Assembly (NCBI GenBank): GCA_943333505.2
Contig: CALQTN020000014.1
Location: forward strand, 1 to 64,000
Origin: Asaia bogorensis
GTDB lineage: Bacteria > Pseudomonadota > Alphaproteobacteria > Acetobacterales > Acetobacteraceae
Direction: 5' to 3'
DNA length: 64,000 nt
Below the pieces are notes generated by a model. That model was given only the letters and a program-made list of their open reading frames with translations, was not told where the DNA came from and searched no databases. Position numbers and translations under genes: made by a program. The stretch's first letter is position 1. Each line of letters opens with the position of its first letter. Of this stretch, positions 1 through 64,000 are shown one piece after another.

Positions 1-185
1 CGGAAGTGTCGATCACCGTCACCGTCAACGTTGCGCGCAGCGTCGAAGAAGCCGAGCGCCAGGCGCGCGGTGAATCGGTCGCTCGTGATGACGATGATCT
101 GCCCGATGAAATGGCGGAAATGCTGGCCGAAGGTCTGGCCGAGGCTCGCCTCGACCCGTCGCAGGCCGAACAGCCCGATAGCTGA
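1..185 (+). CDS. rplI: 50S ribosomal protein L9, C-terminal fragment
   Basis: The frame ending at the TGA at 183-185 reads [20 protein letters not shown] and continues into an acidic tail ending in PDS. The [14 protein letters not shown] segment is typical of the C-terminal domain of ribosomal protein L9, which binds 23S rRNA in the large subunit. The gene is cut by the left edge of the window, so its start and N-terminal domain are not visible. The acidic, Asp/Glu-rich extension after the conserved part is common in alphaproteobacterial L9. A hairpin terminator follows at 211-243. Confidence 0.85.
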
Positions 186-210
186 GCGCAACGCAGATAC
201 GAGATAAATG

Positions 211-243
211 GCGGGCCGAGAAGAAATTTTCGGTCCGCTTTTT
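211..243 (+). terminator. Rho-independent terminator after rplI
   Basis: The arms GCGGGCCGAG (211-220) and TTCGGTCCGC (229-238) pair with one G-U wobble, and five T residues follow at 239-243. It lies 26 nt after the rplI stop codon and before the cfa leader. Confidence 0.8.
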
Positions 244-309
244 CTTGATTTTTGTCACAACGTTATCGCAGAGTTGCAGATACCTTTCGGTTAACGGGGG
301 GAGGACGCG

Positions 310-1551
310 ATGCGTGGTGTACTCGATACATTCCTGCGGCGGTTCATCCAGGCAGGGCGCTTAACGATACGCTGGCCGGATGGCAGTTCGACTACTTATT
401 CCGGTATCCCAGGTCCCGAAGCGGCCATGGTACTGATGGATGCCGCAACTGTGCGGCGTATTGTGCTGAACCCAGCATTGGCCGTGGGTGAGGCCTACAT
501 GGATGGTGGTTTGCAAACTGTCGATTGCAGTATTTATGAACTGCTCGACGTATTGATGACCAACCAGATGCGCAGCCGCGGCGGAATGCCGACCCTGGGT
601 TTGCGGAATGTGATCGCACGGCTGACCCGCCGCTTGGCGCAATTCAACCCTGCCAGCCGCTCCCGCCGCAACGTCGCGCACCACTACGACCTCAATGGCC
701 GGCTGTATTCGCTGTTCCTCGATCGTGACCGGCAATATTCCTGCGCCTATTTTCTACGCGGCGATGAAACGCTGGAAGAGGCCCAGGCCGCCAAAAAGCG
801 CCATATCGCCGCCAAACTTTGCCTGGACCGCCCGGACCTGGAAGTGCTCGATATTGGCAGCGGCTGGGGTGGCATGGCATTGACCTTGGCGCGCGACTAT
901 GGCGCCCGCGTCACCGGAATCACTTTGTCTACCGAGCAACTGGCCGAAGCCACCGCCCGCGCGGCCGCCGAAGGCCTGTCCGATCGGGTGAAGTTCGAGC
1001 TGCTCGACTATCGCGCGATGAACCGCAAGTTTGACCGCATCGTCTCGGTCGGCATGTTTGAACATGTCGGGGTGGGGCATTTCGACAATTTCTTCGACGT
1101 GGTGAAGCGCAACCTCGCCCCGGACGGCGTCGCGCTCATCCACGCGATCGGCCGCTTTACCCCGCCCGACGCCACCAGCGCCTGGATCACCAAATACATC
1201 TTCCCCGGCGGCTATTGCCCGTCGCTGTCAGAGGTCTTCCCCGCTATCGAGCGCTCTGGCCTGTTCACCACCGACGCCGAAATTCTCCGCCTGCACTACG
1301 CCGAAACCCTCCGCCACTGGCGCCGTCGCTTCGCCGCGAATCGCGATGCAATTACGACGATTTACGACGAACGCTTCTGCCGGATGTTCGAGTTCTACCT
1401 GACCGCGAGCGAACTATCCTTCCGCCGTGACAGTCTGATGATCTTCCAGATCCAACTCGCCAACAGCCAGACTGCGGTGCCGCTCACCCGCGACTATATT
1501 CACGCGGCCGAGACTGTCCCGTTGCGCGTCCCGGCAAACGCTGGCGAATAA
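310..1551 (+). CDS. cfa: Cyclopropane-fatty-acyl-phospholipid synthase family protein
   Basis: This 413-residue protein belongs to the CFA synthase family, which transfers a methylene group from S-adenosylmethionine to double bonds of membrane phospholipid acyl chains at the inner membrane face. Visible hallmarks are the VAHHYDLNGRLYSLFLD segment near residue 122, the Tyr-rich RQYSCAYF motif near 141, the SAM-binding DIGSGWGG at 181-188, and GMFEHVGVGHF further on. Length is normal for the family. The ATG at 310 follows a G-rich GGGGGGAGG ribosome-binding site. It is monocistronic, flanked by terminators on both sides. Other SAM-dependent lipid methyltransferases share the fold, but the full motif set favours Cfa. 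Confidence 0.88.
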   Translation: MRGVLDTFLRRFIQAGRLTIRWPDGSSTTYSGIPGPEAAMVLMDAATVRRIVLNPALAVGEAYMDGGLQTVDCSIYELLDVLMTNQMRSRGGMPTLGLRNVIARLTRRLAQFNPASRSRRNVAHHYDLNGRLYSLFLDRDRQYSCAYFLRGDETLEEAQAAKKRHIAAKLCLDRPDLEVLDIGSGWGGMALTLARDYGARVTGITLSTEQLAEATARAAAEGLSDRVKFELLDYRAMNRKFDRIVSVGMFEHVGVGHFDNFFDVVKRNLAPDGVALIHAIGRFTPPDATSAWITKYIFPGGYCPSLSEVFPAIERSGLFTTDAEILRLHYAETLRHWRRRFAANRDAITTIYDERFCRMFEFYLTASELSFRRDSLMIFQIQLANSQTAVPLTRDYIHAAETVPLRVPANAGE

Positions 1552-1555
1552 AAAA

Positions 1556-1587
1556 GGGCGGGAAAGCATAAGCTTTCCCGCCCTTTT
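1556..1587. terminator. Bidirectional terminator between cfa and atpC
   Basis: A perfect 12-bp inverted repeat, GGGCGGGAAAGC (1556-1567) and GCTTTCCCGCCC (1572-1583), has a 4-nt loop. T4 follows it on the plus strand, and A-runs precede it, so it also works from the minus strand. It sits between convergent cfa and the atp operon. Confidence 0.88.
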
Positions 1588-1602
1588 CGTTAGCCAATCC
1601 AA

Positions 1603-1863
1603 TCAGTTAACCGCAACGACCCCATCGGCAAGCACCGTCACCCGCGTCGGCGTCACTTCGGCAAAGCCGCCGGACACCTGCAACTGCTCGGTCACCTTAC
1701 CGTCGGTATAAAGCCTGATCGTGCCCTCACGCAGGGTCACAATCATCGGTGCGTGCATCGGCAGCACGCCCATTTCGCCTTCCTCAGCCGGGATCACCAC
1801 CATGTCCACTGGCTGGGACAGCAGCAATTTTTCCGGGCTGACGATTTCGAGATCGATCGGCAT
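1603..1863 (-). CDS. atpC: F1 ATP synthase epsilon subunit, short form
   Basis: Epsilon is the central-stalk subunit that couples F1 rotation to the Fo c-ring. The 86 residues contain the N-terminal beta-sandwich: IEIVSPEK-like start (LEIVSPEKLLLSQPVDMVVI), PAEEGEMGVLPMHAPM, and the VSGGFAEVTPTRVTVLADGV end. Typical epsilon is about 130-140 residues with a C-terminal two-helix domain that can inhibit ATP hydrolysis. That domain is completely absent here. The stop is followed within 20 nt by the terminator, and no downstream frame continues the protein, so this looks like a natural short form and not a frameshift. It is the last gene of atpHAGDC, 14 nt after atpD. Confidence 0.92.
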   Translation of the reverse strand: MPIDLEIVSPEKLLLSQPVDMVVIPAEEGEMGVLPMHAPMIVTLREGTIRLYTDGKVTEQLQVSGGFAEVTPTRVTVLADGVVAVN

Positions 1864-1877
1864 GTCAAAAAATCCTT

Positions 1878-4219
<2,342 letters not shown>

Positions 4220-4253
4220 TGGGGCTTACCTGACCAGATTAGTGGTTTTCAGA

Positions 4254-5783
<1,530 letters not shown>

Positions 5784-5784
5784 A

Positions 5785-6399
5785 TCAGGCGGCTCCCTTC
5801 ATGGCGTACTGCAAACGTTGCAGCCGGGATTTAAGACTTGAATCGAACAGGCGGGCGCCGATCTTCACGACCAACCCACCCAACAAAGCGGGGTCAACCC
5901 GCTTGACGATATCGACATTACCGAATCCGGCTTCGATCAGCCGGGCGCGGATGGCCTGTTCCTGGGCATCCGACAGCGCATGCGCGCTTTCGACCTGCGC
6001 CACGACCACGCCGCGCTTTTCCGCCACCAGGGCAGCGAACGACACAACGATGTTGCGCAACGCCCGCATCCGGCGATTGACCACGACAACGCTGGTAAAA
6101 TTCATCACCAGGATGCTGAAACCCTGGGCTTCCAACACCGCCCGCACAGCCTTCTGGGCGGTGGCGACGTTGATCAGCGGGCTGTCGAGCAGACGGCGCA
6201 TATCGGCGCTGTCGTCGATCAACCGGCCCAGCTGTTCCATCTCCGCGACAGTCGCGTCGAGCAGATCCTGCTCACTCGCCTGCGCATACAAGGCCGACGC
6301 ATAGCGATCTGCTAAGCCGCCGCCCGAATTTCCACTGCCGCCAGACGCCAAAGCTGCGGTTCCATATTCTTGGGGTCGCCGAAGCGACCGCGATGTCAA
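5785..6399 (-). CDS. atpH: F1 ATP synthase delta subunit
   Basis: Delta connects the F1 head to the peripheral stalk. The core [39 protein letters not shown] and the C-terminal [28 protein letters not shown] are diagnostic. The start is uncertain: there is no suitable ATG, an in-frame TAA lies four codons above the TTG at 6399, and a second TTG at 6351 would give a protein starting [16 protein letters not shown]. The extra N-terminal residues look unconserved, so 6351 may be the real start. This is the first gene of the F1 operon. Confidence 0.9.
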
Positions 6400-6404
6400 A
6401 AGCT

Positions 6405-6421
6405 GGCGTTACACCAACGCC
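6405..6421 (-). promoter_or_regulatory. Small stem-loop in the leader just upstream of atpH
   Basis: GGCGTT (6405-6410) and AACGCC (6416-6421) form a 6-bp stem with a 5-nt loop. Read on the minus strand it is followed by AGCTTTTG, so it could act as a weak attenuator or as leader structure just before the atpH start. No -10/-35 pair could be placed with confidence in the 246-nt gap between the toxin gene and atpH. Confidence 0.3.
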
Positions 6422-6482
6422 GGGGCCTCTAGCATGGGGTTTTGGGACGCGCAACACTGGGGGAACGCAGAAGCGGAAGCGT

Positions 6483-6506
6483 CTTCTTTTTGTGAACAAA
6501 AAGAAG
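6483..6506. repeat. A/T-armed hairpin element, copy 1
   Basis: The arms CTTCTTTTTG and CAAAAAGAAG (10 bp, extendable by one pair) flank a TGAA loop and are followed by AAAAAAACT. A second copy lies at 54975-54998 in the opposite orientation, with the same loop and the same downstream A-run plus ACT. That makes this a dispersed element and not a chance terminator. It lies in the atpH upstream region. Confidence 0.7.
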
Positions 6507-6645
6507 AAAAAAAACTGCATTCATTCCTGGCCGTTGGTGTACTCTTTCCGGAGAGTGGGTGCGCTTTTTGCTGCTTTATATCGGCATCGTCGCGCTTTCC
6601 TCGCGACCGTCAAACCGCCTGAACGCGTGCAGACTGGACGCAGCG

Positions 6646-7089
6646 TTAGCAGGGAATCGCCTGGACATAACCACCTTCAGCATATCCCAAAATCTTCCGG
6701 TCGCGCGTCATAATCGGCACCCCAAGGCACCTTGCAGTCGCGACAATCAGACGATCCATGGGGTCGGAATGAAATTCACCGGGCAGGAATGATGCGTCGA
6801 TCGCGATCGCAGCCGTGATCGGCGTTTCCCGCATCCCCTTCATTCCCAGCAACGTCGCGAACCACGCCTTCGGATCGGGCAGGAATTGCGGCATCGGCCT
6901 GCTGGTGGCTTTTGGCCTCGCCAGCATGCCGATTTCCCAGGCAGAGGCTGTAGACACAAAAATGCCTCCGCCGCCCCTGGCATGGCGGATCGCGGCAAGG
7001 GCGTGTTCGGACAGTTTTTCGCCGTTTGCCAGCCAGATCAGCGCGCAGGTATCCAGCAGGACCAATGCTGGCAACGCGGCCCCGATCAC
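6646..7089 (-). CDS. PIN-domain toxin, VapC-like
   Basis: The 147 residues match the PIN endoribonuclease fold used by VapC toxins, which cleave tRNA or rRNA. The conserved acidic positions are visible: VLLDTCALIWLANGE near the N-terminus, SAWEIGMLA in the middle, HSDPMDRLIVATA, and GVPIMTRDRKILGY near the end. Length is normal. Its start overlaps the stop of the upstream antitoxin gene by 4 nt, a classic toxin-antitoxin arrangement that couples translation. The start could also be a few codons downstream, before LVLLDT. The cellular RNA target cannot be told from sequence. Confidence 0.85.
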   Translation of the reverse strand: MIGAALPALVLLDTCALIWLANGEKLSEHALAAIRHARGGGGIFVSTASAWEIGMLARPKATSRPMPQFLPDPKAWFATLLGMKGMRETPITAAIAIDASFLPGEFHSDPMDRLIVATARCLGVPIMTRDRKILGYAEGGYVQAIPC

Positions 7090-7352
7090 CGGTGCAGAAT
7101 GCCCAGTTCGGCGTCCAGCGGTTCATCCAGGACCGTTTTCGTCAGGTCGAAACCTTCTGGAATGATGACCGTGCCGCGCATGCAGCCATATAGATCGGTG
7201 ACGGCCAGCTTTTCGGGGGGCGTCAGCACAGCGACGGTTTTGCCGCGTTTGGTCACCTCGACCCGGCCAAGTTCACCGCTACCGAGACGGTCCAGGATCT
7301 TCAGACATTTGGCTTTGAACTCGGTCGCGCTGATGGTCTGGGTCGCGGACAT
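7086..7352 (-). CDS. Antitoxin of Phd/YefM type, partner of the PIN toxin
   Basis: This 88-residue protein starts MSATQTISATEFKAKCLKIL, the usual beginning of Phd/YefM-fold antitoxins, followed by VEVTKRGKTVAVLTP, the second conserved strand. Such proteins bind their own promoter with the N-terminal half and wrap the toxin with the C-terminal half (here residues 50-88, rich in Leu and acidic residues). It precedes the toxin with a 4-nt overlap. The ATG at 7350-7352 is 11 nt from a perfect palindrome at 7364-7390, the likely autoregulatory operator. Confidence 0.85.
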   Translation of the reverse strand: MSATQTISATEFKAKCLKILDRLGSGELGRVEVTKRGKTVAVLTPPEKLAVTDLYGCMRGTVIIPEGFDLTKTVLDEPLDAELGILHR

Positions 7353-7363
7353 GGCACCTCGAC

Positions 7364-7390
7364 TGACTGGTCATATTAGATGACCAGTCA
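7364..7390. promoter_or_regulatory. Operator palindrome of the toxin-antitoxin operon
   Basis: TGACTGGTCAT (7364-7374) and ATGACCAGTCA (7380-7390) form a perfect 11-bp inverted repeat with a 5-nt centre, ending 11 nt upstream of the antitoxin start. Position and symmetry fit the autoregulatory operator expected for the antitoxin dimer or the toxin-antitoxin complex. Confidence 0.75.
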
Positions 7391-7446
7391 TATAATCTCG
7401 TCGTGTTTGTTTCGCAAGGTGGCTGCTATTGCGTGACAGGGCAGAC

Positions 7447-7468
7447 TGGTCATGAAAGACCTGACCAT
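7447..7468. promoter_or_regulatory. Possible second operator with the same TGGTCA half-site
   Basis: TGGTCA (7447-7452) and TGACCA (7462-7467) repeat the half-site found in the 7364-7390 palindrome, in inverted orientation with a 9-nt spacer. It lies about 80 bp farther upstream of the antitoxin gene, in the gap before ispH. It may be an auxiliary binding site. Confidence 0.35.
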
Positions 7469-7536
7469 GATCTTTGCTCGTGGCGGGGCAACCACAATAA
7501 GCACACCGGGATTTAGCCTCGATCACGCCCAGTTTT

Positions 7537-8466
7537 TCAGGCGTCAGCTAGCTCCGCCGGAAAGCGAAACCGAACATTTTCGGCCACCCCCGCCAGGGTT
7601 GAAACCTGCACCGGCCCAAAAGCGCGAAGTCCTTCGATGACGCCCTGCACCAGCATTTCCGGCGCCGAGGCGCCTGCCGTCAGCCCGACGGTTCCAATCC
7701 CGGTGAACCATTCCGGGCGCAACGCCAGCGCATCATCGATCAGATAGGCCGGCTTGCCGACCTCGTCGCCGATTTCTTTCAACCGGTTGGAATTCGATGA
7801 ATTGCGGCTGCCCACCACCAGGATCAGGTCCACCACTTCGGCCAGATCGCGCACCGATTGCTGGCGGTTCTGCGTCGCATAGCAGATATCGCGCACATCC
7901 GGCCCAACAATCGCTGGAAAGCGCACCTTGAGCGCGGCGATGATGTGGCGGGTATCATCCACCGACAGCGTCGTCTGGGTAATGTAGGCGAGCTTGTCCG
8001 GCGTGCCAGGGGCCAGCGTCGCGACATCTGCGACAGTCTGCACCAGGTGCACCACCCCGTCGATCTGCCCGATCGTGCCTTCGACCTCAGCGTGATGGGC
8101 ATGGCCGACCAGCACGATCTCGCGCCCGGCGGCCGCGTAGCGTCGGCCTTCATTATGGACCTTGGCGACCAGCGGGCAGGTGGCGTCAATGACCGGCAAC
8201 CCCCGGTCTCGGGCAACTTCCTCGACCTTGCGGGCCACGCCATGGGCGCTGAACACCGTCATCGCGCCCGGCGGGATTTCGTCGAGTTCATCGACAAAAA
8301 TGGCGCCACGCGTGCGCAGATCTTCCACCACATGGCGGTTATGAACGATTTCATGGCGGACATAGATCGGTGGGCCGAATTTCTTCAACGCGCGTTCGAC
8401 GATCTCAATGGCGCGTTCCACCCCGGCGCAAAAACCGCGCGGCTGCGCCAGAACCACTTTCAACAT
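7537..8466 (-). CDS. ispH: 4-hydroxy-3-methylbut-2-enyl diphosphate reductase
   Basis: IspH is the last enzyme of the MEP pathway. It reduces HMBPP to IPP and DMAPP with an oxygen-sensitive iron-sulfur cluster. The 309 residues show the three cluster cysteines in [27 protein letters not shown] and [13 protein letters not shown], plus the proton-relay Glu in [11 protein letters not shown] and the [12 protein letters not shown] substrate motif. Length is normal. It is transcribed divergently from tlyA. The second iron-sulfur enzyme of the same pathway, ispG, is also in the window at 23666. Confidence 0.97.
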
Positions 8467-8532
8467 GCACTACCACTCCAAAGCCCCAACCGGCATATGG
8501 CACGTTTTAGCCAGCGGGAGTAGAGATCGGCG

Positions 8533-9270
8533 ATGGCCCGAACGCGCGTGGATCAATTACTGGTGGATCGAGGCTTGGTGGAAAGCCTCACGCGGGCGCA
8601 GGCCCTGGTGCTTGCCGGCAAGGTGTTTTCCGCCACGCGCCGCGTCGATAAGCCCGGCCAGGCGGTGCCGTTGGACTTTCCGCTCGACGTGCGCGGCCAG
8701 GAGCATCCTTTTGTCTCGCGCGGCGGGATCAAGCTCAGCCATGCGTTGGCGGAGTTCGGCCTGGACCCGGCCGGGCGGATCGGCCTCGATATCGGGGCAT
8801 CGACCGGCGGCTTCACCGATGTGCTGCTGATCCATGGTGCCACCAAGGTCTATGCGGTCGATGTTGGGCACGGCCAGTTGGCCTGGAAACTGCGCTCCGA
8901 TCCGCGCGTGGTAGTGATGGAGAAAACCAACGCCCGCCATCTGACTGCGGACCAGGTGCCGGAACCGATCGGCGCGCTGGTGTGCGATGCGAGCTTCATC
9001 GGGCTGCAAACCCTGCTGCCGGCCCCGCTGTCCCTGTGCGCGCCCGGCGCCTGGGCAGCCGTGTTGATCAAACCGCAATTCGAGGCCGGGCAAGGCCAGA
9101 TTGGCCCCAAAGGCGTGGTGCGCGATCCGGCGGTGCATGACGAAGTTTGTGCCCGCATCGGCGCGTGGTGGGCCACGTTGCCGGGCTGGACCGTGCTGGG
9201 CATTTCCCCCAGCCCGATCACTGGCCCTGAAGGCAACCGCGAATTCCTGCTGGCGGCGCGCCTGGCGTGA
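8533..9270 (+). CDS. tlyA: TlyA family rRNA 2'-O-methyltransferase / S4-domain protein
   Basis: The 245 residues combine an N-terminal S4 RNA-binding domain (RVDQLLVDRGLVESLTRAQA) with an FtsJ-like Rossmann methyltransferase: DIGASTGGFTDVLL as the SAM motif, then VYAVDVGHGQLAWKLR and CDASFIGLQTLLP. Characterised TlyA proteins methylate 16S and/or 23S rRNA, and older annotation calls them haemolysins. The C-terminal IGPKGVVRDPAVH and GISPSPITGPEGNREFL motifs are typical. The stop overlaps the next gene's GTG start by 4 nt. Confidence 0.92.
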   Translation: MARTRVDQLLVDRGLVESLTRAQALVLAGKVFSATRRVDKPGQAVPLDFPLDVRGQEHPFVSRGGIKLSHALAEFGLDPAGRIGLDIGASTGGFTDVLLIHGATKVYAVDVGHGQLAWKLRSDPRVVVMEKTNARHLTADQVPEPIGALVCDASFIGLQTLLPAPLSLCAPGAWAAVLIKPQFEAGQGQIGPKGVVRDPAVHDEVCARIGAWWATLPGWTVLGISPSPITGPEGNREFLLAARLA

Positions 9271-10190
9271 TCGCCCTGTTCGGGATTATCGCGCCGGTTT
9301 TCGCGTTGATCGGGCTGGGGGCTGCGGCCATGCGGCTGAAGCTGCTGGAACTGCCGGCGATCAAGGGGATGAATGATTTCGTCTTCTATCTGGCGATGCC
9401 GTGTCTGCTGTTCCGTTCGGTGGCAGACGCGCCGCCCATGCGACTGCTCGATGTCGCGGGATCGTTCATCGTTGGCGCGGTGCTGCTGTTCGCCGTCGCG
9501 GCGGTGCTTGCCCGCAAGTTATTCGGTGCCCGGCTGGCCGCATCGTCGGTGTTCGCGCTCAACTGCGTGTTCGGCAACACCGTGATGCTGGGCATCCCGA
9601 TCATCGATGCCGCTTACGGGCCGGAGGGCGTTGCCAATCTGTTGGCCGTCGTCGCCTTCCATTCCGCCCTGCTGCTGCCGCTCGCCACCGTGCTGATCGA
9701 AGCCGATGCCGCCGATGGCAAGGGTCCTTGGCAGGTCATCCGCGCCACCCTGCCTGGCCTGCTGCGCAACCCGGTGGTGATGACCATTCTACTGGCCTTC
9801 GCCTGGCGCGCCACAGGCTTGGGCTTTGTCGCACCTGCCACGCGGTTCCTCACCCTGCTTGGCTCCGCCGGGCCACCCTTGGCACTGTTCTGCCTCGGCG
9901 CAACCCTGCCAAAACCAAGTTCCTGGACCGACATGAAGGATGTCGCGTTCGCCAGCGGGCTGAAACTGGTGGCGATGCCGGCGCTGGTGGCGCTGCTCGC
10001 CCATCTCGCCGGCGTCACCGGTGTTGCCTTCGCAGTGGTGGTGATCACCGCCGGCATGCCAACCGGCGCCAACGCCTTCATGCTGGCGCGGCGCTTCGGC
10101 ACGATGATGGAAGCGTCGGCCAGCACCGTCGTGGTCAGTACGGCGCTGTCGCTGGTAACGCTTTCGGTGTTGCTGGGGTGGCTCAGATAA
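9267..10190 (+). CDS. AEC family (auxin efflux carrier-like) transporter
   Basis: This is an integral inner-membrane protein of 307 residues with roughly ten hydrophobic segments. The N-terminal GIIAPVFALIGLGAAAMRL, the NDFVFYLAMPCLLFRSVAD segment with its Pro-Cys break, and the C-terminal VVITAGMPTGANAFMLARRFG are characteristic of the AEC/malate-malonate efflux family. The substrate cannot be assigned. Translation starts at GTG 9267, overlapping the tlyA stop, so the two form an operon. It converges on the GST gene with an 8-nt overlap of coding ends. Confidence 0.85.
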   Translation: MIALFGIIAPVFALIGLGAAAMRLKLLELPAIKGMNDFVFYLAMPCLLFRSVADAPPMRLLDVAGSFIVGAVLLFAVAAVLARKLFGARLAASSVFALNCVFGNTVMLGIPIIDAAYGPEGVANLLAVVAFHSALLLPLATVLIEADAADGKGPWQVIRATLPGLLRNPVVMTILLAFAWRATGLGFVAPATRFLTLLGSAGPPLALFCLGATLPKPSSWTDMKDVAFASGLKLVAMPALVALLAHLAGVTGVAFAVVVITAGMPTGANAFMLARRFGTMMEASASTVVVSTALSLVTLSVLLGWLR

Positions 10191-10866
10191 CCTTCGCCCC
10201 CAGATGCGGGAACATCGCCAGCCGCGCGGCGTCATCCATGTCCGCCTTGAAGACGTGGCGATCCTTCAACGCAATCGCGCGCACCGCCGCCGGACGGGCG
10301 GTCACCGCCTCGGCATGGCGTGCCACGTTGGCGAATTGCTTGGCCGCATCACCCAGCACGAACGGCGCCAGCCGCGACCAGCCCCACACCGCCATGTCGA
10401 GGATGGTGTAGTCATCGCCCATCATCCAGGTCCGGCCAGCGAGATGCGCGTCGAGAATGCCCCAATGGCGCTGGGCCTCGAACACATACCGGTTCAGCGC
10501 GTATTCCTTCGGTTCCGGTGCGACGTTCTTGAAATGCACCGCCTGGCCGGAATAGGGCCCGATGCCGGAGGCGACAAACATCAGCCAGGACAGCATTTCC
10601 CCGCGCGCCTTCGGCGTGTTGGCGGGCATAAACTGGCCGGTCTTTTCGCCGAGATACAACAGGATCGCGTTGCTATCGAACACAACCGCGTCGCCATCGA
10701 CAATCGCCGGCAGCTTGGCGTTTGGGTTGATGGCACGGAAGGCCGCGCTGTGCTGCTCGCCCTTACGGTTGTCGATCGGGACCAGCTCGTACGGCAGGCC
10801 CATTTCTTCGAGCGCGAGCGCCACTTTCATCGGGTTGGGCGCGGTGTTCCAGTAGAATTTCAACAT
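10183..10866 (-). CDS. Glutathione S-transferase family protein, Nu/YfcG-like
   Basis: The protein has an N-terminal thioredoxin-fold GST domain (MLKFYWNTAPNPMKVALAL, then INPNAKLPAIVDGDAVVFDS with the cis-Pro and the Ser-containing glutathione site) and an all-helical C-terminal domain. The N-terminal pattern with an Asn/Pro-rich loop resembles the E. coli YfcG group, which acts as a GSH-dependent disulfide reductase more than a transferase. The start chosen at 10866 has a strong GGGGG ribosome-binding site, whereas a longer frame would overlap eutC. It is the last gene of a eutB-eutC-GST run, 22 nt after eutC. Confidence 0.87.
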   Translation of the reverse strand: MLKFYWNTAPNPMKVALALEEMGLPYELVPIDNRKGEQHSAAFRAINPNAKLPAIVDGDAVVFDSNAILLYLGEKTGQFMPANTPKARGEMLSWLMFVASGIGPYSGQAVHFKNVAPEPKEYALNRYVFEAQRHWGILDAHLAGRTWMMGDDYTILDMAVWGWSRLAPFVLGDAAKQFANVARHAEAVTARPAAVRAIALKDRHVFKADMDDAARLAMFPHLGAKVI

Positions 10867-10888
10867 GATCAGATTTCCCCCTTTGCGG

Positions 10889-11584
10889 TTACGATAAGAT
10901 TTGGGTCGCATCGTCCTTCAGCGCAATCCCTGTCAGCTGCCGCGCCCGCATTTGGGCGATCAGCCAGCGCAGCTTGTGCGCGGCCGCGGCGGGCGACAGA
11001 CCTTCGGGCCGGATGTTGGACACGCAGTTGCGCTCGGCATCGGTGTGGCCGATCCGGGGCTTCCAGGTCAGGTAGGCGCCGAGACTGTCAGGCGTGGACA
11101 GGCCCGGCCGTTCGCCGATCAGCACCAGCACCGCATCCGCCTGTAAACACGCGGCGATGTCGTCACCGATTGCCACCCGGCCCTGGATTGCGATCACAAT
11201 CGGGCCCGCTTCGTTGAGCGCTGCGACGACCGATGCCGCGTGGCGTTGCACCGCGACGGCGGACAGGCCATCGCAGATGACGATAGCCAGGCTGCAGGGT
11301 TGTGGCGGGATTTTCGGTACGCCAGCGAGCCGCCGCCCGAGATCGGGGCGCACCAGATAGGTCCGCCGATCCGCCGCCGCGCTGTGCACAACCAAGGCCG
11401 GGCGCGGCAGGTCGGCCTGCAGTGCGGCGATATCGAGTTCCGCATGCACCGCATCGCGGGCCGCCGCATGGGCCGCCTGGAAAGCAAGATGCGCGGCGGT
11501 TGGCAGCGCGTTGCCGACCCGGCCCAACCCGACGCGCGCCGGCGTGAAGCGGCGCAGATCCGCCCATAAAACCGGCGCGGTCAT
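10889..11584 (-). CDS. eutC: Ethanolamine ammonia-lyase small subunit
   Basis: EutC, with EutB, forms the adenosylcobalamin-dependent enzyme that splits ethanolamine into acetaldehyde and ammonia. The protein (231 residues from the ATG at 11584) shows RRFTPARVGLGRVGNALPT, VIVICDGLSAVAVQRHA, LIGERPGLSTPDSLGAYLTW and ERNCVSNIRPEGL, all typical of EutC. The ATG overlaps the eutB stop in an ATGA, which fixes the start. No microcompartment shell, reactivase (eutA) or aldehyde dehydrogenase gene is nearby, so this is a minimal, cytosolic-type eut unit. Confidence 0.95.
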   Translation of the reverse strand: MTAPVLWADLRRFTPARVGLGRVGNALPTAAHLAFQAAHAAARDAVHAELDIAALQADLPRPALVVHSAAADRRTYLVRPDLGRRLAGVPKIPPQPCSLAIVICDGLSAVAVQRHAASVVAALNEAGPIVIAIQGRVAIGDDIAACLQADAVLVLIGERPGLSTPDSLGAYLTWKPRIGHTDAERNCVSNIRPEGLSPAAAAHKLRWLIAQMRARQLTGIALKDDATQILS

Positions 11585-12948
11585 GTCAGGCCCAGCAAAG
11601 CCGGTGATAAGCGGGTGGGGATGCGGTCTGGCGTGCAACCCGACAGGCCCATGCGGTCGAGCCAGGCTTCGAACTCCGGCGCCGGTCGCAGGCCGAGGGT
11701 GGAGCGAAGATAGAGCGCATCGTGGAACGAGGTGCTTTGGTACGATAGCATCACATCATCCGCGCCGGGCACCCCCATGATGAACGTCACGCCGGCGGCG
11801 CCGAGCAGGGTGAGCAGCGCGTCCATGTCATCCTGATCGGCCTCGGCATGATTGGTGTAGCAGACATCGACCCCCATCGGCAGGCCGAGCATTTTGCCGC
11901 AGAAATGATCTTCCAGGCCGGCGCGGGTAATCTGCTTGCCGTCGTAAAGATATTCCGGGCCGATAAAGCCAACCACGGAGTTGACCAGCAGCGGCGAAAA
12001 TGCGCGGGCGACGGCGTAGGCGCGGGCCTCGATGGTTTGCTGATCGACGCCGTGATGGGCGTTGGCGGATAGCGCGCTGCCCTGGCCGGTTTCGAAATAC
12101 ATCAGGTTCTGGCCGATAGTGCCGCGTTTGAGCGACAGGGCGGCGTCTTGCGCCTCGCGCAATAAAGCCAGATTGATGCCGAAACTTGCGTTGGTGGCTT
12201 GGGTTCCGCCGATCGACTGGAACACCAGATCAACCGGCGCGCCTTGTTCGATGCAGCGCAAGGTGGTGGTGACATGCGCCAAGATGCAGCTTTGGGTGGG
12301 GATGTCGAAGCGGGTGCGGACATCGTCGAGCATATGCAGCAGCGCCGTCGTGGCAGCCACCGAATCAGTTGCCGGGTTGACGCCGATCACCGCATCGCCG
12401 GCGCCGAGCAGCAGGCCGTCAAGCGTGGATGCCGCGACGCCGCGCGGATCATCAATCGGGTGATTGGGCTGCAAGCGCACCGATAGCCGGCCGGGCAGGC
12501 CGATGGTGTTGCGAAACGCCGCCGTCACCCGGCACTTGGCGGCGACGGCGATCAGGTCCTGCAGCCGCATGATCTTGCTGGTGGCAGCAACGATTTCCGG
12601 GGTGAGACCGGGGCGCAAGGCCACGATCTCGGGAGCTGTGGCGGCGAGCAGGAAATCACGGAAGCCCCCAACCGTCAGCGCCGCGATCGGGGCGAAGGCG
12701 ACCGGATCGTGGCGATCGAGGATCAGGCGGGTGACTTCATCGGTCTCATACGGGATCAGCGGGGCGGCAAGAATATCCGCGAGCGTGATATCGGCAAGCG
12801 CCAGTTGGGCCGCGACCCGCTCGGTCGCACTGCCCGCGGCAATCCCCGCGAGTTGGTCGCCCGACCGCAATGGCGAGGCCCGCGCCAGCAATGTAGCAAG
12901 ATCGGGGAAGATGAAGCGCTGGCCATTGACGGTGTGACGGTACGGCAT
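11581..12948 (-). CDS. eutB: Ethanolamine ammonia-lyase large subunit
   Basis: This is the catalytic, B12-binding TIM-barrel subunit. The 455 residues include MPYRHTVNGQRFIFPDLATL, FRNTIGLPGRLSVRLQPNHP, DGLLLGAGDAVIGVNPATDS, FETGQGSALSANAHHGVDQQ and CYTNHAEADQDDMDALLTLL, which are diagnostic for EutB. Length is normal. It heads the eutB-eutC-GST operon. Upstream lies a palindromic repeat block (12988-13095) and not a recognisable promoter or cobalamin riboswitch. Confidence 0.96.
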   Translation of the reverse strand: MPYRHTVNGQRFIFPDLATLLARASPLRSGDQLAGIAAGSATERVAAQLALADITLADILAAPLIPYETDEVTRLILDRHDPVAFAPIAALTVGGFRDFLLAATAPEIVALRPGLTPEIVAATSKIMRLQDLIAVAAKCRVTAAFRNTIGLPGRLSVRLQPNHPIDDPRGVAASTLDGLLLGAGDAVIGVNPATDSVAATTALLHMLDDVRTRFDIPTQSCILAHVTTTLRCIEQGAPVDLVFQSIGGTQATNASFGINLALLREAQDAALSLKRGTIGQNLMYFETGQGSALSANAHHGVDQQTIEARAYAVARAFSPLLVNSVVGFIGPEYLYDGKQITRAGLEDHFCGKMLGLPMGVDVCYTNHAEADQDDMDALLTLLGAAGVTFIMGVPGADDVMLSYQSTSFHDALYLRSTLGLRPAPEFEAWLDRMGLSGCTPDRIPTRLSPALLGLT

Positions 12949-12987
12949 AGCTGGGAGGTTAGGGGAGGAGCAACGCGCAACACAAAT

Positions 12988-13095
12988 CTAGAGTGTGATC
13001 CGTTGAAGTTGAATCAGCAGACACGCTCAAGGGCCTTGTCTTCACGATCATCTTTATCCATCCAATCGAAGCCGATTGAACGAATGATGATCTAG
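12988..13095. repeat. Modular palindromic repeat, modules D+C
   Basis: The first part begins CTAGAGTGTGATCCGTTGAA and ends near ACACGCTC, an imperfect palindrome (module D). The second (module C) starts near CTTGTCTTCACGATCATC and ends ATGATGATCTAG. Its arms ATCCATCCAATCG and CGATTGAACGAAT pair imperfectly around AAGC. Module C recurs at 16398-16462. The block occupies the gap between tauD and eutB. Confidence 0.8.
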
Positions 13096-13109
13096 CGCGG
13101 GCGTCAGCC

Positions 13110-13940
13110 CTACCCCGCCAACCCCACCCCCTCAATCGTAATCCGGTGCATCAACCGTCGCGCGCCATGATAATCATTGACCGCGTAATGCCAGGTCGCC
13201 CGATTATCCCAGAACGCCAGCGATCCCTGGCGCCACTGGAAACGACAGCCAAACTCGGGCCGGGCGGCGTGGCGATAGAGCTGCTCCAGCAAAGGCTTGC
13301 TTTCATCAGCCGTCCAACCCTCAAAATGCAGGGTGAAGCCGGGGTTCACGTAGAGCACTTTCTTACCGCTGTCGGGATGGCGCACGATCACCGGGTGGAT
13401 CGCGTCCTGGGTGGCCTGCTCGGCGTTCTTATAGCGCGGATCGTCATCTTTCTTGCCGACGCCGAAGACGTGGCGGCTGGAATGGACGGCGCGCATCCCG
13501 GACAGCGTGTGTTTCATCCCGTCCGACAGCGCGTCATAAGCCGCCGACATCGAGGAAAACAGGGTGTCGCCGCCGTGGTCGGGGACTTCGCGGGCATACA
13601 GCACCGATCCCAGGGCGGGTTCGCGGTCGTAGCTGTGGTCGGTGTGCCAGCCGCCGCCGACATTGGTTTTCTGTTCGGGTTCCTTGCGTACCTCGGCGAT
13701 CTGCGGATGGCCTTCGACCGCGCGGAAGAAGCGGTTGATGTTGATCGGGCCGAATTTTCCGGCAAATTCGATGTGCTGCTCGGGGGTCAGGGTCTGGTCG
13801 CGGAAGAAAATCACCCCGTGTTCGGCGAGGGCGGCGCGAATATCGGCGACCACGTCCTGGCGGAGGGGCTGGGCGAGATCAATGCCGAGCAGTTCCGCGC
13901 CGACGCCACCGCTGGCCGGTTTGATGTGCATGTGGCCCAT
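13110..13940 (-). CDS. TauD/TfdA family 2-oxoglutarate- and Fe(II)-dependent dioxygenase
   Basis: The 276-residue protein has the HxD iron motif in GGGWHTDHSYDREPALGSVL, the distal His and 2-oxoglutarate-binding Arg in NRATWHYAVNDYHGARRLMH, and an N-terminal ELLGIDLAQPL typical of the TauD family. Family members hydroxylate taurine, 2,4-D, sulfonates or other small acids, and the substrate here is unknown. The ATG at 13940 follows GGAGGAAATC, a clear ribosome-binding site, so the longer TTG-started frame to 14003 is not used. No sulfonate transporter lies alongside. It is divergent from ptsP. Confidence 0.88.
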   Translation of the reverse strand: MGHMHIKPASGGVGAELLGIDLAQPLRQDVVADIRAALAEHGVIFFRDQTLTPEQHIEFAGKFGPININRFFRAVEGHPQIAEVRKEPEQKTNVGGGWHTDHSYDREPALGSVLYAREVPDHGGDTLFSSMSAAYDALSDGMKHTLSGMRAVHSSRHVFGVGKKDDDPRYKNAEQATQDAIHPVIVRHPDSGKKVLYVNPGFTLHFEGWTADESKPLLEQLYRHAARPEFGCRFQWRQGSLAFWDNRATWHYAVNDYHGARRLMHRITIEGVGLAG

Positions 13941-14046
13941 GATTTCCTCCGTTAATTCGACAGTGTGTTCAACATTCCGGCGAAAATCCCGCCCCGTCAA
14001 CAAATTGCGCCTTTCTTTCGCCTGATCAGCCCCTTAACTCGGAGCC

Positions 14047-16296
14047 ATGTCCGCGCCGCGCCGCCTGCTCACCCGACTGCGAGATCTGATGGCCAAGGGC
14101 GATTCCCACGGGGGGTCGGCACCGATGTCCGAACTCGTCCGCATGGTGGCGGGGGAATTGGTCAGCGAAGTGTGCTCGCTCTACATCGCGCGGCCCGGCG
14201 ATATGCTGGAATTATTCGCCACCGAGGGGCTGCAGCCAGACGCCATCGGCCGCACCCGGCTGCGGGTTGGCGAAGGGATAGTCGGGCTGGTGGCTGCAAC
14301 CCATAGCGTGATGAACCTGGCCGACGCGCAGAACCATCCGGCCTTTGCCTATCGCCCGGAAACCGGCGAGGAAAAATACGCCTCCATGCTGGCCGTGCCG
14401 GTGCGGCGCGGCGGGCGGACGATGGGGGTGTTGACGGTGCAGAACCGCACGCCCCGGCACTTCGACGAGGACGAGGTCGATGTGCTGGCAACCGTCGCCA
14501 TGCTGGTGGCCGAGGTTCTGGTCGCGTCCGGCGCGGAAGGCGCGGATGAGGGTCTGGGCGGCACCGTCGCACGGCGCTTCACCGCGGTTTCGCTGGCATC
14601 GGGACTGGCGATCGGCAAAATTCGCGTGCTCGGGCCGGTGCTCCCGCCCAAACGGGTGCTGGCGGAGAACCCGGCCCAGGAGCAGGCGCGGCTCGACAAG
14701 GCAGTTGCCACGATGCGCCGCGATGTGGACGCACTGATCGCGACCGGCCTGCCGGACGCGGATGCCGCCGAGGCGCTGGCATCCCGAGAAATTTTGGACA
14801 GCTACCGGCTGGTGGCGTCCGATGGCGGGTGGCTGAAGCGGGTGGCAGACGCCATTCGTGGCGGGCTGTCAGCGGAAGCGGCGGTCCATCGCGTCGCCGG
14901 CGATCTGCGCGACCGGATGCGCCGGATCAGCGATCCCTATCTGCGCGAGCGGCTGGCAGACATCGAGGACCTGATCGGCCGGCTGATGCTGGCGCTCGAT
15001 GGCAACACCGCAGCGTCGCGATCTGCGCCCGATACCATCATTCTGGCGCGGCGGATGGGTCCGGCGGAATTGCTCGAATGGCATGCTGGCGGCGTGATCG
15101 GGGTGGTGATCGAGGAAGCCAGCCCGTCCGGTCACGCCGCTATTCTGGCGCGCGCGCTCGGGCTGCCGGCGCTCGCGGGGGCGGCGGGGATGCTGGATGC
15201 CGCGTCCGACGGCGATACCGCAATTGTGATGGCCGATGATGGCAATGGCGGGCAACTGATTCTGCGGCCGGAACACGATGTCATTCAGGTGTTCACCCGC
15301 GCCCTGGAAGCCCGCAGCGCCCGCCAGGCTGGCTATGCCGCATTGCGCGACCGCCCGAGCCTGACGCGCGACGGCACAGCGGTGGAATTGATGCTCAATG
15401 TCGGGCTCGCGTTGGAACTGGGCCAGCTGGATGCAACAGGCGCCGCCGGCATCGGCCTGTTCCGCACCGAGATCGCCATGCTGGCCCGCGGATCGGTGGC
15501 CGATGTCCCGGAACAGGCGGCGGTCTATGCCCAGGTTCTGGATGCCGCGGGCGACCGCCCGGTGCTGTTCCGCACGCTTGATCTCGGCGGCGACAAGATC
15601 CTGCCGGGCAGCACCCGGATCGAGGAAAACCCCGCCATGGGATGGCGCAGCCTGCGCATCGGCCTGGACCGGCCGGCCGTGTTGCGCCGCCAATTGCGCG
15701 CATTGCTGCTGGCGGCCGGCGGGCGTCCCCTGTCGATCATGTTCCCGATGGTGGCAACCGTCGCCGAATTGCGCGCCGCCAAGTCGCTGTTGCGCACCGA
15801 ACTCGCGCGCATCAGGCCGGCGCCGGCGGAATTGCGGGTCGGCACGATGCTCGAAGTGCCCGCGCTGATGTGGCAGTTGCCGGCGCTGCTGCAGGAGGTC
15901 GATTTCATCTCGGTCGGCAGCAACGACCTGATGCAGTTCCTGTTCGCCGCCGATCGCGGCACGCCTGGCCTCGCCGGGCGCTATGATTTCCTGTCGCCGC
16001 CGGTGCTCGAACTGCTCGCCGACCTCGCGGCGCGCTGCACGGCCGCCGGGGTGAAATTATCGGTGTGCGGCGAGCACGCATCCCGCCCGCTGGAGGCGAT
16101 GACGATGGTCGGGCTAGGGATCACCTCGCTGTCAATGCCGGCATCAGGGCTGTTCCCGGTCAAGGCAATGCTCGCCGAGCTGGATCTTGGCGGGTTTCGG
16201 CGGGTGCTTGACGGGATCAGGCGCACGGCATCGGGGGCGGCAAGCGTGCGTGAACCGCTGGCCGCCTGGGCGCGCGAACACGGTCTCGCGATCTAG
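14047..16296 (+). CDS. ptsP: Enzyme I-Ntr of the nitrogen phosphotransferase system
   Basis: EI-Ntr takes phosphate from PEP and passes it to NPr and EIIA-Ntr, a regulatory relay. The 749 residues have an N-terminal GAF sensor domain (about 20-165), the swivelling phospho-His domain with the catalytic His at 363 in SPSGHAAILARALGLPALAG, and the C-terminal PEP-binding TIM barrel (GIGLFRTEIAML, DLGGDKILPG, SVGSNDLMQFLFAADR, SVCGEHASRP). The residue before the His is Gly, where most homologues have Ser. The TAG stop is formed by the first bases of the repeat at 16293. Confidence 0.95.
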   Translation: MSAPRRLLTRLRDLMAKGDSHGGSAPMSELVRMVAGELVSEVCSLYIARPGDMLELFATEGLQPDAIGRTRLRVGEGIVGLVAATHSVMNLADAQNHPAFAYRPETGEEKYASMLAVPVRRGGRTMGVLTVQNRTPRHFDEDEVDVLATVAMLVAEVLVASGAEGADEGLGGTVARRFTAVSLASGLAIGKIRVLGPVLPPKRVLAENPAQEQARLDKAVATMRRDVDALIATGLPDADAAEALASREILDSYRLVASDGGWLKRVADAIRGGLSAEAAVHRVAGDLRDRMRRISDPYLRERLADIEDLIGRLMLALDGNTAASRSAPDTIILARRMGPAELLEWHAGGVIGVVIEEASPSGHAAILARALGLPALAGAAGMLDAASDGDTAIVMADDGNGGQLILRPEHDVIQVFTRALEARSARQAGYAALRDRPSLTRDGTAVELMLNVGLALELGQLDATGAAGIGLFRTEIAMLARGSVADVPEQAAVYAQVLDAAGDRPVLFRTLDLGGDKILPGSTRIEENPAMGWRSLRIGLDRPAVLRRQLRALLLAAGGRPLSIMFPMVATVAELRAAKSLLRTELARIRPAPAELRVGTMLEVPALMWQLPALLQEVDFISVGSNDLMQFLFAADRGTPGLAGRYDFLSPPVLELLADLAARCTAAGVKLSVCGEHASRPLEAMTMVGLGITSLSMPASGLFPVKAMLAELDLGGFRRVLDGIRRTASGAASVREPLAAWAREHGLAI

Positions 16297-16462
16297 AGCG
16301 TGATGACCGTAGGTGGAATCACCGAAGGTCTGAATCACGCGACCCAACAAAGAGTTAGAGCGTGATGACCGTGTCTACCAGCGATCATCACGCTCTAGAG
16401 TCTTGTTTTCACGATCATCATCATCCGTCCAATCGAAGCCGATTGCACGGATGATGATCTAG
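16293..16462. repeat. Modular palindromic repeat, modules B+A+C
   Basis: Three modules are joined. B (16294-16355) reads TAGAGCGTGATGACCGTAGG and continues to ACAAAGAG. It is the reverse complement of the block at 23345-23405. A (16356-16397) has arms TAGAGCGTGATGA and TCATCACGCTCTA. C (16398-16462) has arms ATCCGTCCAATCG and CGATTGCACGGAT around AAGC. The left end supplies the ptsP stop codon. The block fills most of the ptsP to rodZ gap. Confidence 0.85.
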
Positions 16463-16551
16463 CCAAGCCCCGGCCCAGCCGCTACAAAGCCGCTCGATCT
16501 CATTGCCACTTTGGCGGAAGGCCGCAGAAATATGTCGCGGAAATCCGCGTT

Positions 16552-17517
16552 GTGAAAGTCCCGTTCGGCGACCGCCAGAAACCCCTGGACGGCGGGTCAG
16601 CTTCGCGCGTCGGCGCGGAACTCCGTGCGGCGCGTGAAAACATCGGCTGGACCCTGCCCGCCGTCGCCGCCCATCTGCGCATCCGGCTGCCCTACCTCGA
16701 AGCGATCGAGGAAGGCCGCATCGCCGACCTGCCCGGCAACGCCTACGCGCTCGGCTTCGTGCGCAGCTACGCCAAGGAACTCGGGCTTGATCCGGAAGAA
16801 ATCGCCCGTCGTTTCCGCGCCGAGGCCGCCGAGGTCAACCGCAAGACCGAGCTGAGCTTCCCGGCGCCGGTGCCGCAGCGTGGCTTGCCGGCCGGGGCGT
16901 TGATGCTACTCGGGCTGATCATCGCGGTCGGCGGCTATATCGCGTGGTATCGCGTATCGAGCGACGCCCCGCCGAGCGAGGTTATCCGGCCAGTGCCGGA
17001 GCGTCTGGCAGAACTGATCCCCGCCGCCCCGCCGCCGCCACCAGCAGCGCCGAAACCTGTGCCGGACGAGCCAACCCAGCCTGTCACCGCCATCCCGGCG
17101 CCCGCCCCGCCCAAGCCTGAACCGCCCAAGCCCGAGCAAGCTGTGGTGGCACCGCAAACTGTTTCACCGCCCGCCGGGGAGGCGTTGCCCGAGGGTACCC
17201 GCCTGGTTCTGCGCGCGAAAGCCGATTCCTGGATGCAAGTCCGCGACCGCCAGGGCACTGTATTGCTTAACCGGGTGCTGCGGGCCGGTGAAACCTGGCC
17301 AGCACCGCCGAAACTGTCACTATTGCTGACCACCGGCAACGCCGGCGGCACGGAAATCCTGGTGGACGGCAAAACAACCGCCGCCTTGGGTGCCGACGGC
17401 GTCGTGCGGCGGGATATGGTGCTCGACGCTGATGCGGTGCGCGATGGCAAGCTCGCGGTGGTGCCACAGGTGGTGGCACCAGTGGCGGCAAAGCCCGTCG
17501 TGAAGACGACACCGTAG
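16552..17517 (+). CDS. RodZ-like helix-turn-helix membrane protein
   Basis: The order of parts is an Xre/HTH_25 domain (GAELRAARENIGWTLPAVAA, then RLPYLEAIEEGRIADLPGNA, residues 20-90), one transmembrane helix (AGALMLLGLIIAVGGYIAWY, about 115-134), a long Pro/Ala-rich linker (150-220), and a C-terminal DUF4115 beta domain starting at GTRLVLRAKADSWMQVRD. This is the RodZ architecture. RodZ links MreB to the cell-wall elongation machinery. The start is GTG at 16552. In many proteobacteria rodZ lies next to ispG, but here sucAB and a phosphoesterase separate them. Confidence 0.85.
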   Translation: MKVPFGDRQKPLDGGSASRVGAELRAARENIGWTLPAVAAHLRIRLPYLEAIEEGRIADLPGNAYALGFVRSYAKELGLDPEEIARRFRAEAAEVNRKTELSFPAPVPQRGLPAGALMLLGLIIAVGGYIAWYRVSSDAPPSEVIRPVPERLAELIPAAPPPPPAAPKPVPDEPTQPVTAIPAPAPPKPEPPKPEQAVVAPQTVSPPAGEALPEGTRLVLRAKADSWMQVRDRQGTVLLNRVLRAGETWPAPPKLSLLLTTGNAGGTEILVDGKTTAALGADGVVRRDMVLDADAVRDGKLAVVPQVVAPVAAKPVVKTTP

Positions 17518-17712
17518 GCGCTGCATAAAAAGCATACGCGCGGCCAAAATCACCCACGCCGATCATCGCAGGCGATAACATTTCACCCCGTAGTACCTAC
17601 TTCTTTAACCATCCCTGCCTAAATGCAACGCAGACGCACGGTGCGACGGTAGCGCGCCTGCGTCGCATAAGATAAGCCTCCGCCGCATTTAAACCGCCGA
17701 CAAGGACCCATC

Positions 17713-20589
17713 ATGGCTGGTGTCGACATTCTCGCAACCGCGCTCAACGGCGGCAATGCTGCCTTCATCGCGGAAATGTATGCAAGATGGGTCGAGGACC
17801 CTGGCACCGTCGATGCCAGCTTCGCCGATTTGTTCGGCGCGATGAATGATGAAACCCGCGCCATCCTGACCGATGCGTCCGGTGCATCCTGGGCCCCACG
17901 CCCCCGCAGCATCGATGATGCCCCCACCACCACCCCCACCCCCGCACCCACGCGCCGGATCGCCGATGCGCCGCCGAATGCCGACCAGGTCCGCGCCGCC
18001 ACCAAGGATAGTCTGCGCGCACTGATGATGATCCGTACTTATCGCGTGCGCGGCCATCTTGAAGCCCAGCTGGACCCGCTCGGCCTGCAAGTGCCCAAGC
18101 CGCACCCGGAACTCGATCCGGCGACGCATGGCTTCCACGAAGCCGACATGGATCGGCCGATTTTCATCGACTACGTGCTCGGCCTCGAAACCGCGACACC
18201 GCGCCAGATTTTGCAGGTTTTGCGCCAGACTTATTGCGGGCCGATCGGCGTGGAGTTCATGCATATCCAGGACCCCGATCAGAAGGCGTGGATCCAGCGC
18301 CGGGTTGAAGGCGCGCCCTGGTCCAACGCATTCGGGCGCGACGGCAAGAAGACAATTCTGCGACAGTTGACCGAAGCGGAGGGTTTGGAATCCTTCTGCC
18401 AGCGCCGCTTCGTTGGCACCAAGCGCTTCGGGCTGGAAGGCGCCGAAGTCACCATCCCGGCGCTGCACGCCATCATCGAAACCGCAGCCAAATCCGGCGT
18501 CCGCGAAATCGCCATTGGCATGCCGCATCGCGGCCGGCTCAACACTTTGGTGAACGTGGTGCAGAAGCCCTACACCCAGCTGTTCAGCGAATTCGGCGGG
18601 GCGAGCTTCAAGCCGGATGACGTCCAGGGTTCCGGCGACGTGAAATACCATCTCGGCACCTCCACCGACGTCGAAATTGCCGGGCACAAGCTGCATTTGT
18701 CGCTGCAGCCCAACCCGTCGCATCTCGAAGCGGTTGATCCGGTGGTGGTCGGCAAGGTCCGCGCCCGCCAGGATATGGCCGGTGATACCAGCGCCCGCCG
18801 CTCGGTGATGGGCATTCTGATGCATGGCGACGCGGCGTTTGCCGGCCAGGGGCTGGTCGCCGAAACCCTGGGGATGAGCCAGCTGATCGGCTACCGTACT
18901 GGCGGCACCATCCATCTGATCGTCAACAACCAGATCGGCTTCACCACCATCCCCGCCCACGCCTATTCCGGGCTTTATTGCACCGACATCGCCAAATCGG
19001 TGCAGGCGCCGGTGCTGCATGTGAACGGTGATGACCCGGAAGCCGTGGTCTGGTGCGCCCGCATGGCCGCCGAGTTCCGCATGGAATTCGCCACCGATTT
19101 CGTGCTGGACATCGTCTGCTATCGCCGCCACGGCCATAACGAAACCGACGAGCCGGCCTTCACCCAGCCGATCATGTATCGCGCGATCAAGGATTTGCCG
19201 ACCACGCGGACGCTCTATGCCGACAAGCTGGTCCGTGAAGGTTCGCTGGCGGCCGACGAGGCAAAGGCGATGCTGGACGAATTCTACGCCAAGCTCGAAG
19301 CATCCTATCAGGCTGCGCAAACCTACAAGCCCAACAAGGCCGACTGGCTGGAAGGCCACTGGTCCGGGCTGTCGATGCCCGACAACGCCGCCGAGCGAAC
19401 CGAAGGCGAAACCGCCGTCGCGCTGCCGGTGCTGCAGAAAATCGGCGGCGCGCTGGCGCATGTGCCGGCCGGCTTCGACCTCAATTCCAAGATCGCCCGC
19501 CAGCTCGATGCCAAAAAGGCGATGGTTGAAACCGGCGAGGGCGTTGATTGGTCCACCGGCGAGGCGCTCGCCTATGGCAGCCTGCTGCTCGAAGGCCATC
19601 GCATTCGGCTGTCTGGTGAAGACGTCCAGCGCGGCACCTTCAGCCAGCGCCATGCGGTGCTGATCGATCAGACCACCCAGAACGAATACACCCCGCTCAA
19701 CAACATCACCGGCACCCAGGCCAAGATTGAGATCTACAACTCGCTGCTGTCGGAAGTGGGCGTGCTGGGCTTTGAATACGGCTACACCCTGGCCGATCCG
19801 CGCAGCCTGGTGCTGTGGGAAGCCCAGTTCGGCGATTTCGCCAATGGTGCGCAGGTGATCATCGATCAGTTCGTTGCCAGCGGTGAAACCAAGTGGCTGC
19901 GCATGTCGGGCCTGGTGATGTTGCTGCCGCATGGCCATGAGGGCCAGGGTCCGGAGCATTCCTCGGCCCGGCCGGAACGCTATTTGCAGCTTTGCGCCGA
20001 AAACAACATGACGGTTGGCAACCTCACCACGCCCGCCAACTATTTCCACGCGCTACGCCGCCAGTTGAAGCGCAATTTCCGCCGGCCGCTGGTGCTGATG
20101 ACGCCGAAATCCCTGCTGCGGCACAAATTGGCCGTATCGCCGATGGCGGATTTCGCCGAGGGCAGTCGCTTCCTGACCGTCATAGGCGAAACCGATACGC
20201 TGGCCCCGGCTGACCAGATCAAGCGCGTGGTTCTGTGCACCGGCAAGGTCTATTACGATCTGGTCGCCGAACGCCGCAATCTTGGCATCACCGATGTCGC
20301 GATCATTCGTATCGAACAGCTCTACCCGTTCCCGGTGGTCTCGCTGCCCAAGGTTCTGGCGCCCTACACCCATGCGCAAGTGGTGTGGTGCCAGGAGGAA
20401 CCGGAGAATATGGGTGCCTGGACGTTCGTCGATCGTCGGATTGAGAAAGTGCTCGCCGACCTCGACATCGCCGCCAAACGGCCGAGCTATATTGGCCGCT
20501 GCGATGCCGCCAGCCCCGCGACCGGGCTTGCCAAAGTACATGCCGCCGAACAGGCGGCCCTAGTGCGGGACGCACTGAGTATAGATTAG
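17713..20589 (+). CDS. sucA: 2-oxoglutarate dehydrogenase E1 component
   Basis: This thiamine-diphosphate-dependent decarboxylase is the first subunit of the TCA-cycle 2-oxoglutarate dehydrogenase complex. The 958 residues include FLEKFVG-like region ESFCQRRFVGTKRFGLEGAE, EIAIGMPHRGRLNTLVNVV, GDVKYHLGTSTDVE, LSLQPNPSHLEAVDPVVVGK, and the ThDP site around NGDDPEAVVWCARMAAEFR. Length is normal. The last nine codons (LVRDALSID) and the stop lie inside the first copy of a 26-bp tandem repeat that continues into the sucA-sucB gap. Confidence 0.97.
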   Translation: MAGVDILATALNGGNAAFIAEMYARWVEDPGTVDASFADLFGAMNDETRAILTDASGASWAPRPRSIDDAPTTTPTPAPTRRIADAPPNADQVRAATKDSLRALMMIRTYRVRGHLEAQLDPLGLQVPKPHPELDPATHGFHEADMDRPIFIDYVLGLETATPRQILQVLRQTYCGPIGVEFMHIQDPDQKAWIQRRVEGAPWSNAFGRDGKKTILRQLTEAEGLESFCQRRFVGTKRFGLEGAEVTIPALHAIIETAAKSGVREIAIGMPHRGRLNTLVNVVQKPYTQLFSEFGGASFKPDDVQGSGDVKYHLGTSTDVEIAGHKLHLSLQPNPSHLEAVDPVVVGKVRARQDMAGDTSARRSVMGILMHGDAAFAGQGLVAETLGMSQLIGYRTGGTIHLIVNNQIGFTTIPAHAYSGLYCTDIAKSVQAPVLHVNGDDPEAVVWCARMAAEFRMEFATDFVLDIVCYRRHGHNETDEPAFTQPIMYRAIKDLPTTRTLYADKLVREGSLAADEAKAMLDEFYAKLEASYQAAQTYKPNKADWLEGHWSGLSMPDNAAERTEGETAVALPVLQKIGGALAHVPAGFDLNSKIARQLDAKKAMVETGEGVDWSTGEALAYGSLLLEGHRIRLSGEDVQRGTFSQRHAVLIDQTTQNEYTPLNNITGTQAKIEIYNSLLSEVGVLGFEYGYTLADPRSLVLWEAQFGDFANGAQVIIDQFVASGETKWLRMSGLVMLLPHGHEGQGPEHSSARPERYLQLCAENNMTVGNLTTPANYFHALRRQLKRNFRRPLVLMTPKSLLRHKLAVSPMADFAEGSRFLTVIGETDTLAPADQIKRVVLCTGKVYYDLVAERRNLGITDVAIIRIEQLYPFPVVSLPKVLAPYTHAQVVWCQEEPENMGAWTFVDRRIEKVLADLDIAAKRPSYIGRCDAASPATGLAKVHAAEQAALVRDALSID

Positions 20590-20638
20590 TGCGGGACGCA
20601 CTGAGTATAGACTGATGCGGGACGCACTGAGTATAGAT
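20561..20638 (+). repeat. Three tandem 26-bp repeats spanning the sucA stop codon
   Basis: The unit occurs at 20561-20586, 20587-20612 and 20613-20638, with only a few substitutions confined to the unit ends. Each copy contains GTGCGGGACGCAC or ATGCGGGACGCAC, which can fold into a hairpin of up to 5 bp with a 3-nt loop, and ends GAGTATAGA(T/C). Copy 1 encodes the SucA C-terminus, and copy 2 begins with its TAG stop. The array ends 22 nt before the sucB start. Confidence 0.9.
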
Positions 20639-20660
20639 TAGTCAATAAGGACTAGAATTC

Positions 20661-21899
20661 ATGTCATCCGAGATCAAAGTCCCGAGCCTGGGCGAAAGCG
20701 TCAGCACCGCCACCATCGCGCGCTGGATGAAGGCGCCGGGCGATGCGGTGGCCGCCGATGAACCGGTGGTGGAACTCGAAACCGACAAGGTGACGGTCGA
20801 AGTGCCGGCGCCAATGGCGGGGATATTGTCGGAAATCCTGACCCCGGAAGGGGCGGAAGTCACCGTTGGCACCATCCTCGGGCTTGTGACAGCAGGCATC
20901 GCCGCACCCCAGCAAGTCCATGCCCGCCCGGCCGCCAATCCGGCCGCAGGGGTCAACCCGCCGCCGACGCCGTCTGGCCCGGTATCGCGCCCGGCCACCC
21001 CGCCTGCCGATGTCGCGACCCACGCGCCGTTGCCGGCCGCGGCGAAAATGCTGGAAGAACGCAACCTCGCCCCGGTCGCGCTCGGCGCCGGCACCGGCAA
21101 GGATGGCCGCATCACCAAGGGCGATGTGCTGGATTACCTCGCCCGCCCGGCCCCGGTGGCAGCAGCGGTTGGCGCAAAGCCCACCCGCACCGACCAGGCC
21201 GGCGAGGAGCGGGTGAAAATGACCCGCCTGCGCCGCACCATCGCCATCCGCTTGAAAGAAGCCCAGCACAACGCCGCCATGCTGACCACGTTCAACGAAG
21301 TGGATATGTCGGCGGTCATGGCGCTGCGCACCCAGTACAAGGAAGCCTTCGAAAAGAAACATGGCGGCGTCCGCCTCGGCTTCATGTCGGTCTTCGTGCG
21401 CGCCTGCGTCGCCGCGCTGAAGGAATTCCCGGCAGTGAACGCCGAGATCGACGGCGATGACATCGTCTACAAGCACTTCGTCCACATGGGGATCGCCGTC
21501 GGCGGCGCCAACGGGCTGGTGGTGCCGGTGATCCGCAACGCCGATCAGATGGATCTCGTGCAGATCGAGGCCAAAATCAGCGATTTCGGCCGCCGGGCGC
21601 GGGATGGGCAGTTGAAGTTGGATGAGCTCACCGGCGGCACCTTCAGCATCACCAATGGCGGCGTCTATGGCAGCCTGATGTCCACGCCGATCCTCAACCC
21701 GCCGCAATCGGCAATCCTTGGAATGCACAAAATCCAGGACCGCGCGGTGGTGATCGGCGGCAAGATCGAAATCCGCCCGATGATGTATCTCGCGGTCAGC
21801 TACGACCACCGGATCATCGACGGCAAGGAAGCGGTGTCGTTCCTGGTGCGGGTGAAGGAAAGCGTGGAAGACCCGCGCCGGTTGCTGCTGGGGGTTTAG
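20661..21899 (+). CDS. sucB: 2-oxoglutarate dehydrogenase E2 (dihydrolipoyl succinyltransferase)
   Basis: E2 is the core of the 2-oxoglutarate dehydrogenase complex and moves the succinyl group to CoA. In 412 residues it has one lipoyl domain (lipoyl-Lys 43 in [11 protein letters not shown]), a Pro/Ala-rich linker, a peripheral subunit-binding domain ([32 protein letters not shown]) and the catalytic domain ending [12 protein letters not shown] with His 383 and Asp 387. Length is normal. It follows sucA by 71 nt. No E3 (lpd) gene follows, unlike in many relatives. Confidence 0.97.
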
Positions 21900-22003
21900 A
21901 CCCCCACCCGACGCCCTGAGCGAAACTGTCATATTCTCGCGATTGACCGACTGATTCTGCCATGACAAGGGCAACTACAATCCAGTAAATTCGGGAGCGA
22001 CAC

Positions 22004-23281
22004 GTGAAGCTTTTCAGACTTGACGCTATGCTCGCCCCCTTGGCGGCCTTCGCGTTGACTGCTTTTGCGGGCGCGGCAACGTCCAATGCCGCAGAAACCT
22101 ATCGCTGGGTGCAGTTTGTCCCCGCCGGCGTCGAAGCCCGCGTGGTCACCGATGCGGCCACCTGCCCGACCGCGCGCATCGATGGCGCCGATGTCGCGAT
22201 GGCAGAACGGTCGGCACCAGGGCCAGGCTATCCGGTTCGCGGCTGTGCGGTGGCCATCCCATCAGGTGCCAAGGCGCTTGCAGTTGACGGCGTGCCGCTG
22301 ACGCTGCCGAGCGCGAACCCGCAGAAGATCGTTGTCCTCGGCGATACCGGATGCCGGATGAAGGGCAAGAAGGTTCAGGCATGCAATGACGTCAACGCCT
22401 GGCCGTTCCGCCTGGTGGCCGAGGTGATCGCGGCGATGAAGCCCGATCTGGTCATCCATGTCGGTGATTATCACTATCGCGAAACCGCCTGCCCGGACGG
22501 CAATCTTGGCTGCGCCGGCAGTCCCTACGGCGATAATTGGGCGGTCTGGCGGGCCGATTTCTTCGGGCCGGCGGAAAATCTGCTGCGCACGGTCCCGTGG
22601 ATGCCGATCCGCGGCAATCACGAGGAGTGCAATCGCGGTGGCAAAGGCTGGAGCCGGACACTCGAAGCCTATGCGTTCAACGCTGCCGCAGGCTGCAATA
22701 CAGCCGGTGAGCCCTTCGTGGTGACATTGCCCGGCCTGACATTGGGCGTGCTGGATGTATCCACAGCCGAAGAGGAAAAAATCAATCCGCAGCAGGCCGC
22801 AACGTTCCGCGCCCAGATGCAGGCACTGGCGCCGCGTCTGGTCGGGCCGTCATGGCTGTTGATGCATCGACCGGCGTGGAGCGTCGAGGAAATCGAGAAA
22901 GGCCAAACCGTCGGCGATAATCGTACCCTGGCCGCCGCATTTGGTGACGGCGCCCTGCCATCCAATGTCGGGCTGATGCTGTCCGGGCATCACCACACCT
23001 TCCAGGTGTTCAACTACGCGTCCGACCTGCCGACACAGGTGATATCTGGCCATGGTGGCGACTATCTCGATGATGGCGCGCCGATCAATCCGGCCGGGTT
23101 TGTGGTCAACGGGGTGACGGTCAAAAGCGGGATTAACCAGCCCAAGGCGTTCGGGTTTTCGATGTTCCAACGCGGTGCGAACAGTGAATGGTCCCTCACT
23201 AACCACGACGCGCACGGCAAGATCGTGGCATCGTGCAGTGTCAAACATCGGTCGGTCGATTGCGTCCCGGTTGGTGGCTGA
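22004..23281 (+). CDS. Secreted calcineurin-like metallophosphoesterase
   Basis: The 425-residue protein starts with a signal peptide (MKLFRLDAMLAPLAAFALTA, then FAGAATSNAAE), so it should be periplasmic. The metallophosphoesterase motifs are all present: VVLGDTGCR, VIHVGDYHYRE, IRGNHEECNRG, WLLMHRPAW and LSGHHHTFQ. These ligate a dinuclear metal centre. A Cys-rich insert (ACPDGNLGCAGSPYGDNW) suggests disulfides. It starts at GTG 22004 after GGGAGCGACAC. The substrate is unknown. It lies alone between sucB and a repeat and is not obviously in an operon. Confidence 0.85.
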   Translation: MKLFRLDAMLAPLAAFALTAFAGAATSNAAETYRWVQFVPAGVEARVVTDAATCPTARIDGADVAMAERSAPGPGYPVRGCAVAIPSGAKALAVDGVPLTLPSANPQKIVVLGDTGCRMKGKKVQACNDVNAWPFRLVAEVIAAMKPDLVIHVGDYHYRETACPDGNLGCAGSPYGDNWAVWRADFFGPAENLLRTVPWMPIRGNHEECNRGGKGWSRTLEAYAFNAAAGCNTAGEPFVVTLPGLTLGVLDVSTAEEEKINPQQAATFRAQMQALAPRLVGPSWLLMHRPAWSVEEIEKGQTVGDNRTLAAAFGDGALPSNVGLMLSGHHHTFQVFNYASDLPTQVISGHGGDYLDDGAPINPAGFVVNGVTVKSGINQPKAFGFSMFQRGANSEWSLTNHDAHGKIVASCSVKHRSVDCVPVGG

Positions 23282-23302
23282 CATCGGTAGGTGCGAAGAT
23301 AT

Positions 23303-23405
23303 TAGAGCGTGATGACCGCTGATAGGCGCGGTCATCACGCTCTAACTCTTTGTTTGGTCGCGTGGCCAGACCTTCGGTGATTCCACCTACGGTCATCACG
23401 CGCTA
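23303..23405. repeat. Modular palindromic repeat, modules A+B
   Basis: Module A (23303-23344) is a near-perfect hairpin with arms TAGAGCGTGATGACCGC and GCGGTCATCACGCTCTA around TGATAGGC. Module B (23345-23405) reads ACTCTTTGTTTGGTCGCGTG and onward to GGTCATCACGCGCTA. It is the reverse complement of the first module at 16294. The right end supplies the stop codon of the antitoxin remnant on the minus strand. Confidence 0.9.
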
Positions 23406-23528
23406 GGCTGCTTGAACCAGAAAACGCCGAACCAGCGCTTCGGCGTTTCCAACGTTTGTCGCGTGCATGCGGGCTGCCAGACGTTCGGCGAGCATATTGA
23501 CCTCTGCACTCCGGATATTGAGCGGCAT
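23403..23528 (-). pseudogene. Truncated VapB-like (Rv0623/PSK type) antitoxin remnant
   Basis: A 41-codon frame starts MPLNIRSAEVNMLAERLAAR and ends in RRFLVQAA, then TAG. The (A/P)LNIR...(L/A)ERLAA...(E)ALVRR layout is that of short VapB-type antitoxins with a ribbon-helix-helix-like DNA-binding half, which are usually about 70-90 residues. The toxin-binding half is missing. The frame runs into the repeat ending at 23405, and the repeat's terminal TAG is its stop codon. AGGTGACGCC just before the ATG could serve as a ribosome-binding site. No toxin gene is adjacent. It may still make a small DNA-binding protein. Confidence 0.55.
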
Positions 23529-23557
23529 GGCGTCACCTGTGTAGCCGATGGTCGGCT

Positions 23558-23577
23558 GTAGTATACGCAAATCCTAC
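23558..23577. promoter_or_regulatory. Imperfect palindrome upstream of the antitoxin remnant
   Basis: GTAGTATACG CAAATCCTAC is an imperfect inverted repeat (14 of 20 positions symmetric) that includes GTATAC. It lies 29 nt upstream of the remnant antitoxin start and about 90 nt upstream of ispG. It could be a leftover antitoxin operator or part of the ispG promoter region. Confidence 0.3.
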
Positions 23578-23665
23578 GTCGATCACGACACCAAATCCCT
23601 GCCAAGTTTGCGCCAAACCGCCCGAACTGGCATGATGCAGCCTCCCAAAATCACGAGACCACGCC

Positions 23666-24799
23666 ATGAGCTACCGCCCCTACCAGCACATCGAACGCCG
23701 CAAATCCCGCCAGGTGATGGTCGGATCCGTGCCTGTCGGCGGCGGTGCGCCGATCGCGGTGCAAACCATGACCAACACGCTGACCACCGATGTCGCGGCA
23801 ACCGTCGCCCAGATCAAGCGGTCGGAAAAAGCCGGCGTCGATATCGTCCGCGTGTCCTGCCCCGATCAGGAAAGCGCGCTGGCGCTGAAGGACATCATCC
23901 GCCAGGTCGATGTCCCGATCGTTGCCGACATCCATTTCCACTATCGCCGTGCGATTGAGGCTGCTCAGAGTGGCGCCGCCTGTCTGCGCATCAACCCTGG
24001 CAATATCGGCAGTGCGGCGCGGGTCCGCGAAGTGATCCAGGCGGCGCGCGACCACAACGTGTCGATGCGCATCGGGGTCAACGCGGGATCGCTCGAACGC
24101 CATCTGCTGGAAAAATACGGCGAGCCCAACCCGGAAGCCTTGGTGGAAAGCGCGCTCGAACACGCCAAAATTCTGCAGGACAATGATTTCCACAATTTCA
24201 AGATCAGCGTGAAGGCGTCCGACGTCTTCATGGCCGTCGCCGCCTATCAGCAATTGGCCGAAATTTGCGACCATCCGCTGCATGTCGGCATCACCGAAGC
24301 CGGCGGCAAGCGCACCGGCACGGTGAAATCGGCAATCGGTATCGGTAATCTGCTCTGGGCCGGGATTGGCGACACGATCCGGGTTTCCCTGTCGGCCGAA
24401 CCGGAAGAAGAAGTCCATGTCGGTTGGGAAATCCTCAAATCCCTCGGCATCCGCCATCGCGGCGTGCGGATCATTTCCTGCCCATCCTGTGCCCGCCAGG
24501 GCTTCAACGTGATCGACACGGTGCAAACCCTGGAAGAACGCCTCGCCCATATCGAAACCCCGATGACGCTGTCGATCATCGGCTGCGTGGTGAACGGCCC
24601 GGGTGAGGCGCTGATGACCGATATCGGCATCACCGGCGGCGGCGCTGGGCGGCACATGGTCTACAATGCCGGCAAGACCGACCATACGATCGAGGCCGGC
24701 GACATGGTCAACCATATTGTTGACCTCGTATCCGCCAAGGCCGAACTGATCGAAGCCGAACTGGCAGCCGCCAAGCGCGCAAAACTCGCGGCGGAGTAA
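23666..24799 (+). CDS. ispG: 4-hydroxy-3-methylbut-2-enyl diphosphate synthase (flavodoxin)
   Basis: IspG converts methylerythritol cyclodiphosphate to HMBPP in the MEP isoprenoid pathway, directly before IspH. The 377 residues begin with a TIM barrel ([47 protein letters not shown]) and end with the iron-sulfur domain containing [17 protein letters not shown] and [20 protein letters not shown]. The cluster cysteines and Glu are present. Length is the usual bacterial short form. It is followed by hisS after 29 nt, a common gene order. Confidence 0.97.
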
Positions 24800-24828
24800 T
24801 CCGCCCGCCATCCCGCAGGACCAACATA

Positions 24829-26067
24829 GTGGCCAACGACCTCCAGCCTGTTCGCGGCACCCGCGACCTTATCGGCGATGATGCCCGCCGCCATTTCCAC
24901 GTCGTCGATGTCGCGCGCCGCGTCGCCGCGACGTACGGTTTCGATGAATGGTCCACCCCGATCTTTGAACAGACCGCTGTCTTCGCGCGCGGCCTGGGTG
25001 ACACCACCGACGTGGTGATGAAGGAAATGTACAGCTTCCCCGATCGCGGCGGCGAAAGCCTGACCTTGCGGCCGGAAGCCACCGCCGGGATCTGCCGGGC
25101 GCTGGTCAGCAACGGCCTGACCCAGTCGCTGCCACAAAAGGTGTTCTACACCGGCCCGATGTTCCGCTACGAACGGCCGCAGAAAGGCCGCTACCGCCAG
25201 TTCCACCAAATCGATGTCGAAGTGCTCGGCAGCGGTGAACCGCTGGCGGATGCCGAGGTCATTGCCTGCGGCTGGTCGATCCTGAAAGCCCTCGGCGTCG
25301 CGAAGGATGTGGTGCTGGAACTGAATACGCTGGGCGATCCGGAAAGCCGGGCCGCCTATCGGACGGCCCTGATCACGTATTTCTCGGCGTACAAGGATCA
25401 ATTATCCGAAGACAGCCAAGGCCGCCTGGAACGCAATCCGCTGCGCGTGGTGGACAGCAAGGACCCTGGCGACAAGGCGCTGGTCGCCAACGCGCCAACC
25501 ATCCACCCCTATCTCAACGCCGCATCGGCGAAATTCTACGATGATCTGCGCCGCCATCTCGACCGGATCGGCGTGCCGGTGATCGAAAACCCGCGCATTG
25601 TGCGCGGCCTCGACTATTACAGCCACACCGCCTTCGAATTCGTCACCTCCGCGCTCGGCTCCCAAGGCACCGTGCTGGGCGGCGGACGTTATGATGGCCT
25701 GGTGGAAGAAATGGGCGGGCCGCACACGCCCTGCGTCGGCTGGGCGGCGGGCGTGGAACGGCTGGCCATGTTGCTCGATGCAGCGCCGGCAGCACCGAAA
25801 GGTGTGGCCGTTATCCCGGTCGGCGATGCGGCGGAAGCGGTCGCGCTTGATGTCGTGCAGGCCCTGCGCGATGCCGGTATCCGTGCCGAGATGGGCTATC
25901 GCGGCAACCTCAAGCGCCGCATGGAGCGTGCCAACCGCACCGGTGCGCGCGCGGCGATCATCCTGGGTGAGGCTGAAATCGCCCGCGGTGTCGCCCAGTT
26001 GAAAGACCTTGAAACCGGGGATCAGGCTGAAGTGGCGATCGCCGATCTGGTGTCGAAACTGGCATGA
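24829..26067 (+). CDS. hisS: Histidyl-tRNA synthetase
   Basis: This class II aminoacyl-tRNA synthetase charges tRNA-His. The 412 residues include the N-terminal [12 protein letters not shown], motif 2 ([20 protein letters not shown]), the His-specific [14 protein letters not shown] motif, and motif 3 ([14 protein letters not shown]... [14 protein letters not shown]). The C-terminal anticodon-binding domain follows. The start is GTG at 24829, after GCAGGACC. The stop overlaps the prfA start (ATGA). Confidence 0.97.
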
Positions 26068-27122
26068 GCCTCGATTTCCGCCTCGACCGCATCGTTGCCC
26101 GCGCCGATGAACTGCGCGCGATGATGTCCGAAGACCTCGGTGGGGAAGCCTTCGTCAAGGCATCGAAAGAACTTGCCGAGATCGAACCCGTGGTCGCCCG
26201 CGTCGATGACCTGCGCGCCGCGCAGAAGGCCGAGGACGAAGCCCGGGCCATGCTGTCCGACCCGGAAATGAAGGAAATGGCGGAAGCCGAGCTGTTCGAG
26301 CTCAAGGACCGCATCCCGGTGATCGAGCGCGAAATCCGCCTGGCATTGCTGCCGAAAGATGCGGCGGACGAACGCGATGGCATTCTCGAAATCCGCCCGG
26401 CCGCCGGTGGCGACGAGGCCGCATTGTTCGCGGCCGAACTTTTCGCGATGTACCAAAAATATGCCGCCTTCCGGGGCTGGCGGTTCGAAGTGATGGAATA
26501 CGATGCCACCGAACTCGGCGGGCTGAAAGGCGCGATCGCTGAGGTTGGCGGCAAGGGCGTGTTCGCCCGGTTGAAGTTCGAATCTGGCGTTCACCGCGTC
26601 CAACGCGTACCGGCAACCGAAAGTCAGGGCCGCATTCACACCTCGACCGTGACTGTCGCTGTATTGCCGGAAGCCCAGGAGGTTGATGTCGCCATCGACG
26701 AGGGCGATTTGCGGATCGACGTTTATCGCGCATCGGGCGCCGGCGGGCAGCACGTCAACAAGACGGAATCGGCCGTGCGCATCACCCATCTGCCGACCGG
26801 GATCGTGGTGGCGATGCAGGAAGAACGCAGCCAGCACAAGAATAAAGCCAAGGCGATGAAAATTCTGCGGGCACGGATGTACGAAGCCCAGCGCAGCAGC
26901 CTCGCCGCCACCCGCGCCGCCGACCGCAAGGGGCAAGTCGGCACCGGCGATCGCAGTGAACGCATTCGCACCTATAATTTCCCCCAAGGGCGGGTGTCGG
27001 ATCATCGGATCGAACTGACCTTGTACAAGCTCGACCGGGTGATGCAGGGCGACCTCGACCCGTTCGTTGACGCGTTGATTGCCGATGACCAGGCCACCCG
27101 CATGGCAGCGGACGAAATCTGA
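26064..27122 (+). CDS. prfA: Peptide chain release factor 1
   Basis: RF1 recognises UAA and UAG stop codons and triggers peptide release. The 352 residues have the GGQ motif at 227-229 ([16 protein letters not shown]) and the codon-recognition [13 protein letters not shown] region. In RF1 the tripeptide motif is normally PxT, and here PAT is seen. It overlaps hisS by 4 nt. The prmC methyltransferase that modifies the GGQ glutamine is usually the next gene, but here a convergent ABC transporter operon follows. Confidence 0.97.
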
Positions 27123-27164
27123 CCCTGGGTTGTACCCGTCGGGGGCCGGCCAACCCGATGCGCA

Positions 27165-27217
27165 ATACCAAGCGCCCGAATGGCTGGAAGAGTCAGCCAT
27201 CCGGGCGCTTGGTATTA
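27165..27217. terminator. Long inverted repeat between prfA and the ABC operon
   Basis: The arms 27165-27187 and 27195-27217 (23 nt each, starting AATACCAAGCGCCCG) pair with a single mismatch around the 7-nt loop GAAGAGT. The right arm contains the TAA stop (27215-27217) of the convergent permease gene. There is no clear T-run, so it may act as a transcript-end stabiliser or a bidirectional terminator. Confidence 0.65.
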
Positions 27218-28054
27218 CTTCAGCCCGCTCCGGGTAAAGCTGTTGACGATCTGGCGCTGTAACAAGGCATAGATCGCCAGGATCGGCAGGCAAGCCAACG
27301 TCGCCGCTGCCATGAGCGGGCCCCAATGATTGCCTTCGCTGGTCATGAACATCTGCAACCCGATCTGGATCACCGCCTGGTCGAGGCTGCGCAACACCAG
27401 CAGCGGCCAAAAATATTCGTTCCAGGCGGTGATGAACAGCAGGATCGCCAGCGAAGCGATCGATGCCCGCAGCGCCGGCAGCATCAGCCGCAGCAAAATC
27501 CGCCATTCCCCGGCGCCATCGATGCGCGCAGCCTCAATCACCTCCCGCGGGAAGGCCTGCATCGACTGGCACAGCAGCATAATGGCAAAGGCCGAGGCGG
27601 CGTTGGGAATGACAAGTGCTGCCAGGGTATCCAGCAGGCCAAGCCGGGTCACCAGCACGAAATTCGGCACCATGATCACCTGCGCCGGCACCAGCCAGGT
27701 CACCACCAGCAGCGCCGTCAGCGCCTTGGTGTAACGGTTGGGCCAGCGCGCGATCGCGTAGGCGGCCGGGATTGCCGTCACCAGTTGCAGCACGGTGATT
27801 GACGTTGCCATGATCGCGGTATTGGCCAGAATGGCGCCAAATGGGATTTCGCGCAGCAGGCGCGCATAATTTTCGAGGCTCGGGGTTTCCGGCCATAATC
27901 GGGTCGAGAAGATGTCGTTTTCCGGCCGCAGCGAGGTTACCACCGCCCAGTAGAGCGGAAAAATGCTGAGAAAGCTCAAGCCCCCCAGCAACGCGTGTGC
28001 GCGGGCAGCCCTCAACCGGCCCGCAAGCCGGGTTTCACTCCACCGGCGCTGCAT
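27215..28054 (-). CDS. Carbohydrate/glycerol-phosphate-type ABC permease, MalG/UgpE-like
   Basis: This inner-membrane permease of the CUT1 class has 279 residues and six predicted helices. The cytoplasmic EAA loop is visible as EVIEAARIDGAGEWRILLRL, the contact site for the ATPase. The C-terminal LACLPILAIYALLQRQIVNS, followed by FTRSGLK, closely resembles MalG/UgpE. It overlaps the upstream permease gene by 20 nt. It is the last gene of a four-gene operon (phosphoesterase, binding protein, two permeases). The substrate is not certain. Confidence 0.9.
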   Translation of the reverse strand: MQRRWSETRLAGRLRAARAHALLGGLSFLSIFPLYWAVVTSLRPENDIFSTRLWPETPSLENYARLLREIPFGAILANTAIMATSITVLQLVTAIPAAYAIARWPNRYTKALTALLVVTWLVPAQVIMVPNFVLVTRLGLLDTLAALVIPNAASAFAIMLLCQSMQAFPREVIEAARIDGAGEWRILLRLMLPALRASIASLAILLFITAWNEYFWPLLVLRSLDQAVIQIGLQMFMTSEGNHWGPLMAAATLACLPILAIYALLQRQIVNSFTRSGLK

Positions 28055-28979
28055 GTCGCCGCATCACATAAAGGCAGGCCGCCGCCACCACCGCATAGAC
28101 AGCCAACAGCAACATGCCGGCTGCCGTCGCCCAGCCAATGGCGAAATTGCCAAAACCATAGTCCCACAGCAGATAATAAAGGTTGGTGGTCGCCAGCAGC
28201 GGCCCGCCCTGGGTCAGCACGTTGATGTAGACAAAGCTCCATTGTGCGCCATGCAACAAGGTCAGCATGGTCACCAGCAGCAAAGCCGGGCGGATCAGTG
28301 GCACGATCACATGACGGGCGATCTGGAACTCGCTGGCGCCGTCCAGCCTGGCGGCCTCCATCAGGCCGCGATCAACGTCGGCGATCGCCGCCGAGAAAAT
28401 GATCGCTGAGAACCCGATCAGTTTCCATCCGGTGATGAAGATGATGCTCCAGATCGCGATCGACGGGTCTTGCAGGAACGCCACCGGCGGGAAACCCAGC
28501 CCGGTGATCAACGCGTTGACCACGCCATGCGACGGATTGAGCAGCCAGCGCCAAACAATGGCCACGACAATTGGGGCGATTACCATGGGCACAAAAATCA
28601 GCGCCCGGTAAAGATCGCCAAGCCAGCCACCGACGCCACCCGCCAGTAGCGCCACCACGAGCGGCAAGGCCACGGTCAGCGGCAACAGGCCGAGCGTATA
28701 GATGACGGTATTCCACGCCGCCCGATGCAACTCGCGCAATTCCAGCAACCGGGCGTAGTTGTCCAGCCCGACATAGGCCGGTGGCATGGTCGGCAGCAGG
28801 TTCCATTCATGGAAACTCAGCCACAACGCTTCCAGCAAAGGCGCGTAGGTCCAGACGCCGAGCAGCACGAACGCCGGCGCCAGCATTGCTAACGCCATCC
28901 CCCATTCGCGCTGACGGCGGCGCACCCGCACCACCGCCCGACGCGTCGCGATGGCGCCTAACGTTGCCGCATGCGACAT
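28035..28979 (-). CDS. ABC permease, MalF/UgpA-like
   Basis: This is the partner permease, 314 residues, with about six transmembrane helices after a basic N-terminus (RVRRRQREWGMALAMLAPAF). The EAA loop is LMEAARLDGASEFQIARHVI, and the downstream LVTMLTLLHGAQWSFVYINV plus LTQGGP is typical of UgpA/MalF. It starts one nucleotide before the stop of the binding-protein gene (28980), so translation is probably coupled. With the other permease it would form the membrane channel. Confidence 0.9.
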   Translation of the reverse strand: MSHAATLGAIATRRAVVRVRRRQREWGMALAMLAPAFVLLGVWTYAPLLEALWLSFHEWNLLPTMPPAYVGLDNYARLLELRELHRAAWNTVIYTLGLLPLTVALPLVVALLAGGVGGWLGDLYRALIFVPMVIAPIVVAIVWRWLLNPSHGVVNALITGLGFPPVAFLQDPSIAIWSIIFITGWKLIGFSAIIFSAAIADVDRGLMEAARLDGASEFQIARHVIVPLIRPALLLVTMLTLLHGAQWSFVYINVLTQGGPLLATTNLYYLLWDYGFGNFAIGWATAAGMLLLAVYAVVAAACLYVMRRHAAPVE

Positions 28980-30266
28980 TCAGCGCGGCATGAGCGCTTG
29001 GGCACGGCCCTGGGCGGCACGCAGGATTTGGCCCGGATCGCCATCGCCGAAGACAGCCTCGTTGACCGCCGCCATTTCGATCTTGCCGATCTGGCGATAA
29101 TTGGCACCCGGCATCGACTCCCAGCGCGCCAGCTTGGCCAGCTGAACCAGGTTCGGCCGCACCAGCGGGTTTTCCCGGGTCCAGGCGCCGAGATAGGCCG
29201 GGTCATCAACGATATCCAGCCGCAGCGGCAGATAGCCGATCTTACTGGTAATGATGGTGTACCCAAGCTTCGATGTCAGGTATTTCATCAATTCCCAGGC
29301 CGCACGCTGCTTGGCGGGGTCCTTGGACATGATGAACAGAGCGCTGCCGGAATTGGTCGGATGGGTCGGCTTGTCGCCAAACGCAGGCATCGGGGCCGCG
29401 CGCAATTCCCATTTGCCCTTGGACGCCGCCAGCATTGCGCGCTGATAGGCGCTGGTTGTCAGCAGCATGCCAAGATTACCGGCCATCATCTGGTCGGTCG
29501 CGTCGCCCTCGGGAATTTTGGGCATGGCGCCGCTGCGCACCAGGTCGCGCACCACCGCCACCGCCTCGACCGCCGCCGGGTCGGCAAACATCAGCTTGCG
29601 GCGATCTTCCGACAGGACACGCCCGCCATTGGACAGCACGATCGCCTGGTAGACCCAGTCGAACTGGCTGAAAATGCTTGGGAATACACCACCCTTAGCG
29701 GTTTTCTGCACGATGGCGAGGCCGGCCGCCTTGACCTCGTCCCAGGTTTTCGGCGGCATGTCGGGGTTGAGCCCGGCAGCCTTAAACAAGTCCGCGTTGT
29801 AGAACAATACCGGGGTCGAAAACGTATAGGCCAGCCCATAAATCTTGCCCGACAACGCGCCAAGTTGCAGCCCGGCCGGCACCATACCGGCGGTATGGGC
29901 GGCCCATTCCTGTTTCGGGACGATGTCATCAAGCGCCGGCACGGCGAGCGCGTTCACAATGAAGTCGAGATCATTGAAAATCAGCTGCGCCACATCCGGC
30001 GTACGGCCTGCGGCAATATCTGCCTGCACCCGGGTCGCCATGTCATTGGACGGCACCGCCACGCCGGTTACCTTGATCGACGGGTTTTCCGTCATAAAGC
30101 CGGCGATCAGTTCGCGGGTCGCATCGCCACCCAGCCCTGCGGTCGCAAGGTTATAGTTATAGAAATTGATGGTTACTGGCGCGTCGGTTTTCGGACCAAT
30201 GGCGGCATTGGCAGGTCCGGCGACAAGCGACAGCAGCCCGGCAGTGGCGGCGCGCCGGGTAATCAC
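28980..30266 (-). CDS. Extracellular solute-binding protein, family 1 (UgpB-like)
   Basis: This periplasmic binding protein of the importer has 428 residues. The N-terminal VITRRAATAGLLSLVAGPAN and AAIG look like a Tat or Sec signal peptide with a twin Arg. The body has the family-1 features TINFYNYNLATAG, GRTPDVAQLIFNDLDFIVNA, and GYLPLRLDI near the end. The GTG at 30266 overlaps the phosphoesterase stop (GTGA). The open frame extends 112 codons upstream, but that part is antiparallel to coding sequence and has no family similarity. UgpB binds glycerol-3-phosphate or its diesters, but the ligand here is inferred only from context. Confidence 0.85.
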   Translation of the reverse strand: MITRRAATAGLLSLVAGPANAAIGPKTDAPVTINFYNYNLATAGLGGDATRELIAGFMTENPSIKVTGVAVPSNDMATRVQADIAAGRTPDVAQLIFNDLDFIVNALAVPALDDIVPKQEWAAHTAGMVPAGLQLGALSGKIYGLAYTFSTPVLFYNADLFKAAGLNPDMPPKTWDEVKAAGLAIVQKTAKGGVFPSIFSQFDWVYQAIVLSNGGRVLSEDRRKLMFADPAAVEAVAVVRDLVRSGAMPKIPEGDATDQMMAGNLGMLLTTSAYQRAMLAASKGKWELRAAPMPAFGDKPTHPTNSGSALFIMSKDPAKQRAAWELMKYLTSKLGYTIITSKIGYLPLRLDIVDDPAYLGAWTRENPLVRPNLVQLAKLARWESMPGANYRQIGKIEMAAVNEAVFGDGDPGQILRAAQGRAQALMPR

Positions 30267-31117
30267 GCTGCATGCCCCTGGCTGGCGCGCATGGTGCTCA
30301 GAGCGCCGTAGGCCTCCGGGAAATCTTCCAGATCGGTGATCACCGTGCGGCTCACGCCCTTCAGGGTCGAGCGGAACTCGCCATCGGCTTCCAACACGTG
30401 TTCGACATAACCCACCGTGCGCAACCCGAAGCCGGGGTGGAACCACGGTGGGGTTACAAACGACACGCCCGGCGCGGTCACATGACGCGTGCCATCCAAC
30501 GTGATGTCGCGGTACTGATGGGTGTGGCCAGACACAACCAGGCGCGGCTGGGCGCTGCCAAGTGCCGCCATCAGCGCCGCGCGCGGCGCCGGCGTGATGC
30601 ACAGGCTATTCAGCCCGGCATCGTCGGGGGCGTATTCGAAAAGCGGCTTGTGGATGAACAGCATCAATGCCCGTCCATCCAATTCGCCGGCCGCGGTGCG
30701 GATGAAGTCGAGCTGGGCCTCGTCCTGCGCCAAGCCACTGCCCAGGATCAGCGCGTCCACCCCGAGCAGGCACCAGCCCGGCACATCCTCCGACCACCAG
30801 CTTGGGCCAAACACCTCGTGCCAGCGCGCAAGGCGTTCGGCATTGACCGGCTGGTGCCGGGCGACGTCCACGCAATCGCCAACATCATGGTTCCCGGCAA
30901 TCGCAAGCCAATTGAGGCCGAGCGTTTCATGACGCGCGCGGGCAACTGCGAGATCGTCAATCAGGTCGGCGCCATTCAACGACACATCGCCGGTGTTGAT
31001 CACCAGATCCGGGCGGCTATCACGCAACGCCTGTGCGGTGTGGTCGAAATTCGACAGAAAGAACGGCTTGTTATCCGACAAATGCGTGTCAGAAATCTGC
31101 GCGATCGTCACAGCCAT
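30263..31117 (-). CDS. Cytoplasmic metallophosphoesterase, GpdQ/CpdA-like
   Basis: From the ATG at 31117 the protein has 284 residues and begins MAVTIAQISDTHLSDNKPFF, the first metal motif. LVINTGDVSLNG, LAIAGNHDVGD, LMLFIHKPLFE and VVSGHTHQYRD complete the dinuclear centre. There is no signal peptide. The class III phosphodiesterase group includes cAMP phosphodiesterase CpdA and glycerophosphodiesterase GpdQ. Being first in an operon with a Ugp-like importer favours hydrolysis of an imported phosphodiester (inference). The longer frame to 31270 has no conserved residues. Confidence 0.83.
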   Translation of the reverse strand: MAVTIAQISDTHLSDNKPFFLSNFDHTAQALRDSRPDLVINTGDVSLNGADLIDDLAVARARHETLGLNWLAIAGNHDVGDCVDVARHQPVNAERLARWHEVFGPSWWSEDVPGWCLLGVDALILGSGLAQDEAQLDFIRTAAGELDGRALMLFIHKPLFEYAPDDAGLNSLCITPAPRAALMAALGSAQPRLVVSGHTHQYRDITLDGTRHVTAPGVSFVTPPWFHPGFGLRTVGYVEHVLEADGEFRSTLKGVSRTVITDLEDFPEAYGALSTMRASQGHAA

Positions 31118-31280
31118 GGGCGGGTTCTCCGGTGAAGCACCAGAGCGCACTAGCCCAGAAACGACGATGATTTGATGACAGCTTGGCGGGCTGGGCGATG
31201 ACAAAGCGCTGTGGCTTGGCGCGGCCGGCCTGAGTTGGGGTTCACCCTTTCGCCACCCCAGGCTACGCAAATGGGCGCAT

Positions 31281-31324
31281 GAGCGTGTGATGACCGCTGA
31301 TAGGCGCGGTCATCACACGCTCTA
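31281..31324. repeat. Palindromic repeat, module A variant
   Basis: A perfect 17-bp hairpin, GAGCGTGTGATGACCGC (31281-31297) and GCGGTCATCACACGCTC (31306-31322), has the 8-nt loop TGATAGGC. It is module A of the dispersed family with a compensated two-base GT/AC insertion in both arms. The right end contributes the TAG stop of the CoA-transferase gene (31322-31324, minus strand). Confidence 0.9.
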
Positions 31325-32536
31325 AATCACCCCAGTTCCGCGCAAGCCGGCAATGTCGGCCGCGCTGAACCCAGCTTCCGCCAACACAGCGTCGGTATCA
31401 GCGCCGGCCGCTGGCGGGGCGCTGTCGAGCCGCCCGCCGCCATGGGCGAGGTGGAACCCGGACCCCACCATGCGCATCGGGCCGAACTCGGTTTCAACCG
31501 TCTGCAGCACGTCGCGCGCCTTGACCTGGCGATGCTCGATCACGTCCTCGATGCGCCAGATGCTGGCGGCAGGCGCGCCGGCGGCATTCAGGCGATCTTC
31601 CCAGATGCGCGGGCTGTCGGTGGCGAGCGCGGTCTCGATAACCTCCCGTAAAGCCACCGTATGCTCGATCCGGCTGAAACGATCAGCGAAGCGCGGGTCT
31701 TCGAGCGTATCGGCGCGGTCCAACGCGAGCATCAGGGCGCGATGCTGCTTTTCGTTGTTGACCGCAAGCAGAATGTGCCCGGCATGTTCCCCAGCGCCCG
31801 CCTTGAACAAATTCGCGGTGGCGTTGCGGCTGACCGCCTGGTTGCCGAACTGATATTGTTTGTGCCCGGCAATCGTGTAGTCGGCGACTTGCGGCGACAG
31901 GAAGCTCAACGTCGCATCCAGCATCGCGATATCGACGAACTGGCCGCGCCCGGTATGGGTACGCTGGAACAAGGCGCTGGCGATTGCGAAGGCGCCAGTC
32001 ATCCCGGACAGCATGTCGCAGGCCGCGAAGCCTGCCCGCACCGGCCCCATTTCGGGATGCCCGGTGATCGACATGATCCCCGACATCGCCTGAATGCGCC
32101 CGTCATAGCCGGCTTCGGTGCGGTCCGGCCCGGTCTGGCCGAAGCCCGAAATCGCCGCATAAATCAGCTTGGGATTGATCGCCGACAAAGCCGCGTACCC
32201 GATCCCGAGCTTGTCCATCACCCCCGACCGGAAATTCTCCATCACCACGTCGGCGTCCAGCACCAGCCGCTTGATGATGGCAACCGCTTCCGGCTTTTGC
32301 AGATCGAGCGTCAGGCTGCGCTTGTTGCCATTCACCGCCGCAAAGGCCGGCGCCATGTTGCGATCGGCCCATTCCCGGCTCAATGGCGTGCGGCGCATAT
32401 CCTCGCCGTCGCGCCGTTCGACCTTGATGACATCAGCGCCGAGCAGCGCCAACTGAAAGCTCGCATAGGGACCGGCGAGAACCTGGGTGAAATCGAGGAT
32501 TTTAACCCCGGTGAACGGGCGCGGCTCGGCGGTCAT
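31322..32536 (-). CDS. CaiB/BaiF family (class III) CoA-transferase
   Basis: This family moves CoA between organic acids. The 404 residues show the N-terminal GVKILDFTQVLAGPYASFQL, GADVIKVERRDGEDMRR, the nucleophile-bearing region VVMENFRSGVMDKLGIGYAA, IYAAISGFGQTGP and FVDIAMLDATLSFL. The catalytic Asp of the family would be the Asp in VDIAMLDA. The ATG at 32536 overlaps the stop of the GrdB-like gene by 4 nt. Its TAG stop lies in the palindromic repeat. The acid substrate is unknown. Confidence 0.92.
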   Translation of the reverse strand: MTAEPRPFTGVKILDFTQVLAGPYASFQLALLGADVIKVERRDGEDMRRTPLSREWADRNMAPAFAAVNGNKRSLTLDLQKPEAVAIIKRLVLDADVVMENFRSGVMDKLGIGYAALSAINPKLIYAAISGFGQTGPDRTEAGYDGRIQAMSGIMSITGHPEMGPVRAGFAACDMLSGMTGAFAIASALFQRTHTGRGQFVDIAMLDATLSFLSPQVADYTIAGHKQYQFGNQAVSRNATANLFKAGAGEHAGHILLAVNNEKQHRALMLALDRADTLEDPRFADRFSRIEHTVALREVIETALATDSPRIWEDRLNAAGAPAASIWRIEDVIEHRQVKARDVLQTVETEFGPMRMVGSGFHLAHGGGRLDSAPPAAGADTDAVLAEAGFSAADIAGLRGTGVI

Positions 32537-33441
32537 GCTGCTGCTACCCGGTTGCCGCGTGCCAGTTCCTTCTGGCGGTCGAACTCCGCACGCCGACGCG
32601 CGAGTTCGTCTTCCGACATGGCGGCAACGTTGTTGTAGGTGTGTTTCCAGTCGGCGTTGTCGGACCAGCGCAACGGCGATTGCACCGTGGTGCGGGCAAA
32701 GGGGGCGCTTTCCAGCACCTGCATCGCCAGTTCCAGGGTCATCGCCTGGCTATCCGGATCATGCGGGCGGCCGGCGGAGTTGCCGAGCGGGAAGTCGGAA
32801 AACAGGAAACGCGGGGCGGCGGCGTGTTCCACGATATCCTTCGCGGCCCCCATCACCACCGTCGCAATGCCATTGGCTTCGAGGTGGCGGGCAACCAGCG
32901 ACGAGGTCTGATGGCAAACCGGGCAGTTGGGCACCAGCAACGCGACATCGATGCCGTCGGCCTGGCAGCGCGCCAGAATATCCGGGGCATCGGTATCGAT
33001 GGTGACGCGATGGCTGCGATTGGTCGGCGCGCCGAACATGCGGGGACCAACCTCGCCAATCCTGCCCGCTGCCGCCAGCTGGCGAAGCGCCGGCAGCGGG
33101 TTCCAGGTGCCGCTATCGGTCGCTGTCGTGTTCACCCGGTCGTAGCCGATATGGGAAATCCGCAGATCGTGGTCCTGCGCGGTCTCGCGTTCATAGACCT
33201 GATAGAATTTGGCGCTGCCGTTATAAGCCGCACCCGGCCCCTGATCGCCCTTTTCCGGCTGGAACGGTGCGGCGGTGCTGATCAATGCGACCCGCGATTT
33301 GGCCAACGGCTTGCGCAGACGCTGGAACGGCGCATCGACATAATGCGCCCAGCGATACGGCGTCGTGTAGCCTATCGCGATATAATATTCGCGGGTGCGG
33401 CGCATATATTCGATGGCAACGTCGTCGTCAGCGGCAAACAT
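32533..33441 (-). CDS. Glycine/sarcosine/betaine reductase selenoprotein B-like protein
   Basis: This 302-residue protein resembles the GrdB family: RTREYYIAIGYTTPYRWAHY, ISHIGYDRVNTTATDSGTWN, IGEVGPRMFGAPTNR, and the redox-like LLVPNCPVCHQTSSLVA. Clostridial GrdB has selenocysteine at the active site, while here the codons in CPVC are ordinary Cys codons and no in-frame UGA is seen. Proteobacterial homologues are not known to reduce glycine, and their role is unclear. It is co-transcribed with the CoA-transferase (ATGA overlap), so the pair probably acts in one catabolic route. Confidence 0.75.
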   Translation of the reverse strand: MFAADDDVAIEYMRRTREYYIAIGYTTPYRWAHYVDAPFQRLRKPLAKSRVALISTAAPFQPEKGDQGPGAAYNGSAKFYQVYERETAQDHDLRISHIGYDRVNTTATDSGTWNPLPALRQLAAAGRIGEVGPRMFGAPTNRSHRVTIDTDAPDILARCQADGIDVALLVPNCPVCHQTSSLVARHLEANGIATVVMGAAKDIVEHAAAPRFLFSDFPLGNSAGRPHDPDSQAMTLELAMQVLESAPFARTTVQSPLRWSDNADWKHTYNNVAAMSEDELARRRAEFDRQKELARGNRVAAA

Positions 33442-33503
33442 GGCATTTTCCTCAGGCTATTGGGCCTGAGGCTAGCGCGGTTTCTGCCTTGGGTAAAATG
33501 CCC

Positions 33504-34415
33504 TCAGCAGGCGAAATCATCCCACAGAATTTGCCCAACCTCGCCCATCAGGGTTTCGATCCGCATATTCGCTTCAACCAGTTGCCGTGAATTGCCGTGC
33601 GGCAGGTCGGTCGCGTCGAAAGTGAACATGGCGAAGGCAATCGTGTCGCCGGGCGCGCGCCGGATCAGGCCGGCATCGTTGCGCAGACCGCGGAGCGACC
33701 CGGTTTTGTTGGCGGTGCTGCCGGCCGGCAGGAAGCGCGGCACCCGGTTCTGGAAGTGCTGATACTCCATGATCGCGATCATATCGGCGCAGTCTTCCGC
33801 AGTCCCGGCTTTGGCTTGCTGGATCAGCACCATCAGCCGCGCCAGGTCGATTGCCGACGCGGTGTTGTTCGACCCATCGCGGGAATAGGCGCCCGAGGTA
33901 AACGGCATCGCCGCCGCCTTGCTGGCCGCCTTGAAATCGGCATAGCCCACCGGACCTTCGAGCGGCAACGACCACGCCCGGCGGAACAACCCGTGGCAGG
34001 CGGCCGGGGTATGGATGTCCTGCAACCCGAGGGTCCGCATCCGCGCGGTGACATTGGCCGGCCCGACCAGATCGCACAGAATATCAGTGGCGGTGTTGTC
34101 GCTGACGATAATCATCAGCATCATCAGGTCGCGAACGGTCGGGTTCAGTCCGACGTCAAGCGCCTGGATGACGCCTGAACCGACGACCCGATGGGGTTCG
34201 ACAAAGGCAATCCGATCGCTGATCTTGAATTTGCCTTGCCGCGCCTGCGCATAGATTTCGACCATGACCGGCACTTTGAAGGTGCTGGCAGTGGGGAAAA
34301 GCTCCGCGCCGTTGACCGCGATCTGCTGCCCGGTTTCGACCTTGATCGCGGCAAAGCCGACATCGACGCCGGATGCGGTGATCAGGTCGGTGATACGCTG
34401 GGTGGCGGTGTCCAT
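33504..34415 (-). CDS. Class A beta-lactamase-like serine hydrolase without signal peptide
   Basis: The 303 residues carry the penicillin-recognising motifs: SxxK as S44-T-F-K47 in FPTASTFKVPVMVEIYAQ, SDN in IIVSDNTATDILCDLV, and KTG in TANKTGSLRGLRNDAGL. The protein starts directly with MDTATQRITDLITASGVDVG, and no hydrophobic export signal is visible upstream in frame. The usual ExxLN omega-loop motif was not found. It may therefore be a cytoplasmic esterase or amidase with a beta-lactamase fold and no true beta-lactamase activity. It follows the GNAT gene by 3 nt. Confidence 0.8.
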   Translation of the reverse strand: MDTATQRITDLITASGVDVGFAAIKVETGQQIAVNGAELFPTASTFKVPVMVEIYAQARQGKFKISDRIAFVEPHRVVGSGVIQALDVGLNPTVRDLMMLMIIVSDNTATDILCDLVGPANVTARMRTLGLQDIHTPAACHGLFRRAWSLPLEGPVGYADFKAASKAAAMPFTSGAYSRDGSNNTASAIDLARLMVLIQQAKAGTAEDCADMIAIMEYQHFQNRVPRFLPAGSTANKTGSLRGLRNDAGLIRRAPGDTIAFAMFTFDATDLPHGNSRQLVEANMRIETLMGEVGQILWDDFAC

Positions 34416-34418
34416 TCT

Positions 34419-34856
34419 TCAGGTCCTTCGTATTTCAAAATAATTTTTGCCGCTGAGCACGAACCCGGCGGCCTCATAGAACGGCACCAGCCCTGGCCGG
34501 CCGGTTGCGAGCATGATCTTGTAGCACTCCGCATCCCAGGCCGCTTGCTGCGCCGCGCGCAACACCGCGTGCGCAAGGCCCTGGCGGCGGAAGGCGGGAT
34601 CGGTGACCACGTTTTCGATCACCGAGTAAGGCCGGGCGTCGCGGGTCAGGTTGGGAATGATGGTGAGGGTGCAGGACGCGGCCACTGCGTCACCCGATAA
34701 AACCAGGAACACGATGGTCTGATCGCCCGACACCATGCGGGCAAAGACGGCACGGGCTCTGTCAGGATCGGGGGATGGGTCATTCGGCTGGAGGTGGCGC
34801 AGCAAAGCGAGAAATTGCGGCAGGTCTGCTTCGGTCGCTGGACGAATGGTGATCAT
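34419..34856 (-). CDS. GNAT family N-acetyltransferase
   Basis: This 145-residue acetyltransferase begins MITIRPATEADLPQFLALLR. The acetyl-CoA-binding motif A is VIENVVTDPAFRRQGLAHAV (V/I-x-x-x-R-R-x-G pattern), followed by an AAWDAECYKIMLATG strand and FYEAAGFV. GNAT proteins acetylate antibiotics, amino acids, polyamines or proteins, and the substrate here is unknown. The ATG at 34856 overlaps the phosphatase stop (ATGA), so the first six codons of the longer frame are not used. Confidence 0.85.
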   Translation of the reverse strand: MITIRPATEADLPQFLALLRHLQPNDPSPDPDRARAVFARMVSGDQTIVFLVLSGDAVAASCTLTIIPNLTRDARPYSVIENVVTDPAFRRQGLAHAVLRAAQQAAWDAECYKIMLATGRPGLVPFYEAAGFVLSGKNYFEIRRT

Positions 34857-35428
34857 GGATCGATCCGTCGCCACGCCGCCTGCAACTGCCAGCTTGCGCG
34901 ATCGAAGCTAAGGAAATAGCCACCATTGCCCGGCGGTTGGTCGGCCGCCCGGCTGATCGGGGATTGGCGCAGATGGCACAGCAACAACGCGCCAACGCCA
35001 CCGTGCGAGACCACCGCAATATCGCCGGGCGGGGCCGACGCCAGCACCGCGCGCATGGCGCCAACGATGCGGGTTTGGGCGTCCACCGCGCGTTCCCAAC
35101 CTTGCATGCTTTGGCTCGGGTTGGCGAAGAATGCGTCGGCGAGCGCCTCGAAGGCCGGTTTGGGCAAATATCCGGTGGCGGAGCGGTCGTTTTCGCCGAG
35201 ATCGGCATGCACTGACGGGACAAGCCCGAGATGGCCCGCGAGAATGTCTGCGCCATCACGCGCCTTGCGCTCGGCGCTGCTGGCAACATGGCCGATGCTG
35301 GCAACCCAGGGTTGGGCCAGCATTGACCGCATCCGGACGATGCCGGTCGGGTTCAGGCACCAGTCCGGGACCGGGATGCTTGGGTCGATCGCCACGTCGG
35401 GGTGGGTGATGAAGGTAACGGTTGCCAT
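34853..35428 (-). CDS. Histidine phosphatase superfamily protein with THP in place of RHG
   Basis: The 191 residues from the ATG at 35428 fit the branch with SHP/THP at the active site. MATVTFITHPDVAIDPSIPV keeps the catalytic His but lacks the flanking Arg and Gly of the usual RHG. The second His is present in DIAVVSHGGVGALLL, and the distal acidic region (DLGENDRS) is seen. A 5-nt gap after yoeB and an overlap with the GNAT suggest one operon. Loss of the RHG Arg, which normally contacts phosphate, makes the activity uncertain. Confidence 0.75.
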   Translation of the reverse strand: MATVTFITHPDVAIDPSIPVPDWCLNPTGIVRMRSMLAQPWVASIGHVASSAERKARDGADILAGHLGLVPSVHADLGENDRSATGYLPKPAFEALADAFFANPSQSMQGWERAVDAQTRIVGAMRAVLASAPPGDIAVVSHGGVGALLLCHLRQSPISRAADQPPGNGGYFLSFDRASWQLQAAWRRIDP

Positions 35429-35433
35429 CGCGG

Positions 35434-35688
35434 TCAATAATGGTACCGGCACTGGGCGATCAGCAACCCATCATCGGATGGGCGATAGACCAGCCGATGC
35501 TCCTGGGTCAGTCGCCGCGACCACCATCCCGACAACGCACCCCGGAGTGGTTCCGGCTTGCCGATGCCGGCAAACGGGGTACGGGCGCTTTCCTTGATCA
35601 GAAGATTGAGCCGAACGAGGATCTTGCGATCGGTTTCCTGCCAGTGGAGATAGTCTTCCCACGCTTGGGCGTGGAAGATCAGCTTCAC
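35434..35688 (-). CDS. yoeB: Txe/YoeB family mRNA interferase toxin
   Basis: YoeB cleaves mRNA on the ribosome A-site. The 84 residues MKLIFHAQAWEDYLHWQETD ... GKPEPLRGALSGWWSRRLTQ EHRLVYR ... CRYHY match the family over its full length. The catalytic Glu (KPEPL), Arg (RRLTQEHRL) and C-terminal His-Tyr are present. The ATG at 35688 overlaps the yefM stop by 4 nt. Confidence 0.95.
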   Translation of the reverse strand: MKLIFHAQAWEDYLHWQETDRKILVRLNLLIKESARTPFAGIGKPEPLRGALSGWWSRRLTQEHRLVYRPSDDGLLIAQCRYHY

Positions 35689-35939
35689 TCCACCAGCGTC
35701 CGGGCCGTGCCACCGCCATTGTCAAGCTCGGCCACCGCCACAAGCACGCGCTTGGCATTGGCTGGGCTTTGCAGGAGGTATCGGGTTTCCTCGAACGAGG
35801 CGTAATCTTCGAGCGACATCAGCACCGCCGCCGGTTTACCACGGTCGCGGGTGATGATGATCGGGGTATGGTCAGCGGCGACCCGATCAAGTGTTGCCGT
35901 CAGGTTGCGGCGCAGATCGCTGTAGGAGGTGGTTTCCAT
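35685..35939 (-). CDS. yefM: YefM/Phd family antitoxin
   Basis: This 84-residue antitoxin begins METTSYSDLRRNLTATLDRV, followed by IIITRDRGKPAAVLMSLEDY ASFEETRYLLQSPANAKRV. It is a textbook YefM, with the N-terminal half binding DNA and the C-terminal half binding YoeB. The ATG at 35937-35939 was chosen because GTAGGAGG-like bases of the leader precede it and the family starts here. A TGTACA operator lies just upstream at 35949-35966. Confidence 0.95.
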   Translation of the reverse strand: METTSYSDLRRNLTATLDRVAADHTPIIITRDRGKPAAVLMSLEDYASFEETRYLLQSPANAKRVLVAVAELDNGGGTARTLVE

Positions 35940-35948
35940 GCTGGTTCC

Positions 35949-35966
35949 TGTACATGATCGCGTACA
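35949..35966. promoter_or_regulatory. YefM operator candidate with TGTACA motifs
   Basis: TGTACA (35949-35954) and CGTACA (35961-35966) are spaced 12 bp apart, about one helical turn, starting 10 nt upstream of the yefM ATG. TGTACA cores are the known recognition motif in the E. coli yefM-yoeB operator. The outer bases TGTAC and GTACA also form an inverted repeat. Confidence 0.6.
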
Positions 35967-35987
35967 AGATGGCAAAGCTATTCCGCC

Positions 35988-37433
35988 CTATAGCAGCAGA
36001 CTTGCCTGCCGGGCTTCGGTCTTACCCTGTGCTGTTGCCCGCACTTCGCCATCGGCAAAGCGCAGCCGCAAGCTGGCCCCCGGCTTCACCGCCGCTGCAC
36101 TGGCCAGGGCCGCGCCGCGACTATCGGTGACCAACACGAAGCCGCGCTCGAGCACCTTCATGTAGGAAACCGATTCAAGCCGAGCGGCGAGACCGTCCAA
36201 CCGCGACCGCGCCTCGCGCAGTTTCCCCTGCAATGGGGCGGCAGTCAGGCGCGGGATAATGCGCGCGGCGGCAGCGGCGCGGCTTGCAGTTGCGTGGCGC
36301 AGGGCGGAGCGCAATTTCTCCCCGAGCAAGGCCGCCGCATTGCGCCGGGCCGCGACGATCATGCGGGGATCGGGCAAGCCACGCTCGGCCCGCACCAAGG
36401 CGGCACGCCGGGCGGCGAGCAGGTTCGGCAAGGCACGCGCCAACCTGCCCGACCGATCATCAAGGCTTTGGCGCATATTGCCCAGTACCGACGGCAGATC
36501 GGGCAAGCCGCGCTCGGCGCGTTGCAGCCGCAGCCTGGCGCCATCCAAGGTCCGGCCAGCGGCACCCAGCAAGCGGGCGGCTTTCTGCTGCAGATCGGCG
36601 GCGAGTTCGACCCGCGCCGGGATCGCCATTTCAGCCGCCGCGGTCGGGGTTGGCGCGCGCCGGTCCGATGCGAAATCGATCAAGGTGGTATCGGTTTCAT
36701 GCCCGACCGCCGAGATCAGCGGAATGCGACAGGCGGCGGCGGCGCGCACCACCGCTTCATCGTTGAACGCCATCAGATCTTCGAGGCTACCGCCGCCGCG
36801 CGCGATAATCAGCACATCCGGGCGCGGGATCGGTCCGCCGGGGGCGATGCGGTCAAATCCCTCAATCGCCGCGACAATCCGGGCGGCGGCGCCCTCGCCC
36901 TGCACCGGCACTGGCCAAATCACGATACGGCGCGGAAAACGGCGCAGAATGGTGGTGCGGATGTCCTGGATCACCGCGCCTTGCAGCGATGTCACCACGC
37001 CAATCACCTCCGGCAGCACCGGCAACGGGCGCTTGCGGGCGGCGTCGAACAGGCCCTCGGCGGCGAGTTTCAGACGCAACGCCTCAATCCTTGCCAGCAG
37101 CGCGCCGGCGCCAGCGAACTCCATCCGTTCAACGATCAATTGATACGACGACCGCTCGCCATAGGAGCTGATCTTGCCAGTCGCGATGACCTCGATGCCA
37201 TTTTCGGGTGCGAGGCCGAGCCGCGGCACGGCGAATTTCCACACCACCCCGGCGATTTTGCTGCCTTCGTCCTTGAGGGCGAAATAGATATGGCCGGATG
37301 GGTAGCGCTTAAGCTCGGTGATCTCGCCGCGCACCCGCACGCGCCCGAACTCGGTTTCGAGGGTACGTTTCACCGCCCCGGAGATTTCCGAGACAGTGTA
37401 TTCTGGCATGTTGGAGGCGGCGGTTTCGGTCAT
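35988..37433 (-). CDS. xseA: Exodeoxyribonuclease VII large subunit
   Basis: Exo VII degrades single-stranded DNA to oligonucleotides. The 481 residues start MTETAASNMPEYTVSEISGA with the OB-fold (FGRVRVRGEITELKRYPSGH), then the catalytic domain: IGVVTSLQGAVIQDIRTTIL RRFP, IIARGGGSLEDLMAFNDEAV, ISAVGHETDTTLIDFASD RRAPTPTAAAE. A long Arg/Ala-rich coiled coil (about 285-410) and a short C-terminal domain follow. Length is normal. xseB is not adjacent. It diverges from purD across 49 nt. Confidence 0.96.
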   Translation of the reverse strand: MTETAASNMPEYTVSEISGAVKRTLETEFGRVRVRGEITELKRYPSGHIYFALKDEGSKIAGVVWKFAVPRLGLAPENGIEVIATGKISSYGERSSYQLIVERMEFAGAGALLARIEALRLKLAAEGLFDAARKRPLPVLPEVIGVVTSLQGAVIQDIRTTILRRFPRRIVIWPVPVQGEGAAARIVAAIEGFDRIAPGGPIPRPDVLIIARGGGSLEDLMAFNDEAVVRAAAACRIPLISAVGHETDTTLIDFASDRRAPTPTAAAEMAIPARVELAADLQQKAARLLGAAGRTLDGARLRLQRAERGLPDLPSVLGNMRQSLDDRSGRLARALPNLLAARRAALVRAERGLPDPRMIVAARRNAAALLGEKLRSALRHATASRAAAAARIIPRLTAAPLQGKLREARSRLDGLAARLESVSYMKVLERGFVLVTDSRGAALASAAAVKPGASLRLRFADGEVRATAQGKTEARQASLLL

Positions 37434-37482
37434 CGCGCCAGCCTATGCTAAGCACCGCGCCGTTAGAAGTGGAGTGCGGCGC

Positions 37483-38748
37483 ATGCGGGTGTTGGTGGTT
37501 GGTGGTGGCGGGCGTGAACACGCGCTGTGCTGGAAACTGGCGCGGTCGCCGATGCTGACCAAATTATGGTGCGCGCCGGGCAATCCGGGCACTGCAAGCT
37601 GCGCGGAAAACCTCGCGATCGATACGCTGGATATCGCCGGACTGGTCGCGTTCGCCCGCGCCAACGCGGTTGACCTGGTGCTGCCCGGCGGGGAGCCGCC
37701 GCTGGTGGCCGGCATCGCAGACGCGATGGCCGCCGCCGGGATTGCCTGTTGCGGGCCAACGGCCGCCGCCGCCCAGCTTGAGGGCAGCAAGACCTTCACC
37801 AAGGACGTCTGCGATGCGGCCAAGATCCCCACCGCAGCGTGGCGCCGCTTCACCGATGCCCAGGCCGCGCGCGATCATGTTCGCCAGCAGGGCGCGCCGA
37901 TTGTCATCAAGGCCGATGGCCTCGCCGCCGGCAAGGGCGTGGTGGTGGCGGCAAGTGTGGCGGAAGCCGAGGCTGCCATCGGCGATTTCATGGAAGCCGG
38001 AACGCTCGGCGCTTCGGGGCGGACGCTGGTGATCGAGGAATGCCTGACCGGCGCGGAAATCAGCCTGTTCGCGCTGTGCGACGGGGTGAACGCGGTGTTT
38101 TTGGGCGCCGCGCAGGATCATAAACGGGTCGGCGATGGCGATGTCGGGCCGAACACTGGCGGGATGGGCGCCTATTCGCCACCGCCAATGTTTTCCAAGG
38201 CGATGGAAACCGCCGCGATGGACGTTTTCGTGCGGCCGACACTGGCAGAAATGAACCGGCGCGGCACGCCATTTCGCGGCATTCTGTTCGCCGGACTGAT
38301 GTTGACCCCGGCGGGTCCGAAGCTGATCGAATATAATGTCCGCTTCGGCGATCCCGAATGCCAGGTGCTGATGCTGCGGCTGAAATCGGATTTACTCGGC
38401 GCGCTGGTGGCGGCGTGCGATGGCGAGCTGGCGGCGTTCGATCTGCGCTGGGATGACGCGCCGGCGGTCGGCGTGGTGATGGCGGCGCGCGGCTATCCCG
38501 GGGTGCATATGCGCGACACCGTGATTGATCTTGCCAACGCGGACAGCGTGCCGGGGGTGCAAATCTTCCATGCCGGCACCAGCTTGCGGGATGGCGCGCT
38601 GGTCAATGCCGGCGGGCGGGTGCTGACCGTTTGCGCCCAGGCCGATGATTTCCATACCGCCCGCAGCGCTGCCTACACCGCCGTTGATGCGATCAACTGG
38701 CCGGAAGGGTTTTGCCGCCGTGATATCGGCTGGCGTGCGATGGCGTAA
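37483..38748 (+). CDS. purD: Phosphoribosylamine-glycine ligase
   Basis: PurD is the second enzyme of purine synthesis and joins glycine to phosphoribosylamine with ATP. From the ATG at 37483 the protein has 421 residues: MRVLVVGGGGREHALCWKLA, LVLPGGEPPLVAGIADAMAA, KADGLAAGKGVVVA, GAAQDHKRVGDGDVGPNTGG and YNVRFGDPECQVLM, all ATP-grasp hallmarks. The open frame runs 55 codons farther upstream but overlaps xseA antisense, so the start at VLVVGGGGREH is used. The divergent xseA-purD pair is common in alphaproteobacteria. Confidence 0.96.
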   Translation: MRVLVVGGGGREHALCWKLARSPMLTKLWCAPGNPGTASCAENLAIDTLDIAGLVAFARANAVDLVLPGGEPPLVAGIADAMAAAGIACCGPTAAAAQLEGSKTFTKDVCDAAKIPTAAWRRFTDAQAARDHVRQQGAPIVIKADGLAAGKGVVVAASVAEAEAAIGDFMEAGTLGASGRTLVIEECLTGAEISLFALCDGVNAVFLGAAQDHKRVGDGDVGPNTGGMGAYSPPPMFSKAMETAAMDVFVRPTLAEMNRRGTPFRGILFAGLMLTPAGPKLIEYNVRFGDPECQVLMLRLKSDLLGALVAACDGELAAFDLRWDDAPAVGVVMAARGYPGVHMRDTVIDLANADSVPGVQIFHAGTSLRDGALVNAGGRVLTVCAQADDFHTARSAAYTAVDAINWPEGFCRRDIGWRAMA

Positions 38749-38793
38749 TCCGCTTCCCAGCGCAAAGCGGCGGTCATTACGCGCAAGCCAGCG

Positions 38794-39714
38794 TCATAGA
38801 CCCACGAGGCTACGGGCGAACTCGCCTGGATCGAACGGGCGCAAATCGGCGGCCTGTTCGCCAACACCGACCGCGTGGACCGGGATAGCGAAGGCCTCGG
38901 CCAACGCCACCACGATGCCGCCGCGCGCGCTCCCATCGAGCTTGGTGACCACCAGGCCGGTGATGTCGACCATGTCCTTGAAGACCTGAACCTGCTGGAT
39001 CGCGTTCTGCCCGGTGGTGGCATCGAGCACCAGCACGGTTGAATGTGGCGCGGTCGGGTCCTGCTTTTGCAAGACCCGGATGATCTTGCGCAGTTCTTCC
39101 ATCAGCGCGGATTTATTGTGCAGACGGCCGGCGGTATCGACCAGCAGCACATCGATATTGGCTGCGCGGGCTTTGGAGAGCGCATCGAAGGCGAGGCCGG
39201 CGGGGTCGGCATCCTGGACGCCAAAGATCACCTCGCAGCCGGTCCGCTGGCCCCAGACCTGCAATTGCTCGACCGCTGCCGCCCGGAACGTATCGCCGGC
39301 GACCATCATGCAGCGCAGGCCCTGTTCGCTGTAGAACTGGGCGAGCTTGCCGATCGTGGTGGTCTTGCCGGTGCCGTTCACGCCGACCATCAGCACGACA
39401 TGCGGATGGCGGTGGCGGTCGATCACCAATGGCTGCGCGACTGGCGCCAGAATTGCGGCAATTTCGTCGGCAAGGGCGGTCTTGATTTCCTGGTCGGTGA
39501 CTTCCCTACCGAAACGGCTACGGCGGAAATTGGCGATCACTTCCCCAGCGACCGCAGTGCCAAGATCGGCGGCGATCAGCAGGTCTTCGAGTTCCTCCAG
39601 TGCGGCATCATCAAGTTTGCGCTTGGTGAAAACGGCGGTGATCGAATTCGCGAGCTTTTCGGTGGTGCGCGACAGGCCTTGTTTTAGCCGCGAAAGGAAG
39701 CCGCCCAACGCCAT
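38794..39714 (-). CDS. ftsY: Signal recognition particle receptor FtsY
   Basis: FtsY docks ribosome-SRP complexes at the membrane. The 306 residues have a short basic N-terminus (LSRLKQGLSRTTEKLANSIT) in place of a long acidic A domain, then the NG GTPase domain: MVGVNGTGKTTTIGKLAQFY, AGDTFRAAAVEQL, VDTAGRLHNKSALMEEL, TKLDGSARGG. It is last in the conserved order dapF-mtaB-ftsY and starts directly before the mtaB stop. Confidence 0.95.
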   Translation of the reverse strand: MALGGFLSRLKQGLSRTTEKLANSITAVFTKRKLDDAALEELEDLLIAADLGTAVAGEVIANFRRSRFGREVTDQEIKTALADEIAAILAPVAQPLVIDRHRHPHVVLMVGVNGTGKTTTIGKLAQFYSEQGLRCMMVAGDTFRAAAVEQLQVWGQRTGCEVIFGVQDADPAGLAFDALSKARAANIDVLLVDTAGRLHNKSALMEELRKIIRVLQKQDPTAPHSTVLVLDATTGQNAIQQVQVFKDMVDITGLVVTKLDGSARGGIVVALAEAFAIPVHAVGVGEQAADLRPFDPGEFARSLVGL

Positions 39715-40938
39715 CTAAGCCGCCTCCGCAATTAAACCAGCAGCATCTGTGCCGGTGACCCTGGCGCGCAACAAGGTGCCTGGGGTCGCGGCAATGCGCA
39801 CCGGGGCGAAATGTTCGCTGTGGCCGGTGGCGTCTGATTCCGCCAGCACGGATATTTCCGCGCCAATCTGCGCCGCGTAAAACCGCGCCGCCTGCGCCTG
39901 CCCGGCCGCGCGCAGCCGGGCCGCGCGTTCGCGGCGGATCGCCACGGCCACTGCCGGCATCCGCGCCGCCGGGGTTCCAGGCCGCTCGCTATAGGGAAAC
40001 ACATGCAGGAACGGGATTTCGGCCTCTGTTACGAAGGCGAGGGTTTCGGCGAATAATTCCTCGGTCTCGGTCGGGAAGCCGGCGATCAGATCGGCGCCGA
40101 TGCCGATGCCGGGGCGCAAGGCGCGGGCACGGGCGATCACCGCGAGCGCATCGGCGCGCAGATGGCGGCGCTTCATCCGCTTCAAGATCAGGTCGGACCC
40201 GGCCTGCGCGGACAGGTGCAGATGCGGCATCAGGCGGGGTTGTTCCGCAATCAGGCGCCAGAGATCGGCGTCGATTTCGTTGGGATCGAGCGACGACAGG
40301 CGCAGGCGCGGCAATTCCGGCACCAGCGCCAGCAGCCGGCGGATCATCTGGCCGAGGCTCGGCTTGCCGGGCAGATCGGGGCCGTAGCTGGTGATATCAA
40401 CGCCGGTCAGCACGATTTCCTGATAGCCGGTGCCGACCAGCGCGCGGACCTGATCGACGATTGCGCCGATCGGCACGCTACGGCTTGGGCCCCGGCCGAA
40501 CGGGATGATGCAGAACGTGCACCGATGGTCGCAGCCCTGCTGGACCTGGACGAACGCGCGCGCCCGGCCGGCGAATTCGGTGACCAGATGGGCGGCAGTT
40601 TCGGTGGCCACCATGATGTCGGAGACTGCCGAGCCCGCGCCCACGGCCCAGCTTTCCGGTTGCAGCTTTTCGATATTGCCGAGCACACGGGTAACGCCAG
40701 GCATGGCTGCCCAGGTTTCCGGTGCGATCTGCGCGGCACAGCCGGTGACGATGATATGTGCGTCCGGCCGTTCGCGGTGGGCGCGGCGGATTGCCTGGCG
40801 GGCCTGCCGCTCGGCTTCGCCAGTGACCGCGCACGTGTTGACGATGATGGTATCGGACAACCCGGCGGCGTGGCCGCGCATGACTTCGGATTCGTAGGTG
40901 TTCAGCCGGCAGCCGAAAGTCAGTATTTCGGTCTTCAT
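39715..40938 (-). CDS. mtaB: tRNA t6A37 methylthiotransferase
   Basis: MtaB adds a methylthio group to t6A37 of tRNAs using two iron-sulfur clusters and radical SAM chemistry. The 407 residues begin [20 protein letters not shown]. The N-terminal UPF0004 cysteines are C10 (FGCRLN), NTCAVT and TGCAAQ. The radical-SAM CxxxCxxC is [20 protein letters not shown], and a TRAM-like C-terminal segment ends the protein. The ATG at 40938 overlaps the dapF stop (ATGA). The longer frame to 41172 is antisense to dapF codons and is not used. Confidence 0.95.
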
Positions 40939-41771
40939 GCCGGAAACACCGCGAGATCGATCTGGCCGACGAAAGAAATCGCCACCGGGCCGGTCATCAG
41001 CACATGGCCATCGTCGCGCCATTCCATATCCAGCACCCCGCCATCGGCGATGATGCTGGCGCGGCGGCCGGTCAAGCCACGGCGGGCGGCATTGACGATG
41101 GTGGCGCAGGCACCCGATCCGCAGGCCAGCGTCAATCCCGCGCTGCGCTCCCACAGGCGCAAACGGATGCAATCAGGGGAGAGGATTTGCGCAAAGCCGA
41201 TATTGGCGCGCTCCGGGAAAATCGCCGCATGTTCCAGGGCGCGGCCGAGGGTGACGACATCGAGCGCTTCGACATCATCCACAAAGAATGTCGCATGCGG
41301 ATTGCCCATCGATAGGGCGGCGGGGTCGGCAACCGGGCCAAGGGCGAGCGGCACATGCAGCGTGTCCGTGGCCGACGCCAGCGGTACGTCCTGCCAGCCG
41401 AGGCGGGCCGCGCCCATATCGACGGTGATGCGGCCATCGGCGAGGATTTGCGCGGGCAGCAAGCCGGAAATGGTTTGAATGACGGGCGCTAAATTGCCGG
41501 TTTCGGCGTGCAGCAGATGCGCGACGCAGCGTGTCGCGTTGCCACAGGCACCCGCCTCGGAGCCATCCGGATTGCGAATGCGCATGAAAACGCTGGCGGT
41601 TGAACCGGGTGGCAGCGGTTCGAGCACGATAAACTGGTCGCACCCGACGCCACGATGGCGATCGGCGATGGCGGCGGCGCGGCTGGCAGTCAGGCCAAGC
41701 GCGTGCGGGCGTTCGTCAAAAATGACGAAGTCATTCCCGCAGCCATGCATCTTGACGAACTGGGTGAGCAT
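40935..41771 (-). CDS. dapF: Diaminopimelate epimerase
   Basis: DapF interconverts LL- and meso-diaminopimelate for lysine and peptidoglycan synthesis. The 278 residues show [20 protein letters not shown], the first catalytic Cys in [18 protein letters not shown], and the second in [19 protein letters not shown]. Length is normal. It heads the dapF-mtaB-ftsY operon. A strong hairpin lies just upstream at 41791-41818, between it and ahcY. Confidence 0.97.
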
Positions 41772-41790
41772 GGCCGGGGTTATAGGGCGT

Positions 41791-41818
41791 GGCTGCCACC
41801 CCGCAAAGGGTGGCAGCC
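41791..41818. terminator. Hairpin after ahcY, upstream of dapF
   Basis: A perfect 11-bp inverted repeat, GGCTGCCACCC (41791-41801) and GGGTGGCAGCC (41808-41818), has the loop CGCAAA. It starts 7 nt after the ahcY stop on the minus strand. No T-run follows, so it could be a stem that protects the transcript end or an inefficient terminator before dapF. Confidence 0.6.
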
Positions 41819-41825
41819 GCGTAGC

Positions 41826-43118
<1,293 letters not shown>

Positions 43119-43150
43119 GATGATGCTCCTGCTTCGGTTGGCGGGCATAT

Positions 43151-43166
43151 ATAAGGATATTGTTAT
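43151..43166. promoter_or_regulatory. AT-rich imperfect palindrome upstream of ahcY
   Basis: ATAAGGATATTGTTAT is symmetric at 12 of 16 positions and stands out in a GC-rich genome. It lies about 33 nt upstream of the ahcY start. It resembles the ATAAAGATATCTTTAT-type sites that SahR-like regulators use in front of methionine-cycle genes. It may also overlap the ahcY -10 region. This is a motif resemblance only. Confidence 0.35.
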
Positions 43167-43286
43167 GTCCGCAAGTGATTGCTGCTTGAGGGTATGGGAT
43201 TGGAGTTATGCTGGGTGGCCCCAATGGACAGGCAAACGGTTCTGCGGGCATGATAGCGCGATCAAATTGCCGAGGAAGAAACCGCC

Positions 43287-44567
43287 ATGCAGAAAATCCG
43301 TCGTCGTTCCATGCTTGCCGGGGCTGCCGGCATGCTCGCCGTGCCCCAACTGGGCCGTGCGCAGGCTGCCAAGCCGCGCCTGACCGCGATTTCGCAGTGG
43401 AGCGCCGGCAGTGATGGTGCGGCGATCTCCGCGCTCGGCAAGAAGTTCGAGGAACGCGGTGGCCTGTGGCAGCATTCGCCGGTGCCGGGCTTCACCACCG
43501 AGATGATGAACAAGCTGCGGGCGCAGATCCTGGCCGGTGATCCGCCGGCCTGTTCGCAGCTGAAAGGCCCGGAAATCGCCGCATGGTCGAAGATCGCGCC
43601 GACGGTCAATCTGGATGCGATTGTGGCGGCCGCTGGCTACGAAAAAGTTGTGGCGCCCGATCTGGCGCGTCTGCACAAGCCGGGTGGCAAATGGGCGGCG
43701 CTGCCGCTGCAGATTTATCGCACCAACACCTTGTTCGTGTCCAAGCGCGGCCTCGATCGCGCCAAGGCCGACAAGCTGCCGACCACCTGGGCGGAGTTCA
43801 ATGCACTCGCCGAGAAGATGCAGGCCGCAGGCATGAAAAATCCGATATCGAACGGTGGCAGCCGCGCCGATGACGGGCAGAAATTCGAAGCCTGCCTCGC
43901 CGGCATCAGCCCAACCGCGTATCGCGCGGCGATCATGAACCTCGACGCCAAGGCGCTTAAAGGCCCGGAAATGCTGGCAGCCTTTGCCCAGCTGCGCAAA
44001 ATCGCCAGCTGGATGGACCCCAACACCGCAGCCCAGCCCTATGCCGTGCATCTGCCCAAGCTCATCGCCGGTGAGATGGGCATGATGATCCAGGGCGGCT
44101 GGGCGCAAGGCGTGCTGCTCAACGCAGGCTTCAAGCTCGACGACTTCATCATCGCACCTGGCCCGACCGATAACGGCAAGCCGGTCTTCATCCTCAACGC
44201 CGACGCCTTTATCTTCTGGCAGCGCAAGGAAGCCGATCTGCAGGAAGGCCAGAAGCTGATGGCGGAACTCGTCATGCAGCCGGCGATCCAGACGATGTAC
44301 TCGCAGATCACCGGATCGATCCCTGTGCGCACCGACGTCGATCTGTCCGGCCCCGGCTGGTCCGACGGCCAGCGCGAGGCAGCGAAGACCTTGAAGGATT
44401 CGGTCGCCGCCAACCAGGTCGTGCTCAGCCTCGCCCACAACATGGCCCAGGAAAACGGCATGACGGCGGCGATGATCGATGTCATCACCGAATACGTAAA
44501 GGACCGCACCATCACCCCAGAAAAGGCCGTCACCCGGCTGACCGAGGCGGTTGAGGGCGCGCGTTGA
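43287..44567 (+). CDS. Sugar ABC transporter substrate-binding protein
   Basis: This periplasmic receptor has 426 residues. The start MQKIRRRSMLAGAAGMLAVP, followed by QLGRAQA, is a signal peptide with a twin-Arg-like RRR. The mature part has AISQWSAGSDGAAISALGKK, MMNKLRAQILAGDPPACSQL, NTLFVSKRGLDRAKADKLPT TW and MMIQGGWAQGVLL, the layout of glucose/mannose-type binding proteins. It heads a four-gene operon that overlaps the first permease by 4 nt. The sugar is inferred from family only. Confidence 0.9.
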   Translation: MQKIRRRSMLAGAAGMLAVPQLGRAQAAKPRLTAISQWSAGSDGAAISALGKKFEERGGLWQHSPVPGFTTEMMNKLRAQILAGDPPACSQLKGPEIAAWSKIAPTVNLDAIVAAAGYEKVVAPDLARLHKPGGKWAALPLQIYRTNTLFVSKRGLDRAKADKLPTTWAEFNALAEKMQAAGMKNPISNGGSRADDGQKFEACLAGISPTAYRAAIMNLDAKALKGPEMLAAFAQLRKIASWMDPNTAAQPYAVHLPKLIAGEMGMMIQGGWAQGVLLNAGFKLDDFIIAPGPTDNGKPVFILNADAFIFWQRKEADLQEGQKLMAELVMQPAIQTMYSQITGSIPVRTDVDLSGPGWSDGQREAAKTLKDSVAANQVVLSLAHNMAQENGMTAAMIDVITEYVKDRTITPEKAVTRLTEAVEGAR

Positions 44568-45448
44568 AGCTAAATCTGCGTCGCATACCGGAATATCTGG
44601 TGATCTGGGTCCCGCTGCTGCTGGCAGCGGGACAGATTGTGACGTTCGCCCTGTGGACGACGTGGATTTCCTTTACCTCGGCCACGCTGATGCCGAGCGG
44701 GGACTGGGTCGGGCTGAAGAACTACACCAACGTGCTCGCCACACGGAACTGGAAGATCGCGTTCGATAACCTGCTGATCTTCGGGTTCGGCTTTGTGATC
44801 CTGACCGCGTTGACGGGGCTGTTCCTGGCGATCCTGCTGGACCAGCGCATCCGGGGGGAGAACGTGCTGCGGTCGATCTTCCTCTACCCGCTGGCATTGT
44901 CGTTTGTTGTGACCGGGACGGCGTGGTCCTGGCTGCTAAACCCCGGCATGGGGGTGCAGAAGCTGGTCAACGATCTGGGCTGGACCGGGTTCCGGTTTGA
45001 CTGGCTGGTCGATCGCGACATGGCGATCTGGACCATCGTCATCGCCGGCATCTGGCAGTCATCGGGGTTTGCGATGGCGTTGTTCCTGGCCGGGCTGCGA
45101 TCGGTCGAGGCCGATCTGATCAAGGCCGCGCAAATCGATGGCGCCGGACCGTTTCGGCTTTACACGCGGGTGATCCTGCCGTCGCTGTGGCCGATTGTGA
45201 TCGCGGTGATGGTGATCCTGATCCAGACCGGCATCCGCACCTTCGATCTGGTGCGCGCGCTCACCGGCGGTGGGCCGGGCATCGCCACCCAACTTCCTGC
45301 CCTGGTGATTTATGATTTCATGTTCCAGCGCGGCCAGCTTGGCCGTGGCTCGGCGGCGGCGGTGCTGATGCTGCTGACTTTGGCCGCGGTGCTGCTGCCT
45401 TATGCCATCTGGAAATATGTCCAACGCCGGCGCGCCGCCAATGCGTGA
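44564..45448 (+). CDS. Sugar ABC transporter permease 1
   Basis: This 294-residue inner-membrane permease has about six helices (VIWVPLLLAAGQIVTFALWT first) and the EAA loop SVEADLIKAAQIDGAGPFRL. FDLVRALTGGGPGIATQLPA is the conserved periplasmic end of CUT1 permeases of the glucose/mannose group. The start overlaps the binding-protein stop by 4 nt, and the end overlaps the second permease. Confidence 0.92.
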   Translation: MKLNLRRIPEYLVIWVPLLLAAGQIVTFALWTTWISFTSATLMPSGDWVGLKNYTNVLATRNWKIAFDNLLIFGFGFVILTALTGLFLAILLDQRIRGENVLRSIFLYPLALSFVVTGTAWSWLLNPGMGVQKLVNDLGWTGFRFDWLVDRDMAIWTIVIAGIWQSSGFAMALFLAGLRSVEADLIKAAQIDGAGPFRLYTRVILPSLWPIVIAVMVILIQTGIRTFDLVRALTGGGPGIATQLPALVIYDFMFQRGQLGRGSAAAVLMLLTLAAVLLPYAIWKYVQRRRAANA

Positions 45449-46292
45449 CCGTTCCTGGGGCCGGATTGCGGTCTATGTCGTGGTGTGGGCGCTGGCCGCC
45501 GGCTACCTGGTGCCGTTCGGCGTGGTGCTGCTGAACTCGTTCCGCACCGCCGAGGAAATTGCCCAGACATCGATGATCGGCTGGCCGACAACGTGGGTAT
45601 ACGACAACTATACTGCCGCCTGGGCGACGTACTGCATCGCCCAGACCTGCAATGGCATTCAGCCCTATATGTGGAATTCGGCGCTGGTGACAGTTCCGGC
45701 AACCATCATATCGACGCTGCTGGGCGCGGTGGCGGGTTACTCGATCTCGCTGTGGCGGTTCCGCGGCGACAGCTGGATTTTCGGGCTGGTCACCATGGGC
45801 GTGTTCCTGCCCGAACAGATGCGACTGATCCCGTGGACGATTGTGCTGCGCGACCTCGGGATGACCAACACCATCGCCGGGCTGGTGATGATCCACACCA
45901 TCCAGGGCCTCAGCTTCACCACCTTGTTCTGCCGCAACTACTACGTCGCGATCCCGGTAGATTTGATGAAGGCGGCGCGCATCGATGGTGCCGGGTTCTT
46001 CCGGATTTTCTGGCGCATCGTGCTGCCACTGTCACCGCCGATCCTGATTGTGACGGTGATCTGGCAATTCACCCATATCTGGAATGAATTCCTCTACGGC
46101 GTCACCTTCACCACCGGCCAGCAGCAGCCGGTGACGGCCGCGTTGATCGCGCTGTCGGCGTCGGTGGCCGACGTGCCGCAGCACGGCATCCAGAGCGCGG
46201 CAGTGGTCGTCGCCGCATTGCCGACCTTGCTCGTCTATCTGTTCGGCGGGCGTTATTTTGTGCGTGGCCTGACCGCCGGCGCGGTGAAGTAG
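45441..46292 (+). CDS. Sugar ABC transporter permease 2
   Basis: This partner permease has 283 residues from the ATG at 45441, which overlaps the first permease by 8 nt. Helices begin at WGRIAVYVVVWALAAGYLVP. The EAA loop is DLMKAARIDGAGFFRIFWRI, and WQFTHIWNEFLYGVTFTTGQ is typical of the MalG-like partner. An earlier in-frame ATG at 45402 would enlarge the overlap with no conserved residues. Confidence 0.92.
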   Translation: MRDRSWGRIAVYVVVWALAAGYLVPFGVVLLNSFRTAEEIAQTSMIGWPTTWVYDNYTAAWATYCIAQTCNGIQPYMWNSALVTVPATIISTLLGAVAGYSISLWRFRGDSWIFGLVTMGVFLPEQMRLIPWTIVLRDLGMTNTIAGLVMIHTIQGLSFTTLFCRNYYVAIPVDLMKAARIDGAGFFRIFWRIVLPLSPPILIVTVIWQFTHIWNEFLYGVTFTTGQQQPVTAALIALSASVADVPQHGIQSAAVVVAALPTLLVYLFGGRYFVRGLTAGAVK

Positions 46293-46301
46293 GAACGATC
46301 A

Positions 46302-47378
46302 ATGTCCGCCTTGATGATCCGCGATCTGCATAAACGCTTTGGGTCGGTCGATGTCCTGAAAGGCGTGAACCTCGACATCGAAAGCGGGGAGTTCACCGTG
46401 CTGGTGGGCCCGTCGGGCTGTGGCAAATCGACCTTGCTGAATATCGTCGCCGGGCTGGAAAAACCGTCGGGCGGCACGATTGAGATTGGCGGGCGGGTGG
46501 TCAATGATGTCGCCCCGTCTGACCGTGACATTGCGATGGTGTTCCAGTCCTACGCGCTCTACCCGTCGATGACCGTGCGGCAGAACATCACCTTCGGGAT
46601 GGAATGCCGCAACGTGCCGAAACCTGCCCGCGACAAGGCGGTCGAACACGTCTCGAAGCTGCTGCAGATCGAGCCGCTGCTGAACCGCAAGCCGTCCCAG
46701 CTTTCCGGCGGCCAGCGCCAGCGTGTGGCGATGGGGCGGGCTTTGGTGCGCGACCCGCTGCTGTTTCTGTTCGATGAACCGCTGTCCAACCTCGACGCCA
46801 AGTTGCGGGTCGAAATGCGCGCCGAGATCAAGCAACTGCACGCGCGCATCGGCACCACCATCGTCTACGTGACCCATGATCAGGTCGAGGCGATGACAAT
46901 GGCGACCCGGATTGCGGTTATGCACCAGGGCGAGGTGCAGCAATTCGCCGATCCCGAAACGGTTTACAACCGCCCGGCCAATCTGTTCGTTGCCCGCTTC
47001 ATGGGCGCGCCGCCGATGAATACCCTGCCGGCGCGGATTGATGGTGGGTCGCAGGTGATCATCGGCGATGGCAGCGTGAGCTTGCCGATTGCGGCCGAGG
47101 GATTGGGCGCGCGCGACGTGGTGCTGGGCATCCGGCCGGAATGCATCGCCGAGCCGGGGCGCCGGTTTGGCGAGACCGAGCCGCGGATCATTCGCGCCAA
47201 GGTCGAAATGACCGAACCGACCGGTGCCGAAACCATCGTGACCTTGCGGCTGGCTGGGGAAAAAGTGATTGCCCGGGTGGCGCCGGATGTTCGGCTGGCG
47301 GTGGGCGCGGAAGCGGAGTTCGCCATCGACGTGCGCAAATTATGCCTGTTTGATCCGAAGACCGAGCGATTGATTTGA
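46302..47378 (+). CDS. ABC transporter ATP-binding protein, UgpC/MalK-like
   Basis: This is the energising subunit, 358 residues. Walker A is LVGPSGCGKSTLLNIVAGLE, the Q-loop VFQSYALYPSMTV, the signature LSGGQRQRVAMGRALVRDP, Walker B LFLFDEPLSNLDAKLR, and the switch His is in YVTHDQVEAMTM. A C-terminal MOP/TOBE domain follows (about 240-358), as in MalK, where it carries regulation. It completes the binding protein-permease-permease-ATPase operon. The Ugp-like importer at 27-31 kb lacks its own ATPase and might share this one (speculation). Confidence 0.95.
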   Translation: MSALMIRDLHKRFGSVDVLKGVNLDIESGEFTVLVGPSGCGKSTLLNIVAGLEKPSGGTIEIGGRVVNDVAPSDRDIAMVFQSYALYPSMTVRQNITFGMECRNVPKPARDKAVEHVSKLLQIEPLLNRKPSQLSGGQRQRVAMGRALVRDPLLFLFDEPLSNLDAKLRVEMRAEIKQLHARIGTTIVYVTHDQVEAMTMATRIAVMHQGEVQQFADPETVYNRPANLFVARFMGAPPMNTLPARIDGGSQVIIGDGSVSLPIAAEGLGARDVVLGIRPECIAEPGRRFGETEPRIIRAKVEMTEPTGAETIVTLRLAGEKVIARVAPDVRLAVGAEAEFAIDVRKLCLFDPKTERLI

Positions 47379-47429
47379 GGGTCGAGGCGGTGCGCTGCTA
47401 TCATCGCGCGTCGCACCAAGGATAATTGC

Positions 47430-48314
47430 ATGACCCCCGCCAGTATGACCGGATTTGCCCATTGCGAGGGCCATAAGGATGGGGTGGCGTGGCGCTGGGA
47501 GCTGCGGAGCGTCAACGGGCGCGGGTTGGAGTTGCGGTTTCGGCTGCCGAACGGGTTTGACCCGTTGGAAACCGCGCTGAAGGAGGCTGCTGCCAAGCGC
47601 CTCAAGCGTGGCAACGTGACCGCCAATCTTAGCATCAAACGCGACGAGGTGTCGCGCATGGCGCCCGATCCGGCGGTGCTCGACCAGATGCTGGCGCTGG
47701 CAACCGCCTTGGCCGCGCGCATTCCGGGCAGCGCGCCGCCGCGTGCCGAGGCTTTGCTGGCATTGCCGGGCGTGTTGCGGGCGAACCAGGCCGAGCCCGA
47801 CGCGTTTTCGGCGGCTTTGCTGGCAGATGTAAGGGCCGGGTTTGACGCGGCTTTGCTGGGGCTGGCCGATGCGCGGCTGGCCGAGGGCGCGCGGCTTGGG
47901 GTGATCATGCGCACCCAGATCGATGAGGTTACCACCTTGGCGGCAACAGCGGCGACCGAGGCTGCCGACCAGCCTGCCGCCCAGCAGGCGCGGATGATGG
48001 CGGTTGTTGCCAGCCTGCTCGCTGAACAACCGGCCTTGCCGGCGGAACGGATTGCCCAGGAGGTTGCGATCCTGGCGGCAAAATCCGATGTGCGGGAAGA
48101 ACTCGATCGGTTATCGGCGCATCTCGGCGCGGCCAATGCGCTGCTGGTGGAAGGCGAGAATATCGGCCGGCGGTTCGAGTTTCTGTTGCAGGAGTTTAAC
48201 CGCGAGGTGAACACGCTGTGCAGCAAATCGGCGTCAATCGCGCTGACTGCGACCGGGTTGAAGCTGAAAGCCACGCTCGAGCAATTGCGCGAGCAGGTGG
48301 CGAACGTCGAATGA
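47430..48314 (+). CDS. YicC family endoribonuclease
   Basis: The 294 residues begin MTPASMTGFAHCEGHKDGVA and contain RWELRSVNGRGLELRFRLPN GFD, RGNVTANLSIKR and the C-terminal EGENIGRRFEFLLQEFNREV NTLCSKS. These match the YicC/YloC family, members of which cleave RNA and are linked to stationary-phase small-RNA turnover in E. coli. It overlaps gmk by 4 nt, a widely conserved pairing. Confidence 0.93.
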   Translation: MTPASMTGFAHCEGHKDGVAWRWELRSVNGRGLELRFRLPNGFDPLETALKEAAAKRLKRGNVTANLSIKRDEVSRMAPDPAVLDQMLALATALAARIPGSAPPRAEALLALPGVLRANQAEPDAFSAALLADVRAGFDAALLGLADARLAEGARLGVIMRTQIDEVTTLAATAATEAADQPAAQQARMMAVVASLLAEQPALPAERIAQEVAILAAKSDVREELDRLSAHLGAANALLVEGENIGRRFEFLLQEFNREVNTLCSKSASIALTATGLKLKATLEQLREQVANVE

Positions 48315-48931
48315 TCGCGCGTCGGGGGGTTTGCCTGGTGCTGGCGGCGGCATCGGGCACCGGCAAAACATCGCTGTCGCGCAAGATGATCGCGGCGGAC
48401 AGCAATCTGGCGCTGTCGATCAGCATGACCACCCGGGCGCCGCGCGAGGGCGAGATTGACGGGGTGCATTATTTGTTTCGCAGCCAGGCCGCGTTTGATG
48501 CGCTGGTGGCGGAAAACGGCTTTCTTGAACACGCCCATGTGTTTGGCCGCAGCTACGGCACGCCGCGTGCGCCGGTGGAAAACGCGCTGGCGGTGGGGCG
48601 GGACGTGTTGTTCGATATTGACTGGCAGGGGCATCGGCTGTTGCGCGCGGCGTTGCCGGGCGATGTGGTGGGGGTGTTCATCCTGCCGCCGAGCGTAGAC
48701 GCGCTGGCGGACCGGCTGCGCGGGCGCGGCGATCCGGATGATGCGGTGGCAAAGCGGATGGCGGCGGCGGTAGCAGAAATGTCGCATGCCGGGGAGTTTG
48801 ATCATGTGCTGGTCAATGATGATTTCAACAGAACGCTGGGGGAGCTGACGGCGGTTCTGGCGGCGGCGCGGCGTGCGACGCATCGGTTGGTTGGGTTGGA
48901 TGATGTGCTGGCGGGGTTGGGGGTGGGGTGA
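48311..48931 (+). CDS. gmk: Guanylate kinase
   Basis: Gmk phosphorylates GMP to GDP. The 206 residues have the P-loop LAAASGTGKTSLSRKMIA, the GMP-binding SISMTTRAPREGEIDGVHYL and EHAHVFGRSYGTPRAPVENA, and DIDWQGHRLL. Length is normal. The ATG at 48311 overlaps the yicC stop. The coding sequence ends 6 nt before the most degenerate CRISPR repeat. Confidence 0.95.
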   Translation: MIARRGVCLVLAAASGTGKTSLSRKMIAADSNLALSISMTTRAPREGEIDGVHYLFRSQAAFDALVAENGFLEHAHVFGRSYGTPRAPVENALAVGRDVLFDIDWQGHRLLRAALPGDVVGVFILPPSVDALADRLRGRGDPDDAVAKRMAAAVAEMSHAGEFDHVLVNDDFNRTLGELTAVLAAARRATHRLVGLDDVLAGLGVG

Positions 48932-48937
48932 TTGGGG

Positions 48938-49368
48938 GGGGTGGATGGGGCTTGCTGTGTTCTCAGCAAGAGTTTCACGCTATTTTCACTGTTCATTCTG
49001 TAGTTGCGGGGGGCTTCGTCGCGTTCTCTGTTGTGATTTAACGGTATTTTAACTGTTCTTTGAACTAGTTGTGGCTGGGACTCGCTGTGTTCTTTGGTAA
49101 AATGCTTCCGGATAGTTGCGGAGCGTTGTCACTGTTGCGGTCCGACCTCGTCGCGTTCTCTGCTAGAACGTCGAGCAAGCGCCGGTCGAGGTCCAGGCGA
49201 GTTGCGGTTGGGCCTCACCGCGTTCTCTGCTAGAACCCGACCATAGTGTCAGTATTATCAGAATCAGTTGCGGTTGGGCCTCACCGCGTTCTCTGCTAGA
49301 ACCGCAAGACCCAGCGCGACCGATCGACCCAGGTTGCGGTTGGGCCTCACCGCGTTCTCTGCTAGAAC
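48938..49368 (+). CRISPR. Type II-C CRISPR array, seven 36-nt repeats, partly degenerate
   Basis: Repeats lie at 48938-48973, 49003-49038, 49068-49103, 49134-49169, 49201-49236, 49267-49302 and 49333-49368, with 29-31 nt spacers. The last three are identical. The fourth differs at about five positions and the first three increasingly more, but the 65-67 nt period shows they are true repeats. The unit starts GTTGCGGTTGGG and ends TCTCTGCTAGAAC. Its complement matches the tracrRNA anti-repeat at 54140, so crRNA is read on the plus strand. The TGCTAGAAC end looks like an extended -10 element, as in type II-C arrays with repeat-internal promoters. Confidence 0.96.
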
Positions 49369-49401
49369 AACCCCGTTATAACCTCATGTTATAACGGGGT
49401 T
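49369..49401 (+). terminator. Terminator directly after the CRISPR array
   Basis: A perfect 14-bp inverted repeat, AACCCCGTTATAAC (49369-49382) and GTTATAACGGGGTT (49388-49401), has the loop CTCAT and is followed by TTCTTTG. It abuts the last repeat without a spacer, so it would end plus-strand pre-crRNA transcripts. Confidence 0.85.
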
Positions 49402-49524
49402 TTCTTTGATTTACGGCAGCAAAAACCACGGTAAAGGGGGGGTACTGCCCCGTCCGTTTCGCCGGTTTTTGGGCTGAACAAATGCGGCGCCAGCCGATCT
49501 GAGGGCAAAGATTGCGCCGATTCT

Positions 49525-49866
49525 TCAAAATAAAGCCAACTGCCCGGGTTTTTCCGGCCGCGCTGTGGTACCGACGCCACGAAAACTTTGGATTGATTCG
49601 TACTGCTTGTCGGTGAACCAGATCACCTCAACCTTACCGGGATTGGGTACCGCCTGGCCAATCCGGCGGGTCATCGCCTGGGCCTGTTCGCGCCCGGCGG
49701 TGAAGCGCAGATAGCAGGAATACTGCATCATCGCGAAACCTTCATCGAGCAGGAAGTTACGAAACCCGGTGGCCCGTTTGCGTTCGGGTTTGGTCATCAC
49801 CGGCAGATCAAACAACGCCATCACCCACAAGATACGATACCCCGACAGATGTGAAACCCCGATCAC
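49525..49866 (-). CDS. cas2: CRISPR-associated endoribonuclease/adaptation protein Cas2
   Basis: Cas2 is the structural partner of Cas1 in spacer integration. The 113 residues read GYRILWVMALFDLPVMTKPE, then ATGFRNFLLDEGFAMMQYSC YLR, and VEVIWFTDKQYESIQSF. This is the type II-C Cas2 pattern with the conserved Asp in FDLP. It overlaps cas1 by 4 nt (ATGA) and is the last gene of cas9-cas1-cas2. The true start may be the later ATG before ALFDLP, but SGYRI is typical of the family N-terminus. Confidence 0.94.
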   Translation of the reverse strand: MIGVSHLSGYRILWVMALFDLPVMTKPERKRATGFRNFLLDEGFAMMQYSCYLRFTAGREQAQAMTRRIGQAVPNPGKVEVIWFTDKQYESIQSFRGVGTTARPEKPGQLALF

Positions 49867-50807
49867 GCCGCCGCATCCGCAGGGCCGGCGGCCGGTTCTG
49901 CGACTGGAATGGCGGATTTCGGCAGCGCCAGGGTTTTGCGCTCGCCGAGGAATATCTGGCCCAATGACATCGCCAGACGGCCGAGCACATTGGCGAGGGG
50001 GGCCATACCCTCAGTGGTCAGATAATCCGCATGCAGCACGGCAACCAGATCGCGCTTGGCCGCCGGTGTCATTGTTTCATGGCCAGCGCGGATTAACCCG
50101 AGCGCCGCCAGATCGACCGCTGGGCGGAACGGTTCCATCAGGTCATCAGCCAGCCGCAACGCTTCCCCGCGTGAACGATGGGCGAGCGACAGTGACGGGT
50201 GCAGGCCGGATGCGACGATGGCGCGCGCGGTGGCGGTGCGCAGGACGGTGTAACCGTAATTCAGGAAGGCGTTGGCGATGAGGTCTTCCCGGCTACGGGT
50301 AAAGCCAGCGCCGAATGCCATCGGGAAATAGCGTTGGGCGGCCTGGGCTTCGCAATTATCGGGATCGCCAGACTTTACCCGTTCTGCAAGGGCAGCAACC
50401 GGGATGGGATTCTGCCCAATCCGCACCAGCAACGCCGCCTGGGCGAGAATTTTCGCCCGCACCAGCTCGGCCCATAGGCGCTTGCGGGTCGGCAGGCTGG
50501 CGTCGGCCTGGGCTTGGACCCGGTCACCCTGGGCGTAGTGGCCATCGACCGGCAACAAATAGGCCGCTGGTTTGAAGTCGGCACCGCAAATCACCACTGG
50601 CACACCGCGTTCGGCGAGGGCTGCCAGCAACTGGCCGGTGATGTTGGTGGCCGGGTTGGTGACCATCAAGGCGTCGATATCAGCCAGCGCGACCTGCCCC
50701 AACACGCCATCCGGGCCGGCGATCGTGAGAAAGCCGCGATGCAAGCTTAGCTTGCGTCCAACGCCCGCGATCTCCACAATCCGGCCCAGCATGATATTGC
50801 CCGCCAT
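49863..50807 (-). CDS. cas1: CRISPR-associated integrase Cas1 (type II)
   Basis: Cas1 integrates new spacers. The 314 residues show the metal-binding residues Glu153 (NCEAQAAQRYF), His210 (GLHPSLSLAHRS) and Glu225 (DDLMEPFRPAVD). The N-terminal MLGRIVEIAGVGRKLSLHRG is typical of type II-C Cas1. The start may be the second ATG at 50792, which gives MLGRIVEIA and has GGCGGG just upstream. An Ala-rich C-terminal tail (AEPAAGPADAAA) extends past the core. It lies 74 nt after cas9. Confidence 0.95.
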   Translation of the reverse strand: MAGNIMLGRIVEIAGVGRKLSLHRGFLTIAGPDGVLGQVALADIDALMVTNPATNITGQLLAALAERGVPVVICGADFKPAAYLLPVDGHYAQGDRVQAQADASLPTRKRLWAELVRAKILAQAALLVRIGQNPIPVAALAERVKSGDPDNCEAQAAQRYFPMAFGAGFTRSREDLIANAFLNYGYTVLRTATARAIVASGLHPSLSLAHRSRGEALRLADDLMEPFRPAVDLAALGLIRAGHETMTPAAKRDLVAVLHADYLTTEGMAPLANVLGRLAMSLGQIFLGERKTLALPKSAIPVAEPAAGPADAAA

Positions 50808-50881
50808 TGTTGAAGGGGGGCAACATAGAGACGGTTTATGACAAACAACTAACGATCAAGAGTAAAATTTTATCGTCTGGG

Positions 50882-53800
50882 TTAAACATTGCTGCGACGC
50901 TTCCGTGTCCCGCCGATGGGATCGACAAGGATCGCAACGCAATTCCGATCTTTCAGACCCGAAATACCAGCGAGATCCCAATCAAAGGGGTCAGTGATAT
51001 CCTTCTTTCGTTCTGTGAAATTTCCACCTTCGTTGTGCGAAACGAGGTACAATCTATTGCCGCTCGGGTTCAATCGAACAACAGTCTTCACCCGCCGCAC
51101 CCCGTCCTTGTCATCAACCTCCAGCATATCGCCTTTATGCACCCGCATTACCAACTTGCCGCCCAGCTTTTCCCGCTCCCATTCGGGCCGCCAGCCGCGC
51201 TGATTGACTTCAAACACTGTCGCGGCAAAGCCCTGCCATTTGCCATCGCGCATTTGGACAATATCCATGTGATGGTTTTCGCCTGGGGTGACAGCCCGAT
51301 AAATTTTGCCGGTGGTGCGGTCTTTGAGCTTGACCGCACTGTGATCGACCTTACCGACCCGGATGCGGCGAACCCCGCTTGTGGTTGCGTATCCGTCCAG
51401 CACAGCCGCAAAGGCTTTCTCGTCGGCCTTAGCGATCTTGCCCTTTCCATCCCGTAGCGACGCCGTCAGCGCCTGCAATTCCTGCCGGATCAGCGGATCG
51501 CGGACAGCATCAACCTCCCCGGCAGTCAGATCGCGGATGAATTTGCGGCGGACCAGATTGCCGATCTCGGCGGCCTCGGCCACATCATCGATCAGGCCGT
51601 AATTGGTATCCTCATGCAGCGCGCCGGCCTTGCCGCGTTCGGGCTTGTTGGACACGATCACCGCGTCGATCCGCGCCCGGACATGATCGCGGAAGCCTTC
51701 AAACGGTGGCGGAACTTTGCCGAGCAGGGCATCGAACTCCCCAGCCTCACTCCGGCCCGCCGATTTGGCGAGATATTGCAGCAACCCGCGGGTCATCGCG
51801 CCGATCAGCACCGCATCAATGGCGTGGTGGCGATGGTCACTGCGGTTTTTGTGGTTGTCGTCGGATAGTAAGCCGTTGAGTTCGAGTTTGCCGCGCAGCA
51901 TGCCGGTCAGGGTGCCGGGGACGACGTAAATCTGGTCGGGGTCGCAGATTTTACCGAGATAGGCTTTGGCAAGCCGGGACAGATAGCGGGTTTCGTTCAA
52001 TTGGCGGGCGAGGAAGTCGCGTTCGCCGCTAAAGCGGTCCATCGCGTCGGGTAGGAAGCGCCAACGCTTCTGGCGCGGCAATTCAGCGCCCCGCGCGGCG
52101 ATTGCCTCCCAGTCTGGCGATTGACCAAATGCCTTGTAAGGTGCGTTGCCGCGTTTGATACGGTTGGTTTCGCGGAACACCAAAACCTTATTGGCGGCGC
52201 TGTCATCAAGGGTCAGTGATCTGGGAAGAATATGCTCCTCCTCAATCTCGGAGCCAGCACTAAACAACTGCGCGCAGCTTATTGCCTTACCTGAGAACGG
52301 GCACAGCACGATCCCGCCAATTGTTTGATCTTCGTAGAGCCGCAGCCGAGCGCGGTTCCTGCCATTGGCCTCAACGCCCAGTTCAGCCAGTTTTTGGTCG
52401 CGCCGCCGGTTGGCGTCCTTGTTGGTGCGGTTACGGTCCTGTTCTTCTTTCTTCTGCTGGGCGGTCTGCTTGAGTTCGCGCGCCAGTTCGACGGTGATCT
52501 GTTTCGGGTGACCGAAGCTGGCGATCAGATCATTCACCACGCGGCGCAACTGGTTGAGGCCGATATGGACGGTGGGGTTGGCAATGCGGCCATGGAAGGC
52601 GGCATCGTCTTTTTTGTCGGCCGGGTCGGAACTGCCGGGCATGATGTGGCGGGCGAGGACCGCGCCATAATAGGGCAGGCGGTCGAAAATTTCGCCATCG
52701 CGTTCATCGGAATGGTGCCAGCCAGCGCGCTTGACGGCTTCGTTATAGGGCACAACCCGGCCATTTATATCGGTTTCGTGGATCAGGGCCGTGAGTATTT
52801 TGGCGTTGGCGGTCTTGCCGAACCGGGAATAGCCGTCGGGCAGGAAATGGTTTTTCGTGCAATTGAAGGCCTGGGTTAGCGACAGCCCGTCTTCAGCGAC
52901 GAGACGCGCTGCCAGAACATCATCATCGGTTTCTGCCAGAAGCTTGGCGATGAAGGCGTCCTTGTCGGCATAGGATAAAGTGCGCCAGGCGGGGCCGTAG
53001 TGATCCGGTTTGAGGAGGATCGCGTTGGCCTTAAGGCCGGCAAGCTCGGTTTCCTCGCTCTCCTCTAAATTGATCCGAACGTTGGAGCCGAATTTAAGCG
53101 CCTTGCGGATTTTGGCGAAGGTGAGTTTCGGCTGCCATAACACCACGCTGGCCACAAGGTCGCGCTCATCCACGCTCAGCTTGCGTTGCTCGAGTGAGTT
53201 CGTGGAAACCCGGATATGGTTGAGCCTTTCGTAGATTTCGCGCGCCTGGACAGAGATGAGGGCTTTCGGCAGGCGTTCCTCGGTTGGCACGAAGGTGCAT
53301 TTGCCAATGAGTTGCGGTTTGAGCGGGCGCTGGCGGAACAGGATTTTGGCGATGCGTTCACCGAGTTCGGCGGTGATGTGGCGGGGGGAAAAGCCGGACT
53401 GGGTTGCCCAGAGCTGGTTGAATTCGTCCCGGAGCATCGCCCGCAGCGGGTAGAAATGGTAGAGCGCCTTGGTGCCTTTGCCGTCGAGCCTGATGCGGGT
53501 GGGTTCGTAGTTTTGGTGGCGGCGGGCGAGGAACTCGCCAAAGGTTCGGCAGTGTTGTTCGGCCAGCTTGTCACGTAACGCGGAGGCAGCCCTGGCGATT
53601 TTGCCGTTATCGTCCTCGTTGCCCTTGTCGGTCTTGCGATTGGACTGAAAGCCGCGGCGTTGGTTGAGGTGGAAGATGGCGCGGCCGAGTTCGTATTGGG
53701 TCAGGGGGCGGTCAAGCGCGGCGGCGCGGAGTTGCATTGGATCCGCGGTTTGCAACGCCTTGCGCGCGACCGGGTCGGCAGGCAGCAGGCCGGTTTCGAT

Positions 53801-54055
53801 GAGGGTTTTCAGCAAATCGCTGCGACGCAGCACGAACCTGTCGCGCCGCTTGCGCGCACCCCGCGGCACACGGCGCATGGCGGCAAGCGATTGTTCGTCC
53901 TTGGGATTGCGGCCGTCCTTGAACAGCCGAACGCCCGCCCAGAGCAATTCCAGCGGGGCGTTATCGCCGTAAATCCCCGCCGGGTCCGGGCCGATACGCC
54001 AGACCGCGCTGCCGATGGAGTTGGTGCCGATATCGAAAGCAAAGCGCATATCCAT
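50882..54055 (-). CDS. cas9: Cas9, type II-C RNA-guided endonuclease
   Basis: This 1057-residue Cas9 is compact and has all nuclease residues. RuvC-I Asp8 is in FAFDIGTNSIGSAVW, and the Arg-rich bridge helix is MRRVPRGARKRRDRFVLRRS. RuvC-II Glu523 is in ITVELARELKQ. The HNH core has His608 in EIEEEHILPRSLTLDD, with Asn622 and Asn631. RuvC-III His744 and Asp747 are in SDHRHHAIDAVLIGAMT. The C-terminal 250 residues should hold the PAM-interacting domain. The ATG at 54055 has GGAGG five nt upstream, and the longer frame to 54100 lacks support. With cas1-cas2 and no csn2 or cas4, this is subtype II-C. The PAM is unknown. Confidence 0.97.
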   Translation of the reverse strand: MDMRFAFDIGTNSIGSAVWRIGPDPAGIYGDNAPLELLWAGVRLFKDGRNPKDEQSLAAMRRVPRGARKRRDRFVLRRSDLLKTLIETGLLPADPVARKALQTADPMQLRAAALDRPLTQYELGRAIFHLNQRRGFQSNRKTDKGNEDDNGKIARAASALRDKLAEQHCRTFGEFLARRHQNYEPTRIRLDGKGTKALYHFYPLRAMLRDEFNQLWATQSGFSPRHITAELGERIAKILFRQRPLKPQLIGKCTFVPTEERLPKALISVQAREIYERLNHIRVSTNSLEQRKLSVDERDLVASVVLWQPKLTFAKIRKALKFGSNVRINLEESEETELAGLKANAILLKPDHYGPAWRTLSYADKDAFIAKLLAETDDDVLAARLVAEDGLSLTQAFNCTKNHFLPDGYSRFGKTANAKILTALIHETDINGRVVPYNEAVKRAGWHHSDERDGEIFDRLPYYGAVLARHIMPGSSDPADKKDDAAFHGRIANPTVHIGLNQLRRVVNDLIASFGHPKQITVELARELKQTAQQKKEEQDRNRTNKDANRRRDQKLAELGVEANGRNRARLRLYEDQTIGGIVLCPFSGKAISCAQLFSAGSEIEEEHILPRSLTLDDSAANKVLVFRETNRIKRGNAPYKAFGQSPDWEAIAARGAELPRQKRWRFLPDAMDRFSGERDFLARQLNETRYLSRLAKAYLGKICDPDQIYVVPGTLTGMLRGKLELNGLLSDDNHKNRSDHRHHAIDAVLIGAMTRGLLQYLAKSAGRSEAGEFDALLGKVPPPFEGFRDHVRARIDAVIVSNKPERGKAGALHEDTNYGLIDDVAEAAEIGNLVRRKFIRDLTAGEVDAVRDPLIRQELQALTASLRDGKGKIAKADEKAFAAVLDGYATTSGVRRIRVGKVDHSAVKLKDRTTGKIYRAVTPGENHHMDIVQMRDGKWQGFAATVFEVNQRGWRPEWEREKLGGKLVMRVHKGDMLEVDDKDGVRRVKTVVRLNPSGNRLYLVSHNEGGNFTERKKDITDPFDWDLAGISGLKDRNCVAILVDPIGGTRKRRSNV

Positions 54056-54105
54056 GGTCGCCTCCAGGCAGAGCCCGATGTCGTTACCGCAGCATGACAT
54101 TTGGC

Positions 54106-54135
54106 TTGCATCGCGGCAAGGCGGTGCGCTAGGGT
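54106..54135 (+). promoter_or_regulatory. Putative tracrRNA promoter
   Basis: TTGCAT (54106-54111) and TAGGGT (54130-54135) are spaced 18 nt apart, which would start transcription near 54141-54143, the first bases of the anti-repeat. Both boxes are weak matches, so this is a positional inference. It lies in the short divergent region upstream of cas9. Confidence 0.4.
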
Positions 54136-54139
54136 CTGG

Positions 54140-54223
54140 GTTCTAGCAGAGAACGCGGTGTGGCCTTTCCGTTAACAAGGTTTCATACCACCGAATGAGG
54201 GCGGGCCCCGGTCCGCCCTTTTT
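54140..54223 (+). ncRNA. tracrRNA of the type II-C system
   Basis: 54140-54160 (GTTCTAGCAGAGAACGCGGT plus G) is the exact reverse complement of the 3' 21 nt of the intact CRISPR repeat. Pairing then continues with interruptions (GGCC, CCGTTAAC) to 54176, covering the whole 36-nt repeat. Next come AAGGTTTCATACCACCGAAT, a nexus-like stretch, and a GC-rich terminator stem, GGGCGG (54199-54204) with CCGCCC (54213-54218), ending in T5 at 54219-54223. The RNA is about 84 nt and divergent from cas9, starting some 85 nt from its ATG. Confidence 0.88.
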
Positions 54224-54284
54224 GCTGTCTGAGGGGTTGTTGAGACGCTTGCATTCTGTGTTCTTTTTGGTTAGTATTAAAGAC

Positions 54285-54824
54285 ATGAATGCATTTCCAT
54301 CACCCTTTATTCGGCCTGATGCGGCGCCAGAGATGGTGCTGCGTTTTGGCGTGATCATGGCGGGGTTGGCGGCTTTGATAGCGCGGCGGTTTTTGCGGAT
54401 GCCGCATTTGATGCGGTTTACGGCGCTGTTGTATGGCCGGATTATACGGGCGGTGGGCCGGTTTGAGCGGGCGTTGGGGCGGCCAAAGCGGGTTCGGGCG
54501 AAGCGGGTGGCGCGGGCTGGGGATGTTCGGACGCAGGCGGTTTCGCTGCCGCGCGGGCATGGCTGGCTGGTGCGGGAACTCGGGTATGAGGCGGCGGCGT
54601 TTATGGGCCAGTTGGAGGCGCTGTTGGCCGAGCCTGCGATGCAGGCGGCCCTGGCGGGCGCGCCGGGGCGGGTGCTGCGGCCGATTTGTCGGATGCTGGG
54701 GGCTGTTGCCGCACCGGTCGTGGTGGCGCAGGCTGTGCCGGTGGTGAAATATTATGTGGGTGGTGAGGCGATGGGCCTGGCGGGCGTGAGCGGCGCGGTG
54801 GTGCCGTTTGCAAAAATTGATTGA
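54285..54824 (+). CDS. Hypothetical protein between tracrRNA and rho
   Basis: This is a 179-residue frame I do not recognise. The N-terminus (MNAFPSPFIRPDAAPEMVLR) is followed by a possible membrane helix, FGVIMAGLAALIARRFLRMP, and then a strongly basic stretch (GRPKRVRAKRVARAGDVRT). A second hydrophobic, Ala/Val-rich part (MLGAVAAPVVVAQAVPVVKY) lies near the end. The ATG at 54285 was chosen because the frame above it crosses the tracrRNA terminator. Third positions are strongly GC, like neighbouring genes, supporting real coding. It is not a known Cas protein. Confidence 0.6.
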   Translation: MNAFPSPFIRPDAAPEMVLRFGVIMAGLAALIARRFLRMPHLMRFTALLYGRIIRAVGRFERALGRPKRVRAKRVARAGDVRTQAVSLPRGHGWLVRELGYEAAAFMGQLEALLAEPAMQAALAGAPGRVLRPICRMLGAVAAPVVVAQAVPVVKYYVGGEAMGLAGVSGAVVPFAKID

Positions 54825-54854
54825 GAGCGTGGCGGGATTTTTGCGTCTTATTTG

Positions 54855-54868
54855 TTACGATATCGTAA
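54855..54868. promoter_or_regulatory. Perfect 14-bp palindrome TTACGATATCGTAA
   Basis: A perfect palindrome sits in the short gap between the hypothetical gene and rho, about 30 nt upstream of the small frame at 54899. It looks like an operator for a dimeric repressor, but which one is unknown. Confidence 0.4.
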
Positions 54869-54898
54869 TTATGTTGCTTAATTCAGAGAAGGAGAAAG

Positions 54899-55015
54899 AT
54901 GGATTTCTTCGCAACGACACGGTTTTTGCCGATGGCGGCACGCCACCGGCAATATTTATCAGAAAGTTTTTTTGCTTCTTTTTGTTCACAAAAAGAAGTG
55001 CTGCCCCTCCCTTAG
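54899..55015 (+). CDS. Possible small protein (38 residues) reading through the hairpin element
   Basis: The ATG at 54899 is preceded by GAGAAGGAGAAAG, a very strong ribosome-binding site. The frame begins [20 protein letters not shown] and ends in [11 protein letters not shown]. Its last third is encoded by the A/T-armed hairpin element. It overlaps the rho stop on the other strand by 3 nt. No family is recognised. It may be a real small protein or chance reading of the repeat. Confidence 0.35.
54975..54998. repeat. A/T-armed hairpin element, copy 2 (downstream of rho)
   Basis: The arms CTTCTTTTTG and CAAAAAGAAG are identical to the copy at 6483 but in the opposite orientation, with the same AGTTTTTTT-type flank at 54965-54973. 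It lies 13 nt after the rho stop codon on the minus strand. It is a likely transcript-end structure for rho, although the run after the stem on that strand is A and not T. Confidence 0.7.
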
Positions 55016-56283
55016 GTATTCATAGCGTCAAAAAAGTCTTGATTGGATTTGGAATATTTCAGCTTATCCAACAGGAAGTCCATCGCATCCATAGTGCCCA
55101 TCGGGTTGAGGATACGGCGCAGGACCCACATTTTGGACAATGTGCCCTTATCGACCAGCAATTCTTCCTTACGGGTGCCGGATTTGGTGATGTCGATGGC
55201 CGGGAAGGTGCGCTTGTCGGACAGTTTGCGGTCGAGGATGATTTCGGAGTTACCGGTGCCCTTGAATTCTTCAAAGATCACTTCGTCCATGCGGCTGCCA
55301 GTGTCGATGAGCGCGGTGGCGATGATGGTCAGGCTGCCGCCTTCCTCGATATTGCGGGCAGCGCCGAAAAAGCGCTTGGGGCGTTGTAGGGCGTTGGCAT
55401 CGACACCGCCGGTCAGCACCTTGCCCGATGATGGGACGACGGTGTTGTAGGCGCGGGCGAGGCGGGTGATGCTGTCAAGCAGGATGACCACGTCGCGCTT
55501 GTGTTCGACCAGGCGCTTGGCTTTTTCCAGCACCATTTCGGTGACCTGGACGTGGCGGGTTGCCGGTTCATCGAAGGTGGATGCCACGACTTCGCCACGC
55601 ACGGTGCGGGCCATGTCGGTGACTTCTTCCGGGCGTTCGTCGATCAGCAGCACGATCAGGAAGGCATCGGGGTGGTTGGCGGCGATGGATGTTGCGATCG
55701 ATTGCAGCATCATGGTTTTGCCGGTGCGCGGCGGGGCGACGATCAGCGCGCGCTGGCCTTTGCCGATCGGGGCGACGAGGTCGATCACCCGGGGGATCAT
55801 ATCGCGCGTCGCACCCTTGGCGATTTCTTTGTATTCCATCTCCATATGGAGACGCTGGTCGGGGTAAAGTGGCGTCAGGTTATCAAAGTTGATGCGGTGC
55901 TTGACGGCTTCCGGCGGCTCAAAATTGATGGTGTTGAGCTTGAGCAGGGCAAAATAGCGCTCGCCATCCTTGGGGGCGCGGATCTGGCCTTCGACGGTAT
56001 CGCCGGTGCGAAGGGCATAGCGGCGGACCTGGCTGGGGGAGATGTAGATATCGTCCGGGCCGGGGAGGTAGTTGGATTGCGGGCTGCGGAGGTAGCCGAA
56101 GCCATCCGACAGAATTTCCAGCGTGCCTTCGCCGTAAATCGCCTGATCGTTGTCGGCGAGGTTCTTCAGGATCGCGAACATCATGTCCTGCTTGCGCAGA
56201 GAGGACGCGTTTTCGATCTGAAGGGATTCGGCGAAACTCAGCAAATCTGCCGGGGTTTTTGCCTTGAGTTCGGCAAGATGCAT
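55012..56283 (-). CDS. rho: Transcription termination factor Rho
   Basis: Rho is the hexameric RNA helicase that ends transcription. The 423 residues begin [20 protein letters not shown], then the RNA-binding cold-shock-like domain ([20 protein letters not shown]), Walker [17 protein letters not shown], the Q-loop/Walker [20 protein letters not shown], and the R-loop region [20 protein letters not shown]. Length is normal. It belongs to the conserved origin-side cluster with hemJ, hemH and hemE. A 199-nt leader separates it from hemJ. Confidence 0.98.
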
Positions 56284-56482
56284 GTTTGGGCCTCGGGAGG
56301 GGAGAAATGAACGCCGCGAGGCTGGGAGCAGCCATCATGCGGTTTTTGGGGGGCACCGGCATGGAACCGGCTCGGGGCGGCGTTGCACCGTCCCGTATGG
56401 CCGAACTAACTAGGCTGGTGCGGCACAAGCGTCAAGCTGGAGGGCATGGCGCATTCTTTGGGAGCCTGCCGGTCAGCACAAT

Positions 56483-56920
56483 CTAGAAAGGTCGGACGAT
56501 AACCATGACGACGATGATGACCATCAATACAGTCGGCACTTCATTGGCCAAGCGATAAAACCGCTCGGTTTTGCGATTGCGGTCATTGAGGAATTCCCGC
56601 CGCCATTTTGATAGCGCGCCGTGAAATCCGGCCATCAGGAACACAGCGATCGCTTTGACCCAGGACCAGCCCGAGCTCCAATCGACCACGCCAGGGATAG
56701 ATACCAGGGCACCGCCGAATATCCACGCTGCAATCATCGCCGGGTTGATGATCAGCCGCAGCAGCTTGGCCTCCATAACCTTAAAGCGCTCGCTTTCGGC
56801 AGAACCAGGCTTGGTTTCGCAGTGGTAAACATAGAGCCGCGGCAAATAGAACATGCCCGCCATCCAGGCGATAACGGCGATGACATGCAGCGCCTTGAGC
56901 CATGGGTAGAGGGCGATCAT
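56483..56920 (-). CDS. hemJ: Protoporphyrinogen oxidase HemJ
   Basis: HemJ oxidises protoporphyrinogen IX in the membrane in many alphaproteobacteria. The 145 residues have four hydrophobic helices and the conserved His of ALHVIAVIAWMAGMFYLPRL YVYH, with RLIINPAMIAAWIFGGALV and FYRLANEVPTVLMVIIVVMV. The ATG at 56920 overlaps the upstream gene's stop (ATGA), fixing the start. It is in the same cluster as hemH and hemE, which supports the assignment. Confidence 0.93.
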   Translation of the reverse strand: MIALYPWLKALHVIAVIAWMAGMFYLPRLYVYHCETKPGSAESERFKVMEAKLLRLIINPAMIAAWIFGGALVSIPGVVDWSSGWSWVKAIAVFLMAGFHGALSKWRREFLNDRNRKTERFYRLANEVPTVLMVIIVVMVIVRPF

Positions 56921-57606
56921 GGGGTCGCCGCTGCGATCAGCGCCGGGAGATCGAACATTGAGGCGAACGGATAAGCCCCAACCATGCGAAGGCTTTCGGC
57001 TTGGGCTCCGGTGCCAAAACCGAGGCACATCATACCAGCCGCCGCAGCTGCTCGGGCGCCGGTGGGGCTGTCCTCGATCACCACACAAGCATCGGGGGCA
57101 ACACCTTCGGCTGCCGCAGTTGCCAGGAATAGGTCTGGTGCTGGTTTGCCACGGGCAACATCCTCGAAACTATGCAATCTACCAGCAACCAGATCGGTCG
57201 CCCCAATGCAGCTGAATTTCAAGGCCATTTCACCGTGGGAAGAGTTAGACGCGATCCGCCACGGCAGGCCGAGCGCGCTGACGGCGTGAAGCGCTTCCAG
57301 GGCGCCGGGGATAGGAACCGATTCGGTCGCCAATGCGCGCATCACGCTGGCGACCAGATCATGTTCCCATTGCGGCGGCAGCTTACGCCGAAGTTCGGCC
57401 TCTACCACTGGTACGATGTCGGGAAAGCTCATTCCCAGGAAACGCCGATCGGCTTCGTGTGGGGTCATTTCCCAGCCTTCGGCGGTCAGTATTTCAGCAA
57501 CCACGCGATTGGCCACGGGTTCGCTGTTCACCAACACGCCGTCGCAGTCGAAAATTACCAGGCGCAGTTTAGTGGTACGCGCCCGCATCATCGCAAGAGC
57601 CGTCAT
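56917..57606 (-). CDS. HAD family hydrolase, phosphoglycolate phosphatase-like
   Basis: This 229-residue HAD phosphatase from the ATG at 57606 has motif I LVIFDCDGVLVNSEPVANRV, motif II IASNSS, the Lys in ARGKPAPDLFL, and motif IV ACVVIEDSPTGARAAAAAGM. The cap-domain type is that of beta-phosphoglucomutase/phosphoglycolate phosphatase. The substrate is unknown. It overlaps both neighbours by 4 nt (hemH stop and hemJ start), so it is embedded in the haem operon. Confidence 0.9.
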   Translation of the reverse strand: MTALAMMRARTTKLRLVIFDCDGVLVNSEPVANRVVAEILTAEGWEMTPHEADRRFLGMSFPDIVPVVEAELRRKLPPQWEHDLVASVMRALATESVPIPGALEALHAVSALGLPWRIASNSSHGEMALKFSCIGATDLVAGRLHSFEDVARGKPAPDLFLATAAAEGVAPDACVVIEDSPTGARAAAAAGMMCLGFGTGAQAESLRMVGAYPFASMFDLPALIAAATP

Positions 57607-58658
57607 GAGGTCATCCCAGCTTTTTGCGATGGGCAATCGCGATTATTGGACGGGCAAATCCCGTTTGCCGCCAGGTTGCACAGGCCCGGACCATGCGCGC
57701 GTGCGGCCCTTACCAGGCTGGCAAGGGCTCCGATAAAATCAGGGTCTGAATTGGCGGCCGGCGTACGGAAATAGGCCGGGACGCCTGATTTATGCGCCAG
57801 TTCACGGTATTCCATGTCCAACTCGACCAAAGTTTCAGAGTGGTCGGAGACAAACGCGATCGGCACCACCAACAAAGCAACCTTGTCGTGGCCGGCCCGT
57901 TCAACCTCGGAGTCTGTCGATGGACCGATCCAGACCTGCGGTGTTGCGCGGGACTGATAGCAGACCGCATAATCGAGACCGTCAATCGCCAAGGCGGCAA
58001 CCACCGATGCCACCGTGCTCTCGATCTGCGCCTGATAGGGATCGCCGCGTTTGATGATTACCTCAGGCAGGCCATGGGCAGAAAACAGGATACGTAAACC
58101 GGTTTCACGTGAAACCTCGTTCCGTGCGGCATCATAACTGCGACGTACCAGGCCAGCTATTGCCGCCACAAAATCTGGGTCATTATGGTAGCAACACACG
58201 CTGACAACCGGTTTGGCCAGACCTGCTTTGGCGGCAGCTTCGCGCCAATCGGTCAGTGAACTGCCGGTTGTCGTGGTTGAAAACTGGGGATAGAGCGGCA
58301 GCAACACGATTTCATCAGGGTTCCAGTCGCGAACCTGCTTCACGGTCTCGGCCGCGAACGGATGCCAGTAGCGCATCGCCACGAAGCATTTCACGTCAAG
58401 CTCCGGCAACGCGGCTTCGAGCGCGCGAGCCTGGGCGTTGGTCAGGTCGAGTAACGGGGATTTTCCGCCCATCAGCGCGTAAATCTCGGTCGCGGGCTTG
58501 ACCCTGGCGCTGGCAATGTAGCGGGCAAGGAATGGTCGCACGAAAGGCGGGACCCGCAGAATGGCGGGATCACGGAACAGATTAAGCAGAAAAGGCTTGA
58601 TCGCCTCTGGGCCGTCGGGGCCACCGAGGTTGAACAGGACAATTGCAACTCGGCTCAT
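57603..58658 (-). CDS. hemH: Ferrochelatase
   Basis: HemH inserts iron into protoporphyrin IX. The 351 residues show VAIVLFNLGGPDGPEAIKPF, LRYWHPF-like MRYWHPFAAETVKQV, ILFSAHGLPEVIIKRGDPY with the metal-binding His, and VPIAFVSDHSETLVELDMEY with the catalytic His and Glu. Length is normal. Overlaps of 4 nt with hemE upstream and the HAD gene downstream indicate one transcript hemE-hemH-HAD-hemJ. Confidence 0.97.
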   Translation of the reverse strand: MSRVAIVLFNLGGPDGPEAIKPFLLNLFRDPAILRVPPFVRPFLARYIASARVKPATEIYALMGGKSPLLDLTNAQARALEAALPELDVKCFVAMRYWHPFAAETVKQVRDWNPDEIVLLPLYPQFSTTTTGSSLTDWREAAAKAGLAKPVVSVCCYHNDPDFVAAIAGLVRRSYDAARNEVSRETGLRILFSAHGLPEVIIKRGDPYQAQIESTVASVVAALAIDGLDYAVCYQSRATPQVWIGPSTDSEVERAGHDKVALLVVPIAFVSDHSETLVELDMEYRELAHKSGVPAYFRTPAANSDPDFIGALASLVRAARAHGPGLCNLAANGICPSNNRDCPSQKAGMTS

Positions 58659-59671
58659 GCGCCGCGCACCTGGGCAACCAGTGCACCGACATGCTCGGGC
58701 GGGGTTTCCTTAATGATCCCATGGCCGAGGTTGAAGATATGGGGAAGGCCTCGGCGCGCCGCCAGAACCCCAGCGGTTTCGATGGCCATGGCAGTGCCAC
58801 CAGTCAACAACGCCACCGGGTCGAGATTACCCTGCGCAGCCATGCCCTTTGGTAAGGTCACCGACGCCGGGTCCATCGCGGTATCGAGATGCACCGCCTG
58901 AACCCCGGTCTGGGCCGCATACTCACCAACCATGAAACCGGCGAGGCGGGGGAAACCAATCACCGGAGTGTCGGGATGCCTGACTTTGAGGGCGGCAACA
59001 ATCCGTGCAGTCGGTGCAATTACATAATCGCGGAACAGACGCGGCGGCAAAATCCCGGACCAGCTGTCGAACAGCATCACCGCCTCGGCCCCTGCGGAAA
59101 TCTGGGCGGACAGATAGGTGATCGTTGCTGCCTCAATGGTGGCTATCAGCCGGCTGAATAAGGCTGGATCGCCATGCGCCATCGCCCTTACCGCACCAAA
59201 CTCCTTCGATCCGTGCCCTTCGACCATGTAGCAGGCCACCGTAAACGGGCTACCAGCAAAGCCGATCAAAGTGGCCGAGCCAACATCGGCGGCCACTTTG
59301 CGAACGGTTTCCAGGATAGGTTGGATGGCTGCGTCCACTTTGGACAGATCCAGCGTATCCACGCCGGCGGCATCGCGTATTGGGGGCAGTTGCGGGCCTT
59401 CGCCTTCGGCAAAACGCAGCCCCTGTCCCAGCGCCCATGGTACCATCAGGATGTCGCTGAACAGGATTGCCGCATCCATGCCGAAACGCCGCACCGGCTG
59501 CAGGGTGACTTCGGCGGCTTTCCGCGGGCTTGTCGCCAGATCGATGAAGTCCCGGCATTGCGCCCGGATTGCCCGATACTCTGGCAAATAGCGCCCAGCC
59601 TGGCGCAACATCCAGATCGGTGGTGGCCAAACAGCCTCCCCAGCAAGCACCCGCAAAACGGTCTTTGTCAT
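58655..59671 (-). CDS. hemE: Uroporphyrinogen decarboxylase
   Basis: HemE makes coproporphyrinogen III. The 338 residues include PPIWMLRQAGRYLPEYRAIR, SDILMVPWALGQGLRFAEGE GP, GFAGSPFTVACYMVEGHGSK, and HLDTAMDP with LPKGMAAQGNLDPVALL. The ATG at 59669-59671 begins MTKTVLRVLAGEAVWPPPIW. It is the first gene of the haem operon and lies directly beside the predicted replication origin, as in Caulobacter. Confidence 0.97.
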   Translation of the reverse strand: MTKTVLRVLAGEAVWPPPIWMLRQAGRYLPEYRAIRAQCRDFIDLATSPRKAAEVTLQPVRRFGMDAAILFSDILMVPWALGQGLRFAEGEGPQLPPIRDAAGVDTLDLSKVDAAIQPILETVRKVAADVGSATLIGFAGSPFTVACYMVEGHGSKEFGAVRAMAHGDPALFSRLIATIEAATITYLSAQISAGAEAVMLFDSWSGILPPRLFRDYVIAPTARIVAALKVRHPDTPVIGFPRLAGFMVGEYAAQTGVQAVHLDTAMDPASVTLPKGMAAQGNLDPVALLTGGTAMAIETAGVLAARRGLPHIFNLGHGIIKETPPEHVGALVAQVRGA

Positions 59672-59965
59672 CGGATCGCCAACGCCTTCTTCAAGAAAGA
59701 TAGAATCCTTAAAAGGATGTAGGTGTAGATGGGCCTGTGGATAGCGAGGTACCCCGGCTTTGGCCAGTTATCTTCCGCTTGTCCACATGCACCGCGTGTC
59801 CTAGCCGACTGATCCCCAACCAAAATTGCCAACCATGCCCAGACCCATAGCAAACGCTCGTAAAACTATCCCTGTGCGCGCAACATGGCGACTTATCCCC
59901 GCTTGCCCAGCCCCGTCCGGAACCCTGTGCATGATTTTGCCACTTATCCCCGTAATCCTCCGCTG
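59672..59965. other. oriC: Predicted chromosomal replication origin (oriC)
   Basis: This 294-bp gene-free segment lies between divergent hemE and the PPDK-regulator gene, the position of the mapped origin in Caulobacter. It carries DnaA-box-like 9-mers: TGTGGATAG at 59736-59744 (complement CTATCCACA), TTGTCCACA at 59779-59787, TGATCCCCA at 59810-59818, and TTATCCCCG at 59893-59901 and 59944-59952. The first two differ from TTATCCACA at one position. An A/T-rich stretch (GAAAGATAGAATCCTTAAAA, near 59696-59715) beside hemE could be the unwinding element. Flanking genes point away from it. It also holds promoters for both genes. Confidence 0.78.
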
Positions 59966-60832
59966 ATGACCGACGCACAAACCCTGCATCTGCATCTTGT
60001 TTCGGACGCTACCGGCGAAACCTTGAACTCCATCCTGCGTGCCACTCTGGCGCAGTTTGAGGAGGGTAAGGAAGAAGGCCGCATCGTCCATCATCGCTGG
60101 AGCCTTATCCGCACCCGGTTCCAGCTGCACCGGGTGATAGATGGCGTCGAGGCTGAGCCCGGCCCGATCCTGTCCACCCTGGTTGAAGCCGGCATGCGAG
60201 GGGAATTGGATGAAGCCGCAATGCGGCTGAACTTGCCAGTGGTGCACGTGCTTGATCCGGTGCTCGGCATGTTGCAACAGCAATTAGGCCATCAGGCGAC
60301 GGCCAGGCCGGGTCGTCAATACGTGCTGGATGCCGCCTATTTCAAACGTATCGACGCGATGCACTATATTTTGGCCCATGATGACGGCCAAGCTCAGGCC
60401 GGGCTTGCTGAGGCCGATGTGGTTCTGGTTGGGGTGTCACGGTCATCGAAAACCCCGACCTCATTTTACCTCGCCAATCGCGGCATCAAGGCCGCCAATA
60501 TCCCCTTGGTGCCAGGCACGCCGGCACCGCCTGGCTTGGAAGCGCCGCATTGCCCGGTGATCGGACTATCGATCGATGCGAATGCCTTGATCGAAATTCG
60601 TCGGAACCGGCTACGAATGATTGCGACCGGCAGTCCGGAAACCACCCGCGGCGGGACAACCGACTACGTCGATCAGGAAGCGGTGCGGGCTGAACTGCTA
60701 TGGGCCAAGCGGCTTTGCGCGGCGCGGGGGTGGCCAATGATCGATGTCACCCGGCGCTCGATCGAAGAAACCTCAGCGACGATTTTGCAACTGATGGATT
60801 CGTGGCATGCCAAGCGGGCTGCAAAAGGGTGA
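59966..60832 (+). CDS. Pyruvate, phosphate dikinase regulatory protein (DUF299)
   Basis: This family regulates PPDK or PEP synthetase by reversible phosphorylation (kinase and phosphorylase in one protein). From the ATG at 59966 the 288 residues begin [20 protein letters not shown]. The P-loop-like [20 protein letters not shown] starts at 156, and [27 protein letters not shown] is the conserved end. An upstream in-frame ATG at 59885 would place 27 unconserved codons inside the DnaA-box region and is rejected. It overlaps maf by 4 nt (GTGA). No PPDK gene is in the window. Confidence 0.93.
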
Positions 60833-61452
60833 AGGAAGATCTTCTTCGTTTCACGCCAAACAAGCTGATCTTAGCCAGCCAATCGCCCTATCGGGCTGGG
60901 TTGTTGCGGGGCGCAGGTGTCACTTTCACGGCAATGCCTGCCTATATCGATGAAGGCGCCGTCAAACGCGCGGCGATCCTATCTGGCCAAAATGTCGCTG
61001 GAACCGCGATGCAACTCGCTCGCCTGAAAGCTGAGAAAATTGCCGGCGAGCACCCTGATGCTCTGGTCATCGGTGGTGATCAAATCCTGGTATGTGGAGA
61101 TGACTGGTTCGATAAGCCGTTTGATCGTGCTGAAGCACGATCGCATCTGCGGCGGCTGCGCAACCGTTCGCATCGCCTGGTGACCGCGACGACCTGTCTG
61201 CAAGGCGCGCAAATCCTTTGGCAGCATATCGAGGAACCATTGCTGACCATGCGGGATTTTTCCGATGCGTTTCTGGACAACTACCTCGATGCTGAGGGGG
61301 ATCACGCGACCACCACGGTCGGTGCCTACCGTCTGGAAGACCAGGGCATCCAGTTGTTTGACCGCATTGACGGCCATCACAGTGCGATTGTTGGACTACC
61401 GCTCCTGCCCTTGCTCGGATTTTTGCGTCGGATTGGATTTTTGCCAAACTGA
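60829..61452 (+). CDS. maf: Maf family nucleotide pyrophosphatase
   Basis: Maf-like enzymes hydrolyse non-canonical or canonical nucleoside triphosphates. The 207 residues have [61 protein letters not shown] and [28 protein letters not shown]. The start is GTG at 60829, overlapping the regulator's stop, and the frame upstream of it belongs to that gene's antisense-free overlap only. The regulator-maf order next to the origin is conserved in alphaproteobacteria. Confidence 0.93.
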
Positions 61453-61518
61453 TTGGACCGCATGGGGGCCAATAAATCGGTCCTGGGAACAGGGCCGATC
61501 ATCCGACATGCTTTGGTT

Positions 61519-62172
61519 ATGACCCAAAAACCAGCCAGTGATTTCGTCCGCGCCCGTCGTATGCATGAGCGGGCAAAATATGATGCAGACACCGTTCATG
61601 CTGTGCTCGACGCTGCACCGTTATGCCATGTCGGACATGTTATTGCCAATCGGCCGGTGGTGATCCCAACTTTCCATTGGCGTGATGGCAGCACGGTCTA
61701 TTGGCACGGCAGCAGCGCCAGTCGGATGCTGCGTGCCAATGCCAAGGGCGGCGAAGCATGCCTGACAGCCACGCTTTTGGATGGGCTTGTCTATGCCCGC
61801 TCGGCTTTTCACCATTCGGCGAATTATCGCTCGGTGATGGTGTTCGGGCTGCCGCGTCTGGTTGACGGCGATGACGAAAAGCTTGCTGCCCTGAAAGGCT
61901 TCACCGACCGCCTGACCCCAGGGCGTTGGGAAGCCCTTCGCCCGGTGAACGCGCAGGAATTGAAAGCGACGTCTGTCCTTGCGCTCGAAATATCTGAGGC
62001 GTCGGCCAAGATCCGCACCGGGCCACCTGGTGACGATGCCGAAGACGTTACCTGGCCGATCTGGGGTGGTGTGTTGCCGCTGCATATGGCGGCCGGCGCG
62101 CCGATCGATGATCAGTATGTTGCGGGCCGTTTCTCCGCGCCCAAGACGCCGTTTGCGGTCATCACGCGTTAG
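61519..62172 (+). CDS. Pyridoxamine 5'-phosphate oxidase family protein
   Basis: The 217 residues from the ATG at 61519 (MTQKPASDFVRARRMHERAK) form a flavin-binding split-barrel: APLCHVGHVIANRPVVIPTF HWRDGSTVYWHGSSASRML, then GGEACLTATLLDGLVYARSA FHHSANYRSVMVFG. This group is probably FMN- or haem-related and often of unknown substrate. The TAG stop (62170-62172) is formed by the first bases of the following repeat. It replaces aroE/coaE, which often follow maf. Confidence 0.8.
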   Translation: MTQKPASDFVRARRMHERAKYDADTVHAVLDAAPLCHVGHVIANRPVVIPTFHWRDGSTVYWHGSSASRMLRANAKGGEACLTATLLDGLVYARSAFHHSANYRSVMVFGLPRLVDGDDEKLAALKGFTDRLTPGRWEALRPVNAQELKATSVLALEISEASAKIRTGPPGDDAEDVTWPIWGGVLPLHMAAGAPIDDQYVAGRFSAPKTPFAVITR

Positions 62173-62274
62173 AGCTTGATGACCGCTGATAGGCGCAGTC
62201 ACCATGCTCTAACGCTTTGTTTGGTCGCGTGATTCAGACCTCCGTATGATTCCACCTACGGTCATCACGCTTTA
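62170..62274. repeat. Modular palindromic repeat, modules A+B, filling a convergent gap
   Basis: Module A is 62170-62211 (TAGAGCTTGATGACCGC and onward to CATGCTCTA), and module B is 62212-62274 (CTTTGTTTGGTCGCGTGATT and onward to GGTCATCACGCTTTA). Order and orientation match 23303-23405. The left end is the TAG stop of the upstream gene and the right end is the TAA stop of the dipeptidase on the other strand, so it fills the gap exactly. Confidence 0.9.
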
Positions 62275-63279
62275 GCCCTTGCGAGCCTCCGCCAGCCGAA
62301 GCAGCCGCATGAAATTCCCACCCCACAGGGCTGCGATGTCACTGGGGCTATAGCCGCGTCGCACCAGTTCGCCGGTAATATTGGCGCTCTCGGATGCGTC
62401 GAACCAGCCGACGAAACCGCCACCGCCATCGAAGTCGGACGATATCCCGACATGGGCGATCCCGATCCGCTTCACCGCGTAATCGACGTGGTCGCAGTAA
62501 TCAGCAACGGTTACCGTATCGGCCTTGCCACCGGTTTTCAGGAAGGCGGGCACCGCGGTCACCTGCACCACACCGCCGACCTGGGCGAGCATGTCGAGCT
62601 GTTCGTCATCAACGTTACGGGCGTTGTCGCACAGCGCTTTGATGCAGGAATGGGTCGACAGCACCGGGGTGCGCGACAGCAATGCTGACTGCATCATGGT
62701 TTTCTTGGAGGTATGCGCGATGTCGACCAGCATGCCGAGCCGGTTGAGCTCGCCGACCACCGACCGCCCGAGATCTGACAGCCCGCCATGTTCTTCCGCG
62801 ACATCGTTCAGATCGGCGCGCGGATTGGAGCTGTCCGCCAGCGCGTTATGGCCGAAATGGGTCAGTGTCAGGTAACGGGCGCCGAGGTCGTAGAACGTCG
62901 CCAGATTAGCAACATTGCCGCCGATCGACTGGCCGTTTTCGACGCAGGGCACCACGATGGTGACGCCGTCGCGATGGGCCTTTTCGATTTCATCGGCAGT
63001 GACACAGACCCGCGCGCCTTCATTGGTGGCGCCCATCGCATTAATCGCCTGCAGCATCGCGGTGGTGCGTGCCACGGCCGATTTGTAGGAATCCGGCGTG
63101 CGAAGGCCCTGCGCGATATAGGCCGCGAAGCACCCCGCGGCCATCTGGCCACGTTTCATTTTCGGCAAGTCGACCTTGCGCTTGCCGTCTTCAAAGAAGC
63201 TCGGGCCGTCCGGGAACGGGATATCGATATGGGTATCGATGGTGAGCAGGCTGCGGTGAAGTTCGGATGCATCAATCAT
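62272..63279 (-). CDS. Membrane dipeptidase family (peptidase M19) protein
   Basis: The 335 residues from the ATG at 63279 begin MIDASELHRSLLTIDTHIDI, containing the HxD zinc motif. The other ligands are expected in VVPCVENGQSIGG (Glu), LTLTHFGHNALADS, TPVLSTHSCIKALCDNARNV, and HVGISSDFDGGGGFVGW. M19 enzymes hydrolyse dipeptides, including D-amino-acid ones. No signal peptide is visible, so it is probably cytosolic. The longer frame to 63381 adds no conserved residues. Confidence 0.92.
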   Translation of the reverse strand: MIDASELHRSLLTIDTHIDIPFPDGPSFFEDGKRKVDLPKMKRGQMAAGCFAAYIAQGLRTPDSYKSAVARTTAMLQAINAMGATNEGARVCVTADEIEKAHRDGVTIVVPCVENGQSIGGNVANLATFYDLGARYLTLTHFGHNALADSSNPRADLNDVAEEHGGLSDLGRSVVGELNRLGMLVDIAHTSKKTMMQSALLSRTPVLSTHSCIKALCDNARNVDDEQLDMLAQVGGVVQVTAVPAFLKTGGKADTVTVADYCDHVDYAVKRIGIAHVGISSDFDGGGGFVGWFDASESANITGELVRRGYSPSDIAALWGGNFMRLLRLAEARKG

Positions 63280-63403
63280 ACGCGCACGGTCCTCCGCCTG
63301 CTGCGTGCCGTCAAGTCCCAGATAAGGGGTTGCCGGGCGCCGAAATCGTGGCACGATGGGTCCAAGGGACAAACCGCCCAATCAATAATGGAGGACGCCC
63401 GCC

Positions 63404-64000
63404 ATGCGCGCCCCACTTGCTGACCTGACGATCATTGAAACATCCGGCGATATCGCCACGCGCTACTGCGGCAAATTATTCGCAGCCCACGGCGCCCGCG
63501 TCATATCGATCTATAAACCTGCGAACCAAGGTCTTGCGTATGGGGGCGCTTCAGAGGCCGCCTATGCCGCCTGGTTGGATCATGGCAAGGAAATGTCGGC
63601 GTCCATTCCCGCTGATGTCATCGCGGATCTTGTCATTGCCGGGCAGACCCCGTCGGATATCATCCGCGCCGAAGCAATGGTTGCGGCTTTGCCCCAGCGA
63701 CCGTTGCTGCTTGCGCTGACCTGGTTCGGACAGACCGGACCATGTGCCAACTGGCGCGCCACCGACGGGATCATCCAGGCAATGAGCGGCGTGGCCTATG
63801 CGATCGGCACGACGGACGGTCCGCCAACGATACCCCAAGGCCACGCGCCGCAGATTGTCGGCGGGGTGACCGGGTTTATCGCGGCGCTTGCGGCACTGCT
63901 CGGCAGGCGCAGTGGTCGCGGTTGCGACCGGATCGATACTAATATCTTTGAAGCGTTTCTGTGCCTTACCGAAGGCGGCGGCCCAGCGGCCGCTTCTGGC
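63404..64000 (+). CDS. CaiB/BaiF family CoA-transferase, N-terminal part (runs off the window)
   Basis: The ATG at 63404 opens MRAPLADLTIIETSGDIATR YCGKLFAAHGARVISIYKP and stays open to the window end (199 codons). LLALTWFGQTGPCANWRATD GIIQAMSGVAYAIGTTDGPP and GVTGFIAALAALLGRRSGRG show the class III CoA-transferase fold, with the catalytic Asp expected at DTNIFEAF. The N-terminal part is shorter than usual between GARVISIYKP and LVIAGQTP, so it may belong to a divergent subgroup. The C-terminus is not visible. Confidence 0.8.
   Translation, partial: MRAPLADLTIIETSGDIATRYCGKLFAAHGARVISIYKPANQGLAYGGASEAAYAAWLDHGKEMSASIPADVIADLVIAGQTPSDIIRAEAMVAALPQRPLLLALTWFGQTGPCANWRATDGIIQAMSGVAYAIGTTDGPPTIPQGHAPQIVGGVTGFIAALAALLGRRSGRGCDRIDTNIFEAFLCLTEGGGPAAASG

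Follow-up and report, generated by a model that had tools for sequence, protein, structure and literature searches.

A predicted chromosomal replication origin of the hemE/COG1806 type in Asaia bogorensis and its footprint across the Acetobacteraceae

The intergenic segment at positions 59672–59965 of the window (the whole 64,000-nucleotide stretch of Asaia bogorensis DNA that was analysed) is, at a probability of roughly 0.93, the chromosomal replication origin of this bacterium, and the sequence evidence supports its assignment to a known kind of oriC, the Caulobacter hemE/COG1806 type. The anatomy of the segment, its conservation, its place beside hemE and a change of GC skew near the site in three relatives are features of the sequences themselves. 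The original prediction that this segment is the origin is supported by a family-wide footprint, which remains beside hemE in genomes whose regulator gene is not adjoining, and by the skew changes in the three relatives, which lie within one sampling step of it.

The segment is a real gene-free interval of 294 bp and, as had been predicted, the flanking genes point away from it. On the left is hemE (uroporphyrinogen decarboxylase; 58655–59671, minus strand; TIGR01464 at 359 bits against a cut-off of 302.95, and PF01208) and on the right a PPDK/PEP-synthase regulator gene (59966–60832, plus strand; PF03618 at 275 bits and NF003742 at 290.7 bits, cut-off 225). We take this regulator (PF03618) to be the equivalent of the COG1806/DUF299 gene of Cori, the Caulobacter crescentus origin. 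By protein family matches, both boundary genes of the hemE/COG1806 type of oriC are hence present at the gap. Origins of this kind are sought in intergenic regions of 200–1000 bp with an AT content greater than that of the genome, according to the available text of PMC1914354; the gap falls within this size range and is more AT-rich than its surroundings, with a GC content of 0.548 against 0.625, a comparison made with the whole window and not the whole genome. An alternative in-frame ATG at 59885 (315 aa ORF) would place two of the DnaA boxes described below, those at 59893 and 59944, within the regulator gene, and the regulator protein query, which started at 59966, was blind to this alternative. 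The start was taken as 59966 because, in family genomes where the regulator does not adjoin, the match to the footprint model (R1, see below) crosses 59893 in seven of seven and 59944 in four of seven. Elsewhere in the window (49067–54100), close to rho and some 5.6 kb away from the predicted origin, there is a type II CRISPR-Cas system that includes Cas9 (50882–54100, minus strand), Cas1 (49863–50807, minus strand) and five 38 nt repeats with 66–67 bp spacing (49067–49369) that are 71–100 % alike.

Two boxes in the gap are one base off TTATCCACA, just as the original prediction had stated, namely box 1 (CTATCCACA; 59736–59744, minus strand) and box 2 (TTGTCCACA; 59779–59787, plus strand), which are inverted relative to one another with a start-to-start distance of 43 bp. 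A further four sites are two bases off, at 59810, 59893 and 59944 together with a sixth match at 59926 on the minus strand. The two sites with ≤1 mismatch to TTATCCACA compare with a mean of 0.033 per 294 bp, and the six sites with ≤2 mismatches with a mean of 0.385, both means being for the 70,982 bp contig with the gap included. Across 451 kb of the genome, box density in the gap is above that found elsewhere and is tied by one other 300 bp stretch, C4:9628, and because this stretch also has six, box density alone is no proof of an origin. Exact copies of TTATCCACA number 11 in the genome, all on other contigs. The narrower box TTATNCACA, the form used in PMC1914354, does not occur in the window and is present in 25 of 60 gaps.

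The alignment used to examine conservation (A1) comprised 56 gaps, and motif counts were made on 60 gaps, the window included. Box 1, for which the consensus is TTATCCACA, is retained with ≤2 mismatches in 40 of the 56 sequences and box 2 in 45. Box 3 (59893–59901) and box 4 (59944–59952), both TTATCCCCG on the plus strand, are within one mismatch of TTATCCACA or TTATCCCC[AG] in 37 and 39 of 56, respectively, and a weaker TAATCCTCC, for which the consensus is CTATCCTC, adjoins box 4 at 59953. Five DnaA-box-like 9-mers had been predicted, and these four are conserved in the alignment; the fifth, at 59810, is kept in only 2/56 and was rejected as a functional box, as was the match at 59926, kept in 3/38. 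The columns of the four boxes (59736, 59779, 59893 and 59944) carry 1.35 bits per column compared to 0.42 in the 225 other columns of A1, and when four 9-mers were placed at random this conservation was reached in 0 of 5000 trials, the set of four being the predicted five minus 59810, which was dropped after its poor conservation was known. An inverted pair of boxes with ≤1 mismatch, 43–45 bp apart, is found in 29 of the 60 gaps, window included.

The A/T-rich stretch adjoining hemE that formed part of the original prediction is located at 59687–59719 (30 % GC). It has an A-rich consensus in relatives and is a candidate unwinding element, and an AT content as high is seen in 179 of the window's 63,968 33-mers. 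By box 1, on the plus strand, there is a G-phased trinucleotide element (59716–59731) that is trio-like but not A-centred. It was recognized from the G counts of the alignment columns: at 59716, 59719, 59722, 59725, 59728 and 59731, G is found in 34, 53, 52, 36, 39 and 37 of the 56 rows, and in 3–32 rows for the columns between the phased positions; the column just outside, 59715, has 37, and the phase is weaker once alignment gaps are ignored in reading. The order from box 1 towards hemE is GC spacer, G-phased element, A-rich stretch. A conserved block, CGAGGTACC here and CGGGGTACC in consensus, abuts box 1 at 59745–59753 and is a possible divergent tandem box; 33 of the 60 gaps together have 40 copies of GGTACC, where 4.4 would be expected from shuffled sequences.

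This arrangement resembles the basal unwinding system (box, spacer, DnaA-trios) as set out in the available text of PMC8287927, in that an element with trinucleotide phasing and an AT-rich stretch lie next to box 1; it differs in that the phase here is G whereas the trios of that system are A-centred. Only the NAN part of the published rule (PMC8287927) was applied, on a single strand next to box 1. Three NAN trios no more than 16 nt from box 1 were found in 9/56 sequences, a smaller share than the 42 % seen in shuffles, and in the window an A-centred run would need a spacer of 17. Canonical DnaA-trios were rejected, as the conserved phase is G and the NAN rule holds in those 9/56 only, and because A-centred trios occur less often than in shuffles the origin was not classed as being of the standard trio type.

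From this anatomy we infer that DnaA binds the segment, that it is unwound there and that it is active in this organism. In the most likely mechanism, DnaA would bind the strong inverted pair at 59736/59779 as well as the weaker TTATCCCCG boxes on the side of the regulator gene. Starting at box 1, it would then spread leftward, across the GC spacer and next the G-phased element, as far as the A/T-rich stretch by hemE, where the duplex would open, two helicases would load, and forks would leave both ways.

The relatives examined were the best 80 matches to the regulator protein in genome_contigs. In 59 of these 80, hemE adjoins the regulator gene in divergent orientation, with gaps of 253–416 bp as estimated from the protein matches, and in the other 21 hemE is absent from the fetched piece. 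A sequence-only model (R1) was built from A1, with the window itself among the sequences used and gaps that have no adjoining regulator left out. It finds a single match in this 4.52 Mb draft genome, at 59704–59962 (E 5.6e-37), but because this genome and its close relatives were both in R1, the matches in them are by construction. In a set of 60 relatives, R1 matches 34 of the 36 family genomes, and in 34/34 the best match is no more than about 180 bp from hemE; four of these 34 also have matches at other places, all weaker (E 9e-5 or worse). Six of the 24 genomes from other families match more weakly: by hemE in G042, G047, G050 and G055, by the regulator, where a contig ends, in G054, and by neither in G051. 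When more family genomes were drawn, R1 matched 114 of the 120, the exceptions being G033, G035, G090, G099, G147 and G164; both large searches were run with stricter filters, and weak matches were lost. This breadth, together with box columns that stand above the rest, is conservation of the kind looked for in an oriC of the hemE/COG1806 type. In seven of the 34 matching family genomes the regulator is either elsewhere (G005, G026 and G034) or was not found (G012, G013, G017 and G029), and since the footprint is nonetheless kept by hemE in all seven, it is not merely the leader of the regulator gene.

GC skew was sampled along single contigs of three relatives, two from the Acetobacteraceae (G029, 3.41 Mb, 40 samples of 20 kb; G017, 2.70 Mb, 20 samples) and one from another family (G047, 3.38 Mb, 19 samples). 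The sign of the skew changes between the samples that begin at 1785 and at 1870 kb in G029, where the footprint is at 1874 kb, between 600 and 675 kb in G017 (footprint at 611 kb) and between 2100 and 2200 kb in G047 (footprint at 2209 kb). Each footprint falls inside one of the two samples that flank the best two-replichore step. Shuffled sample orders fitted two replichores equally well in 0, 0 and 1 of 200 cases, respectively, a test that speaks to the existence of two replichores and not to the place of the origin. In the same three genomes, dnaA is found at 602, 1965 and 0.2 kb, each >1 Mb from the footprint. At closer range, the 4.4 kb left of the footprint in the G029 sample are already at +0.033 and the right is at +0.133; the corresponding values in G017 are −0.086 and +0.041, and three of the four 2 kb bins directly left of the footprint in G047 are positive. 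As the left flanks in G029 and G047 are already positive, the skew switch is placed only to the sampling step.

Local skew is mixed in relatives and, in the window, does not support an origin at the gap. Of 11 relatives for which 12–20 kb were read per side, eight step upward across the site, some by just 0.005, and three (G009, G007 and G002, the last from the genus of the host) do not show the expected step. Nine samples along one contig of G015 revealed no clear switch. In the window, skew is positive on both sides of the gap (+0.065 in the left 20 kb, +0.021 in the right 11 kb) with no minimum. Eighteen 20 kb samples taken from this genome (151 contigs) have a mean absolute skew of 0.031, and a single local step is therefore weak evidence for or against an origin. 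As proof of an origin, skew within the window and along G015:C1 was set aside, there being no usable signal. A strong positive skew (0.198), the opposite of what is expected left of an origin, was observed at 54001–56000 of the window around rho and an adjoining ORF.

It is very improbable that the segment is an inherited origin site now disused, with the active origin elsewhere, for example near dnaA or at C4:9500–9850. The unsupportive local skew would fit such a history, and as 19 of the best 80 relatives have no recognizable footprint, loss may occur. The available text of two papers also places oriC near dnaA in Acetobacter, in A. pasteurianus 386B (PMC3751514) and in A. cerevisiae KSO5 (PMC13209655). 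Against this, dnaA is not conserved near the ori in Rhodospirillales, as far as the text available of PMC8116508 goes, and the dnaA region of this genome (C5:93001–113000) has no box cluster and one box with ≤1 mismatch, so that an origin at dnaA was rejected here. The footprint, moreover, scores strongly in 5/5 genomes of the host genus searched, the close ones being in R1. As to the second site, the AT-rich island at C4:9500–9850 of this genome (G000; L227:9500–9850) ties with the gap in box count at C4:9628 and includes an inverted pair of DnaA-like boxes separated by 2 bp (9679 and 9690), but it has no match beyond one 22 bp stretch in 39 other family genomes, and an origin there was rejected as not conserved. 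A parB-parA-rsmG-mnmG-mnmE cluster was seen at a contig end (C5:167–5579; L111:167–5579), the gene names other than mnmG being a reading of the ORFs; in the assembly it is not beside rho/hemE. The distance between hemE and mnmG is 5–100 kb in 14 family genomes with both on one contig, a selection that favours closeness.

Slimmer still is the prospect that the boxes belong to a DnaA-controlled promoter region for the regulator or hemE and to no origin: DnaA boxes do occur in promoters and the gap must contain the start regions of both divergent genes, but the footprint persists in the seven genomes with no adjoining regulator, so that a promoter role could at most be one for hemE, and the skew changes sign near the footprint in the three single-contig relatives.

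An origin at this segment has clear counterparts. Cori lies between hemE and COG1806, and Rickettsia keeps these neighbours (PMC1914354, available text), which agrees with what had been stated in the original prediction. The same text gives Cori the boundary genes, DnaA boxes and AT-rich stretch found here, and in addition five CtrA sites and an IHF site, whereas the window has neither TTAA-N7-TTAA nor the IHF consensus. The predicted ori of Rickettsia likewise has the hemE/COG1806 pair, and that of Wolbachia lies by hemE with COG1806 >600 kb away (PMC1914354), a situation comparable to that in the seven family genomes above. In these two the CtrA sites are variable, from none upward, and IHF sites are present, whereas the host gap has neither and contains TTATCCACA-like and TTATCCCCG boxes.

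The absence of a CtrA-type TTAA-N7-TTAA pair had been correctly noted in the original prediction and proved to be general: there is none in the window, and 1/60 gaps has one (palindromic, and so counted once per strand). With no sites present, CtrA control of the gap was rejected. A looser CtrA form is found in 12/60 gaps (13 counts vs 5.2 in shuffles), and the IHF site WATCA-N5-WTR, with no copy in the window, in 16/60 (17 sites vs 2.7 in shuffles). GANTC is enriched about twofold in the gaps (162 vs 77 in shuffles) and is present in 49/60, with one site in the window. The genome also encodes a GcrA-family protein (C42), found by a search that also matched the Sulfolobus control, and a GANTC/GcrA role at the origin is a lead only.

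Nineteen of the best 80 relatives have no recognizable footprint anywhere in the genome (e.g. those with loci L044, L033, L043 and L040). The other two of the 21 loci without hemE are from genomes that have the footprint and short contigs only (G083 and G088), and a profile search upstream of the regulator in these 21 loci found a clear footprint in L034 only. In 18 of the 19 footprint-less relatives hemE is present apart from the regulator gene. The sequence before the regulator is longer than 1.6 kb in all but two of the 19 loci (17, the exceptions being L037 and L046), and in none of the 19 is there a box with ≤1 mismatch in the 400 bp before the regulator. The record titles name Rhodopila in four cases and Acidisphaera sp. 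S103, Asaia bogorensis and Nitrosovibrio in one each, the rest being Acetobacteraceae/Proteobacteria. The origin in these relatives may have moved, may have diverged strongly, or may not have been assembled. The 19 may form one clade, and the site may have been lost in them rather than being unassembled or too diverged. A tentative and on balance doubtful extension is that the Acetobacteraceae have a variant unwinding module, composed of a strong box, an abutting CGGGGTACC-like divergent tandem box and a GNN rather than NAN track for single-strand binding by DnaA, and that one group of relatives (four of the 19 titled Rhodopila) moved its origin to another site.

A literature search, judged at the level of search results, found no description of a hemE-linked origin in the Acetobacteraceae, and the segment points to an origin in a family where two Acetobacter genome papers place it near dnaA. 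As R1 finds the site in 114/120 family genomes, drafts included, it would help in estimating growth rates from read depth, and the footprint-less relatives mark a group in which relocation of the origin could be studied.
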